Below, piece by piece: positions 1 through 64,000 of a stretch of DNA of 64,000 bases; within the stretch, counting starts at the first letter, position 1; every line of letters starts with the position of its first letter. The translations under genes and the position numbers were made by a program. The DNA lies in the NCBI GenBank assembly GCA_025267735.1, contig CM046294.1, positions 31,465,222 to 31,529,221 on the forward strand. The letters are read 5' to 3'. This DNA is from Mactra quadrangularis (Eukaryota; Mollusca; Bivalvia; Venerida; Mactridae). The notes below the pieces were generated by a model that was not told the origin of the DNA, searched no databases, and saw nothing but the letters and a program-made list of their open reading frames with translations.

Positions 1-46
1 TGTAAAACCTATCAGTCTACTTAAGAAAATAATGTTGCCCAGAGCA

Positions 47-129
47 CAGGCGCCTGGCACGGTCCCGAAGCAAAAACACTATATGTATTTGATATAGTGT
101 TTTTGCTTTGGGACCATGCCGGCCACCTG
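47..129. repeat. Long perfect-stem hairpin in GRHPR intron
   Basis: Two ~38-nt arms (47-84 and 92-129) are reverse complements with about six mismatches around a 7-nt loop. The inner 20 bp, centred on ACACTATAT/ATATAGTGT, pair perfectly. It lies 47 bp before the 3' splice site of the reductase exon. It could be a very small palindromic MITE or a hairpin RNA precursor; no coding potential is seen. Confidence 0.7.
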
Positions 130-176
130 TGGTTATAAGAGGTTATAACTTATAAGAACAATGACTATTATTTCAG

Positions 177-347
177 GTCCAAGTTTGAAGATAGTTGGTA
201 CAATGTCTGTAGGTAATGATCATATAGATACTACAGAATGTAATAAACGTGGGATATGTGTAGCTACAACACCAGACGTGGCTTCTGATAGTGCTGCTGA
301 ACTCTCTGTGGCTTTGTTGCTAGTGACAACAAGAAGAATTGCTGAAG
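177..347 (+). CDS. GRHPR: Glyoxylate/hydroxypyruvate reductase, internal exon
   Basis: This is an exon of a D-2-hydroxyacid dehydrogenase that reduces glyoxylate and hydroxypyruvate with NAD(P)H. It encodes the end of the substrate-binding domain and the hinge (VGTMSVGNDHID, RGICVATTPDV, AAELSVALLL), a close match to the GRHPR family. The acceptor is TTTCAG at 171-176 and the donor GTAAG at 348. The exon enters and leaves in phase 1, and the phase-1 exit matches the next exon at 1294. Earlier exons lie before the window. The family is normally cytosolic/peroxisomal/mitochondrial; nothing here shows the location. Confidence 0.9.
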
Positions 348-1293
348 GTAAGAAGAATGTATAGTGTGTATGGCTTGACGTTCAGTCTTGCAGTTGTAGT
401 CAGTGACGACCCAACTCTGGCAACAAGTTTTTGACACAAATTATCCAATCTAGCAACCAGAATGTAGTAAATGCTTTAATGTAAAAATTCTAATGCTAAT
501 TGATTTTGTATTTGTTTTGAACATAAAATGTGTAGCAAAATGTGCTGTTGTCCTTATCAACTTTATTCTGAATAATTGATATTTTGGGTCATGCTTTTAA
601 TGTTATCTTTTAATATTTTTACCATTGCAATTTTTACTATTAGTACCATTTTGTTTGGGCATGTAAACATTTGGTTCTGCTGAGTAAAATTAACAGTTGG
701 TTGTCCAACTTGGCAACCTACGGTACTTCAAAAGTTAAATTCAAACTATAGTGTTCTATCATTACAAACAGAAATGAACAATAGTTATTTAGGACTATCT
801 TAGACATTGTATTGAAATATACCACTGTCTTGTTTGTTTTTGTAGTACGCCATAGCAAAATCATTGTATAGGTCATATAACAGCAGTCAGTCAACCTCAT
901 CACTGTTCCTGGAAAGGCTAATTAAATCTCTGGATTTAGCTTTTAACCAACTACTAAGCACATACTTTCATCAGTGACTGACAACTGTCCTACATAATTA
1001 AGAATTATTGGTAGGAGGAAGAATTGCTGTAGAAATAATTTCATAACCAAGCTCCACGAAAGTATGCCTTGCCCGGGAATCGAACCTACGACCCCTTAAT
1101 CAGTAGACTTGCATTGCCACCAACTGAGCTAGCCAGGCGGCTGTATACCACTGTCATTTTACCCTCAATTAGTCAGCTCTTTCCCTAACCATTGGTACCG
1201 CTACATGTATATTCAGATATATACGTTTAAGGTGAATTGGGACAGGGCAGCCCAAATTAGCATTATTTATATTTATGTTTTCTTCTTTTTCAG
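348..1293 (+). other. GRHPR intron
   Basis: A GT-AG intron of 946 bp between the two reductase exons. Its 3' half carries an antisense tRNA-headed SINE (838-1142). The rest shows no gene or recognisable element. Confidence 0.8.
838..1142 (-). mobile_element. tRNA-headed SINE, family I
   Basis: Read on the minus strand, the head (1141-1066) has an A box TAGCTCAGTTGG and a B box GGTTCGATTCC. A conserved body follows (GACAACTGTCC..., AGGCTAAAT...). The same head-body order recurs at 5781, 36273 and 63549, and a head-less body lies at 57025. This defines a family of tRNA-derived SINEs. The 3' end here is decayed. Confidence 0.8.
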
Positions 1294-1865
1294 GGCTAGC
1301 AGCTATAAAGGCTGGTGAGTCAGGGCCATGGAAACCAATGTGGTTACTAGGTAATGTATCCATGGGCAAAACACTTGGTATATTTGGTTTCGGTAGAGTT
1401 GGATTTGGTATTGCTAGAAGAATGAAGCCATTTGGAGTGTCAAATATATTGTACACCGATATATTTGATTGTAGTTATGCAGAAGGAGTGGCTAAGAGAG
1501 TATTGTTTGATGAACTGTTGCAGGAATCTGATATTTTATGTATTTGTTGCGCTGTGACATCACAGACTATCAGAAAATTTAACAAGGACGTATTCAAGAA
1601 AATGAAGAATTCGGCCGTGTTGATTAACACTTCGCGGGGAGCTATAATTAATCAAGAAGATCTGTATGATGCGTTGAAGAATAACGATATCGGAGCAGCA
1701 GGTCTTGATGTTACTGACCCAGAACCCCTTCCTCCAAATCATCCCTTAATGACCTTGAACAACTGTGTCATTCTACCTCATTTAGGGACCAACACCTGGG
1801 AGGCTAGACGTGCCATGAGTATAAATACAGCAAAAAATATTGTGGCCATGTTAACACAATGTTAG
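1294..1865 (+). CDS. GRHPR: Glyoxylate/hydroxypyruvate reductase, terminal exon
   Basis: The exon encodes the nucleotide-binding domain and C-terminus, about 190 residues, uninterrupted to the TAG at 1863. Visible are the Rossmann loop GFGRVG, the catalytic Arg in NTSRGAIIN, the Glu in DPEPLPPNHPL and the catalytic His in LPHLG, all in the family order. The acceptor is TTTTTCAG ending at 1293, and its phase continues the exon at 177-347 with a Gly codon split by the intron. The length and end match the family, so the gene looks functional. It is convergent with the caspase gene. Confidence 0.93.
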
Positions 1866-3249
1866 CAGTGCAATGGGACTGATTTCTTTTTTGAAATTTT
1901 CTGGGACAAAATATTGAATATATTTAATAGTAGATGTAGCCAAAAGTTTTTAGTGTGTAGGAATGATGATTTTGTGCATTTCTTTACATTCATTTTAAAA
2001 TCTTTACTTCTTGGGGCTCAAAGGGAAAATCAGGCTTTGCTTAACCTGTTAAAATAATTTCATTATAATTATTATTTACTTTAAAGGGCGAAATTCTTTA
2101 ACTAATGGTTTATGTTTCTCAATTAAATTTCAGCAGTTTAAAGATTTTTAGACTTTCACCAATTTCACCGAAAGGCTTAAGTTATACCGAAAACTATTGA
2201 CGAAAATGCCTGATCAGTTTAACCTGCGGAGTGATCCATTATCTCTGATTTACTACGCAGTCAATTTCTAGGCAATAAAAGTAGTTCCGTCATCCGACTT
2301 GTCTGTTTAATGTAGTGATACTGCGGTCATTCATTGTATTACTTGAAGTTTAATTTGTTTTACAGTATTGTACCATATTTATCATATTTAGCTGTATGCA
2401 TGTATTATTAATACTATTCCAATTATTAATTTGACTCAGTTGATAGCAATAAATGAATAATAATGTTTGCTTGTTGGGTACATACATGTACTTTCATTGT
2501 TAAGTATTACTCCAGTGTTATGTATTGTTGCATTAAGAATCTTTATGCTTGTTGTTTTGCAGTTGATTTTATCTTTTATACTTATAGTATGATTGTACTT
2601 ATAGTACATAGACTATTCACAGTTACCCTAATTTGATGAATAAATTACACACTTCAATGATTACTCAGTATATAATTGATTGACTCATTATAAAAAAATA
2701 TTTAAATTGTATGTACTGTCTTAAATCAAAATAATCTAGCCATATGAAAATGTGCCATTCCCTACAATTGAAACCAGAGGCTCACAAAAATGCAACTACA
2801 GCAAATTTGTATCAAGTAAATGTATACTAATATGAATAAATTTTATTCAACTGTCTGTGGCACAAACATTAACCCTATTGATACCAAATACTCACTTCGG
2901 AACGTCTGTTCTCACGATAAATAAAATAGCTGTTTTATGTACTGGGTTTATTGAACAAATGTATTTAAATCAGTGGGGTAAATGAGTGTGTCACTGACAG
3001 CTGAATAAAATTTACCAATGTATTTATCATGTATTAAAAATATGCCTGATTATACATTATATATTGAGGATCTACATATATAGACTATTTTAACTTATTT
3101 TCTGTTGCATGCTAATGTAATTTTGTCTACTTCATGTTCTGAACATGTATATACCCACTGTAAATAAATGTTTTTATTTTATTTTCCATAAATATTATCA
3201 GGTGTGTGGATTTCAATTTTTTTCTACTTGTCCATGGTCAAGTTAAAAC
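1866..3249 (+). other. GRHPR 3' UTR and spacer
   Basis: AT-rich sequence with no coding signal. Several AATAAA hexamers could end the reductase mRNA; good candidates are near 2449 and at 3163-3168. The stretch ends where the large duplicated block begins. Confidence 0.5.
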
Positions 3250-5483
3250 TAAAAATCAACTGAGATCAAATTGCACTTAGCCAGAAGTTTAATTCTCAAA
3301 AAGAAATATAAAAGTTATGCTCTGGGTAATGATAAATAATTAACAATGAAACAGTTTATTGTTGAAATATAATTGAAGCACTGAGACATCTACAATATGA
3401 AGTATTGCTATGTTGGTATATTTACAGCTAAAACTTTTACTTGTTCATTGACAAGTGGGATAGAAATGTTGACTTGTCCGCAGACATTAATGTACAAGTC
3501 GGGCATAGGAATTCCACACCCCTGAGTATGACCAATATGGTCCTTCAACTGTAGAAGTTTTAATTTTGCAATGATATTGTCTTTCAATAAAAGCTTGAAA
3601 ACTGTCTACCTGTGTTATATTTACTGTTTCTCAATATTTCAATTTCATCCAGAGATTCATTCAGTCTATCTCAAAACTCGGTCATGTGTAGAATGTTTCA
3701 CCATTTTTAACAGTCAATTGTCATACATGTATGAGGCTAGAAGTTCACTTATCCATTGTTCATCGAACTAGACAGATAGAAAGCAGAAATGTTGGAAAGA
3801 TTGCTCTAACCTACAATAATATTAATCATTGACAGAATACACTGAAGACCAGCGGTGCTTTTCACAAAAATTCTTATGAAAAAAAATCTTTTTAAGTCAA
3901 AATTAAGCAAGAAACATTGATAATAAGCTCATTTTTTGGCTTATCAATGCCAAATATTATAGAATTGTGTAGAATATTGTGTACCTTTTAATTATCATAT
4001 CATAGTTATGCTCATTATCCATCTGACTTTGAACTGCTAATAAAATAAAATTGACTTACGATAACTTTTTTATAAGAATTTTTGTGAAAAGGAGCACAGG
4101 TCTACAACACTGTAGGCTTACACTCAGGATTTCGATTGGTGTTTTGTAGGGGGTAGTTGGTTTGAAAACTGACCAGTCCTGATATATGCTTCCATGAAAA
4201 TTGATGAAGTGACTTTCCTCTACATGCACTAGAAAAGTATATGGAAAAAATGTAAGCCTTCAGGAAGTGTGAGTTATTGTACTGGTTTATCTGAAAGTCA
4301 CCTTGAGTCCACTTCCTTGTTCTTGCTATAAGAATAAGATACTTGCTCAAGGAAACAATGAGGTGGGTTTCAGAAGCATTTTAAACCAACACTAATGGAC
4401 GATTACCCAGTCTAATGTCTCAGCTTGGTCATACTTGTCTATGCAAGTTCTGAGCAAACTCCGGCTAAAAAATTGAACCACTGTTAACTTTACGGACAAA
4501 ACTTAAACTACAAAAATAGACAATAACGACAATGGAAGAACAACTACAGAATTTGTTACTTATTTCACATGATTTATTATAAGAAACAATAAGGTAGATT
4601 ATTAACAACAATTGATTATGGCTGACAGTACCATGTATACAATTTTAGTACATTTTTACTTAGATTCAGATTACAGCTGAAAAAGAAGGGACAATCATGC
4701 TTGCACGCTTTACGGTAATATGTGTTATTCGATGAACAAATAAGATGAAAACATAAATTTTAAAATTTAATTCAAAAAATTTACGGATTCCCATAATCCT
4801 GTGAGCGATTTTATTGGACACCATTTCCAAAGATATTTCAGCCCTATTAAACTTAAGTAAAATATTAACTTATATTTTCATTGTCAATAGACTTAATTCG
4901 GAACTCAAATTTGTGGGGTTTTCCGTCCGTGAGATGTATGTACAAACAAAGTTTGTTACACATTATTGATGAAAATCACGAAATATGGTTTAAATCCTAT
5001 TGTTCTTTGTACACGTGTTTTCATTGTAACAGTAAAAGTTTGTTTGTACCGGAGGGAAAAACCCAAATATTTGAATTCCGGATATAGTCTATTATGTCAT
5101 CTCAGAAGACATATGACGTCATATTGGAGAAAAAATGATACCACCTTACAATTTGTATAAATAATACACAGAATTAAGCATGAAAGAAACAGAATATTCG
5201 TCAACTTTGGTGTAATATTGATTTTTCTTTCAACTTGTGAACTCACTCGGTGAAATAAAAATGGATCCTACACCAAGGTGGACTAATATTCTCTATTTGT
5301 TCTACAGCAGAATAGCAGGGCACTGCATACTACCCTTTTTTTTGCTCCTCTAAAAATAGAAATACTGACTTTTCCGCAGATATAAATCTACAAGTATGGC
5401 ATAGGAATTCTGACATAGGAGTTATGTTTTAAGTGTCCATAAAAGTCAGCCTCCATAAACATAGTTGTTTGTTAGGGATTCAG

Positions 5484-5545
5484 GGGCGGATCCAGGATTT
5501 TTCAAAGGGGGAGGGGGTCCGAACTTTTTCTTGGGGGATCGCCGG
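5484..5545 (+). mobile_element. Truncated MITE end fused to caspase A
   Basis: The motif GGCGGATCCAGGATTTTTC followed by G-rich sequence matches the left end of the complete element at 62518-62783. Here only the first ~60 bp remain, and they run straight into the caspase terminal exon. The stop codon of caspase A lies inside it. Confidence 0.75.
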
Positions 5546-5657
5546 GGAAGAACATCAATTTTTTAGTTAAAGATGTTTTAACGAGACAAGCTTGCATCAC
5601 ATCTCTAGGGCCTTCTCTATTTAGTCGTGTTTTTCCTTTAGCCACTAACTGGGTTAC
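5502..5657 (-). CDS. Caspase A exon 8 (p10 C-terminus)
   Basis: The acceptor TTTTTTACAG leads into an exon encoding VTQLVAKG..., REGPRDVMQACLVKTSLTKKL and FFPG, the typical end of the caspase small subunit (substrate-loop region and last beta strand). After FFPG, about 12 residues rich in Pro, Ser and Arg up to the TGA at 5504-5502 come from the adjoining MITE terminus. Copy B instead ends after a short VIASTE. The family usually stops a few residues after this FFP-type motif, so the tail is probably tolerated. Confidence 0.85.
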   Translation of the reverse strand, partial: VTQLVAKGKTRLNREGPRDVMQACLVKTSLTKKLMFFPGDPPRKSSDPLPL

Positions 5658-5780
5658 CTGTAAAAAACAAATAACATGGTTGGTTTATTTTTGTGGGCTT
5701 AGTGCAAATTGGTCATAAATCAATTTAAAAAAAGAGTGAGTTATGATCGTTTTGCCCTAAGCCTGCAATTTGTATTACAT

Positions 5781-5975
5781 CCTGCCAGGCTAGCTCAGTC
5801 AGTAGCATACAAGTCTACTGATCGAAGAGTAGTGAGCTCATTCCCCTGCAAGGCATACTTTTGTGGAGTTTGGTAATGAAATATTTCCTACAGCCATTCT
5901 CCCTCCTACCACTGACTCTAAATCATGTAGGGCAGTTATCAGTCACTGACAAAAGTATGCCTCTAGTAACTGAAT
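5781..5975 (+). mobile_element. tRNA-headed SINE, family I (copy A)
   Basis: The head has an A box TAGCTCAGTCAG and a degenerate B box, followed by the family body ending near CACTGACAAAAGTATGCC. It is antisense to the caspase, in the intron between exons 7 and 8. The same insertion is at 63549 in copy B, so it predates the duplication. Confidence 0.75.
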
Positions 5976-6332
5976 AAAAAATATCAAATTCGGGAAATAA
6001 AACTGCATGAAGTGCAAATAGGAGGCTGAAGAAAGAGCAAAACTTGATTGCATTAGATTGATTTCTTTTTTTGCAGTACCTAGTGTAGCTAAGGTAACCA
6101 GATTTTGGGCTAAAATGGCTATTTCTTGAAATTAATAAGCCAGTATACACTTTGACCAAGTTGCTATAATTTGCTACACAGATAATGGCAAAAATATGAG
6201 CATTTCAAACTGCTTAATGCATTAGGCTTGCAAAAAAGACAATTTAAAAAAGTCAAGTTAAAACTAACAACAACCAAGGTAAAAATATCAAGTTAGTCAG
6301 CACAAAGTAGTTTAGTTGAATATTCAACTTAC

Positions 6333-6442
6333 TAAAGTTAATAATCCAGAAATATCTTCTCTACAAGCAAACTTTTGAAATATATAAACAACAGCTTGTA
6401 GAAACCATGAACCATCATGTTCATTTCTTATTGATATATAAC
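6333..6442 (-). CDS. Caspase A exon 7 (p10 core)
   Basis: This exon encodes YISIRNEHDGSWFLQ and 21 further residues. The SxRN...GSWF motif forms the S1/S3 pocket of caspases, and the Arg of RN binds the substrate P1 Asp side. The acceptor TGATTTCAG ends at 6443 and the donor GTAAGT begins at 6332. It enters in phase 1 and leaves in phase 0, matching exons 6 and 8. Its copy B counterpart would lie just past the window end. Confidence 0.9.
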
Positions 6443-7267
6443 CTGAAATCATACAATGTTATAACAAAATAAAAAGACCTCCAAATAAGGAGAAACTTTG
6501 TTTGAAAAGTTATGTCATTATTTTTTACAACTGTTTGCACATTAGTCAAAAAGTTTAAAAATCATTCGGAATACCTCGACCTTTCATAAATGAAGCTAGA
6601 AAGGATTTGTGGGCGTCTACCCTGGTGACTATGGTTTTTACTACCTACGCGAGGCGAAGCACAGACGAAGCACGTAACGGTTATACAAAATAGTTCTTGT
6701 AGTATACACACAGATTTTTGTCAAAACATATTTCCATATTATATACTGAACCAAATATTGTTTAGCAAACTAATTAAACTGTGTTATTAGAAATTTACGG
6801 ACTAAAATCGAAACATCATTCATTGCCTAAACGATCGTGTTTTTGTTTATTTCAACACCGATAGTTTCATAACGGTGCCTAAATATGTCCAAGGTTATTA
6901 GTGGCGAATGGTCGAGGAGTTCTGAATTTGAATAAATAGGAATGTTACATAATGTTACATAACCAGATATAACAAACATGTAAAGTTTTGATCCATTCCC
7001 TTCAATAGTTGAAGGAGATATACTAGCAAAGTGGAAACAGGGGCATTATGTAAACCAGAGTAAAATAGATAAAAACAACAATTTATCACTCATTCAGATA
7101 AATACGAGTAAAAGTCCCGCAAAACCCCGACATTCCTGATTTTTGTGATTTCACCAGCTTTTACAAGGGAAAAAACCATCCAAGGTTCTGAAAATCCTGA
7201 ACAGCTGTATCAGTCTTGAAAACTTTAATATTTCCTTATATCATCATGAAAGACACAATAAACTCAC
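6443..7267 (-). other. Caspase A intron 6
   Basis: An 825-bp intron. No repeat family, hairpin or coding signal was recognised. Confidence 0.6.
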
Positions 7268-7459
7268 CAGGATGAGTAGCACACGCTACAAGTATGTCAA
7301 CTTTAGTAGGGGTTGTAGTGTTTTCTTTGGGCGCATCCATTTTATCATCACCATTGAATTTACCATCAGTAGTGGTACGAATATGAGTCTCTTGTAATAA
7401 ATGTGTTATATTCTGTACATTAGTATCAATCATATCTCTACCTGGTCTGTCTGCTGTTT
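7268..7459 (-). CDS. Caspase A exon 6 (intersubunit linker and p10 start)
   Basis: The acceptor ATTATAG ends at 7460. The exon finishes the split codon after QACQG and continues through ETADRPGRD..., then a Thr/Asp-rich linker, to VDILVACATHPG, the first beta strand of p10. Candidate self-cleavage aspartates sit in TTTDG and DKMDA within the linker, as expected for processing into p20 and p10 (inference). The donor is GTGAGT at 7267. Confidence 0.9.
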
Positions 7460-7876
7460 CTATAATATAAATAAGAAATAACTTTTAAAAAATATTTGGC
7501 ACTAAATAGGGTTCATTTTGTTTGCAGTATAGACACTTAATGTTCAGTCGTACCACCAAAAGCGTACGTCAGCGAATGTAATATCAATTGGCAAAGTGAG
7601 TCACCCATAATAGGCAGAGTAAATAGTGCCTTATATTTTATCCATTTCTCTGTACCCAAAGAGAATTTCATTAAACAAACAGGTACGATAGAGCAAGTTG
7701 TTGTATTGGTTGAAATATATGTCAAAAGTAAGCTAGAAAATTTATCAGTCGAACATCTAGGATGTTCCATTATACAGTACCCTCAAACATTCCCTGGAAA
7801 AATCTCAATTTTAGAATAATTGTGAGGCCTAAAGCTTTAAAAGTATACTCTGGGATCAAAATTGTCCCCACATCAA

Positions 7877-8580
7877 AATCCTACTACCAGTACTAACCTC
7901 TCTGACAGGCTTATATAAAGAACAATAAAGGTTTATCAAAAACTTCCTTCTACCAGTACTAACCTTTCTGACAAGCTTGTATAAAGAACAATTAAGGGTT
8001 ATCAAGCATCCTACTACCAGTACTAACCTCTTTGACAGGCTTGTATAAAGAACAATTTAGGGTTATCAAACATCCTACTTACAGTACTAACCTCTCTGAC
8101 AAGCTTGTATAAAGAACAATTAAGGGTTATCAAGCATCCTACTTACAGTACTAACCTCTCTGACAGGCTTGTATGAAGAACAATTAAGGTTTATCAAAAG
8201 CCTTACTACCAGTACTAACCTCTCTGACAGGCTTGTATAAAGAACAATTAAGGGTTATCAAACATCCTACTACCAGTACTAATCTCTTTGACAGGCTTGT
8301 ATAAAGAACAATTTAGGTTTATCAAAAGCCTTACTACCAGTACTAACCTCTCTGACAGGCTTGTATAAAGAACAATTAAGGTTTTTCAAAAGCCTTACTA
8401 CCAGTACTAACCTCTCTGACAGGCTTATATAAAGAACAATTAAGGGTTATCAAACATCCTACTACCAGAACTAGCTTCTCTGACAGGCTTGTATAAAGAA
8501 CAATTAAGGGTTATCAAACATCCTACTACCAGTACTAACCTCCCTGACAGGCTTGTATAAAGAATAATTTAGGTTTATCA
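7877..8580 (-). repeat. 64-bp tandem array of the caspase catalytic exon end
   Basis: Eleven units are anchored at 7901, 7967, 8031, 8095, 8159, 8223, 8287, 8351, 8415, 8479 and 8543; the spacing is 64 bp except for the first step (66). The last unit is the real 3' end of exon 5. Read on the minus strand, each unit repeats ~40 nt of exon (FFIQACQ motif) plus 24 nt of intron, including the splice donor GTTAGTACTG. Several units have a TAA in the exon frame (CCTTAATTG) while others stay open. The array lies downstream of exon 5 in intron 5. Confidence 0.95.
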
Positions 8581-8759
8581 CTTAGTGCTGGACATTTTGT
8601 ACCATCAAAATAATGTGTAACATTCTCTAGTGATATAGTTTGTCCATCAACACCATATATACCAGTGTTTGTACCATGACTACATATAATACATATAAAA
8701 CATTCAGATTGTCTGTGGTCAGAATGTTTAGATTCTTTCTCCAGTTCATCTTTCATCTG
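8540..8759 (-). CDS. Caspase A exon 5 (catalytic His and Cys)
   Basis: The exon encodes the second half of p20: ECFICIICSHGTNTGIYG carries the catalytic His, and KPKLFFIQACQG the catalytic Cys. The pentapeptide with Q rather than R before G, and the preceding GTKCPAL, are as in caspase-8/10. The acceptor is TTTTTACAG|CAG, a tandem NAGNAG site that could add or drop one Gln. The donor is the weak-looking GTTAGT at 8539. It leaves in phase 1, matching exon 6. The last 40 nt are the founder of the 64-bp array. Confidence 0.93.
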
Positions 8760-9407
8760 CTGTAAAAATGATCAAACAGAAATATTACAATGCAGCATAT
8801 TTCAAGGAATGGGTGGAAAATACCTAGAAAGACACTGGAAATTATTGAACATTTCAAAATGTATTGACTAATAAGTGTTCCCTGTATGACCTTATTAATT
8901 TAATAATCATACATTTTCCCACCAACATAATCATACTCTACTGTAAAAATATTGTTTGTTGGATAAAATATCAGAGTAAATCTCTGTTATATACATGTAT
9001 GCTAATAACTTCCCCTTCTGTACTCTTGAAATAAGTAGGTCCTATTTGTTGGATTACTCAGATTTTACCCTTACTTTCAATATCAATTTACCAAAATTAA
9101 TCTAAGGACCTACTTACCAATTGGATTGCTTGGGACTTTATCAGGGAAAGATAACTGAGTACAGTCCGTCATATATACACACATGGATAGACCCTTACAA
9201 ATAATTTAAATATATACATTTTTGAATACTGACAAAGGGAATAGATCTAAGTTGAAACTAGAATTGTAAAACTTTTCTGGTGTACTGGTTTTGCTCCTGT
9301 CAACCTTTTGCCTTAGATACAACAAGAGTCATGTAAGAAATAACTCAATCATTCCTGTACTTGCTTATTTTAACACAGACCATATTTCAGTTTGGGTCAC
9401 ATTTAGC

Positions 9408-9862
9408 TAGGGGCTGTGGATCGTTGAGCTAGTAGCGATCCGATTCAAACCACGATTCATGTTAAGCTGTTCACTAATCGAACAACGATTCACTTGTTAA
9501 TGGAGAAGCATTCACAAATACATGTAATAACAAAAATAAGTGAGGAATTTGAGAGGCTTTTACCATTTGAAAATTAATGTACACCAAACATTTCTATTAC
9601 CAGACGTTTTATGGTATTTTCAGGGACAAATTTTTTGTTAAAATGTGTATCAATCAAAATTTTGATAAAGATTATATGATCCCTACATAAATTAAAGTGT
9701 TCATAAATAGAGCGGCTCAGTGGCAATTAAGCTAAAATTGTTCTTTCATTTTTTCAAAAAATAGATTGCGATCCGACGATTTCAGACGTGACGAATATTC
9801 GTACTCAATTTTCTGATCAAGATTGTAAATATCCGAGTACTCGGATACTTGCAGCAGCCCTA
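9408..9862. mobile_element. hAT-type MITE
   Basis: A 455-bp element beginning TAGGGGCTG and ending CAGCCCTA, flanked on both sides by the perfect 8-bp target duplication CATTTAGC (9400-9407 and 9863-9870). The 8-bp duplication and TAGGG-type ends are the hallmark of hAT. There is no coding capacity, so it is non-autonomous. Confidence 0.88.
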
Positions 9863-9984
9863 CATTTAGCTGACCTTGGCTATCATATTATTCCTGACAG
9901 GTCTAGCCACAAATTGTTCAATCACAGCCCATATCAATACTGTTTCACCTGGATAAAGTTATGCATTGATAGGTCAACTAGTTT

Positions 9985-10262
9985 ATTTATTTATACTAGG
10001 TTTAACGCCATGTCAACACATTTTGATTATTTTACATAGCACTTTACCTAGCTTATGTGGAGTCTTGTCTTAATCAAGTTATCACCTACCCTTCCACAAG
10101 GCCTGAAACTTCTCCAAATTATCTAATCAATGGAGAACAATTGACAAATTGTCAAATGTTATGGAAGGTTTAACATCCATTGGTGAGATTCAAGCCTGTA
10201 CGCCCTACGAGACACAATATTCAAAATCCCAGTGCACTCCTAACCTGAGTCGAGTGGTAAAC
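9985..10262 (-). mobile_element. Decayed tRNA-headed SINE, family II
   Basis: On the minus strand it resembles the copies at 25980, 28287, 38001 and 39932 (ACCTACCCTTCCACAAGGCC, AACGCC near the 3' end) but is strongly diverged, with a degraded tRNA head. It is probably the oldest copy in the window. Confidence 0.65.
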
Positions 10263-10342
10263 ACAAAGGTCATCTGTACATGACCCCCAGCGCAATGTCA
10301 AAAGATTTTATAACAATGATCTAACAGGTGATAGGTACAAAC

Positions 10343-10549
10343 CCCTGCAGTAAGATCTCTCTTGATTATGACAACAAAATATAATTGTGTAAACAATTCT
10401 TTCAAGTCACCAACGTCTTTCTCTGTGCCATTTCTAGCACTTAAAAAACATCTCTTAACACCTTTCTCATCTTCCTCTAATGGTCCATAAAAATAATGGT
10501 TTGATATTATAAAACATCGACCACGACATCTTTTCTTCATGGAATATAC
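10343..10549 (-). CDS. Caspase A exon 4 (p20 N-terminal half)
   Basis: 69 codons. VYSMKKRCRGRCFIISNHYF is the first p20 beta strand, followed by a short insert, then RNGTEKDVGDLKELFTQL, whose Arg belongs to the S1 pocket, then KRDLTAG. The acceptor is TATTGCAG ending at 10550 and the donor GTTTGT at 10342, both phase 0. The RNGT form again recalls caspase-8. Confidence 0.92.
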
Positions 10550-10945
10550 CTGCAATAGGTTTTATTAAGAATAGAAGTTTCATGCCTTTCCTGTAAGAAA
10601 GTATTTGTTTGATCAGGTTTGAACTTTTCTCTTTTATTCAGCAGAAAGTGGCGCATACTCCGCTAAAGAATCGTGATTTAATAATACCCGCATCAAAGCT
10701 GGGGCCTATATTTTAATTTACGGTAAAATATAGACAACTGTAAGTTAACTTTTAAACAAGAAAATGTCAGAGAATTTCTAAGATAAATATCAATTTCACC
10801 CAGAGCTTGTACAAATGGGTTTGAAAGTAGATTGTAATTGACATCTTATATCTTTTTTATTTGTACCTACCATACTTACTTTTTCAAGAAAATTAATCTA
10901 AAACTAAAATATAATAAGTGTGGCCTAAGTTAAAGTAAAACATAC

Positions 10946-11040
10946 ATTTCTACTTAGCCGGTTCTGTGTGACAAGTTCTGATCTATCATTACATGGTTTC
11001 ACAACAATTGGTTCAGACATGATAGCTTCATTAGGCCAAT
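10946..11040 (-). CDS. Caspase A exon 3 (CARD-p20 linker)
   Basis: A short exon of 31 codons plus two bases. The only open frame reads WPNEAIMSEPIVVKPCN... and ends RLSRN, joining in phase 0 to VYSMKK of exon 4. The acceptor TATTACAG ends at 11041 and the donor GTATGT begins at 10945. Linker sequence is not conserved in caspases, so the support is the open frame, both splice sites and the matching 3' phase. The 5' phase requires another, unseen exon upstream. Confidence 0.75.
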
Positions 11041-11263
11041 CTGTAATATAATATAGTTATCTTATAACAGAATTAAAAGAACAGAGGCACTTTTTACAAA
11101 AAATCTAACGATAATAATCGTCGTATTTTCGAAAGCAAGAAACACTAATTATGTGATAATTTCGTTGTAATGTTATTTTGAATGCTATTCAATTATGAAG
11201 AATATTATTCACCTTTAAATGTTTATTATCCTCCTGAATTTGAACTGCAAAATAACTTACAAT

Positions 11264-11634
11264 TAGGGCTGTCACGATACCCCATAAGCGTATCGCGATA
11301 TACTGCAATACGCTGTCACCGTATCGCAATACGCTTCCACTGTATTTAACAGAAACATTGCAAACCTAACATACAGCTACTGATAGAATCTAGCCTCTTT
11401 AAGTATTTACCGTCATTTAGGACAGTGACGCGTCCCAATCGGTTAAATTCTTGTAACTTAATGTTAGATGGAATGAACATTGGAAAACTGACGTTTTGCT
11501 AATTTATCTCGCGAAGGGAACAATTTTCCAATGAAATAAAAAATGTCGCCAAATACCCGTACGTTAAAATGGTACCACGGTATGTATTGCCACAGCTGCG
11601 TATTGCAATATACCGGTATATCATGACAGCCCTA
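11264..11634. mobile_element. hAT-type MITE
   Basis: A 371-bp element with ends TAGGGCTGTCACGATACC and GGTATATCATGACAGCCCTA, imperfect inverted repeats of ~20 bp. It is flanked by CTTACAAT (11256-11263) and CTTACAAG (11635-11642), 7 of 8 identical. Inner sequence repeats GTATCGC/GCGATA-type motifs. Non-coding. Confidence 0.88.
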
Positions 11635-11951
11635 CTTACAAGAACTTTTTTCATTAGAAGGTTTTTTGAAAAGGTGCACATCTTATTGTATGGATATTAA
11701 AATCACTAGATATTTAACATAACAAGTAATAGTGATGTTAGGAAAGACTTAAATGTGATTCACTGGCAGTCAGACTATTGCAAGTAATCTACCTATTGGT
11801 CAGTGTTTCGTTTTTTTTAGATTTTATATAAAACATACCCATCAGTTTCAATTGTTAATTTTAGTAAATTAAGAAGTGTTTGTTTTTACGTACATTATTG
11901 CCCGTAATGCATATTTATGATTACAGAAATACAACAAATATAATAATAACA

Positions 11952-14418
11952 AACAAGAGCTCCGCTAGGCAGGGCAATATACGCCCGTGTGCAGTCCATG
12001 TTGTGTGAATTCCATATGAAGTCCTTGTGACATTGACCAATGACCCTGGGATCTCAGAATAGGTCACATCCTTAACTGGAGGGCTATCCAAAGCAAAGAT
12101 TTTGAGAACCTAGGTACAGCCATGGTTGAGTTATCACTGGCACAAATTTTTTCTCATATGAACGTCGAGTGACCTGACCCTGGGGCCTCAGAACCAAAAG
12201 TTCACACCCTTGACCCAAAGATACATAAAATTTAGTGATCTTAGATATTTAAAGTTGGTTGTTGGACGAGGTTTTTTCCTCATGATTTCCTTGCGACCTT
12301 GATCTTTGACACAGGGGCCTAAAAACCAAAGGGGCATATGCTAGACATTTAGGCTACCCTTACATAAAATTTGGTGAACCTAGGTACAGTCATTATTGAG
12401 TTATTGTCCGGACAATGTTTTAATATAAATTAAATCCCAGTGACTTTGACCTTTGACCCTGGGGTCTCAAAATCAAAAGGGAACATTCTCTACCAAAGAG
12501 CTATCAACACATAAAATTTGGTGAACCTAGGAAAAGTGGTTGTTGATTTATTTTCTGGACAATGTTCTCCATATGAAGTCCCCATGACCTTTACCTTTGA
12601 CCCTGCGGCCTCAAAACCAAAGGCGCATCCTTGACACATGGACTATTATCACATAAAATTTGGTGAACATAAGTACAGTGGTTGTTGAGTTATTGTCCGG
12701 ACAAAGTTTTCATATAAATTAGTCCCAGTGACCTTGACCCTTGGGTCTCAAAATTAATAGGGTAAACCCTCTACTCAAGGAGTATCCATACATAAAATTT
12801 GGTGAACCTAGATACTGCGTTGTTGAGTTATTGTCCGGACAAATTTTTCCCATATGATGTCCCTGTCACCTTGACCTTTGACCCTGGAGCCCCAAAACCA
12901 ACAGGACACATCCTTGATACATGGACTATTATCACATAAACTTTGGTGAACCTAATATTATTGACAAAGATGAATCAAGGTTTGGCTTTATGTCAGGTAA
13001 CTTATTAAAATATAGCATACTTCCACATTGTTTGCCATTTTGACTTAATTAACGTATTAATTGAACATCTACTGGTTGAAGGTTTAAAGATTCTTTAGCT
13101 AAAATGTCTGCTTTTTCATTTCCATGTATGCAAATATGATTTGGTATCCAGCAGAGATGTACTATTTTAGATTTCCACAGTTGTTGAGTTATTGTCTGGA
13201 CAAGGTTTTTCAAAATGATGCCCCTGTGACCTTGACTTTTGACCCAAGGGCCCCAAAACCAATAGGCAACATCTTTGACAAATGGGCTACATTCACAAAA
13301 AAGGTAAACCTAGGTACATTGGTTGTTCAGTTATTGTCCGGACAAGGTTTTTCAATATGATGCCCCTGTGACCTTGACCTTTGACCTAGGAGCCCTAAAA
13401 CCATTCAGGCACATTCCTGACACATGGGCTACTCTCACATAAAATTTGGTGAACTTAAGTACAGTCGTTGTTGAGTTATTGTCCGGACAAGGTTTTTCAA
13501 TATGATGCCCCTTTGACCTTGACCTTTGACCCAAGGGCCCCAAAACCTAACGGGAAAATCCTTGACACATGGGCCAAAGTCACATAAAATTTGGTAAACC
13601 TAGGTACATTGACTATTCAGTTATTGTCCAGACAAGGTTTCTCAATATGATGCCCCTGTGACCCAAAACCAATAGGGCACATCCTTGACAGATGGGCTAC
13701 TCTCACATAAAAGTTGGTGAACCTAGGTACAGTCGTTGTTGTGTTAGTTTCCGGACAAGGTTTTTCTATATGATGCCCCTGTGCCCTTGACCTTTGACCC
13801 AGGGGACCCAAAACTAACAGGCAACCTCTTTGACATATGGGTTACATTCACAAAAAATTTGGTAAACCTAGGTACTTTGGTTGTTCATTTATTGTCTGGA
13901 CAAGGTTTTTCCATATGATGCCCCTGTGACCTTGACCTTTGACCAAGGAGCCCTAAAACCATTCGGGCACATCCTTGACACATGGGCTACTCTCACATAA
14001 AATTTGGTGAACTTAAGTACAGTCGTTGTTGAGTTATTGTCTGGACGAGGTTTTTCAATATGATGCCCCTGTGACCTTGACATTAGACCCAGGGGCCCCA
14101 ATACAATTATGGAACATCCTTGCCACATTGGCTACTCTCACATAAAATTTGGTGAACCTAGGTACAGTCGTTGTTGAGTTATTGTCCAGACAAGGTATTC
14201 ATATTTAAAGTCAAGTGACCTTGACCTTTGATCCTGGGGTCTAAAAATCAATAGAGAACCTCTTCTACCAAAGGGCTATCCACACATAAAATTTGAGGAA
14301 CCTAGGTACATCCTTTCTTGAGTCATCGTCCAGACAAGCAGTTGTCCACGGACATACAAACGGACGGACGGACAACATCATAACATAATACGATCGTTTT
14401 TTTCAAAACGGGCGTATA
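11952..14418. repeat. Minisatellite element rich in TGACCTTTGACC
   Basis: About 2.4 kb of tandem units of ~143-145 bp with a shared order: TTGTCCGGACAAG, a GACCTTGACCTTTGACCC segment, then CACATAAAATTTGGTGAACC. About ten units carry a good TGACCTTTGACC match (for example near 13371, 13516, 13783 and 13927). Units at the left are more diverged. The whole is bounded by short inverted ends, ATACGCCCGT (11979-11988) and ACGGGCGTAT (14408-14417), suggesting a non-autonomous element with an internal minisatellite. ORFs inside it are repeat artefacts. Confidence 0.85.
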
Positions 14419-14616
14419 AAAACTATATGTATATACAGCAATCGGGTTGAGCCACAAGTTCTGTAACTTAGTTGCAACTCTCCCCTTCAGGTATATACAA
14501 AAAAACATCTGCAAAAAATAAAGTGGTTGGGCAATAGGAGTAGTTACAAGATTGGATTACAATCATGGATAATACATAAGAGAGAAAAGATTAAATATAA
14601 GAATGGATATATAACA

Positions 14617-14995
14617 AGAGCTGTCAGAGGAGACAGCTTGCTCGACTTAGTAAGTATTTGTCACAGGAGATGTGGTTGATAATAAGGAACATACGTATTT
14701 TAAAATTCGAAAATATAACCTTAACAAACTTAATAAAAATTAAAGAAAATTTTAAGTTCATGGAGGACAATTTTGAAAAAAAATGTAATTGGAGTTATGA
14801 TTCTTGACACATGAGATGTGGTTGATAATAAGGAACATATATTTAAAGTTTGAAGTCAATAAATAAAGAAATAAAACAGTTGCAGTAAAAACAAATATTT
14901 TTTAAAGAAAACTGTTAGTTCAAGGGGGATAACACTGAAAAAATGTATAAGGAGTTATGAACTTGTCACATGAGATGTAGCTGATAATAAGGAAT
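14617..14995. repeat. Second minisatellite element, left part
   Basis: It starts ACAAGAGCTGTCAGAGGAGA then GCTCGACTTAG, followed by ~145-bp units with ATGAGATGTGGTTGATAATA and AAATAAAACAGTTGCAGT. The array breaks off at 14995 within AATAAGGA and resumes at 25366. The right end near 26335 carries AAGTCGAGC, complementary to GCTCGACTT at the left end. Confidence 0.75.
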
Positions 14996-16538
14996 TGTGA
15001 TGGGATATCGGTTGGAAATTATAATCGATCATCGGTTGAAATCGGTTACTGCTGTCGATGCGATTCTTCCGATTGTAATCGGTTCATGATAAATTTGCTT
15101 TTGCATTCATATTTTGCTTTCAATGTATTAAAGACCAAGAAATAAAAATAGCTGTTTTTGTTGTTTGTATTTGCTTTCTATACATGCATCATTTGGTTAC
15201 TAACAACCCCAGATTTCTACTATTGGCATATTAACATAAAAGTCAATTAGTAGTGTGATTCATGTTTATATGAACCAATAACCATGCTATGATACTGATA
15301 GTAATAATAAAACGGGGGTTCTAACAAGTATAGAATGCTGAATTTAGTTAATTAATGCAATTTATTTTTCAAAGTTACCTATGCAGTTTGGTTTGGAAAT
15401 GCTTACGATACAGAAGACCTAATGGTATAGCAGATTGAGTTCATGTAGTTCACTAGACCAGGGTAGCGTATTATTAAATATTTTACGACAATTTAGCAAT
15501 TCATTATAGAAAGATTTAAGACCAAAATTGGTTGTAAGACTATTGATAATACTGGCCAGTCTTTTGATTTCTTTTTCGTACCGGGTGATAATATAAACGT
15601 CGCATGTCCATGGCAGCCATTTTGAAAAAAGGCTGGGTTTAAAAGCCGTATCCCGAAAAGCAGGGCTACCTCTGGCTTTTTTTCTCTGAGCCAATTTCGC
15701 GACAAAATATGAAATCGCGACAAAAATTAAGTCGCGACAAAGAACTTGAATAGGAGCTTTTTCTTGTCTCATTGGATGATGATATAACTAGCTTAACATA
15801 CCTAGTTCTCTATGACAATACTTGTTCAATGGCAATGACTTTGTTGTTTACTTAAATCTTTGATAAATAATTCTATGCTTTTGTCTATTTAGGACAGCAT
15901 AGCATATTTTGATATGTTTTAATAGCATTTTGTGCACTGAAGCCCTTTTTACATGTCTGTTGAAAGCCAAATGTCATAGATATAATCCGATAATACAGCA
16001 CCTTTTGATCCCCACTATCAGCATATTTTGTGCTCTTTGATTTGTATTATACATAAGCATAAAACAAAAATGGTTAAAATTGATGTTCTAGAAATAGAAC
16101 TAATGCCTATGAATGACCTAAACATAACTGACATTTCGCGACCCCACGAAAATGATTTTAAGACTCTCAGTGAAATAACGTGGATCGATGTAGGTTCTAT
16201 ACGTCACCAAGCATTTAATCTAGTTTTACTATTCATTTGATTATTGCGTTGTATACGAACATTCAAATTTGTATATTTAAAACGCTAGCAAATACGAATT
16301 TCGCTGATTGAATTTTGACGCGACGATAGCGCTTGTTTTGTAATAATTATGCGACATTTGGCTCTTGAGCAGCAATGACGCAAGGGCATGTTCTTACACG
16401 ATCATGCAAGACTATAATCAAACGAATAGTGATTCATACATCTCGACAACAGCATAAATATTATATTGTCATAAAAAATACGGAAATATATTCAGTTCTG
16501 TCAAATAAAAGACATAAACAATAATCTATACTTTTGAA

Positions 16539-19500
16539 TCAGAAACCGTAAGGGTATGACACGTATCCATCAGCAAGAACCCTTTTATCAAAAACGAGTC
16601 TATAATCCTTTCGCTCACAAGTAGTTACTATTTTAGCATTGTCTGTGTCTCTTGTGATTTTATGAGCATCAACGACGGACACACTTGCTTCATATTTATT
16701 GGTGACAAACTCTTTCAGGACATTGAAGTTTACGTTTAACATATTTTTGCAGTCGAGAGTAATACCTCTTATCTTGCAAATGGTAAGATCACCCTCCTTG
16801 TTTGAGCGTTGTAGTTTATAACCATAATTCTTTGGCCCTCCTGTGACAAAAGTATGTATACTATTGTTAGAAATCTCGTCCGTCAGGTCACCTAAGTAGT
16901 CACCCAAACATAGCTTTTTTGCCCTTTTTTAGTGCAAAAGACTACAGAATCAGTATCTGCGTAAAAAGCCCGTGGTCCGAGTTCTTTCAAATACGAATAC
17001 AGTTTCAAACGAGCCTGAGCTGTTGTATAGGCAGCGATGACTACGTTTATCTTTGAGCTAGTCTCTACAAAACCCTCTTTGTACTTCCAACGTAGCTCCA
17101 CTGCGTCTTCAGATACAAAATTGACAGCAGTGACTTCTTCACGGTCGGATGTCAGTTTGTCAAAGTATATTTTTGGGTCGTCCACAATGTCTACTTGATG
17201 CATATTAGGTCTTTGACCGAATTTGCCCCAGAACGAATTTAGCATAAGTTTGGCCAGTGCTCTCAATTCGGGATTCTTTTTTATTTTATCGTATTATAGA
17301 CGGATACCTTCTTTTTGTTCGTATAGGTCGATGTAATGAAACCTATCTGTCTCTGTTTTGCACCACTCAGGCCATCCACTGGCCTCTTGCTTGATTTTCA
17401 AGAAAGTGTTTACATATTCCGTAAACAGCCCTCCTGTCATTGTTTCTGGATTAAACTGAGAAATGCTATCAAAATGCCAAATTTCGTATAGTTTGATAAG
17501 TTGATACCCCATATTTACAGCTTCTTTGACTTCATCAATGACCCAGGTACCTACAAACGCTCGGTCCTTATTTTCCTGTTGGCAAGGTGTTTGTTGTTGC
17601 AGTTCGGCGCATGTCTTGCAGGTATGAAATAGGAGTCTGCCATTGGTTCTACTAGGCAGATGCCTCTTTGTACAGTGTATATGCCTCTGTGCGTCCTCCA
17701 TAAAAAGCGTCACGAGGTTCAAGAGATGTCACCATGTCTAGCCTCTCAATAAAACGTCTCATATCATCGTTTTCTATACATTCTTGGTCAAAGTCAGACT
17801 CCCAAATAGATTGATATTTGTAACCCTCTTTTTCGAGGTATCTTTGTTTCTCCAACGTTTTGTCATACAGATCTCCAATAGTCATCTGTTTCACTGGATT
17901 AACAGTATTTCGAGAATATTTCTTATTTTTCATTATACCATGTCAGGAATGTTTTCCTATCATCCGGTTTTATGCCGTCAGGTGTATAGTATTGCATGTC
18001 GGGTAAGCCATTCAAAACAACAGATTGATTTTCTTTTTTGTTGAATAAATGGGGAAAATAACCTTTCTTCATTTCTTCAAAACCAAACATGTTTGGCAGT
18101 TTAGCAAGAGCCATTGGTAGAAAGTTAATGGAATCAATCATTTTGATTTTGCATGACTCCACTGTTAGACTCATAACTTTAGCTCCATTAGGTACAATAT
18201 TTGGAAGGATTCCGTGGTTGTATAGGTACTGTAAAATAGGATACGAATCATACCCTTGGAAGTTGTGACAAAGAACAGTCGACTGGTAATTTTCCTCGGA
18301 AAACAACCATTGGCAAAACTGATCAAGTGTATCGTCACCTTTAAATATATGCTCCCGTTGACCACAGTTTTCACAGGGTTCTACGGAGTCCATACATACT
18401 GTGCACACCTTTTGAGCGACACAGAGATTAGGCTTGTGTTCGTAAGATCCACATGATGATTTTAGACAATGCACGCATTTTCCAAAAACATCTGGTGTAT
18501 ATCCAGTGTCACATTGAACTAAATTGTCTTGTCTACACTCGAAGTCAAAAAAAGTAAATGACTTTGCATTTTCTATGTCTTGAACAATTCCTCTTCAATT
18601 GAATTCACCTCCTCTTGTTCATCGTATTCCTCAGGGACCATATAACATTAATGTCCTTCGGGGAAGAAGTCTTGACAGTTGCGACAATACATTTCCCCAC
18701 AAACATGTTTTTTCTTATGCATACGTCTATTTATAGTTTTGTCACAGTCACGGCATCGGTAGATAGACTTGCAAGTGGAATTTCCCTTGGCAGTAGTGAC
18801 TTTGTGCAAATCAAAACATTCTTGACCTCGGAAGAACCGATGACATTCGTCACAATTCAATCAGTCTACCGTCTCTACCTCTTCATGAACCTAACGACAT
18901 GCATGACATACATTGTTACACTTGTGTTTCTCCTTGTGGTCATATCCAGCATTACATTTTGTACAATAATAGTTTCTCGATAGAAATGCTGGCATGCTCG
19001 TAATGGCGTCATAATGCTTATTATGAAAGTAGAGATATATTTTCTTTTCCGCTTCTGGACCACTGTAAATAATGCCATTGAAATGCTCATGTGAGATGAC
19101 GTAGATCTGATAATCTGGTATAATGACTTGGAACTTCTTGATCTCTTCGACACCACATTTTCCTAAGAGCACGCCAGCTTCTTGACGAAGAGCTTTTGCC
19201 ATTTTTTCTTGTTCTGATTTACCCGTTCGAATGCTATTCCATTTTTCGTGTTTTTCTATCCTGGCCTTTGCAGTGACAATAGCCCTGGCACAACATAGGT
19301 CGTCGTCATTTTGAATCCGAAGGATACATTTCTTGTTTTGCAGAAATTTCTCAGTGCTGATGAAATGACAGCGTTTTCGACTCCCTCCCTCCGGCATATC
19401 AACCAGGGAAATGTCAAATAGCAATGATTCGTCAATGACGAAATCCTCATGAGATTGTAAGACCCGTTCAATTTCAGCCATGAAGCGATCCACAGTAAGT

Positions 19501-20096
19501 TCAGGTATCGGCATGAATCTCAGCACGATTGGGTAATCCAGCGATGGACTTTGCACGGTTAGTCGAATTAGGTCTTCTGTTTTAGAGCCCTTAGTAAGAT
19601 CAGCAATGATGGACGTGAACAGTCTTTTAAGAGTAGACAGTACATCATTTGACACTTCCATGTCTCTGAATGTCACATGATAGCTCGTAGATGTGGTTCT
19701 GAACTTTGGTATGCGTTGTTCCTTAAGTTTTCTGATGGAATAAAACTGTCTTAGGTCATCGTCCTTTCGCAACATTTTAACAGGCTTGGTATCGTTATCT
19801 TCCTCGTTTCCCATGGCATTGCTTGCTCTACGTTTTTGTCCTCCAACTTGGTGAACTCGTTCTTTATGCCTATTCAGCGTATACTGACGGCTGAATACCA
19901 GTCCACACTCGTCACAGTGAACACTGTTTGCAGCAAAATGTTTCTTCTTATGTTGATCAAGATTATCTTTCCGTGTGAACCATTTCTCACATATGTCACA
20001 GGGGTGTTTCGTCCAGTGATTTTCAGTGCGTTGGTGTTGCTTAAGCTGGCTGACTTTAGAAAAACTAGCCCCACATTCTTCGCAGTTGTAAGTCAT
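16539..20096 (-). pseudogene. Maverick/Polinton protein-primed DNA polymerase B, decayed
   Basis: Reading right to left: three C2H2 fingers (CEEC, CDIC, CDEC starts, 20084-19850); the family N-terminal region; further Cys-rich fingers (18860-18650); Exo I FFDFE (~18555); Exo II in HNFQGYD (~18265); then palm motifs NSFWGKFGQR (~17235) and YADTDSVVF (~16940), ending after GDYLGDLTDE. The Exo III region is missing between ~17940 and 17880, and motif A (the first palm Asp) is missing at ~17670. Frameshifts occur near 18597, 17670 and 16910, and in-frame stops include those at 18891 and 17294. It cannot encode an active polymerase. A possible 3' splice site just upstream (20112) could mean an additional 5' exon. 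Confidence 0.92.
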
Positions 20097-20219
20097 GTCT
20101 TCTTTTTTACCTGTAATGAAATGATAATAACAAATTAATTGGCTAGGTGGCATGAATAAAGTTTTCATTTGAACACAGTATAAGTCAAACCTTTACAAAG
20201 AATCAGACGAAAGAAAACA

Positions 20220-20386
20220 AAGTCATGCGAGACACAGCCAGGCGAGACTACAAATAACCAGATGAGACTTCAAAATAAACCATAATAAACCAGGCGAGAC
20301 TACAAAAGTCAGGCGAGACTACAAAAAAGTCAGGCGAGACTACAAAAACCCAGGCGAGACTACAAAAACCCAGGCGAGACAAAAGT
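20220..20386. repeat. Short tandem repeat between divergent Maverick genes
   Basis: Seven or more copies of CAGGCGAGACTACAAAAA-like units of about 17-21 bp lie in the ~630-bp gap between the PolB start and the ATPase start, which are transcribed divergently. The rest of the gap (20387-20729) is AT-rich with nothing recognised. Confidence 0.8.
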
Positions 20387-20729
20387 GATACATACCTTTT
20401 TGTATTATTATTATCCAAGTGTTTTATAACTACAGTAGCAGCCGATATGCACAACATCAAATCTGTAAATGAATAGAAAAAATGATTCAACCTTTAAATA
20501 CTAAAAATGGCGCATGCGCGGTAAATTAACACATACGTTTGAACAATTCATGTGGTATTTTGATTGGCTGATTAGGCTGTTTAATAATTGGACAATGATA
20601 TGTTAAAGATGTAATTTCATTGGCTGAAAATGTCGTGATTTGATTGGTTGCCAAGATTTAAAAACATATGTAAATAGAGCAAACATAATGTGCTAGCTTC
20701 ATTTGTAAGTTAGCCACCAGAGAGTAAAC

Positions 20730-22696
20730 ATGTATTCTACACGGTGCCCAGATTGTTACAAGGAATTTAGTAGAAAGGATGCGATGTTGCGACATTTTAA
20801 ACAAAAACATAATGTATCTTTCAACACAACAGTGTCAGAAGGAGCGCTGCCACCACCACCACCACCACCACCACAAGGAGCGCTGCCACCACCACCACCA
20901 CCACCACAAGGAGAGCTGCCACCACCACCACCACAAGGAGCGCTGCCACCACCACCACCACAACAACAACAAGGAGCGCTGCCACCACCACCACAAAGAG
21001 CGTTTCCACCACTACCATCTTCACAAAGAGCGCTTCCAGAACCGGTACCGTCACAGGAAAACGTGGTGTTTCAACATCCATTCACTATGATTATATCGGG
21101 TCCTACAGGTATATTTTGTTAAAACTTTTGTAGCATTATTTTAACAAATTAAATTGCAAATTAAGGAACCATCTTTTTAGATGTTTATATGGACCATTTT
21201 TTAGACTATGACGGGTTTTTCATCATCAATTTGTTTGACTTCCAAAATACATTTTTGAATGATATTTTTTCCACTTTTTAAACAAGATATCAAGACCAGT
21301 CGGATAACAAATTTATAGAAATTCGCGCCCTTTTTATCACAATTTTAAATGTTTTAAGTCATTTCATTGTAAAAGAAACTTTATATAAAATACTGAATTG
21401 TTCTCATTAGCCTGTGGGAAGACAACAATATTGAAAGAGTTATTACAGAATCACAAATCAATCACTTAACCTGGCATACAAAGAATTGTATGGCTATATA
21501 AAAGGTGGCAACCTATGTACACCGTCATAAAGCGAACTGTGGAACCAAATGTGGAGTTTATTCAAGGCATCCCTGCAGATTTAGATGACGATGACTACTT
21601 TGACCCACGAATCAACAATTTACTGATATTGGACGATTTGTACTCAGAAGCTGGCAAAGATAAACGTATCACCGATTTGTTTACGGAGGGGTCCCATCAC
21701 AGATCTCTCTCTGTGATTTCAATTAATCAAAACATGTTTGGAAGTAAGGATCCAACTTAACGACGCAATTGTCATTATTTAGCATTGTTTAATAACCCAG
21801 TTGACAAGCAATCTGTCATGACACTAGCTAGACAAATGTATCCTGGACAGAGTGACATACTTTAAAAACAATTTGTCAAAGCTACGAAGTATCCATATGG
21901 ACATTTATTAGTGGATTTAAAACCATTCACACCCGAAGATCAGAGGTTAAAATGTATCAGACAAAATAAGTTAGATTCCATTGGTCACGTGACCCTTCAA
22001 GAACCTATAAAAGAAGGTGTTTTAACAGACATCAGTCATTCTACAGTTGGATTACAGACGGAGCACATCGAGGATAAGTCAGAAAATAATATAGGAAATA
22101 ATCTAGAAAATAATACAGAAAATATTCCGGAAGAAATAATGGAAAATAAAGGACACGCTTGCGACGATTGTGGTCAGTTATTTGACACTATTCACGACGT
22201 GCAAAGACATGTCAAAAACGACTGGTGCCCCGAACACATGCGGCAAAAGAAACGAAAACATGAGGAAGTGAGCGATAGCGAGCCAGATGATTCTGTAGAA
22301 GATAACGAGGCCTATGTACAATTATGGAAAAGAGCCCGTACAAGTAATGACCAAAAGTTCGAAAAAATATATAACACATCTATTGAAAATGGTGAAGACA
22401 GTGACACTGCACAGGACATGGCAGAAGAACGCATACAACCCTATAATGAAAAGGAGTTTATCGGCAAATATCAAACATTAATTGACAATTACATTCTGCC
22501 ACTTAGAAAAAATAGATTACATACACAAATTATGGCTCAGATTGATAAGCTGATCTCAAAAGGTCAGACAAGTACTTCAGCCGTGATAAAGGTCATAAGA
22601 AAACATAAGAACTCATTTCAGGATATATTTGATATGGAATTTTCTGATGATGAAAATAGTAAAGAGGAAGAAGAAAGTGACTCTGAAAATGTATAA
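20730..22696 (+). pseudogene. Maverick packaging ATPase with zinc-finger/polyproline leader
   Basis: The FtsK/HerA-type (A32-like) genome-packaging ATPase of Mavericks. The chosen ATG at 20730 gives a C2H2 finger (CPDC...H....H), then five GALPPPPPQ-type blocks (residues ~38-100), then FQHPFTMIISGPT. A 302-bp GT-AG intron (21109-21410) splits the P-loop; splicing restores GPTACGKT. Walker B LLILDDL, SHHRSLSVISINQN and the conserved DLKPFTPE follow, then an acidic C-terminal region with another C..C..H..C finger. The frame stays intact to 22696 apart from three in-frame TAA codons at 21467, 21758 and 21863. No frameshift is seen. Confidence 0.9.
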
Positions 22697-22752
22697 ATAA
22701 AAACAGTTTATATCAAGATGTTCATTTGTGTTGTGGACTTTAAGCAGTCAAC

Positions 22753-23969
22753 ATGGCTCCGTGGGAAGATTATTTAAAGAAAATATACTACGATGCTAAA
22801 CATCCCGGTGCATTTGCCGGGCCACAAAAACTATATAATGTGGTGAAACGAGAGGGAAAATTTAACATTGGAATGCATAGAATCAGGCAATTTCTACATA
22901 ATCAAGAATCCTACAGTCTACACAAACCAGTAAGACGACGATTTCAGCGAAATCATATAATAAGTGCCGGTAAAGACGATTTGTGGATGGCTGATTTATT
23001 TGACATGAAAAAGTTTGCCGACTGGAACCAGGGTTATAAATACATCTTGTTGGTAATAGACACGTTCTCTAAATATGTGTGGTAACAACCATTGAAATAT
23101 AAAACTGGCGAAGAGGTAGCCCGTGCTTTCAAGAAAATTTTCAACACTACAAACAGATCGCCTGCAAAGCTGATTACTGATAAAGGTTGGTATCATATTA
23201 TATTTATCAATTGTGTACACAAGCATTTGATTAATAATATTGTCGTTGAAATTTTATGTTTGCATTCTTATATTTTACTATAGTCTTTTATTCTAAACTT
23301 TCAGGACAAGAATTTCGCGCCAAAACAGTACAAGACGTTATGAGAAAGAAAGACATCCGCTACTTCCCTACCCAGAATGAAACAAAGGCGTCAACATCAG
23401 AAAGAGCCATTTTAACAATTAAAACCCGACTCAATCGGTACTTATCTTACAAAGACACAAACACATTTCCACCAGTGTTACAAGATATCACTGACAGTTA
23501 CAACCATACTTTTCACAGGACCATTGGAATGAGACCCGCCGATGTCAAAGAAACCAATCAGGAGGAAGTGCGACTCGCTACTTATTTCGCGCAAAACCAA
23601 AAGTACAACAAAGTGGAAAATAAACTCAAACCTTTCAAGTTTAAAATAGGGGACTATGTAAGGATCAGTCAGTTGAAATCAACATCCACTCGAGCGTACG
23701 ATCAAACATATACTGATGAAGTATTTAAAGTACACAAGCGATATCATAGAGGTACAATACCGATATACAGACTCCGCGATTTACAAGACGAAAATATTCA
23801 GGGTACTGTCTACAACAGTGAACTACAGAAAATAGACTATGATCCGAACCAGGAATTTAAAATTGACAAAGTGTTAAAAAGTCGTGGTAAAGACCCAACA
23901 TACAATATTTTGTACAGTGGAAACATTTTCCGCGAAAATTTAATTCTTGTGTCAAAGCTAGTGATTTAA
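22753..23969 (+). pseudogene. Maverick retroviral-type integrase
   Basis: The DDE integrase that inserts Maverick DNA. The catalytic triad candidates are D81 (WMADLF), D143 (LITDKG) and E176 (STSER). A chromo/SH3-like C-terminal region follows (KFKIGDYVRI... RYHRGTIPIYRLRD). A 119-bp GT-AG intron (23186-23304) falls just after the second catalytic Asp, in phase 1, and joins TDKG to QEF. A single nonsense codon, TAA at 23083-23085 (codon 111), interrupts an otherwise full-length frame ending at 23969. The ATPase is 57 bp upstream on the same strand. Confidence 0.92.
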
Positions 23970-25365
23970 ACTGATGATGATGTGCGTAGTAAATTATTTA
24001 TTGGCATTGCATTTATATTCTGACAACAATTTATATAATTTGTGTAACGAATAGTAAATAAAAAATATATATACTGTATCTACTCTTATGTTATCTTTTC
24101 ACTTACAGTGCCTGTATTATACGTTCCTATATAAATGATAGTACAATTTAAACATAATGCGCTGAAGCGTTCAGGGGAAAAGTCGTCTGTTATACTATGT
24201 AAATACCCTACTCGTAGTACTAACTCTTGGCCATTTACCCCTCTCTCCGGTGGTTAACATAAAACTGATTTAGTTTGTCAATATTTTATAAACCCGCTGA
24301 TTTCTGATTGGATAGCTAATAATGCGAGTAAAAATACTGACACCAATGTCAAAGAATAATACCTACATCATGTATTTATCGTGAAATTGATTTAATATTA
24401 AAATAATAATGTTAAAAAATGTTATGGATTTAAACTTGTTAGATTCAGTGCATTTGTTTCTGTCGATTGGATAGATCAATCATCTGCACGTGGTTGGGCA
24501 GATATCCACGTATAACAATATTTACTTTAATCTAGGATGGATTACCTGAAGAGAATACGAGACTGGGAACCACGCTAACTTTAATCTTGTTTTGTAGGTA
24601 GCGTAGTAGCGAACATGAATGAATATATATGGCAGCAGAATTGAGTAAAGACGTTCGGTTATTGTGCTTATGTTGGTTTGATAGATATTGACATAGAATA
24701 AAATTACGTGTATACTAAGTGTAAACATGTTTTAGATTCGTACAATTATTTCATGTTGGAACGATTGCTTAATTGTTATAACATAAGATGTAAATTTAAA
24801 ATAAAACATAACTGAAGGAATCTATCATGTGTGTTGTAGGTTAATTTGCTGTCAATTGATTTTTTTAAACATAAAACGATCACTATTACGGAGATTGTAC
24901 TGCCAATACGGGCGTTAAACACGACCCCGATATGGGTTTAATTGATCAAGGTGTATTACATAATTAATAATAATTGGATCATAAAAGTGTCACTTTGTTG
25001 ATTGTATATGCGAACACCTAGTGTTAATGATAGCTAATTATCGATTTTAGAGCCTGACACAAGACTTGAGATGATAAATTATGAGACAACGTACATCCGG
25101 CTTTTGATTTGGCGAAAATACGATTTTTACCGATTTTTGCCAAATTCGATTTATTTGAGCCAAATTTAAAAATCGTCGCCAATGGCTCAAAGGCGATCGG
25201 CAGCGCGAGTCCTGCCGAAAGGCGCTGCATATAAAAGCCGTATTCGGTACCGAAAGGCACCGAGACAATTTCATGCCGATGATCGATTTTGACTAAATTT
25301 AATCGATATCACAATCGGGAGCTCGAACACGCCGCTAATCGATGTTTTACGATCATCGGAACATC
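23970..25365. other. Maverick downstream region
   Basis: No gene recognised. No capsid, penton or protease genes follow the integrase. The end near 25260-25365 is rich in CGAT/ATCG motifs and forms the right terminus of the insertion. Confidence 0.5.
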
Positions 25366-26340
25366 ACTAATAAGGATATATATTTAAAGTTTGAAGTCAA
25401 AACCAAAAGAAATAAAACAGTTGCAGTAAAAACAAATATTTTTTAAAATATTTTTTTTAGTTCAAGGGGAGAAAATATTGAAAAAATATATTTGGAGTTA
25501 TGAGCCCTGTCACATGAGATGTGGTTGATAATAAGTAACATACATCTAAAGTTTGAAGTCAATACCTAAAGAAATAAAACCGTTGCAGTAAAAACAAACA
25601 TTTTTAAAGAAAACTCTAAGTTCAAGGAAAGATAAATTTGAAAAAATATATTTGGAGTTATAAACCTAGTCACATGAGATGTGGTTGATAATAAGGAACA
25701 TATATTTAAAGTAAATATCTTAAGAAATAACAAAGATATAGTAGAAAGTATTTTACTGCAAAAAAACTTTAATCTGTGCACAAAACTTTAATCAGTTCAA
25801 GGGGAGATAATTCTGAAAAAAATGTATTTGGAGTTATGAAACTTGTCACATAAGATGTGGTTGATAGTAAGGAACATATATTTAAAGTTTGAAGTTAATG
25901 TCTTTAGAAATAACAAAGATAAAGAAGAAAGTATTTTACTGCACAAAAACTTTAATCTGTGCACAAAAACTTAAATCAACCCGGGTCGATAGCGCAGTTG
26001 GTAGCGCGCCGGGATTTGGCTACTCGTGCCTGAAGAGGTGCGGAATCCCACTCGGGGAGGTTATACCCTTCCATGAAAATTTGACAATAATGTCGATTTT
26101 CCTCCATTGGTTAGATAATATGGAGTAGCTTCCGGCCTTGTTGAAGGGTAGGTGAGTACTGGTTATATACAATGGTCCAGGAAAGCTAAGTTAGGTGCGC
26201 TGGACGCCGTGAAATGACCTAAATTGTGTTGATACGGCGTTAACTCCAATAAATAAATAAATAAAACTTAAATCAGAAATGTGGACGCGGACGCCGAGGC
26301 GAGTAGGAGAGCTCTACATTACTACGTAAAGTCGAGCTAA
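25366..26340. repeat. Second minisatellite element, right part
   Basis: It resumes the ~145-bp units broken at 14995 (TTGAAGTCAA, AAAACAGTTGCAGTAAAAAC, CACATGAGATGTGGTTGATA). A family II SINE is inserted at 25980. It ends at CGTAAAGTCGAGCTAAAA. Confidence 0.75.
25980..26265 (+). mobile_element. tRNA-headed SINE, family II
   Basis: The head has an A box TAGCGCAGTTGG. The body contains TCGATTTTCCTCCATTGGTT, GAAGGGTAGGTGAGTACTGG and TTGATACGGCGTTAACTCC, and ends with (AAAT)n. It is the best-preserved plus-strand copy. Confidence 0.88.
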
Positions 26341-26882
26341 AAACAGTAGCACAAAAGTGACACAAGATCGTGAAAGTAGAATGAAGGGGGGTATGGTCTA
26401 TCAGTGAAAATAAAAATGAAATATTTAATGGTCGCTGAACCGTCTTGTATTTTTTATGAATTCTTGAACGGCAAGAAATATTTTTTTAATGACAGCACTT
26501 GATAGATTTGTGTTGCCAAATAGTAAAATATTACAGTTTAGTGGGTGGAAATTGCGTGCGTCTTGAAACAGTCTTAGTAATTTTAATGTGTATAGAGTAC
26601 ATCGATAGAAGAAATGCTCAGCATCCTCGCGAACTTTACAGTGATTACATAAAATTTATTAACAAATGTGAAGTTAAATAAGTCATCATTTAAATTGCTG
26701 CAACAGTTTTGTATACATGTTTGGATAAGTGATAAAAATTGATTACCTAATAAGAAGTGCCATCGACTATCTGAAGTTGCAAAAATAGTTGATAAAATTT
26801 TAAGTTTTAGACAACCTATCATTTCCTTTACAGTTACCCTCCCCCCCAAAAAAAAGTTCAAACCAATTTATTTAAGGCAATA
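26341..26882. other. Spacer with no recognised feature
   Basis: AT-rich. A stretch around 26490-26830 has fragmentary open frames on both strands that might be a LINE remnant, but no domain motif could be identified. Confidence 0.35.
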
Positions 26883-28286
26883 GTACGGGGGCCAGAGGGG
26901 TCCACCGTGCACCCCCTCTAGACTTTTTGCCACCTATGCTAAATTGTTCCGTAGGGTCCACTGAATCAGAATCCGGGTTGTTCTCAAAAAATAAACTCTT
27001 GCTCACTACCTGAAATGTCACAGTTTCCATGGCAACCCCTTGTTTATTGTCGAAATTGTCGGTGTTTGTACAATCATTAATAACTTACACAAGCTTTAGA
27101 CTAGAATAATATAATTAGTGTCATATCAAAGCTGAGGCACTGACCTTTAGAAATATATGTAACACTATCCGCTAAATTACAGTTTAATTCATGAAATTAA
27201 CCGAAAAACATGAAAATGCTGAAAAGTATCGATTGTTTTTAATTTCATGCATATCTTTTTATTTTCAAACACTATTTTTGAGAAATAATACATTTATTTT
27301 GTTACAAAATATTTTAGAAAGGTCTACTCATTCATATTCAAAATTATTTTTATGACAGAAGTACTATTTTTGTATGTAAAAACCGTTGCCATAGCAACCG
27401 CTATTTTCGAGTAATAACTTCTATTTGGTGATTAAACTTGATTTTTTTGCTCAAATCTAACGATACGATTGCAATAATGATATCAAATGATACCCGAGAC
27501 TCATGTCTTTAGTATTCTTGCTGTTATCAATAAATGCAGTATCGATACCTTCATAGATATTGTTAAGAAATGTTAATCAAAGCGCTGAAAGCACCTATTT
27601 TGTTTTCGGTTTGACAGTATTAAAGTGATTCACATGTCATAACGTTTTAAGACGATGGATATTGTGCAGTGGTGGTCTATTAAATGAAGAAATAATATAA
27701 TAAGACAAAAGATACTCTTGTTGTTTTGTGTTTGCTTTTACTGAAATAAAATTATGCTGGAATATGATTTTGTAATTTAGATTTTACGCTGTATATCATT
27801 ACTTTTTAAAAGGTTATGTGCGGCGGCAGACTTTTTTAACCAACTTTCCCGGACTTGTTTCTTTAACATTAATCGGTTAAGCATCTTATCCTTACGTGTA
27901 AAATGCATAGCACTGTCAAAACCTGATACTTTTATTTACTCAATGACTGTTAAAGTGCCCTGACATGTGCTGTTTGGATACATATTATCTCTTTTTGATA
28001 AAAATTTTTAAAGATGGATATTTTTTCAAGAAGTTAGTCTGAGGGTTTTGTTGTACTTCTACACAAACATGGTAGTATAAATGAAGTAAACATTTTCAGG
28101 GTCGAAACTTCATTGAGTTTGTTAAGAAAACTATTTACAAGAATTCTTAATAACCGTTCGACTGGCTGGACATTTGATAATATCTTTGTTTAACATCGTA
28201 TAATAAATCACATCCATTTGTACTTAATACTGTATTACGCATATCTTATTTGCACTTTTTTTAATGAAATCGGGGATATGCTTATT

Positions 28287-28577
28287 ATTTATCTATTTAT
28301 TTATTGGAGTTAACGCCGTATCAACACAATTAAGTCATTTCACGGCGTCCAGCGCACCTAACCTAGCTTTCCTGGACCATTGTCTATAACCAGTACTCAC
28401 CTACCCTTCCACAAGGCCGGAAACTTCTCCATATTGTCTAATCAATGGAGGAAAATCGACATTACTGTCAAATTTTCATGGAAGGGTATAACCTCCCCGG
28501 GTTGGATTCGAACCCGCACCCCCTCGGGCACTAGTTTCCAAATCCCGGCGCGCTACCAACTGCGCTATCGATCCGGG
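28287..28577 (-). mobile_element. tRNA-headed SINE, family II
   Basis: A full-length minus-strand copy: head at 28577-28500 with B box GGTTCGAATCC and tail (AAAT)n at the left. It directly abuts the LINE fragment. Confidence 0.88.
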
Positions 28578-28586
28578 TTGCTTATT

Positions 28587-29685
28587 AGTAATGGTTTTGC
28601 TGGTATAAAAGTTGATATGTTTAACATATTTTCATTTTATATGCTGACGACATAGTTATTTTCGCTATTTGTAGAGAGGAGTTACAACTAAGTATACACG
28701 TTATGAAGATTATTGTAAGTTATGGAAATCATTGGTACACACTAGTAAAACTAAGGTTATGATTTTCAAAAAAAAAGAGGCAATATTTCAGAGAATACTA
28801 AATTCTAATAAAATGATATGAACTGGATATTGTTTAACTATTTACATACATTGGTGTAGTTTTCTCATCAAGGGGGCCATTCTCTAATACTAAAATTGTT
28901 TTGTTGGCCAAACTTAGGTATTTTAAAGATAAACTTTAAAGTTGGTGATTCGTCCAAGGAAACTCCATTGAACGAGTTCATTTACATTTCTGTGAGATTA
29001 CTCGGGATAAAACAATAATACTCAAAATGATTTTAAATCACAGTGAGTTTTGGAGGTTGAATTTTCCAACAATTCGCTATTTCAACATTATAGTAAACTA
29101 TTGGGTAAAATTATTGCAAACTGATATAAATTAAAACAACAGAGATTTGTATCCTAATAAACCCAACTTGTGTTCTTTGTTGAATTCTTTTTTGTCCTAT
29201 CCTTGGTTTATATGATGCATGTACTTTTCAAGATATTGGTAATGTTTATATATCTTAAGCAATGTTAAACACATACTATATGATAATTTAATGCAAAGTA
29301 TGAACATAGGTTAGCTAATTCAAGTAGAGCATTATTTTACAAGATATATCAAATTTTAGTTTTAGTCATATTCAAAAACATTTCAACATTTAAGATTTAG
29401 ATATTTTGTGGCTTTAGACTTAAACTGTGTTCTCATAGACTACATTTTGAAAACGGTAGATGGAACAAACAAAGATCCACACCTACATGTCTGTATAAAT
29501 TGTCATATATTAGGAGACGAGTTTCATGTCATTACAGAATGAAAATTATATTCAGAATGAAGAAATACTAAAATCCCTACATAGTTTCCTTATTGATCCT
29601 AGCATGTTTAAATTAATTGAACTTATTCTTACTGAAATTAAAGCTTTAACAATTCAGCTTGGTATAGTAAATAAATATTAACCTG
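28587..29685 (+). pseudogene. Non-LTR retrotransposon reverse transcriptase fragment
   Basis: LYADDIVIFA at 28637-28666 carries the RT catalytic YADD. Then, after a frameshift, comes SKTKVMIF, and downstream a Cys/His-containing C-terminal stretch (CINCHILGDEFH, ~29495). Many frameshifts and stops are present. The order YADD, KTKVM, C-terminal Cys motif is as in CR1/Jockey-like LINE ORF2; the clade cannot be fixed. Confidence 0.75.
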
Positions 29686-30411
29686 ACGTTAACCTTTATG
29701 CAGAATAAAATTAAATCGAGATGACGCGGTATAAATCAATAATCGGCCTCCAAACGAGAAATGACGGACTGACTCGATACTCTCCGTTATTTCTGATACA
29801 GTTGAACGAGTCGCGAGTTAAAAATTGAAGTGAGTAAAGAGCAATACATCGTACCGTTTAAAGTATACATATATCCGACTATTTTCTCGTGCATTGTGTT
29901 TTATTTAAAATATGAGCTGGCGACACGACTCATCTGATTGCAGCGAAGATGATAATTGATATATATTGTATTTCTGTATTGTGTCGTGCAATTGATGTAA
30001 TAAATCAAATGTGATTAGATCTAATTACAAAATAATAAAACTTAAATCATAGATGAATAAAAATACAAAAAATAAAAGAGTGTATGAAATAACACATTTT
30101 TTGGACAATTTTAACAATATTTTGTTTGTACAAATATTAAAAAATGAAAAAAAATTGTGCATGATTAAGCTCGAACCAACACCTACTTAACTACAGTAGT
30201 TCACAGTCCATCTCGATATCATCGGCGCTATAGAGTCATTCTTCATAACTTACAAACAATTACATACTTATATAAAGTACATGATCAGTTAACACGTGCT
30301 TCTTCGTATGAATGATACGCGGAATCTACCGAAGGTATAAATAGACAGACAATGAGGCGTGAAATTATTACAATGAGGGTACCAACGTCAGGTTAATATT
30401 TATTTACTATA
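29663..30411. mobile_element. MITE with long terminal inverted repeats
   Basis: A 749-bp element bounded by exact inverted repeats TATAGTAAATAAATATTAAC...(plus CTGACGTT) and the complement ending TTTACTATA. It is inserted at the end of the LINE fragment. The interior is non-coding; TA or TATA may be the target duplication. Confidence 0.82.
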
Positions 30412-33400
30412 CTTATTGTTACCAATTTTCCCTAATCATGGCGAAATTGTTTAGAAATCCTACCACTGTGTTACCAATTTTCTACTATCATACTGGAGGT
30501 TTTGATTTGTCCGATGCCACCATTTATACATTATTTGATGTCCATATGTCTCTTACAAATTTATTTCACTCACATTAACCCAGTTAAAACGATAAACTAC
30601 AAGAATTAAAGACATAACCAAAGACAAGAAAAATAACAACCAGAGCTAGAGAGAACCCAGTTAATAAGTAAACATTTTATGTTCAAAAATGTATTTCCTA
30701 TTGACCGTAAAAGCTCGGTATGAATCGTAACTTTTGAGATTCATATCAAATTTCTAACCGTAAAAATAAGATTAGTGAGTCATACATTATACCACAAATT
30801 TTAAGGTAAATTAGATACTTACAACTTCCTTTGCTAATATATAAATTTGTAATATTATATACAAAAAGCTTTAAAATCGGAAAAAATAAGCTAAACATGA
30901 TATAAAATTTTCCATATGCTTTACAGCTAACATATGTCTTAACACTCATTTTCAATAAGAACGCATCAACTACTTTTTGAAAATGTTGAAAAATGAATTG
31001 TTTAGTTGAATCACAAATAGTTCATTTTTCGTTTGTTCGATGTGTCTAATTGACGTTTGTCAAATATTTCCATCATCATTTCAAGGATTTTTTAGATATG
31101 ACAATTTAAAAATCATCACTCAAAATCTCTTGAACTGCTAGGTTAAGGTTCGTTAATAAGGATACTTCATACAACAAATTAAATTACTCGACTAACTTGC
31201 AAGCTAGGAATTGAATAATAATAAAAAACTTTAGAGTAAATGTAACCCAAATTCAAACGGGTATGCTAAACATTGTAGTACCTATATACAGATAATACAA
31301 AAAAATATTGTTAGAACAGGAACACCAAACGTTATTTAAACATTTATGGTACATTGTATTTATGTCTATTGTAAATACAAATAGGAGATTATTCACTTAG
31401 TTTATATTCAAACAGGTGCACTAAAGTATTGAGTGATATGTGCAATATAAGTATAACTCAATGTATAAATCATTGGCAGAAATTAGACGATCAACTACAA
31501 TGGCGATCTCGTTACGAACCTGACATTGGATTTGTTTTAGCCATGTAAATCAAACTTTACACGTTTAAATATATAATATATATAATTCAATATATGACAT
31601 TTGATAGGCCTAATTTAAATATTTAATTGTTGAAACACTTGCATAATAATATCGAGTGGCAAATACAATCTAGATATCGCTAAAACATACGCCATTGACA
31701 GAAACTAGCTTATCAACTGTTAAGATGATTTCGTTACGAACCTTACATTGGTTTTGAAACTATTTAAGCTAAGTAATTCAAAATTTACTCGGTAAAATGA
31801 AATCTTACGTGCTTGAAATATTTATTCAACTAACATATCATAGTTAAAAGACAATTTAAAACTTCAACAACCATACATATCTTCATGATAAGCCACAACT
31901 CGGAATTTTTATTTCACTGTTGCGCTGTCTGTGTAGTCCTGCACTTTGTTGAGTAAAGGAACCAGTTACTTAATATTTGGTATTTCTATATCTATGAATG
32001 TCAGCAGTACACTTGCAGTTATAATTAAAAACAATAAATTTATGTCAAAATTGTTTGTCTTTTGTTGAAAAAAATGTTCAGAAAATGAACAAAAATTTAG
32101 CAAGGTTCGTTACCACTGGTAACGAACTTTACTCATATTTTCATAGACCATAGCCAATGAATACATATAAACCGACTAAAAATATGGCCCATTATATAAA
32201 TATCTATGACTGACTCATACATAAGCACATTTTGATTTTCATTTGTGTAATAGCTATAGATGATATAATCCCTTACAGTAGAAAGTGTGTAAGACCCTAC
32301 TCATAGTCTGTCAGTTGTTCATACATCCTTTAACGTTGCATTCTCAAACACTTAAAAGTTATAAATTGTTTGCAGGTTCAAGTAAGTACATCCTGTTAAA
32401 CTAAGCATTTGATTGAATAATATTTTATTCATAACCATTCATCTTTTTAATTAAGTAAGATTCGTTATCGAAGGTAACGAACTAAACATCGAGTTTCGTA
32501 GCATTTTATGATTAAAGCTGTTGATATTTCGAAATTTAAGGTAAATAATTATGTTAGCATATTCAAAGTCACACATTTTATATGAAAACATAGTTTGTAT
32601 CAATAACGTAAAGAGTTATAGCTTGCCTCTGCTTACAACAGCTATTAAGCTTTCTAGAACTATACGCTTCTTATCCAGTGTTTACATAAAAACTCGGCGT
32701 GGTAGATATAGAGAAAATGATATCATATGCACTAAAACTGACGTATATAAAACACATGTCAACCTTGCTTATTCAATTAAAATTCAATCAAGTGTATGTT
32801 ACAACGAACCTTACGAAACGAACCTTACAAAACGACTTTGCTAGTTGATAATTAATAATGTAAACGTAAATAAATGAACTTTATTGTTAATAAATACATT
32901 CAAACGAGATTTATGTTATTGTGAATGACGAATATTACGGTTGTTTATAGCATCTTACATATAAAGCTTGTAACGATCCATGCACTCTTAAAATTGAGCG
33001 AAAAAATAAATGACAAAAATCATGACACCGTGATGAAATTTCCTTATATGACAGAAAAGTTGTATATTTTGTTTCAATTAATACCATATGTTGTTCTAAG
33101 CATTATAAGTACCTGATATAAACTTGATTCTATTTCATATTATGCTACGGCAGTGATAGAGGCGTAAAACACATAATTTCGGCGACACTCTATTAAAGCT
33201 CAATAAGTTGGCAAAAGTCGGCTTGCAAACACAATGGCCAGTAATTTCCAAGTAACACATGTCCATACTTACAAATTATCACACATTTACATGCAGGTAT
33301 GTATTGATTATCACACAACATATCGTTGAATTAATGAAACTGCACCGACGACAGTAGCGAACCTTACAAAACGTAACATTAAATTTTTATTTTCCAAAAC

Positions 33401-33800
33401 ATACGCGCATAATTAAAAGAATTATATGCTGTTCCAACATCCTTAGGTATATGTAAGATAAATGACTTACACATTTTACTTTTATTATTAGGTGTAAGCT
33501 CTCGACATAACGACGACAAGCGGAAATGCAATTGACGCCTTCTTTTTGAAAATGAGTGTTAAGTATCATATGAATGTATGATACTACATGTCTATATATT
33601 AAATGACTGTAATATCTCGTTTGATATACTGCAGTATTATTTTTATGGTAATTTTATATTAAACTGACATGTCAATGTACATGTATTTTTCGCTTTGGTC
33701 GAAGACTTGCCTGTGTTTATATGAACAAACTTGTAAGTTAGGATAAATTTGTAGAAGTTAAACCGATTAGCATGCCCAGGAAAGTTGGTTAAATTAGTAA
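30412..33800. other. AT-rich interior with recurring GTAACGAACC motif
   Basis: No gene recognised. A motif based on GTTCGTTA/TAACGAAC, often followed by CTTAC, recurs at 31145, 31509, 31731, 32102 (palindromic, GGTTCGTTACC...GGTAACGAAC), 32461, 32802-32832 and 33357. Confidence 0.5.
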
Positions 33801-33877
33801 ATAGCATAGCATAGCATAGTATAGCATAGCATATTCTTTATTTGGCATCAAATATACTTTTATAGCCAACTGAAAAG
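33800..33877 (-). repeat. (ATGCT)n tail of a retroelement
   Basis: On the minus strand, GCCAAATAAAGAAT is followed by about six ATGCT/ATACT pentamers. The same layout, AAATAAAGAAAT followed by pentamers, borders the satellite at 38530-39353. This resembles the 3' tail of a non-LTR element. Confidence 0.6.
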
Positions 33878-34571
33878 TAACATTTCTTAACAATATCTAT
33901 GAAGGTATTGATTCTGAATTTATTGATAACAGCAATAGTATTAAAGATGTGAGTCTCGGGTATCATTTGATATCAATATTGCAATCCTATCGTTAGATTT
34001 GAGCAAAAAATCAAGTTTAATCACCAAATAGTAGTTCTTACTTGAAAATAGCGGTTGCTATGGCAACGGTTTTAACATACATAAGAAGAACTCTGTCATA
34101 AAAATAATTTTGAATATTATAGAGTAGACCTTTCTTAAATATTTTGTAACAAAATTAATGTATTATTTCTCAAAAATAGGGTTTGAAAATTAAAAGATAT
34201 GCATGTAATTGAAAGAAGATCAATATTTTTCAGCAATTTTTTCATGTTTTCGGTTTATTTCATGGATTAAACTGTATTTTAGCGGATAGTGTAACATATA
34301 CCTCTAAAGGCCAGTGCCTCAGCTTTGATATGACACTAATTATATTATTCTAGCTTAATGCTTGTTCAAGTTATTAATGATTTTACAAACACCGACAATT
34401 TCGATTAAAAACAAGGGGTTGCCATAGAAACTGTGACATTTCAGGTAGTGCGCAAGAGTTTATTTTTGAGAACAACGCAGATTCTGATTCAGTGGACCCT
34501 AAGGAACAATTCAGCATAAGTGGCAAAAAGTCTAGAGGGGGGTGCACGGTGGACCCCTCTGGCCCCCGTAC

Positions 34572-35524
34572 GACAAGTTATGAAACAAATTCATACAATT
34601 TAGATTAATCACTTAAGTTCATTTCCAGGTTCCCCACTACAAAACTAGTTATAGTTTCTTGCCAAAGAAAAGAAGTTGGTAGATTTGGGATGCGATTTGA
34701 ACAAGTTCGAATCTGGCTATCCAGTAATAACCATTCCACATCATAACCACACGGTCTCTCTTTTTCCAGCTAAAAGGGCTAGTTCTGACTACTTTTATAT
34801 CCTAATTTCATAATTCATAATTTAAAGGGAAATACAGGCAAATGACTGTGCCAAAAGTATAGAACCAAGTTTAGTCTTTAAAACAGTATTAAGAATGTAA
34901 GAAATCACTTATAACATTAGTCACTTACAACATTCAACTGAACGAATTAATACATGTGGCATTCATATTGTTGAAAAAGAAAGTAGGATACTGAGGGAAT
35001 AACCAAACTATTTATGGTTTGGTTATATGTCATACTTGCTGAAATTAAAACATTTTCATTGGTCGCTTTTTGTCTTTTCAGCATTTTAGGCGCTTAAGAT
35101 ATCTTTTTCATAGAATTATACTAATGTTGCACAAAAACAAGCTCTAGTATCTTCTCATCAGTAAATACATATTTTAACACTAATCTATTTTTAGCTAACT
35201 TGACCCACGTGGGTCTAGATAGAAAACACCCCAAATATTACCAATAAATAAAAAAATATTTTGCCAAGTATATAACAGTGTGTCTGTTGGATTCACAGTT
35301 ATAAAAATATAATTCAAAATCAGAAAATATGAAGTCGAACTTTTGCCTAGCAAGTCCTTTAAGCTTTGTAAAAGAGATAAAATATGGCACTCATACTCCC
35401 TTGCAAGTTAGCTTTTATGGCTATGTGGTAGAGTGTCAATTTATTAATTTGGAGATTGTGGGTTTGACTCTTGGTTAAAACCATGGATTTATAATTATTG
35501 GGTTACAGCTTGTATCCTTCCTAC
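34572..35524. other. Intron sequence, possible old tRNA-like remnant
   Basis: Mostly featureless AT-rich intron. At 35410-35490, GTTAGC...TGTGGTAGAGTG...GTGGGTTTGACTC resembles decayed A and B boxes of a tRNA-derived element. No coding signal. Confidence 0.35.
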
Positions 35525-35761
35525 ATCAGTAACAATATGATTCAAACCTTCAGGTAGGATAATTGGGTCAGGAGGTGGCACTCTTGTATTTTCTCTGAGA
35601 CCATTAAGATGTTGACCAGTGTATCCATCTCTTAATAAATCAGCTACACTTTCGTTACCACTATCCATTAGACATTCATAGAACTCATTGTAAGCATTGG
35701 GTCCTCTACGAGGAATTGTATCAAGAATTCTTCTATTTTTACCATTTGGTGTCCTCTCAGC
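35525..35761 (-). CDS. Caspase A exon 2 (CARD C-terminal half)
   Basis: 79 codons in phase 0/0. AERTPNGKNRRILDTIPRRG, then PNAYNEFYECLMDSGNESVADLL, is the second half of a death-fold CARD, as in caspase-9 and -2 (helices 4-6). A Pro-rich linker follows (RVPPPDPIILP). The acceptor is TCATTTCAG ending at 35762; the donor GTAGGA at 35524 follows ...IVTD. This exon makes the prodomain a CARD rather than tandem death-effector domains. Confidence 0.88.
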
Positions 35762-36272
35762 CTGAAATGAGGTGCAGGGTAGTAATGCAGCACATTTAAG
35801 TCACCTAACACCAAGTCATATCATTTGTGATTACTTAAAAATGCACAACAGAACAGAAAGGAAGTTTAAAGCAAACTTAAAAAAGGACTACTTTACTGAC
35901 TAAAATGAAACTAGAGCTATCATAGAAGTGATGAATACTTGCAACATGTCGAAGGGAAGGACATTAGACCCCATATATAGGCCATGCCATTTAAAGTATG
36001 AACACAGTTATGCACATGACACACCTTCTCGTCACGGTTAACATTAAACAAATTTGTGCCAAGTAATTCTAAAAACCATCTGTTGATGGTGGAGATATTG
36101 CCCAGACAAACAAAATTTTAACAATATTTGACCTTTGACCTCATTTATTGACCACACCCTTTGAGGATTTTGCACACAACACACAGTCTCGTGACAATTA
36201 ACATTTGTGCCAAGTAATACGTACAGTGCCATCCATAATAACCTTAACATTTCGTATATGTGTGATTTGATA

Positions 36273-36587
36273 GCCGCCCGGATAGCTCAGTTGGTAGCAC
36301 ACAAGTCTACTGATCGAGGGGTCGTGGGTTGGATTCCCGGCCGGCGCAGACTTTCGTGGAGCTTGGTCATGAAATTATTTCCACGGCTATTCTCCCTCCT
36401 ACAGATGATTTTAATTATGTAGGGCAGTCGTCAGTCACTGGCGAAAGTATGCGCTTAGAAGATAGTTAACAGCTAAAATCAGAGATTTAGCTTTTCCGGG
36501 AGGAGTTAGTAGGTTGACTTACCGCCGTTATATGCCCTTATATGGGTTGCTACGGCGTTAAACCCAACAAAAACAAACAAACAAATA
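36273..36587 (+). mobile_element. tRNA-headed SINE, family I, full length
   Basis: A box TAGCTCAGTTGG, B box-like GGTTGGATTCC, the family body, then GGTTGCTACGGCGTTAAACC and an (AAAC)n tail. It is the most complete family I copy in the window and lies in the caspase intron between the two CARD exons. Confidence 0.9.
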
Positions 36588-36710
36588 TGAGCGATTTGCT
36601 TTTAACATTCTTTTAATAATTAAGAAATAAAAAGAAAAGCTTATCTTTAGAAAATATATATACATGAACATGTAAAGAATTACAATATGTAAAGAATTAC
36701 AATATTGTAT

Positions 36711-36953
36711 TTGTTTTTGTTTTGTTTAGTTTTTGTTTTTAACGTCGTATTCAACACATATATAGGTCATATATACGACGTCCAGCTCTTCTTACTATAG
36801 GTTTCTTGGACACCTTTCTATCACCAGTACTAACTTACCCTACTACGAGGCCGACAATTCATGTGTAGGGTATGACCTGCCGCGACCAGGTTTTGAACCC
36901 GTGATCTCCAGATTTGAAGTCAGACATGCTAACCACTACGCCACGTCCGCGGC
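36711..36953 (-). mobile_element. tRNA-headed SINE, family III, with target duplication
   Basis: On the minus strand the head is GCCGCGGACGTGGCGTAGTGG with a B box-like GGGTTCAAAACC; the body includes AAGAGCTGGACGTCGTATAT and ends AACGTTAAA-type A-rich sequence. A perfect 14-bp target duplication TTACAATATTGTAT flanks it (36697-36710 and 36954-36967), direct evidence of target-primed insertion. Confidence 0.92.
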
Positions 36954-37340
36954 TTACAATATTGTATAAAATATCGTATAAGTCCTCTTTCAAATATTAT
37001 TTTCTATTATATCTACAGCGCCATCCAAAATTACCTTTACACTTTTAAAAAACCTGGTTTTTCATTAACACCATTAAATCTTATTTCATATGTATTTATG
37101 CATTAATTGGTAAAGTGTTAACAGATCATAACATTTGAAAGAAGAGCAATGATACTTTATACAACTGTAATTTTTATACATGTACATGTATCTGAATATA
37201 TGTTTTTTATAATATCTATCAAGTATTGGTAAAAAATTAATCAAATTAGTATTAATGATAAACATTTTTTTTTAAATTTTAAGGTAATTTTAGATGACAC
37301 TGTATTCTACATGGACATAGTACAATCACTTTATACATAC

Positions 37341-37475
37341 CTCAATTTCCTGTTTCATAGATTCTGTTATTATATGCCTACTAAATAAAAGATCAACAAG
37401 ATCTTGAGGATTTGCTATATTACGAATAATAGCAGTTCTTTTTGTCCGTAATACTTCTCTATGGATCTCATCCAT
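37341..37475 (-). CDS. Caspase A exon 1 (start and CARD N-terminal half)
   Basis: 45 codons from the ATG at 37475-37473: MDEIHREVLRTKR..., then PQDLVDLLFSRHIITESMK, helices 1-3 of a CARD. The start is chosen because the ATG is one base inside an exon whose acceptor, TTATTCCAG, ends at 37477, so an untranslated first exon lies upstream. The donor GTATGT begins at 37340; the junction to exon 2 is phase 0. Confidence 0.87.
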
Positions 37476-38000
37476 CCTGGAATAAATTTATAAAACAGTT
37501 CTGGGAAGAGCCTGGGTCCCAAATTTAGGGAGAAGTGACTTCTACCGCCCAGCAATTTAGGAAGAAGTGCAGTGATGTAGGGGAGAAGTTGGGAGGAAAG
37601 ACAAGCGGAAAAAGTTCAGTGAATCAAATGGAATGTTTTGAACAGTATTTACAAATCTGCTCAAATGCAAACTTTTCTAGAACTTCTATCCTTTAAATAC
37701 ATGTAATTAGTAAAACACTTAGTAAATAATACGTCTGCTGTAACTCCCATGTAGTGTGTGTGAGTATTCTTAACTATAAGATAATTAATAAATACTATAC
37801 CAATACAAAATAGTTTCATTTGACCCAATTAACTCGTTTGGCACAACCTCGGCGATCGTCCACGAAGATATACCTCGGAAATCAAACGTAGTAAGAATAC
37901 AACTAGGTTATAAGGTCCGACGACAGTCATTTTCATGTCAACATTTAATAATGACATTGTTATGTGCTTTATCACATCATTTAATCAATACAATGTCTCA

Positions 38001-38190
38001 CCAATAATGTCGATTTTCCTCCATTGATTAGATAATATGGAGAAGTTTCCGGCCTTGTGGAAGGGTAGGTGAGTACTGGTTATAGACAATGGTCCAGGAA
38101 AGCTATGTTAGGTGCGCTGGACGCCGTGAAATGACCTAAATTGTGTTGATACGGCGTTAACTCCAATAAATAAATAAAATAAATAAAATA
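38001..38190 (+). mobile_element. 5'-truncated SINE, family II
   Basis: Body and tail only (TCGATTTTCCTCCATTGATT to ...GGCGTTAACTCC plus (AAAT)n); the tRNA head is missing. It lies upstream of the first caspase coding exon. Confidence 0.85.
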
Positions 38191-38529
38191 AGTCTCACAC
38201 GTTTGTACTTCTGTGTAGTTCAGACTATATTACCACAGAAACAAAATTTCTATATCTACTTTTTCACCTTACAATATCCGAGGTTTATCTGCTTAGAAGA
38301 CCGCCGAGGTTGTTCCGAATGAGTTAATTGGGCCAAATGAAACTATTCTGTATCGGTACTGCAGTATAGTATTTATTATTTTATTATCAATCTCCTGTAA
38401 TTTAATGATATTTTTAATTTCACACAACTTTCACTTCAGACAAATGGAGTAAAAGAAAGTAACAGAAGCAGACATAGATCTGCTTTAGAAGTGTGCAAGC
38501 TTAGCTAGTTTTTTCTCAGCTAGATTTTA

Positions 38530-39353
38530 ATACAATACAATACAATACAGTACAGTACAGTACAGTACAGTACAGTACAGTACAGTACAGTACAGTACAG
38601 CACAGCACAACACAGCACAGCACAACACAGCACAGCACAGCACAGCACAGCATAGCACAACACAACACAGCACAGCACAGCACAGCACAGAGCACAGAAC
38701 ACAGAGCCCAGCCCAGCCCAGCCCAGCCCAGCCCAGCCCAGCCTAGCCCAGCCCAGCCCAGCACAGCCCAGCCCAGCACAGCACAGCCCAGCACAGCCCA
38801 GCCCAGCACAGCACAGCACAGCACAGAACACAGCACACAGCACAGCCCAGCCCAGCCCAGCCCAGCCCAGTCCAGCCCAGCCCAGCCCAGCCCAGCACAG
38901 CACAGCACAGCCCAGCCCAGCCCAGCCCAGCACAGCACAGCCCAGCCCAGCCCAGCCCAGCCCAGCACAGCACAGCACAGCACAGCAGAGCACAGAACAC
39001 AGAACACAGCACACAGCACAGCCCAGCCCAGCCCAGCCCAGCCCAGCCCAGCCCAGCCCAGCCCAGCCCAGCCCAGCCCAGCCCAGCCCAGCCCAGCACG
39101 GCCCAGCCCAGCCCAGCACAGCACAGCACAGCACAGCACAGAGCACAGAACACAGAGCACAGCCCAGCCCAGCCCAGCCCAGCCCAGCCCAGCCCAGCAC
39201 AGCACAGCACAGCCCAGCCCAGCCCAGCCCAGCCCAGCCCAGCCCAGCCCAGCACAGCACAGCACAGCACAACACAACACAACACAACACAACACAACAC
39301 AGCACAATGCAACACAACACAGCACAACACAACACAATACAATACAATACAAT
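38530..39353. repeat. Pentanucleotide satellite, G-quadruplex-prone
   Basis: ~824 bp of five-base units: CAGTA and CAATA at the edges, CAGCA and CAGCC blocks inside. Interruptions built on CAGAGCACAGAACACAGAG recur about every 150 bp (near 38690, 38825, 38990, 39140). The minus strand reads GGGCTGGGCTGGGCTGGG over long runs. All reading frames are open but this is not a gene. It lies ~1.05 kb 5' of caspase A exon 1, with the G-rich strand being the gene's sense strand. Confidence 0.95.
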
Positions 39354-39931
39354 ATTTCTTTATTTAACATAATCTAAATACACATTAATGCCTTAAACTA
39401 AGCAAACATGAACATGAGAGAACATGAAACAGACAAATAAATAAAACAACAACAAAAAGGAAGGGAAAAAACCACATACAATAGGAAAATGAATGGAATC
39501 AAAATGAAATCAAAATTAAAACTAAATACCTAAATTCGTTCTTTAAATGCTGCATGGATAAAATTAGCTTATCTTTAAAGTACCTTCCTTATTAGAGTGC
39601 ATTAAAATATTAAACTTATAAATTTATTGTTGGTCACATAGCACACTTTCTTGTTTTATTTGATTGTCAGGATTTTTAGATAACCTTTTTATGGCAGTTT
39701 TTAGGCCAGAAACAGTCCAGGATCAGCAGCCTACAAATCATATCTTTTATCATTTGTTATAAAATTTTAATTGTCTATGTATTTACATATTCATTTATAT
39801 TGATCACAATGTTTTGTTGTATGTGACCTTCGATTAATATTAGTTTAAACTTTAAAACAGAACAGATCAGAACATATCTTTTATTATGTCATAGTTTACA
39901 TTGTAAATACATGTGAACAAATTATAACATA
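39354..39931. other. Possible retroelement 3' end beside the satellite
   Basis: Directly after the pentamers comes ATTTCTTTATTTAACATA, complementary to an AAATAAAGAAAT polyadenylation-like end. No coding frame is recognised in the following ~570 bp. Confidence 0.35.
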
Positions 39932-40220
39932 AATAAAATAATGATTTGGAGTTAACGCCGTATCAACACAATTTAGGTCATTTCACGGCGTCCAGCCCAC
40001 CTAACCTAGCTTTCCTGGACCATTGTCTATAACCAGTACTCACCTACCCTTCCACAAGGCCGGAAACTTCTCCATATTATCTAATCAATGGAAGAAAATC
40101 GACATTACTGTCAAATTTCATGGAAGGGTACAACCTCCCCGGGTGGGATTCGAACCCGCACCCCCTCGGGCACGAGTATCCAAATCCCTGCGTGCTACCA
40201 ACTGCGCTATCGACCCGGGT
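39932..40220 (-). mobile_element. tRNA-headed SINE, family II
   Basis: A full-length minus-strand copy with head at 40220-40145 (CCCGGGTCGATAGCGCAGTT) and GGCGTTAACTCC at the left end. Confidence 0.88.
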
Positions 40221-41164
40221 TATAACATAAATACATGAATACAACATGTCGTAATAATTTTAAATGTTACGAATTGATTTTTATAACTACAAACATAATA
40301 AATGCAAGTTACAGGATTGTCAAGTGTGGGGGATGGTGGTGCAAAAATTACAAAAAAAATTAAGGATAAGACCAAAAATACTATTGTCCTAAATTTTTGC
40401 TACTGTTTAAAAAGTAGAGCAATAAGCTCAGTGTATTGGAGTGAGTGTGTACTGCTATTTTGTCGAATGCATACACCTAGTACATTGTGCGAGAATCACA
40501 ATTGTATCATGACATTTTGGTTTATCTATATATTTTATTTGGTTTAACTTACAATAATGCTATCATGTTGTAAAAGCTTACATAAGCTTACGTTTGTTGT
40601 TAAATTGTCTAGCTGACTTAAAATAAAATTTATCTGATCTTATATTAAATGCTTCTATAATTGGGATACTTTTGTAGTCACCAAAATTTTTTATTCACCG
40701 ATAATTAGATTACATTTTGCTATATGTGACAAATGTGACAAAGTTATCATGATTAAAAAGAAATCAATTAAAAAACGTTGTGGCATAAACTGGGTAATTC
40801 CCACCAGAAGTTATAAAAAAAATAAGTAGAAATGAAAGTGACTCAGAGTTTCATAAATAAAGAAAATGATAATGAATTTTATCAATTAAAATTGAGCCCA
40901 GATTAATACCCCAAATTTGATGAGTAACGTGAATTAAAAGTATTTTAGTAAGTAGATGTCTTACCTTTATAATCTAAACTATACTAACAATTGAAGGCCT
41001 CAGACCACAGTTATTTTCACTCTATGTTCTATATAAACACCATCACATGTGGAACATTGACTCAATCTCTAAGCAACTTGAGATCACCTGTAATTATAGA
41101 AAAATCCAAGAGAAATAATTCCGGCTACATGAAACTAGGTGTCAATCAGCATTCTTTTCCGGCA
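40221..41164. other. Spacer with no recognised feature
   Basis: AT-rich, no gene or repeat recognised. Confidence 0.4.
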
Positions 41165-41173
41165 TTTCAGTTC

Positions 41174-44100
41174 GGGATTCAATGTTTCTCAACCGATTTT
41201 CGTCGATTTCATGCCAACCGATTTTTGATGAAAGTAGTAATACACAAATGAATATAATTAAAATTAAATTTGCTTATTCTATCTTAGAATTGACTTTAAT
41301 GTAAATGTTAACGTATTGTTTGTAAAATATAACTGTTTTCTAAATACCAAATGCTCAAAATCAACACATGTAGACAAAAAGTGTAGGAACTATTTGACAT
41401 AAAAACCACGCCTACCTAGTTAGAAATGTTTATACCCCGGTTTCAAAGAAAATAATTTGCGGTAATTATTGAAAGAAACTGGAAATAAAAGTTACTGTTC
41501 TTGATAAGATTGTCGAAAATCATATTTAAGAATATATTATTACAGGAACACATAAATGTATACACATTCACGCATACAATGTCATAAGCTCTGTTAACAA
41601 GTCGACACTAATAACATAATGGAGTTAACTACGATAAAAAGCGGTTTAAGTATATTTATCAGTACCATTAGTTGGGAGAGAAACATAAGCAAATAAAGGA
41701 TTTCTAGCTGGGGGAGCTATAATGAACAAGAGACTATAGTCTTACCTATACGTAACTAATATTTTTCTATTTTTAGAGATGGATGCCATCTGACTTTTGA
41801 CGATTTGTAGAAGTTAGATACCAACCGATTTTGGTCGATTTGTAGAGTCCTGATTCCAGCCATTTTTATGACTATTTGTGGAGTGTGGATGCCAACCGAT
41901 TTTCGTCCATTTGTAAAATTTGCATGCCAAGTGGTGTTTGACGATTTTAATCAGTTTGAGTCACAACTGATGATGGTCCATTGTAGATTGTTAATGCCAA
42001 CCGATTTGAAGATAGTAGATTTATAGTATAGATGGCAACCGATTTTCGTTGATTTCTAGTGTCTAGATAAAAACTGGATAAAAACTTTGGATCCAACCGA
42101 TTATCGTCTCTTTGTAGCGTTTAGATGACAACCGATTTTCGATTATTTGTTCAGTATATCCCAACCAATTTTTGTAGTTTTGTTTAGCTGGGAACCCAAC
42201 CGAGTTTGTTTTTTTTGAAATTGCATCCCAACCGATTTTGGTCGATTTGTGAACTCAGATAGCAACCGATTTTTGTCGTTTTGTGGAGTCAGAATGCCAA
42301 CCGATTTTGGTAGTTTTGTTTGGCTTGGATCCAAACCGGTTTGATCGATTTGGAGCTGCTAGTTGCCAACTGATTTTCGTCTATTTGTTCAGTCTGAATG
42401 CCAACCGATTTTCGTCGTTTTTTAGGGGTAAGGTGCCAACCGATTTTCGTCTATTTGTTCAGTCTGAATGCCAACCGATTTTCGTGTATTTGTTTGGTCT
42501 AAATGCCAACCGATTTTGGTAGATTAAAGAAGTCAAGATCCTAATCAATTGTGTCTATTTGATCAGTGTTAATGCTAACCGAATTTGGTAGATTTTTGAA
42601 GTCAAGATGCCAACCGATTTTCATCGCTTTGTAGCTGCTAGATGCCAGCCGATTTTCGTCTGTTTGTTCAGTCTGAATGCAAACCGATTTTCGTCGTTTT
42701 TTAGGGGTAAGATGCCAACCGATTTTCGTCTATTTGTTCCGTCTAAATGCCAACCGATTTTCGTCTATTTGTTCAGTCTGAATGCCAACCGATTTTCGTC
42801 GTTTTTTAGGGGTAAGATGCCAACCGATTTTCGTCTATTTGTTCCGTCAAAATGTCAACCGATTTTCGTCATTTTTTAGGGGTAAGATGCCAACCGATTT
42901 TTGTCCATTTGTTCCGTCTAAATGCCAACCGTTTTTCGTCGTTTTGTTTAGCTTGGATCCCAACCGATTCTCGTCTATATGTAGCTGCTAGATGCCAACC
43001 GATTTTCGTCTATTTGTTCAGTCTGAATGCCAACCGATTTTCGTCGTTTTTTAGCGTTAAGATGCCAACCGATTTTCGTCTATTTGTACCGTCTAAATGC
43101 CAACCGATTTTCGTCTATTTGTTTCGTCTAAATGCCAACCGTTTTTCGTCGTTTTGTTTAGCTTGGATCCCAACCGATTCTCGTCTATATGTAGCTGCTA
43201 GATGCCAACCGATTTTCATCTATTTGTTCAGTCTGAATGCCAACCGATTTTCGTCGTTTTTTAGCGGTAAGATGCCAACCGATTTTCGTCTATTTGTTCC
43301 GTCTAAATGCCAACCGATTTTCGTCTATTTGTTCAGTCTGAATGCCAACCGTTTTTCGTCTATTTGTTCGGTCTAAATGCCAACCGATTTTGGTAGATTA
43401 AATTTGGTTTATTAAAACTACCAAAATCGGTTGGCATTCAGACTCCACAAAACGACAAAAATTGGTTGGCATCTAGACATTATACGTAGTAATCAACCAA
43501 AATAGGTTGACATAATGACTCTCCAAATGAGGGCATTTAGACTGAACAAATAGACAAAAATCGGTTGGCATCTAGCCGCATTAAATAGACCAAAATCGTT
43601 TGGGATTCAAGCTCAACAAAGTAACTAAACTCAGTTGATATTAGGATGGAACAAATAGAATAAAATCGGTTGGCATCAAACCCCTACAAAACGACGAAAA
43701 TCGGTTGGCATTTAGACGGTACAAATAGACGAAAATCGGTTGGCATTTAAACGGAAGAAATAGACGAAAATCGGTTGGCATTTAGACGGAACAAATAGAC
43801 GAAAATCGGTTGGCATCTAGCAGCTACATATAGACGAGAATCGGTTGGGATCCAAGCTAAACAAAACGACGAAAAACGGTTGGCATTTAGACGGAACAAA
43901 TAGACGAAAATCGGTTGGCATCTAACCGCTAAAAAACGACAAAAATCGGTTGGCATTCACACTGAACAAATAGACGAAAATCGGTTGGCATCTAGCAGCT
44001 ACATACAGACGAGAATCGGTTGGGATCCATGCTAAACAAAGCGACGAAAATCGGTTGGCATTTAGACTAAACAAATAAAAGATAACAGTTGTCATCTAAC

Positions 44101-47100
44101 CCCTAAAAAACGACAAAAACGGTTGGCATTTAGACGGAACAAATAGACGAAAATCGGTTGGCATTTAGACCGAACAAATAGACGAAAATCGGTTGGCATT
44201 CAGACTGAACAAATAGACGAAAATCGATTTGCATCTTTCCGCTAAAAAACGACGAAAATCGGTTGGCATTCAGACTGAACAAATAGACGAAAATCGGTTG
44301 GCATCTAGCAGCTACAAAGCGATAAAAATCGGTTGGCATCTTGACTTCAAAAATCTACCAAATTCGGTTATCATTAACACTGTTCAAATAGACACAATTG
44401 ATTAGGATCTTGACTTCTTTAATTTACCAAAATCGGTTGGCATTTAGACGAAACAAATAGACGAAAATCGGTTGGCATTCAGACTGAACAAATTGACGAA
44501 AATCGGTTGGCATCTAGCAGCTACATATAGACGAGAATCGGTTGGGATCCAAGCTAAACAAAACGAAGAAAAACGGTTGGCATTTAGACGAAACAAATAT
44601 ACGAAAATCGGTTGGCATCTAACCGCTAAAAAAACGACAAAAATCGGTTGGCATTCACACTGAACAAATAGACGAAAATCGGTTGGCATCTTACCCCTAA
44701 AAAACGACGAAAATCGGTTGTTATTCAGATGAATAAATAGACGAAAATCGGTTGGCATTTAGACGGAACAAATAGACGAAAATCGGTTGGCATCTAACCG
44801 CTAAAAAACGACGAAAATCGGTTGGCATTCAGACTGAACAAATTGACGAAAATCGGTTGGCATCTAGCAGCTACATATAGACGAGACTCGGTTGGGATCC
44901 AAGCTAACAAAACGACGAAAATCGGTTGGCATTTAGACGGACCAAATAGACGAAAATCAGTTGGCATCTTACCGCTAGAAAACGACAAAAATCGATTGGC
45001 ATTCACACTGAACAAATAGACGAAAATCGGTTGTCATCTAGCAGCTACATATAGACGAGAATCGGTTGGGATCCAAGCTAAACAAAACGACGAAAATCGG
45101 TTGGCATTTAGACTAAACAAATAAAAGACAACGGTTGTCACCTAACCCCTACAAAACGACGAAAAACGGTTGACATTTAGACGGAACAAATAGACGAAAA
45201 TCGGTTGGCATCTTACCGCTAAAAAACGACGAAAATCGATTGGCATTCAGACTGAACAAGTAGACGAAAATCGGTTGGAATTTAGACGGAACAAATAGAC
45301 GAAAATCGGTTGCCATCTTACCCTTAAAAAACGACGAAAATCGGTTGGCATTCAGACTGAACAAATAGACGAAAATCGGTTGGCATCTAGCAGATACAAA
45401 GCGATGAAAATCGGTTGGCATCATGACTTCAAAAATCTACCAAATTCGGTTAGCATTAACACTGATCAAATAGACACCTTGGTTAGGATCTTGACTTCTT
45501 TAATCTACCAAAATCGGTTAGCATTTAGACGGAACAAATAGACGAAAATCGGTTGGCATTCAGACTGAACAAATAAACAAAAAACGGTTGGCATCTTCCC
45601 GCTACATTCGTTTGGCATTTATACCCCTACAAAACGACGAAAATTGATTGGCATTTAGACTGAACAAATAGACGAAAATCGGTTGGGATGCAAACTAAAC
45701 AAAACGACCAAAATCGGTTTGCACTCAGACTCCACATAACGACCAAAAACGGTTGGCATCTAGACACTCGTTATCAACCAAAATCGGTTGGCATTTAGGT
45801 TCTGCAACGGTTGGCATCTAGACTTCACAAAACGACCAAAAGCAGTTGGGATGCAAGCTTAACAAAACAACCAAAACCGGCTGGGATCAAAGCTAAACAA
45901 AACGATGAAAATCTGTGGCCATTTAGACTGGACAAATAAACGAATATCAGTTGGATCTAGCCGTAGCAAATCGACCAAAATCGGCTGGAATGCAAGCTAA
46001 ACAAAACGACCAAAATCGGTTTGCATTTAGACACTAGTAATAAACCAAAATTGATTTGCATCTGTACTTTACAAATAGACATAAATCGGTTGGCTTCTAG
46101 CCGCTTCAAATCGACCAAAATCGGTTGGGATGCAAGCTTAACTAAACGACCAAAATTGGTTGGCATTCCGAATCAACAAAATGACTAAAATCGGTCGGCA
46201 TTTAGACACAAGTATTCAACCCAAATTGATTTGTACCTAGACTCTACAAATAGACGAAAATCGGTTGGCATTTAGACTGAACAAATAGACCAAAATCGGT
46301 TTGGATCTAAGCTAAACAAAACGACCAAAATTGGTTTGGATCTAAACACTAGTAATTGCCCAAAATCGGTTGGCATTTAGACTATACAAATCTTCCATTC
46401 TCGGCATTAGTGGCTCTACAAATCGACGAAAATCGGTTGGCATCCAGATCGCGCAAATTTCTTGGAATCGGTGAACGTCCTTATTCTCGAAATATCAAAA
46501 AATTCGGTTATCAAGTACACATGTATTTTCTACAATTGGAACGGTTAACATCCACACTCAACAAATTATTCTTTTATCGGTTAACATCCAGAATCTACAA
46601 ATTTTCTAAAAATTGTTTGCCAAATAAACCCTACAATCGACCAAAATCGATTGGCATCTTGACTCTACTTTGCATCCAGAATCTACAAATGGACCAAAAT
46701 TAGTTGGAAACCATCTCATCAATACTTAAAAATCCGTTGGCATCCAAGTTATACAAAACGTCATTTCGTTGGTTCATTTTTACTTAATGAACTGAATAAA
46801 ATTATGCACAAATTAATGTCTAAGGCATTGTAATTATACTCATATCGGTGAAGAAACAAAACTACTTTATTTATGAAATATGTATTATTCAAAAATCTTA
46901 AAAACTACAAAATTGCATGTTGTTATAGTCTAGCGAAGTTCCAATTAATGCTTATTGTCCCTTATACATTAAAATCTGGTCATATTTTCATAGCATGAAA
47001 TTAATTATATAAGTGAACGAGTGTTTTCTAAATGAAATCTTGTTAGACTTGCAGGCCCGTAGGAACCGGGGAGGTTAGGGGGCTTAGGCCTGTACCACTC

Positions 47101-47496
47101 AATTGATTGACACATTCGTGCTTTTTCAACAAAGTCAAAATTGCACGCTATATATATATAACTAAAACTGCCTTGTCAGTCTTAAGCCTGAGAAAAAAGC
47201 GAGAGTTTTTATAGGACAAGACTAGATGTATTAAGTTCTGTTTTCTTCTCCTTGAAAAAATACCCTAAATCTGAAAATGCTTCCTACATGTACGTGCCTG
47301 TCATGTTATACCAAAGACAAATGTGACTGCAGTGCCATATCACCTTACTACCATCTAAATTATACTACAAATGTACTATAAGACAATCCTTTTAAACAGG
47401 AAGGCGGGGCTATGGGCGGTTCTATTATTGGACTACTTTCATCAAAAATCGGTTGGCATGAAATCGACGAAAATCGGTTGAGAAACATTGAACCCC
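41174..47496. mobile_element. Giant fold-back element 1 (6.3 kb)
   Basis: The ends GGGATTCAATGTTTCTC and GAGAAACATTGAACCCC are inverted, and both are flanked by the 9-bp duplication TTTCAGTTC (41165-41173 and 47497-47505). The arms are tandem arrays: left ~41780-43395 with core CCAACCGATTTTCGTC, right ~43415-46760 with the complement. The centre is a ~25-bp spacer at ~43400. Each core is separated by ~19-21 bp drawn from a few recurring variants. Short unique stretches (41240-41770, 46790-47440) lie inside the ends. Only repeat-derived frames are present; there is no transposase. Confidence 0.93.
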
Positions 47497-47505
47497 TTTC
47501 AGTTC

Positions 47506-48219
47506 AGAGAACACATGTTTACATTAGAATGACACTTGGCAGTAATTAGCCGGAAACATGTGCATTTTGTCTTTTAGAAAATCACTCAAAATATAAAAAT
47601 TCACACTAAAACTTCATCAAAGTTTGTATTTGTCAGTTCATTCATATAAATTCTGTCAGAAAATGCCCTTTTTTCCATCTCTTTCATTTCATTCACCCTT
47701 CATATATGGTATTTTACACAGGCACTATTTTATGCGGATTCACTTCCTTATTGTGGTCAACCAAGGGCGGATAACTGTGTTCTGATTCCTGAAATGCTTG
47801 ATCGACAACAGTTCTGTGCAATACGATAGCCTGGTACAACCAATTTTCGATCAGCTAATTGCCGTGAAAGGCATATGTAAGGAACGAACAGCGTCTATAA
47901 ATGCCCAAATACTGTTCAACAACTATTTAGCGCGAAAAACATGCAAAAAATACAACCTTACCTCGCGTCATGTTTTAAATATCCGTTTTCTACGTAACTG
48001 ACCTAATTTTACTAAACCGGAAGTTGCGCAACCTATTTTCGATCAGATGCTGATAAAGTGTACTGCGCGTCATAGATAACGTGACAACATGTCTTAAACC
48101 ATTATTATAGATATTAAACACAATATCTAACTGTCACTAACGAATAAACTTCTCAAAACCTATTTACAGTGTATCCTAATGATAGTTTTTAAAGTTTACA
48201 TGTGGAGGAAACACAGTTG
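47506..48219. other. Spacer between the two fold-back elements
   Basis: About 710 bp of AT-rich sequence with no gene or repeat recognised. Confidence 0.4.
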
Positions 48220-48823
48220 GGGCACAGGATGTATGTGAAGACAGCAGTAACAGCAGTACAGCAGTACAGCCCTCCTGCCAGAATTTTCGGCAGTACAGCA
48301 GTACAGCCCTACTGCCAGAATTTTCGGCAGTACAGCCCTACTGCCAGAATTTTCGGCAGTACAGCCCTACTGCCAGAATTTTCGGCAGTACAGCAGTACA
48401 GCCCTACTGCCAGAATTTTTGGCAGTACAGCAGTAGAGCCTTACTGCCAGAAATTTAGGCAGTACAGCAGTACAGCCATACTGCCAGAATTTTCGGCAGT
48501 ACAGCCTTACTGCTAGAATTTTTCGGCAGTACAGCAGTAAAGCCTTACTGTTAGAATTTTCGGCAGTACAGCATTACTGTTAGAATTTTCGGCAGTAAAA
48601 CCTTACTGTTAGAATTTTCGGCAGTAGGGCAGTACTGTTGCAGACTGCTGTATCATTCTAGCAAATCATTCTTTATTTTGCCTCTCAGAATTCTCAGATC
48701 ATAAAAGTTATATGTTTGAATTCTCTATAAGGTCCAAAATTAAAAAAAAGAACATATAGAGCCAATCTAGGATGTGGGATATGTTAAAATCAATACTATG
48801 AAATATGAAAATAAAAAAAAAGT

Positions 48824-49024
48824 TTGTTTGTTTTAATTGGGTTTAACGTCGCATTCAACTCACATTTAGGTTATACAATGTATATACGACATCCAGCTCT
48901 TCCTACTATAATACCCTACCACGAGACTGACAACTCATGTATAGGGTATGACATCGTACCGCGACCGGACTCGAACCCATGATCTCCGGATTCGAAGTCA
49001 GACATGCTATGCCACTCTGCAGCT
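48824..49024 (-). mobile_element. SINE family III in left arm of fold-back 2
   Basis: A minus-strand family III copy with head near 49024 and tail at 48824. It is the mirror image of the copy at 54821-55030, with matching flanks in both arms. Confidence 0.88.
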
Positions 49025-51124
49025 AAATAAAGAAGTAGAATGAAGGAACACATTTAGTGATCCGAGGACTTGGATAATTATATACATGTTTTTTCTTGTT
49101 AGGTTTATATCTATGTTTTATTTACAAAAAAAATGTTCTACACGATCACAAGTTACTGCTGGTTCTGGTGACACTATGACCATGAAATATTCCATTACTT
49201 CCCATTTTCGGAAAGCTGAATGAACAAGCTTTCTTTTGGTATACAATACTGCTACAAGTTCGAGTAAGTATTTAACTCTGGATGAGTTATATAACGAACA
49301 GTTTTTCATTTTTTTTAATTCTCTACACAGAGAACTGATTCAAACGTACAGAAGGACCTATCTCTGATGTCAATATTTGCAACGTATTTGTAATAATATC
49401 AACGGCAAAAGCATGTTTATGCAATGTTTACAAATAACCATAAAGAATAAAAAATACGGCTTTATTAAGTGATGGAAGTGCTTCAAGAAATATACTAAAT
49501 ATTTTTTGTTTGTTAGGTACCTTTTTTACAAAAAAAATGTCCTGCACTACCGCAAGTTACTGCTGGTTCTTGCGACATTATGACCAAAACATATGCCATA
49601 AAATACATGTTTTCTGAAAGCTGAATGAACAAGCTTTCATTTGGTATATAATACTGCTACAAGTTCGTGTAAGTATTTAACTCTGGACGAGTTATATAAC
49701 GAACAATTTTCAATTTTTATTTCATTTCTCTACACAGAGAACTGATTTAAACGTACAGAAGGACCTATCTCTGATGGCAATATTTTTAACGTATTTGTAA
49801 CAATATTAACGGCATTACATGCATATGCAGTGTATAAAATAACCATAAATAATGAAAAATACGGCTACATTGATCGATCGAAGTGCTTCAAGAAATATAT
49901 TCAATATTCTAGTTTGGTAGGTACTTTTTTACAAAAAAAATGTCCTGCGCTACCGCAAGTTACTGCTGGTTCTTGCGACATTATGACCAAAACATATGTA
50001 ATAAAATTCACACAGAAAACTGAAATGAACAAGCTTTCATTTGGTATAAAACACTACTACTACTTCTCGTTTGTTTTTTACACTATATTAGTTTTATAAA
50101 CAACATTTTTGTTCATTCGAATTTCTACGCGAATCCAAGGGTTTTTTTTAGAAAATTATTCAACGTGATTACAAGTAACTGCTGGTTCTTGTGACGCTAT
50201 GAACGAAAACTATGCCATTTAATAATATTGTCGTAAAGCTGAATGAACAAGCTTTCAATTGGTATATAATACTACAACCAGTTCGAGTGAGTATTGCACA
50301 CTGAACTAGTTTTATTGCGAACATTTGTTCAATTTTCATTAGAATTCTCTACTTTGGTTTGGATTAATGTGTAGGTAGGACTTTTTTCTATGTCAATATT
50401 TGTTGCAAATATGAATAAAAACCAATGAAAATTTATATCAAAATAACGGGGGGAAAAACGATTTCATAATCATAAGAAAGTTTTTTTCTATAACGGTTGA
50501 AATAAGTGCTCTAATGGGTTGGTTATGTTCAGATACTTCGCTAAAAATTTCACTTCGCTCAAAATTTTACTTTGCTATAGTAAGTTACTGCTGTTATTTT
50601 TTATCCGAAGACCGGGTCTGTGTTCCATTTAATATACATATTCACAAAGCTGAATGAACAAGCTTTCATTTGGTATATAATACTGCTTTATGTTCAAGAT
50701 AGTTTTCCACTTCGGATATGTTTTATTAATGACATTTTTCGATTTCCATTCGAATTATTCATCTGGAGTTGGAAATAAATGTGCGTATATAAGGCCCATC
50801 TTCAATGTCAACATTTGTTACAGATCTGCATCAAAAGACAAGAATTATTTATATCGAACTAAAGATAAAACATGCACGATTATATCAACATGAATTACAT
50901 AATACTGGTAGAAGTAAGAGCTTAAGCGTTGATTATGTTCACGTATTTCGTACAAAATTTAATATCGCTTTATATTGCGAGTTACTGCTGTTTTAGTGTT
51001 ATTATGGTCAATAAATATACTATTTAACATACATTTTCAAAAAGCCGAATGAACAAGCTTTAGTATGGTATATTATTCATCTCAACTGTCATGTTAGATT
51101 TTATACACTGAATAAGTTTTTCTT

Positions 51125-51385
51125 ATGACAATTTTTTCAATAATTTCATCGTGGTTATCATTCTTGATATTTTCTCCGCCGAATGAAATATTTAGCCGCA
51201 GATTAAACTTGCGTACCGAATATCTGTTAGATGTTAAACGTTTGATTTTGAACAAAATCATTCCCTTTCGTAAATCTTATCTTGCACGTATGATAAGTCA
51301 TGTTATATTTGATAAGTAAAGTGTAAGAAAATAATGCAAATAAAAACAGAATAATCATGGTTCATGTTATAAAATTAACTTGTAT
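51125..51385 (+). other. Asymmetric insert at the fold-back 2 centre
   Basis: From ~51181 to 51385 the left arm has ~200 bp with no counterpart in the right arm, where CTTGATATTTTCTCCGC and CAACTTCCGGGTA are close together (51640-51680). It contains a 64-codon open frame from 51125 of no known family. It could be an insertion in one arm or a deletion in the other. Confidence 0.4.
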
Positions 51386-54300
51386 TTTAGATCAACTTCC
51401 GGGTATAGAAAGACAGCGGAACCAAATTGTTTTCGCGAAAACATTTTTTTTACGCAAACAACAAATTATTATGTGAAGGACTTTTGTAACAAAACTAGCT
51501 CATTTAACGTGTTTTATAATATGCTTTCATAAATATCAAGTTTGTTTGAATAAAAACCATATCGTATTTATGTAACAGGTGGTAACGAATATGTAAAAAT
51601 GAAAAATCAAGTTGTTTCCGCTATCTATCTTTACCCGGAAGTTGGTCTTAAATGCGGAGAAAATATCAAGATTAATTACCACGCTGAAAGAAATGTCATA
51701 AGATAAACTTATACAGTTTATAAAAACCAACATAACAATGTATCATGTATAAAATTAAAGCTTGTCCATTCGACTTTTTGAAAATGTATATTAAATGGTA
51801 TATTTACCAGTCACAACAACACCAAAAACAGCAGTAACTTACAATATACATGTAAAATGGTATTAAAATTTGCACGAAGTACGTAAACTTTACCAACGCT
51901 TACGCTCTTTTTTTCAACCACTAATAAAACAATTCGTGCTGATGTAATCGTCCATGTTTTCCTCTTTATTTTGATATAAATTATCATTGATTTTTATGCA
52001 GATCTGTAACAAATATTGAGAGAAGTCTTTAAATCTGCACATTTAATTTGAATCCCGAGTAAACATTCTAAACTTGAAAGATATGTATTAAATTAAATAT
52101 ATCCGATGTTGAAAACTATCGACAACATAAAGCAGTACTATATACCAAATTAAAGCTTGATCCTTTAGCTTTGTGAATATGTGTATTGAATAGTATGTTT
52201 ACCCAGTCATTGGATCACAAAAAACAGCAGTAACTTACAATAGCGAAGTTAAAGTTTGAACGAAGTACGTGAACATAACCAACCCTCAGAGCTCTTATTT
52301 CGGCCAGTATTAAAGCAATGAATGTTAATGTAATTGTCAATGTTTAATATGAATTACCATTGTTCTATATCCATATTTGCAGCAAATTTGAAATTTAAGA
52401 TAAGTCCTATCTGTACATTTAATCCAACGCCGAGTAGGGTTCGGATAAAAATTGAAGAGCATATTCTTAATAAAACTCGTTCAGTGTGAAATTTTGCCAC
52501 GATCTGGTAGAAGTATTATATACCAAATGAAAACTTGCTCATTCAGCTTCACGAAAACGGGTGATAAAAAGCATAGTTTTAGCGTCACAAGAACTAGCAG
52601 TAACTTGTAAAACTTTTTGGAAAAACACAAGGATACTAAATCTACAAGATTTTTTTAAAGTTTTATTATAGATTATTATCTTTAGCCGTAGTCTTTTACG
52701 CCTATTTAATACATACATGTAAAACCCTAGATTTTTTAAACATATTCGATGCAAATATTGACATCATAAACAGGCGCTATCTGTACGTTTAACTAAGTAC
52801 TCTGTGTTGAGAGTTCAAACGAAAATTGAAAAACTGTTCGTAATAAAACTCATCCAGCGTAAAATACTTAAATGAGCCTGTAGCAGAATTATATACCTAA
52901 TGAAAGCTTGTTTATTCATCTTTACAAAAATGGTCACTACAAAGCATACTTTTCATTCATAACGTCACAAGTATCAGCAGTAACCTCTGATTGCAAGGGA
53001 CGTTTTTTAAAAAATCACTTAAATTTTAGCATCCCAAAACGAATGTATAATATGTATATATATTTTTAAACAGTCAAGTACTTACAATGTTGTTTGTAGC
53101 TGAGTTCTTTCATTCTTCATTCTTATTTAGATAAATGTTACGTCATAGCTTTTTTATACATTGTTGGAAAACATTGGCATCAAAAATAGGCCCTATATGT
53201 ATGTACAATATGGACCTTCGCGTAGAAATTCAAATGAAAAAAAATGTTGTTTATAAAACTAATATAGTGTCAGAAAAAACAAGAAGAACTAGTAGCAGTA
53301 TTATATACCAAATGAAAGCTTGTTCATTCAGCTTTCAGAAAATGGGTATTTTATGGCGTATGTTTTGATCATATTGTCGCAAGAATCAGCAGTAACTTGC
53401 GGTAGCGTAGGGCATTTTTTGTAAAAAAGTACATACCAAACAAGAATATTGAATATATTTCTTAAAGCACTTCGATCACTCAATGTAGCCACATTTTTCA
53501 TTCTTTATGGTTATTTTTATACATTGCATATACATGTAATACCGTTGATATTATTACAAATACGTTGCAAATATTGTCATCAAAAGTAGGTTCTTCTGTA
53601 CGTTTGTATCAGTTCCCTGTGCAGAGAATTCAAATAAAAATTGAAAAACTACTTGTAATATAACTCATCAAGTGTAATCTACTTACACAAACTTGTAGCA
53701 GTATTATATACAAAATGAAAGCTTGTTCACTTAGCTTTACGAAAATGAGTAGCAAATGACAGTGTTTTCGATCATAGCGACAAAGAACGAGCAGTAACTT
53801 CTGATTACGAGGGTTATTTTTTGTAAAAATATGTTTATTTTACTAACCCAATAGAACTCATCCAGTGTAAATAACTTACACGAACTTGTAGCAGTATTAT
53901 ATACCAAATGAAAGCTTGTTAATGCAGCTTTCAGAAAATATGTAATTTATGGCCAATGTTTTGGTCATATTGTCGCAAGAACCAGCAGTAACAAGAGGTA
54001 GCGTAGGACATTTTTTTTTTGTTAAAAGGTATCTACCAAACAAGAATATTGAATATATTTCTTGAAGCTCTTCGATCACTTAATGAAGCCGTATTTTTCA
54101 TACTTCATGGTAATTTTTATACATTGCATAAACATGTTATTGCCGTTGATATTGTTACAACTACGTTGCAAATATTGCCATCAGAGATAGGTTCTTCTGA
54201 ACGTATAAATCAGTTCTCTGTGTAGAGAATTCAAATAAAAATTGAAAAACTGTTCGTTATATAACTCATCCATAGTTAAATACTAACACGAACTTGTAGC

Positions 54301-54820
54301 AGTATTATATACCAAATGAAAGCATGTTAATTTTACTTTACGAATATGTGTGATTTATGGCATATGTTTCGGTCATATTGTCGCAAGAACCAGCAGTAAC
54401 TTGCGGTAGCGTAGGACATTTTTTGTAAAAAAGTACCTACCAAACAAGAATATTGAATATATTTCTTGAAGCACTTCGAACACTTAATGTAGCCGTATTT
54501 TTCATCTTGTTTTTGGTTATTTTCATACACTGCATATACTCTTTATGCCGTTGATATTGTTACAAATACTTTGCAAATATTACCATCAGAGATAGGTCCT
54601 TCTGTACATTTAAAACAGTTCTCTGTGTAAAGAAATCAAATAAAGATTGAAAAACTGTTCGTTATATAACTCATCCAGAGTTAAATATTTACACAAACTT
54701 GTAGCAGTATTATATACCAAAAGAAAGCTTGTTCATTCAGCTTTCCGAAAATGGGAAGTAAATGGCATATTTCATGGTCATAGTGTCTTAATGTGTTCCT
54801 TCATTCTACTTCTTTATTTA

Positions 54821-55030
54821 GCTGCAGCATTGGCGTATTGGTTAGCATGTCTGACTTCGAATCGGGAGATCACGGGTTCGAGTCCGGTCGCGGTACGATG
54901 TCATACCCTATACATGAGTTGTCAGTCTCGTGGTAGGGTATTATAGTAGGAAGAGCTGGATGTCGTATATATATTGTATAACCTAAATGTGTGTTGAATG
55001 CGACGTTAAACCCAATTAAAACAAACAAAC
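54821..55030 (+). mobile_element. SINE family III in right arm of fold-back 2
   Basis: A plus-strand family III copy: GCTGCAGCATTGGCGTATTGG head, B box GGGTTCGAGTCC, and tail CGACGTTAAACCC plus A-rich sequence. Confidence 0.9.
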
Positions 55031-55498
55031 TTTTTTTATTTTCATATTTCATAGTATTGATTTTAACATATCCCACATCCTAGATTGGCTCTATATGTTC
55101 TTTTTTTTTAATTTTGGACCTTATAGAGAATTCAAACATATAACTTTTATGATCTGAGAATTCTGAGAGGCAAAATAAAGAATAATTTGCTAGAATGATA
55201 CAGCAGTCTGCAACAGTACTGCCCTACTGCCGAAAATTCTAACAGTAAGGTTTTACTGCCGAAAATTCTAACAGTAATGCTGTACTGCCGAAAACTTAAG
55301 CAGTAAGGCTTTACTGCTGTACTGCCGAAAAATTCTAGCAGTAAGGCTGTACTGCTGTACTGTCGAAAAGTCTGGCAGTAGGGCTGTACTGCTGGCAGTA
55401 GGGCTGTACTGCTGTACTGCCGAAAATTCTGGCAGTAGGGCTGTACTGCTGTACTGCTGTACTGCTGTTACTGCTGTCTTCACATACATGGGCACAGG

Positions 55499-57024
55499 AA
55501 TGTGTCTTCTCTTCTAATTACCCTTACTGTTCTAAAAATCGTAATAGAATCCGTTTTGTCATAATAATAGGGTCTTTAAAACCCGCTAGTAGGTACATGA
55601 TTTTCAAAAATATAAAAGAGTGAAACATTCGGAAAATAATATATAAACTACAACTCCAAATGATTGAAAAAAGGAAAAGTACCTAAGGAGCCATATGTCA
55701 CAAGTTCTCAACTTTTCCGTGAAGTATACTTTTCCAAATATGGAAAAGTAGATGGAGCCATACGAAATGACGTGTCTGTCAGACTACACGCTTCAAACAA
55801 AGAGAAAATGTTGGTTTAAATTTTTAAAACACACATTTACGAAGTAAAATTTGGGGAATAGTGAAAACAACTAAAATTTGTTGTAGGCAAGTTTTGTACG
55901 TTTTCAGAATTGTCTCTCAAACTCCTCACAGTGCTTACGTCACGCTTTGCTACTTATTGATTTGATAAAGGGAGATAACCACTGCGGGGAGTTTGATTGG
56001 CTCTATGTGATGGAATGCGTACTATGCGGTCACGTCATGTGATATGCGGGCTTAGAAATTAATCTGAGATTGAGGAACTAGAACCACTGTAAATAAGTCT
56101 GCATTTCAAAATTATTATTTGTACTGTAAACAAATTGACAACACTATTATTATGTATTCTATAACCCTTTCATATCATCATAAATAAACATATTGTCTGA
56201 TATATTTGCAGTGACATAACCTTTGATTCTAAATCTCAAAGTCTTATAGTTCGTTTTTTTTCTCATCAGTCAAGTCATAAATAGATAGTTTTATAGTGAC
56301 TTCTTTTTTTTCTTTGTCTGACACTCGTGATATTGTGTATTCAACCACAGTGAAATTATTAAAACTTTGACCGTAAAGGAAAAATGAACTACAAATAGGA
56401 AGCAAACATAGACCTATATAACTTCTGTATGCTATATGATCTGAAGCTTTTCCAGACACCATTAATTTCATACATCCAATCAGTCAATATGACTTTTATC
56501 TCGTAGCTCTTGGTGTCTAGTAGGGCCCATCAGAAACATAGATATCTATGTCTCTGGGCCCATACAATGATGTTGAACCCATGATTTTTCTAATACAGTT
56601 CATAGTTAATTTATACCAACAATGCACACATACAGAGTTCAATTACCGGTACACATAACTTGTAAATGAAAACCTCAAGTCCTTGTGCAGTAAAAATGAT
56701 GTGGTCCTTATGTCTGGTTTCCATGGCGTTTGAATAGAAACATGGATATCTATGTCTGTGCTTTTGATATACAATTGGAAGATATATTTTACTTACGGTT
56801 TGAATTCTTGTTTATATGGAATAAGTAACTGGCGCCTAGACTTTCCAGTCACTGCCAATCATTTACTCAACACAATCACATTTTGTTTGGTTTCTTTTAT
56901 ATGTACCACTTTAATACTTCATCACTATTTTGTAAGAAAGATCACAGCGTGTTGACACTCCATAGTGACTAACGCAGTTTATTGTGACAAGTGAATGTTG
57001 TTTCATAGCAGTATAATGTCATTA
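55499..57024. other. Spacer with short palindromes
   Basis: No gene recognised. A 75-codon minus-strand frame (56471-56244) has no known family and no clear splice context. The palindrome ACATAGATATCTATGT at 56538-56553 sits inside GGGCCC...GGGCCC arms, and a variant recurs at 56741-56756. Confidence 0.4.
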
Positions 57025-57207
57025 TTTGTTTGGTTGGGTTTAACATTGTAGCAACACATTGCAAAGACCATATCATGGCAGTTAGTCAACATATTCCTTG
57101 TTCCTGGAAAGGCTAAATCCCTGGATTTAGATGTTAACCAGTTATCAGGCATATATATACACTGTACTTCTGTCAGTGACTGACAACTGCCCGACATAAT
57201 TAAGAAC
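57025..57207 (-). mobile_element. SINE family I body, head-less
   Basis: On the minus strand it spans GACAACTGCC through the lysine-like AGGGATTTAGCC body to GTTAAACCCAACCAAAC at the 3' end. The tRNA head is missing, so it is a 5'-truncated copy. Confidence 0.8.
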
Positions 57208-59148
57208 ATTTACAAACATTTTATCTCTTGAGAAATTAAAGAAGACATGAATATCATATAACTCAGCAAGACCATTTTAATTTACATAGTGATTTGCAAA
57301 CACATTTTCATGTTATTCAAATTCATCAGTCAATAAATGTTCACAATATAGACTGGAACTGAAAATACTTGAGTGTTTCCACCCACACTGGTCAGTGATT
57401 GGATACAATTGTTGAAAATAAAAAAATATAAATAATTCCTATTGTTCTTTGTATAAATATTTTGCATAGTAACTGTGCATGTTTATTAAAACTACAGGTA
57501 AAACCCCATACATTCAAATTCCCTATGAAGTCAAATAGACTGTTCATAACAGTAGGCCCTATGGCTCTATTAAGATCCCACCATCTCAACATTATCTTAA
57601 TGCCTTCAATCAATGATTTGAAAATACAAAAACAAACACAAAAGCAGAATGTTCAGTTTTAAAAAATATTTACAGCACTTTCTATCCATCATCACATATT
57701 ATAATTAAATTAACCTGTCACAACTTGAATAATTACACGGCCACTGAATTTGTTATTTTTATTTTCTTTGGAACATAATTTTCGATATTATATTGAAACA
57801 TGTAGATATTTTTCCTCCTATATAGGCATAAAGTTTAGTCTATGTTTCAACGAGTTTTAGTAACGTCCTTTTCTTTCCATATGAGTTTAAAGTTAACTGC
57901 TATGAGTCATACCAAAAATAGAGTAAAATATGTCTAACATGTACCTTTTTGTATTTTCATTCGAAAATTATCGTACTTTTGTATTAAAATTGATTATTTT
58001 CCTTCTACATCTATGGATACTTAAGCTTAAAGATGGTAGTTTTAAATATAAAATGAAATATTGTCCACTTGTTTCCATTTTAGTTTCAAAATCGTTTAAA
58101 TAGAAAAATTGCAGTAATGCATGCGTTTAAGTACATGCATGCGTACTTTGGTCATTACAGGTAACGTTAATTGTTATTAAAGAAATTACAGTTCTTTAGC
58201 ACGATTTAACAACGTTCAAGCAAATTATTTTTTATATTTTCACACAGAAATGACTTTTATTTTGGGAAATTGGACATGTATACCCTGATCCATACTACAT
58301 TCGTGTTTCTTCTTCGTGTTTTTGTATTTAGGTTTTTTGAAAAGGCGGTCCTGCCGCCTCGGAGGGACAATATATGCAGTCCCCTTTCAAAAGAGATATA
58401 ACCGAAGTGATATTCATATTTCTTTAAACCCGAGATTTCATATAAAATTTATGCTTCACTTAAAACAATACTGTAGATACATGTATATTGATGATAAGAT
58501 GATTAGCATGATTAGTATACTTTAATTATGTATTTGTTATGCGCTAAAACATATTATACCCCTTACAATGATGGTGTTATTAATAATGGTGTCATTATAC
58601 TGCGATCACCGACCATAAACCTTTAATTATTACAGGATGACACTGATTGGATTAATGTCTGCCAACATTTATTATTACATCGCATGAAAATATTATTATC
58701 ACAGTTATTGATTAAAATTTACATGTCCGTTTTATAACTAAAAACTTAACTCCCTGAATATTCATAAATATACTTTTTGTCGCTCTTTAAAATCGTGATT
58801 CATGTTTCAAGAGAAATTCTGGTTTTATGAACGAGGTTGCACTACACTGAGAATGAACATCATCAATTATTGTTCATCAATAAAAGTCCAGGTAGTAAAG
58901 GGACTGGTAACAGATTTTTACTGGATCATCTAGCGTTGCTTAACTTTGCAATTTGCCCATCGCTTAAACGTTCTCACTATCAACTCCAGCTGTGAATAAA
59001 GTCGCTAATTTGGTTTATACATATACAAGCTTGTGGCAGATAGTAATGCGCACTAATACAAAATAATATTTTCCGTACACAGTTAGAATAATGTTGATTA
59101 ATGTGAAAAAAAACACCCAGATTGAATATCATAATTTTAATGAACATG
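57208..59148. other. Spacer with no recognised feature
   Basis: AT-rich, with short open frames on both strands but no recognisable domain, repeat or splice structure. Confidence 0.4.
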
Positions 59149-59330
59149 AAGTTAGCAGACTCAGCAGACACAGCAGAAGAAGGAACGATCCTTCTGCTGT
59201 GTCTGTTGGCAGAAGGATTAAACAAGAGCAGAAGGATCAATCTTTCTGCTGCGTCTGTTGACAAAAAGATCGAATTATAACAGAACGATCAATCCGCTGG
59301 GTTTGTTAGAAAGAAAACATTACAGCGGAA
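59149..59330. repeat. Short imperfect repeats around TTCTGCTGTGTCTG
   Basis: AGACACAGCAGAAG is followed 11 bases later by its exact complement CTTCTGCTGTGTCT. The unit GATC.TTCTGCTG.GTCTGTTG then recurs three times at ~60-bp spacing, progressively diverged. Confidence 0.65.
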
Positions 59331-60198
59331 TGATAAATAAAAATAAGCGCATATGTGTACTAGAAGTAAATCAGTAATAACAACATGGCCTGTGTAGAAA
59401 GTCGATCTATTGTCGGATGTCATTTTGTGTTAAACTGCCATCCTTCTGCTGTTAATGAAAGCATGTTTGCTAATTATTACACAAATTCATTCACATAATT
59501 ATGCATTGAATATTTTTTTAATTTGAGCCAGTTCTTTCGGTACTGTAATGTGTTGAAAATTGACATTGTGGATTTGCAAGTTACAAATGATTGCGTTGAG
59601 TCAGTTTTAAAAGAAACATTTTTTTTTCAATAGTGTGTGTGACCCCCAATAACCCAAATGAGTTTTCTGGTCTTCCGAATAGATTCCTTAGCAAACTTGT
59701 AGCGTCGATGTGTAAAAGGAACACCGAACTCATAAATCAACTGAGATCAAATTGCACTTAGCCAGAAGTTTTATTCAAAAAAGAAATATATGCTCTGGGT
59801 AATGATAAATTATTTACAATGAAATAGTTTATTGAAGCTCTGAGAGTCTGAGACATCTACAATATGAAGTATTGCTATGTTGGTATATTTACTGCTAAAA
59901 CTTTTACTTGTTCATTGACAAGTGGGATAGAAATATTGACTTGTCCGCAGACATAAATGTACAAGTTGGGCATAGGAATTCCACACCGCCGAGTATGACC
60001 AATATGGTCGTATGACTGTAGAAGTTTTAATTTTGCAATGATATTGTCTTTCAATAAAAGCTAGAAAAACTGTCTACCTGTTTTTATATTTACTGTTTCT
60101 CAATATTTCAATTTCATCCAGAGATTCATTCAGTCTATCTCAAAGCTCAGTTTATGTGTAGAGTGTTTCACCATTTTTAACAGTCAATCATTATACAT

Positions 60199-60788
60199 GT
60201 ATGAGGTTACTCTCCAATTCATCGGTTCAAAAGATTTACTCGCTGAACTTTCTTCCTCTGCTTAAATACTACGTACAAACTGATATTTCTATTTTTAGAC
60301 AGAGACACATAAACATTTAAATCGCATGTCTGTCACGTGATTTTTTAAAAATAGATGCAAAGTTGCCTACGCCTGTAATTTCAATATGTCGAAATGCAAA
60401 TATGTTGGACAGTTATGCATTAGTTAGATAATGGAAAATTAACAAAAATAGAAGTAAATATTGATCTTTTTAAACGTGTATCTCTGATGTTTTAGCTGTA
60501 AACATATAGCAACTTATTGAACTTAAATACAAATTGTAGTCTCGCTATATATGAGGTCATACGAGGTTGCATTCGTCACTAGTATCATCATACCATATAA
60601 GGTAATGTTTATCCGTTCAACCAATGAAAATACGTATAAAGTTTTTCATCTAAATTGGAATTTGGTAAACTTTCATTGGTCGTTCAAAGGTTCATAGTAA
60701 AGGTCAATATCATAAATCGAGACGTTTTAAGGCAGCGTGTGAATGTAATGTATTTACTGAGCTGCGAGGGGAGCGTAGTATGAGGTTA
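60199..60788. mobile_element. 568-bp insertion in copy B with 11-bp duplication
   Basis: GTATGAGGTTA occurs at 60199-60209 and 60778-60788, where copy A has a single site near 3728. The intervening 568 bp are absent from copy A. No inverted ends or coding frame are recognised, so the element class is unknown. Confidence 0.7.
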
Positions 60789-62517
60789 GAAGTTCACTTA
60801 TCTATTGTTCATTGAACTAGAGGACATTCTCTGTAAGCAGAATTGTTGGAAAGATTGCTCTAACCTACAATATTAATCATTGACAGAATACACTTGAGAC
60901 CAATGGTGCTTTTCACAAAAATTCTTATGAAAAAAATCTTTGTAAGTCAAAAGTAAGAAACATTGATAATATGCTCATTTTTTGGCTTATCAATGTTAAA
61001 TATTATAAAATTGTGTAGAATATTGTATACCTTTTAAATATCATATCATAGCTATGCTCATTATCCATCTGACTGTTATAAATATAAAATTGACTTACAA
61101 TAACTTTTTTATAAGAATTTTTGTGAATTTGAGCACAGGTCTACAACACTTTTGATGAAGTGACTTTCCTCTACATGCACTAGAAAGGTATATGGAAAAA
61201 TTGTAAGCCTTCAGGAAGAGTAAGTGAGTTATTGTACAGGTTTATCTGAAAATCCTTTTGAGTCCACTTCCTTTTTCTTGCTATAAGAATAAGATACTTG
61301 CCCAAGGAAACAATGAGGTGGGTTTCAGAAGCATTCAAAACCAACACTAATGGAAGATTGGCCAGTCTAATGTCACAGCTTGGTCATACTTGTCTATGCT
61401 AGTTCTGAGCAAACTCCGGCTGAAAAATTATATCACTGTTAACTTGACTGACAAAACTTAAATTACAAAACTTGACAATAACGACAATGAAAGAACAACT
61501 CCAGAATTTGTAACTTATTTCACATGATTTATTTTTAGAAACAATAATGTAGATTATTAACAACAATTGGTTATGGCTGACAATACTATGGATACAATTA
61601 TAGTACATTTTTACTTAGATTCAGATTACAGCTGAAAAAGAAGGGGCAATCATGCTTGCATGCTTTACGGTAATATGTGTTATTCGATGAACAAATAAGA
61701 TGAAAACATAAATTTTAAAATTTAATTCACAAATTTACGGATTTCCATAATCCTGTGTGCGAACAGGACTTCAGATTTATTTTATTGGACACCATTTCCA
61801 AAGATATTTCAGCCCTATTAAACTTAAGTAAAATATGATCTTATATTTTAATTGTCAATAGACATAATTTGGAACTCAAATTTGTGGAGTTTTCCGTCCG
61901 TGTGATGTAGGATACAAACAAAATTTGTTACATATTATTGATGAAACTTTCGAAATATGGATTAAATCCTATTGTTCTTTGTACACGTGTTTTCATTGTA
62001 ACAGTAAAAGTTTGTTTGTACCTACATGGAAAAACCCAAATATTTGAATTCCGGATATAGTCTATTATGTCATCTTAGAGGACATATGACGTCATATTGG
62101 AGAAAAAATGATACCATCTAACAATTTGTATAAATAATACACAGAATTAAGCATGCAAGAAACAGAATATTCGTCCACTTTGATGAAATATCGATTTTAT
62201 TTCAACTTGTGAACTCACTCGGTGAAATAAAAATGGATCCTACACCAAGGTGGACAAATATTCTCTATTTGTTCTACAGCAGAATAGCAGGGTACTCATA
62301 CTAGCCTTTTTTGCACCTCTAAAAATAGAAATACTGACTTGTCCCCAGATATAAATATACGAGAAGGGCATAGGAATTCTACACCCCTATTTGACTTGCC
62401 ATTTCAAAAATTTAACAGATGTTAGTTATACATGTAAACCCATTGCTTATAAAACAGAGTTCTGTTTAAGGGTCCATAAAGGTCAGTCTCCATAAACATA
62501 GTTGTTAGTTAGGGATT

Positions 62518-62783
62518 CAGAAGGGGGGATCCAGGATTTTTCAAGGGGGGGTCTGAAATTTTTCTAGGGGGATCCAAACTTTCGAACCACAATCACATTA
62601 TACACATTTTGCAGGATAATGCAACATTTTAATAATAAAAACAATGTAACCATTAAATCTATGTTAAGCACCAAGAAAAATTGCTTAATGCTACTCGAAA
62701 ATGACTAAAGAATACATTTGTGGACAGGTACATTTTTGAAATTCTAGGGAGTGACCCCCCCCCCCCGCTAGATCCGCCTATAG
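62518..62783. mobile_element. MITE with GGATCC-type ends
   Basis: The left end GGGGGGATCCAGGATTTTTC and right end GACCCCCCCCCCCCGCTAGATCCGCC are inverted, G/C-rich and non-coding inside. Its left end matches the fragment fused to caspase A at 5484. Confidence 0.7.
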
Positions 62784-63286
62784 CCTTGTATACTTTTGTA
62801 TGCAATTATTGAGCAATTGAGTAAGTTCTCATAATTTTGTTAAAACTATTACATGAATGTTACATTCACACAAAATTATCTACAATCTAGATACAAGGCA
62901 CAAGAAAGATTTGCTTGTTCATTTCAAAATTCAGTAAAATATAGTCAAATTAAGTCATTATCTGTTTTACATTTACTGAACACTTACAAGACAGAGTTAA
63001 GAATATTTTATCATTAAAAAGTCTATCAATTATAAAATATCATACATCATTAATACATCAAATTAATAGTGCATCACAGAAACAATCTTAATATAATTGT
63101 CAACAATTTGATTTTTTTCTTCTTTCTTTTCTATAGTGATATTTCACAATATCATAATTATGTTAATATAACCAAACCACAACTGGTCAATTGATGGGTG
63201 GCCAACTAGTACCAATTATTCACTTAAAACACTTCTGACATACAAAATAAAATCACAAATAAACTGTTATGATGTTAAGTCAACAT
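62784..63286. other. 3' flank of caspase B
   Basis: AT-rich, no gene recognised. This sequence is missing from copy A, where the MITE fragment abuts the exon. It probably represents the ancestral caspase 3' UTR. Confidence 0.5.
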
Positions 63287-63424
63287 TCATTCTGTGCTAG
63301 CAATTACGCCAGGGAAGAACATGAATTTCTTAGTTAATGATGATTCAAATAGACTAGCTTGCATCACATCTCTAGGGCCTACTCTATTTAGTTGTGTTCT
63401 TCCTTTAGCCACTAACTGGTTTAC
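63287..63424 (-). CDS. Caspase B terminal exon (paralogue)
   Basis: The acceptor TTTTTACAG ends at 63425, then VNQLVAKG, GPRDVMQASLFESSLTKKF and MFFPGVIASTE, with TGA at 63289-63287. It is clearly homologous to caspase A exon 8 but differs at about a third of positions, with no stop or frameshift. The rest of this gene should continue on the minus strand beyond 64000. The ending GVIASTE is presumably the original C-terminus of the family. Confidence 0.85.
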   Translation of the reverse strand, partial: VNQLVAKGRTQLNRVGPRDVMQASLFESSLTKKFMFFPGVIASTE

Positions 63425-63548
63425 CTGTAAAAACAAATAACATGTTTGGTTTATGTTTGTGGGCTTAGTGCAAAACGGTCATAAATCAATTTAAAAGAGA
63501 GTGAGTTATGATAGTTTTGCCCTAAGCCTGCAATTTGTATTATATCCT

Positions 63549-63725
63549 GCCAGGCTAGCTCAGTCAGTAGCATACAAGTCTAATGATCGAAGAGCAGTGA
63601 GCTCAATTCCCCTGCAAGGCATACTTTAGTGGAGTTTGGTAATGAAATAATTTCTACAGCCATTCTCCCTCCTACCACTGACTCTAAATCATGTACTGAC
63701 AGAAGTATGCCTCTAGTAACTGAAT
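63549..63725 (+). mobile_element. SINE family I (copy B)
   Basis: The counterpart of 5781-5975, with the same head, body and flanks but a ~30-bp internal deletion near CATGTACTGACAG. Confidence 0.75.
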
Positions 63726-64000
63726 AAAAGATATCACAATGGGGAAATAAATAAAAATAAATAGTGTTGCCAAGGTAATCAGATTTTTGGCTAAAATGGC
63801 AATTTCTTGAAATTCCAGTAAACATTTTGACCAAGTTGTTGATATTGGCTACACAGATAATGGCAAAAATATGAGCATTTCAAAACTGCTCAATGCATTA
63901 GTCTTGCAAAAAAGACAATTCTAAAAAGTCAAGTTAAAACTAACAACAACCAAGGTAAAAATATCAAGTTAGTCAGAACAAAGAAGTTTAGTTTAACATT

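Follow-up and report, generated by a model that had tools for sequence, protein, structure and literature searches.

A minisatellite across the edge of the catalytic exon in a bivalve CARD-caspase gene

In a CARD-caspase gene of the bivalve Mactra quadrangularis, here called caspase A, the 3' edge of the exon that encodes the catalytic loop is tandemly repeated together with its splice donor and the start of the following intron. The array is probably a neutral exon-edge minisatellite of the 'mirage' type, causing at most leaky mis-splicing. This kind of minisatellite is known from amphioxus; it is new in this gene and, as far as the literature was searched, in molluscs. An earlier, sequence-only reading of this DNA had offered three options for the array: a splice regulator, a producer of truncated caspase, or a minisatellite that had captured an exon edge. 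The last of these is the best supported, because the copies are noncoding, two of the ten extra donors are damaged, no constraint on the donors was detected, the copies go back to a single diverged founder, both edges of the array carry TGAT, and there are precedents in amphioxus. Nothing was found in favor of a selected splice regulator.

Results

The analysis covered a window of 64,000 nucleotides, the whole stretch of DNA under study. Caspase A lies on its minus strand, where eight exons were located using tblastn with the closest homologue, caspase 9 of Mactra antiquata (P0001) (Table 1). The best protein matches are from bivalves (Mactra, Mercenaria, Ruditapes, Mya, and Dreissena), and exons 3-7, when joined, encode 274 residues that are 76% identical to P0001 over the full length. 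Exon 5 matches the Pfam family Peptidase_C14 at 1.2e-19 and aligns to the M. antiquata protein in tblastn at 79% over 75 aa. Four exons were scanned for Pfam families, and exons 4 and 5 exceeded the cut-off for Peptidase_C14. The CARD profile scored 29.5 bits in exon 2, above the cut-off of 23.9, and 22.4 bits in exon 1, just below it. The presence of a CARD together with a Peptidase_C14 domain bearing SHG and QACxG identifies caspase A as a caspase with a CARD.

The junction between exons 5 and 6 (QACQG-E) aligns without a gap to six homologues (P0001-P0006), with E in five of them and D in P0005. Splicing is therefore expected to use the native donor at 8539. In the case of P0007, a partial gene model from Mya arenaria, 21 residues including the catalytic cysteine are missing at the end of exon 5, unlike in P0005. 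This gap perhaps results from the use of another donor or from faulty gene prediction. At the other end of the gene, the C-terminal tail of caspase A (DPPRKSSDPLPL, 5502-5560) comes from sequence that recurs at 62477-62550.

Table 1. Positions in the window of the caspase A exons, the array and its elements, and the caspase B exon.
Feature	Position	Strand	Basis
Exon 1, first half of CARD, start ATG	37341..37475 (donor edge approximate)	-	tblastn; CARD profile
Exon 2, second half of CARD	35548..35764 (edges approximate)	-	tblastn; CARD profile
Exon 3	10946..11040	-	gene model, tblastn; alone without Pfam match
Exon 4	10343..10549	-	gene model, tblastn, Pfam Peptidase_C14
Exon 5, 220 nt, phase 0 to phase 1, ends ...FFIQACQG/G; source of the repeat	8540..8759	-	gene model
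Exon 6, linker and start of p10, acceptor ATTATAG just upstream	7268..7459	-	gene model, tblastn; alone without Pfam match
Exon 7, p10	6333..6442	-	gene model, tblastn
Exon 8, coding part, end of p10	5502..5657	-	tblastn
Native 64-nt unit, donor GTTAGT at 8539	8516..8579	-	unit tables; homologue alignment
Ten extra tandem copies, entirely within intron 5	7872..8515	-	TRF; unit tables
TGAT, proximal array edge, in exon 5	8577..8580	-	unit table
TGAT, distal array edge	7872-7875	-	unit table
Extra copy 1, damaged donor GCTAGT	8470..8475	-	U1 duplex -0.6 kcal/mol
Extra copy 4, destroyed donor ATTAGT	8278..8283	-	U1 duplex -2.3 kcal/mol
Copy 6 (donor 8155), second donor-like GTAAGT, nine bases downstream of unit donor	8141..8146	-	
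Copy 7 (donor 8091), second donor-like GTAAGT, nine bases downstream of unit donor	8077-8082	-	
Caspase B (tandem paralogue), last exon; rest expected beyond the window	63290..63436	-	tblastn

TRF detected a tandem array at 7872-8580 with a period of 64, 11.1 copies, 89% matches and a score of 1100. In ten dinucleotide shuffles of the window the maximum scores were 41-55 (periods of at least 10), and the tandem amplification of the exon 5 end and intron start, as it had been read from the letters, is thus real. The proposed make-up of the unit, 40 nt of exon followed by 24 nt of intron, is borne out by the unit tables: in transcript (minus) orientation, each unit corresponds to positions -40 to -1 of exon 5 and +1 to +24 of intron 5. 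The array consists of one native copy (donor at 8539) and ten extra copies that lie 3' of it in the transcript direction, with donors at 8475, 8411, 8347, 8283, 8219, 8155, 8091, 8027, 7963, and 7897. The 64-bp regularity that had been claimed applies to nine of the ten unit-to-unit steps; the last step is 66 nt.

Approximately 0.67 kb of the 1.08-kb intron 5 is occupied by the array. The native unit matches 11 places in the window (blastn-short, E 0.01), every one of which is inside the array. As in mirage minisatellites, the unit spans an exon-intron boundary, here that of exon 5 and intron 5. The native boundary stands at the edge of the array, and we infer its use in mRNA from its agreement with the six homologous proteins. 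The TGAT present at both array edges is a possible microhomology for the first duplication, four bases being weak evidence.

The native donor reads GAG/GTTAGT. GTTAGT is intact in eight of the ten extra copies, a pattern that resembles mirage minisatellites, in which many units, not all, keep their splice signals. The description of each unit as a decoy 5' splice site is accordingly correct for these eight and wrong for the copies at 8475 (GCTAGT) and 8283 (ATTAGT), in which the predicted U1 duplex weakens from about -8 kcal/mol to -0.6 and -2.3 kcal/mol, respectively. Predicted pairing with U1 is nearly the same for the eight intact extra donors as for the native donor, with seven at -8.2 and one at -8.1 kcal/mol. 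RNA folding was also used to assess donor accessibility. The native donor was more open than seven of the ten extra donors in one setting; the ordering was unstable over four settings, and accessibility was dropped as an explanation.

The effect of using a unit donor was assessed by simulating ten extensions with uniform 64-nt steps. Past the native GGA-G the next bases are GGT TAG, in frame, and all ten extensions stop there, right after the native exon end. This agrees with the proposal that isoforms from downstream donors would stop directly after the catalytic loop. The distance from the stop to the donor used ranges from 59 to 635 nt in the simulation, and the true 66-nt step makes the last of these 637 nt. 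Three further exon junctions lie downstream of the GGT-TAG stop. An mRNA with a stop codon ahead of downstream exon junctions is an expected target of nonsense-mediated decay, and unit-donor mRNAs would therefore be expected to decay; a stable truncated protein is no more likely an outcome for them than decay.

Each unit had also been taken to join its donor to a snippet coding for the catalytic cysteine, which needs correction for the extra copies, none of which encodes an intact active-site loop. The glycine of QACQG is replaced in all ten, by Arg in nine and by Lys in one, and a TAA in the exon frame occurs within the exon-like 40 nt of eight. Together, the in-frame stops and the lost active-site glycine codon indicate that the extra copies are noncoding and rule them out as coding cassettes.

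Two states are common to all ten extra copies and absent from the exon, namely A to G at -26 and G to A at -4. It is the -4 change that turns the glycine codon into one for Arg or Lys. All six homologues spanning the site (P0001-P0006) retain this residue, which means that the exon state is ancestral and that the direction of copying was from the exon to the array. Judged by these shared states, the array is the amplification of a single diverged copy. The native copy differs from the extra copies by a mean of 7.0 mismatches, and the extra copies differ among themselves by a mean of 7.1 (range 1 to 10, every pair being different). Since the native copy is equally distant and only two differences are fixed, it is by those two sites that exon and array are set apart. 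For the mirage feature of an edge copy that escapes homogenization, the two fixed differences speak in favor and the equal mean distances against.

Constraint was examined on a neighbor-joining tree of all 11 units, on which parsimony required 31 steps, or 28 after neighboring columns of the same pattern were collapsed. The donor region (-3 to +6) received 3 of the 28 events on 9 of the 64 sites (p = 0.79), with no constraint visible in a test of low power; its share without collapsing was 4 of the 31 steps. The exon-like part received 17 of the 28 events on 40 of the 64 sites (p = 0.85), and here too no constraint was visible and the power of the test was low. In raw cells, the exon-like part was less variable than the intron-like part (17/400 compared to 25/240, p = 0.003). 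This signal vanishes when changes are counted as tree events, and selection on the exon-like part was dropped as a reading.

The window contains 23 tandem arrays with periods of at least 10, which cover 10,469 bases. When 23 arrays were placed at random, a mean of 1.7 spanned an exon edge by at least 10 nt and the probability of at least one doing so was 0.84, in a model that takes no account of selection and uses 22 edges from an incomplete list of 11 exons, some of the edges being approximate. With 1.7 such arrays expected by chance, no special cause has to be invoked for an array that captured one exon edge. The exon 5 edge is the sole one of the 22 edges to lie inside an array. For caspase A exons 1-4 and 6-8, no further local tandem copies of exon edges were found in the window (E 0.01); the other matches to caspase A exon edges belong to the paralogue or to dispersed repeats, or are among a few matches of 15-16 nt. 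Elsewhere in the window, TRF found two long arrays of 35-bp period at 42093-46382, with a total of about 4 kb, which apparently represent one unit in opposite orientations.

Discussion

Tandem repeats of an exon-intron boundary beside the genuine one have been described in amphioxus as 'mirage' minisatellites. They are reported in the globin genes BflGb6 and BflGb9, in Adh3, and, added by the second report, in troponin C and PGBD5 (PMC3087553, PMC3902484). Splice signals are present in many, not all, of the globin units, the copy number of BflGb6 differs by haplotype (6 and 3 units), and the BflGb6 units are 81-100% alike; normal splicing seems undisturbed (PMC3087553). The caspase A array resembles these cases in having boundary-spanning tandem units next to the genuine boundary, and it repeats the 3' edge of an exon, as in BflGb9. 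It differs in belonging to a bivalve caspase and not to a cephalochordate gene, in its 64-bp unit and ten extra copies, and in a change shared by all of these copies that destroys a residue of the catalytic loop. A literature search of partial coverage found no exon-edge minisatellite for bivalves.

The following course of events would account for the array. A 64-bp stretch over the 3' edge of exon 5 would have been tandemly duplicated, possibly because slippage or repair took place between two copies of TGAT. The unit on the downstream side, being intronic and free of coding constraint, would then have diverged and subsequently given rise to about ten units through ordinary minisatellite turnover (slippage and unequal exchange). 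Splicing would normally take place at the native donor, at 8539; the eight unit donors that are intact would be mostly silent or see little use, and any transcripts from unit donors would stop at GGT-TAG and probably be degraded. Some observations count against a neutral array. The eight unit donors are close to the native one in predicted U1 pairing, the amphioxus authors also allow for cryptic donor use (PMC3087553), and the raw-cell contrast (p = 0.003) could hint at constraint or conversion.

A first alternative is that caspase A is a dying gene copy on its way to becoming a pseudogene, with the array among several changes of a degradative kind. Such decay would be compatible with the minisatellite reading, and we regard it as rather unlikely. 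The 120 bases around the acceptor of the last exon of caspase B are 92.5% identical to caspase A. Compared to Mactra, the 39 residues of exon 8 show 8 A-specific and 0 B-specific amino-acid changes, with dN 0.107 and dS 0.167 (from 9 and 4 changes). A relative rate test over 256 columns, with Mercenaria as outgroup, gave 20 private changes in caspase A compared to 8 in Mactra (chi2 5.1). These differences, and the replacement of the C-terminal tail by repeat-derived sequence, speak for this alternative. However, the exons are open, splice sites are canonical in exons 3-7, and both SHG and QACQG are intact. Departures from the residues shared by all five other full sequences are also unremarkable, with 6 in caspase A, 3 in Mactra, 3 in Mercenaria, 3 in P0003, 7 in Mya, and 16 in Dreissena, and exon 8 is the only part of caspase B that falls in the window for comparison. 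Caspase A belongs to a tandem pair, its C-terminus is altered, and it shows some signs of relaxed evolution. Such relaxation may be the reason why the array persisted.

Alternatively, the donor ladder could function as a splice switch. Unit donors would compete with the native donor and win under some conditions, producing either a stop-containing mRNA that is degraded (unproductive splicing) or a p20-only inhibitor. We consider this improbable, although the intact donors are numerous and pair with U1 like the native one, and every simulated product ends at one and the same codon. A precedent for the use of repeated donors is the minisatellite of human IFI6 (6-16), in which donors of the downstream repeats are reported to be active and to yield different protein isoforms (Turri et al. 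1995, as cited). IFI6 has the same basic arrangement as caspase A, a tandem repeat supplying several donors at one exon end. The outcome is not the same. IFI6 yields different isoforms, whereas 64, the step length in caspase A, is not divisible by three, and each of the ten simulated extensions runs into the immediate stop instead of specifying a distinct protein. In DOK7, splicing is reported to favor the intron-proximal donor of a competing pair. This preference, together with the downstream donor use in IFI6, means that silence of the caspase A unit donors is not assured. Against a switch, the donors display no sign of constraint, two of the ten are damaged, and no homologue ends at the loop among the best 7 of 15 (P0001-P0007), a set in which the best match is 76% and the source species is seemingly absent.

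A more specific form of this proposal is a donor ladder tunable by copy number. At the catalytic exon of this initiator-type caspase, the number of intact donors would determine how large a fraction of the transcripts is shunted to the GGT-TAG stop. This appears highly improbable; if it were true, caspase output would be tuned quantitatively by allele length, from one individual or somatic cell to another.

It is very doubtful that the array is an incipient nursery of introns or exons, in which units would be used as splice acceptors, as micro-exons or for recursive splicing, along the lines of models for intron gain from tandem duplication. Each unit does contain a pyrimidine-rich stretch ending in ATA(C/T)AAG and most contain AG/GT, which is kept in eight of the ten extra copies. 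The pseudo-acceptors have 11-13 pyrimidines of 17, compared to 9-12 in the five real acceptors tested, but a pyrimidine count is a crude score and the several AGs of each unit would compete. Models of intron gain by tandem duplication have been published (Rogers; Zhuo 2007, as cited), with cases from ATP2A1 and fission yeast (PMC4974935), and internal tandem repeats at human exon-intron boundaries have been described (PMC2812944). These systems and the caspase A array have in common tandem units with AG/GT or a position at exon-intron boundaries. They create introns or modify exons, whereas the caspase A copies sit in an old intron, where a new one is unneeded. Instead of a new intron within continuous coding sequence, the array is found in intron 5, and the six site-covering homologues indicate no inserted residues at the junction.

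An assembly artefact, in the sense of a mis-assembled or miscounted repeat, is hardly credible: copy number in arrays can be misjudged, but the extra copies all differ from one another, the gene continues on both sides of the array, and 0.7 kb is short for long reads.

The neutral exon-edge minisatellite that is thus favored suggests that such arrays, described from amphioxus, arise in molluscs too. The array also forms a natural series of near-identical competing donors, two of them with built-in damage, in which a wrong choice leads to an immediate stop. It would make a clean test of how an authentic donor is chosen among its copies and of how such arrays are tolerated.

Other sequences of the window are recorded here as minor observations. 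A search against a phage collection by megablast gave no match. Seven ORFs at 16895-23966, inside intron 2 of caspase A (24 kb), were scanned singly. Two of these match DNA polymerase B of the viral/organellar type (PF03175), one matches C2H2 zinc fingers, and four have no match. By its appearance, this cluster is presumably a Maverick-like mobile element. On the plus strand, an exon of a D-isomer 2-hydroxyacid dehydrogenase (PF02826, 5.6e-47) lies at 1236-1865.
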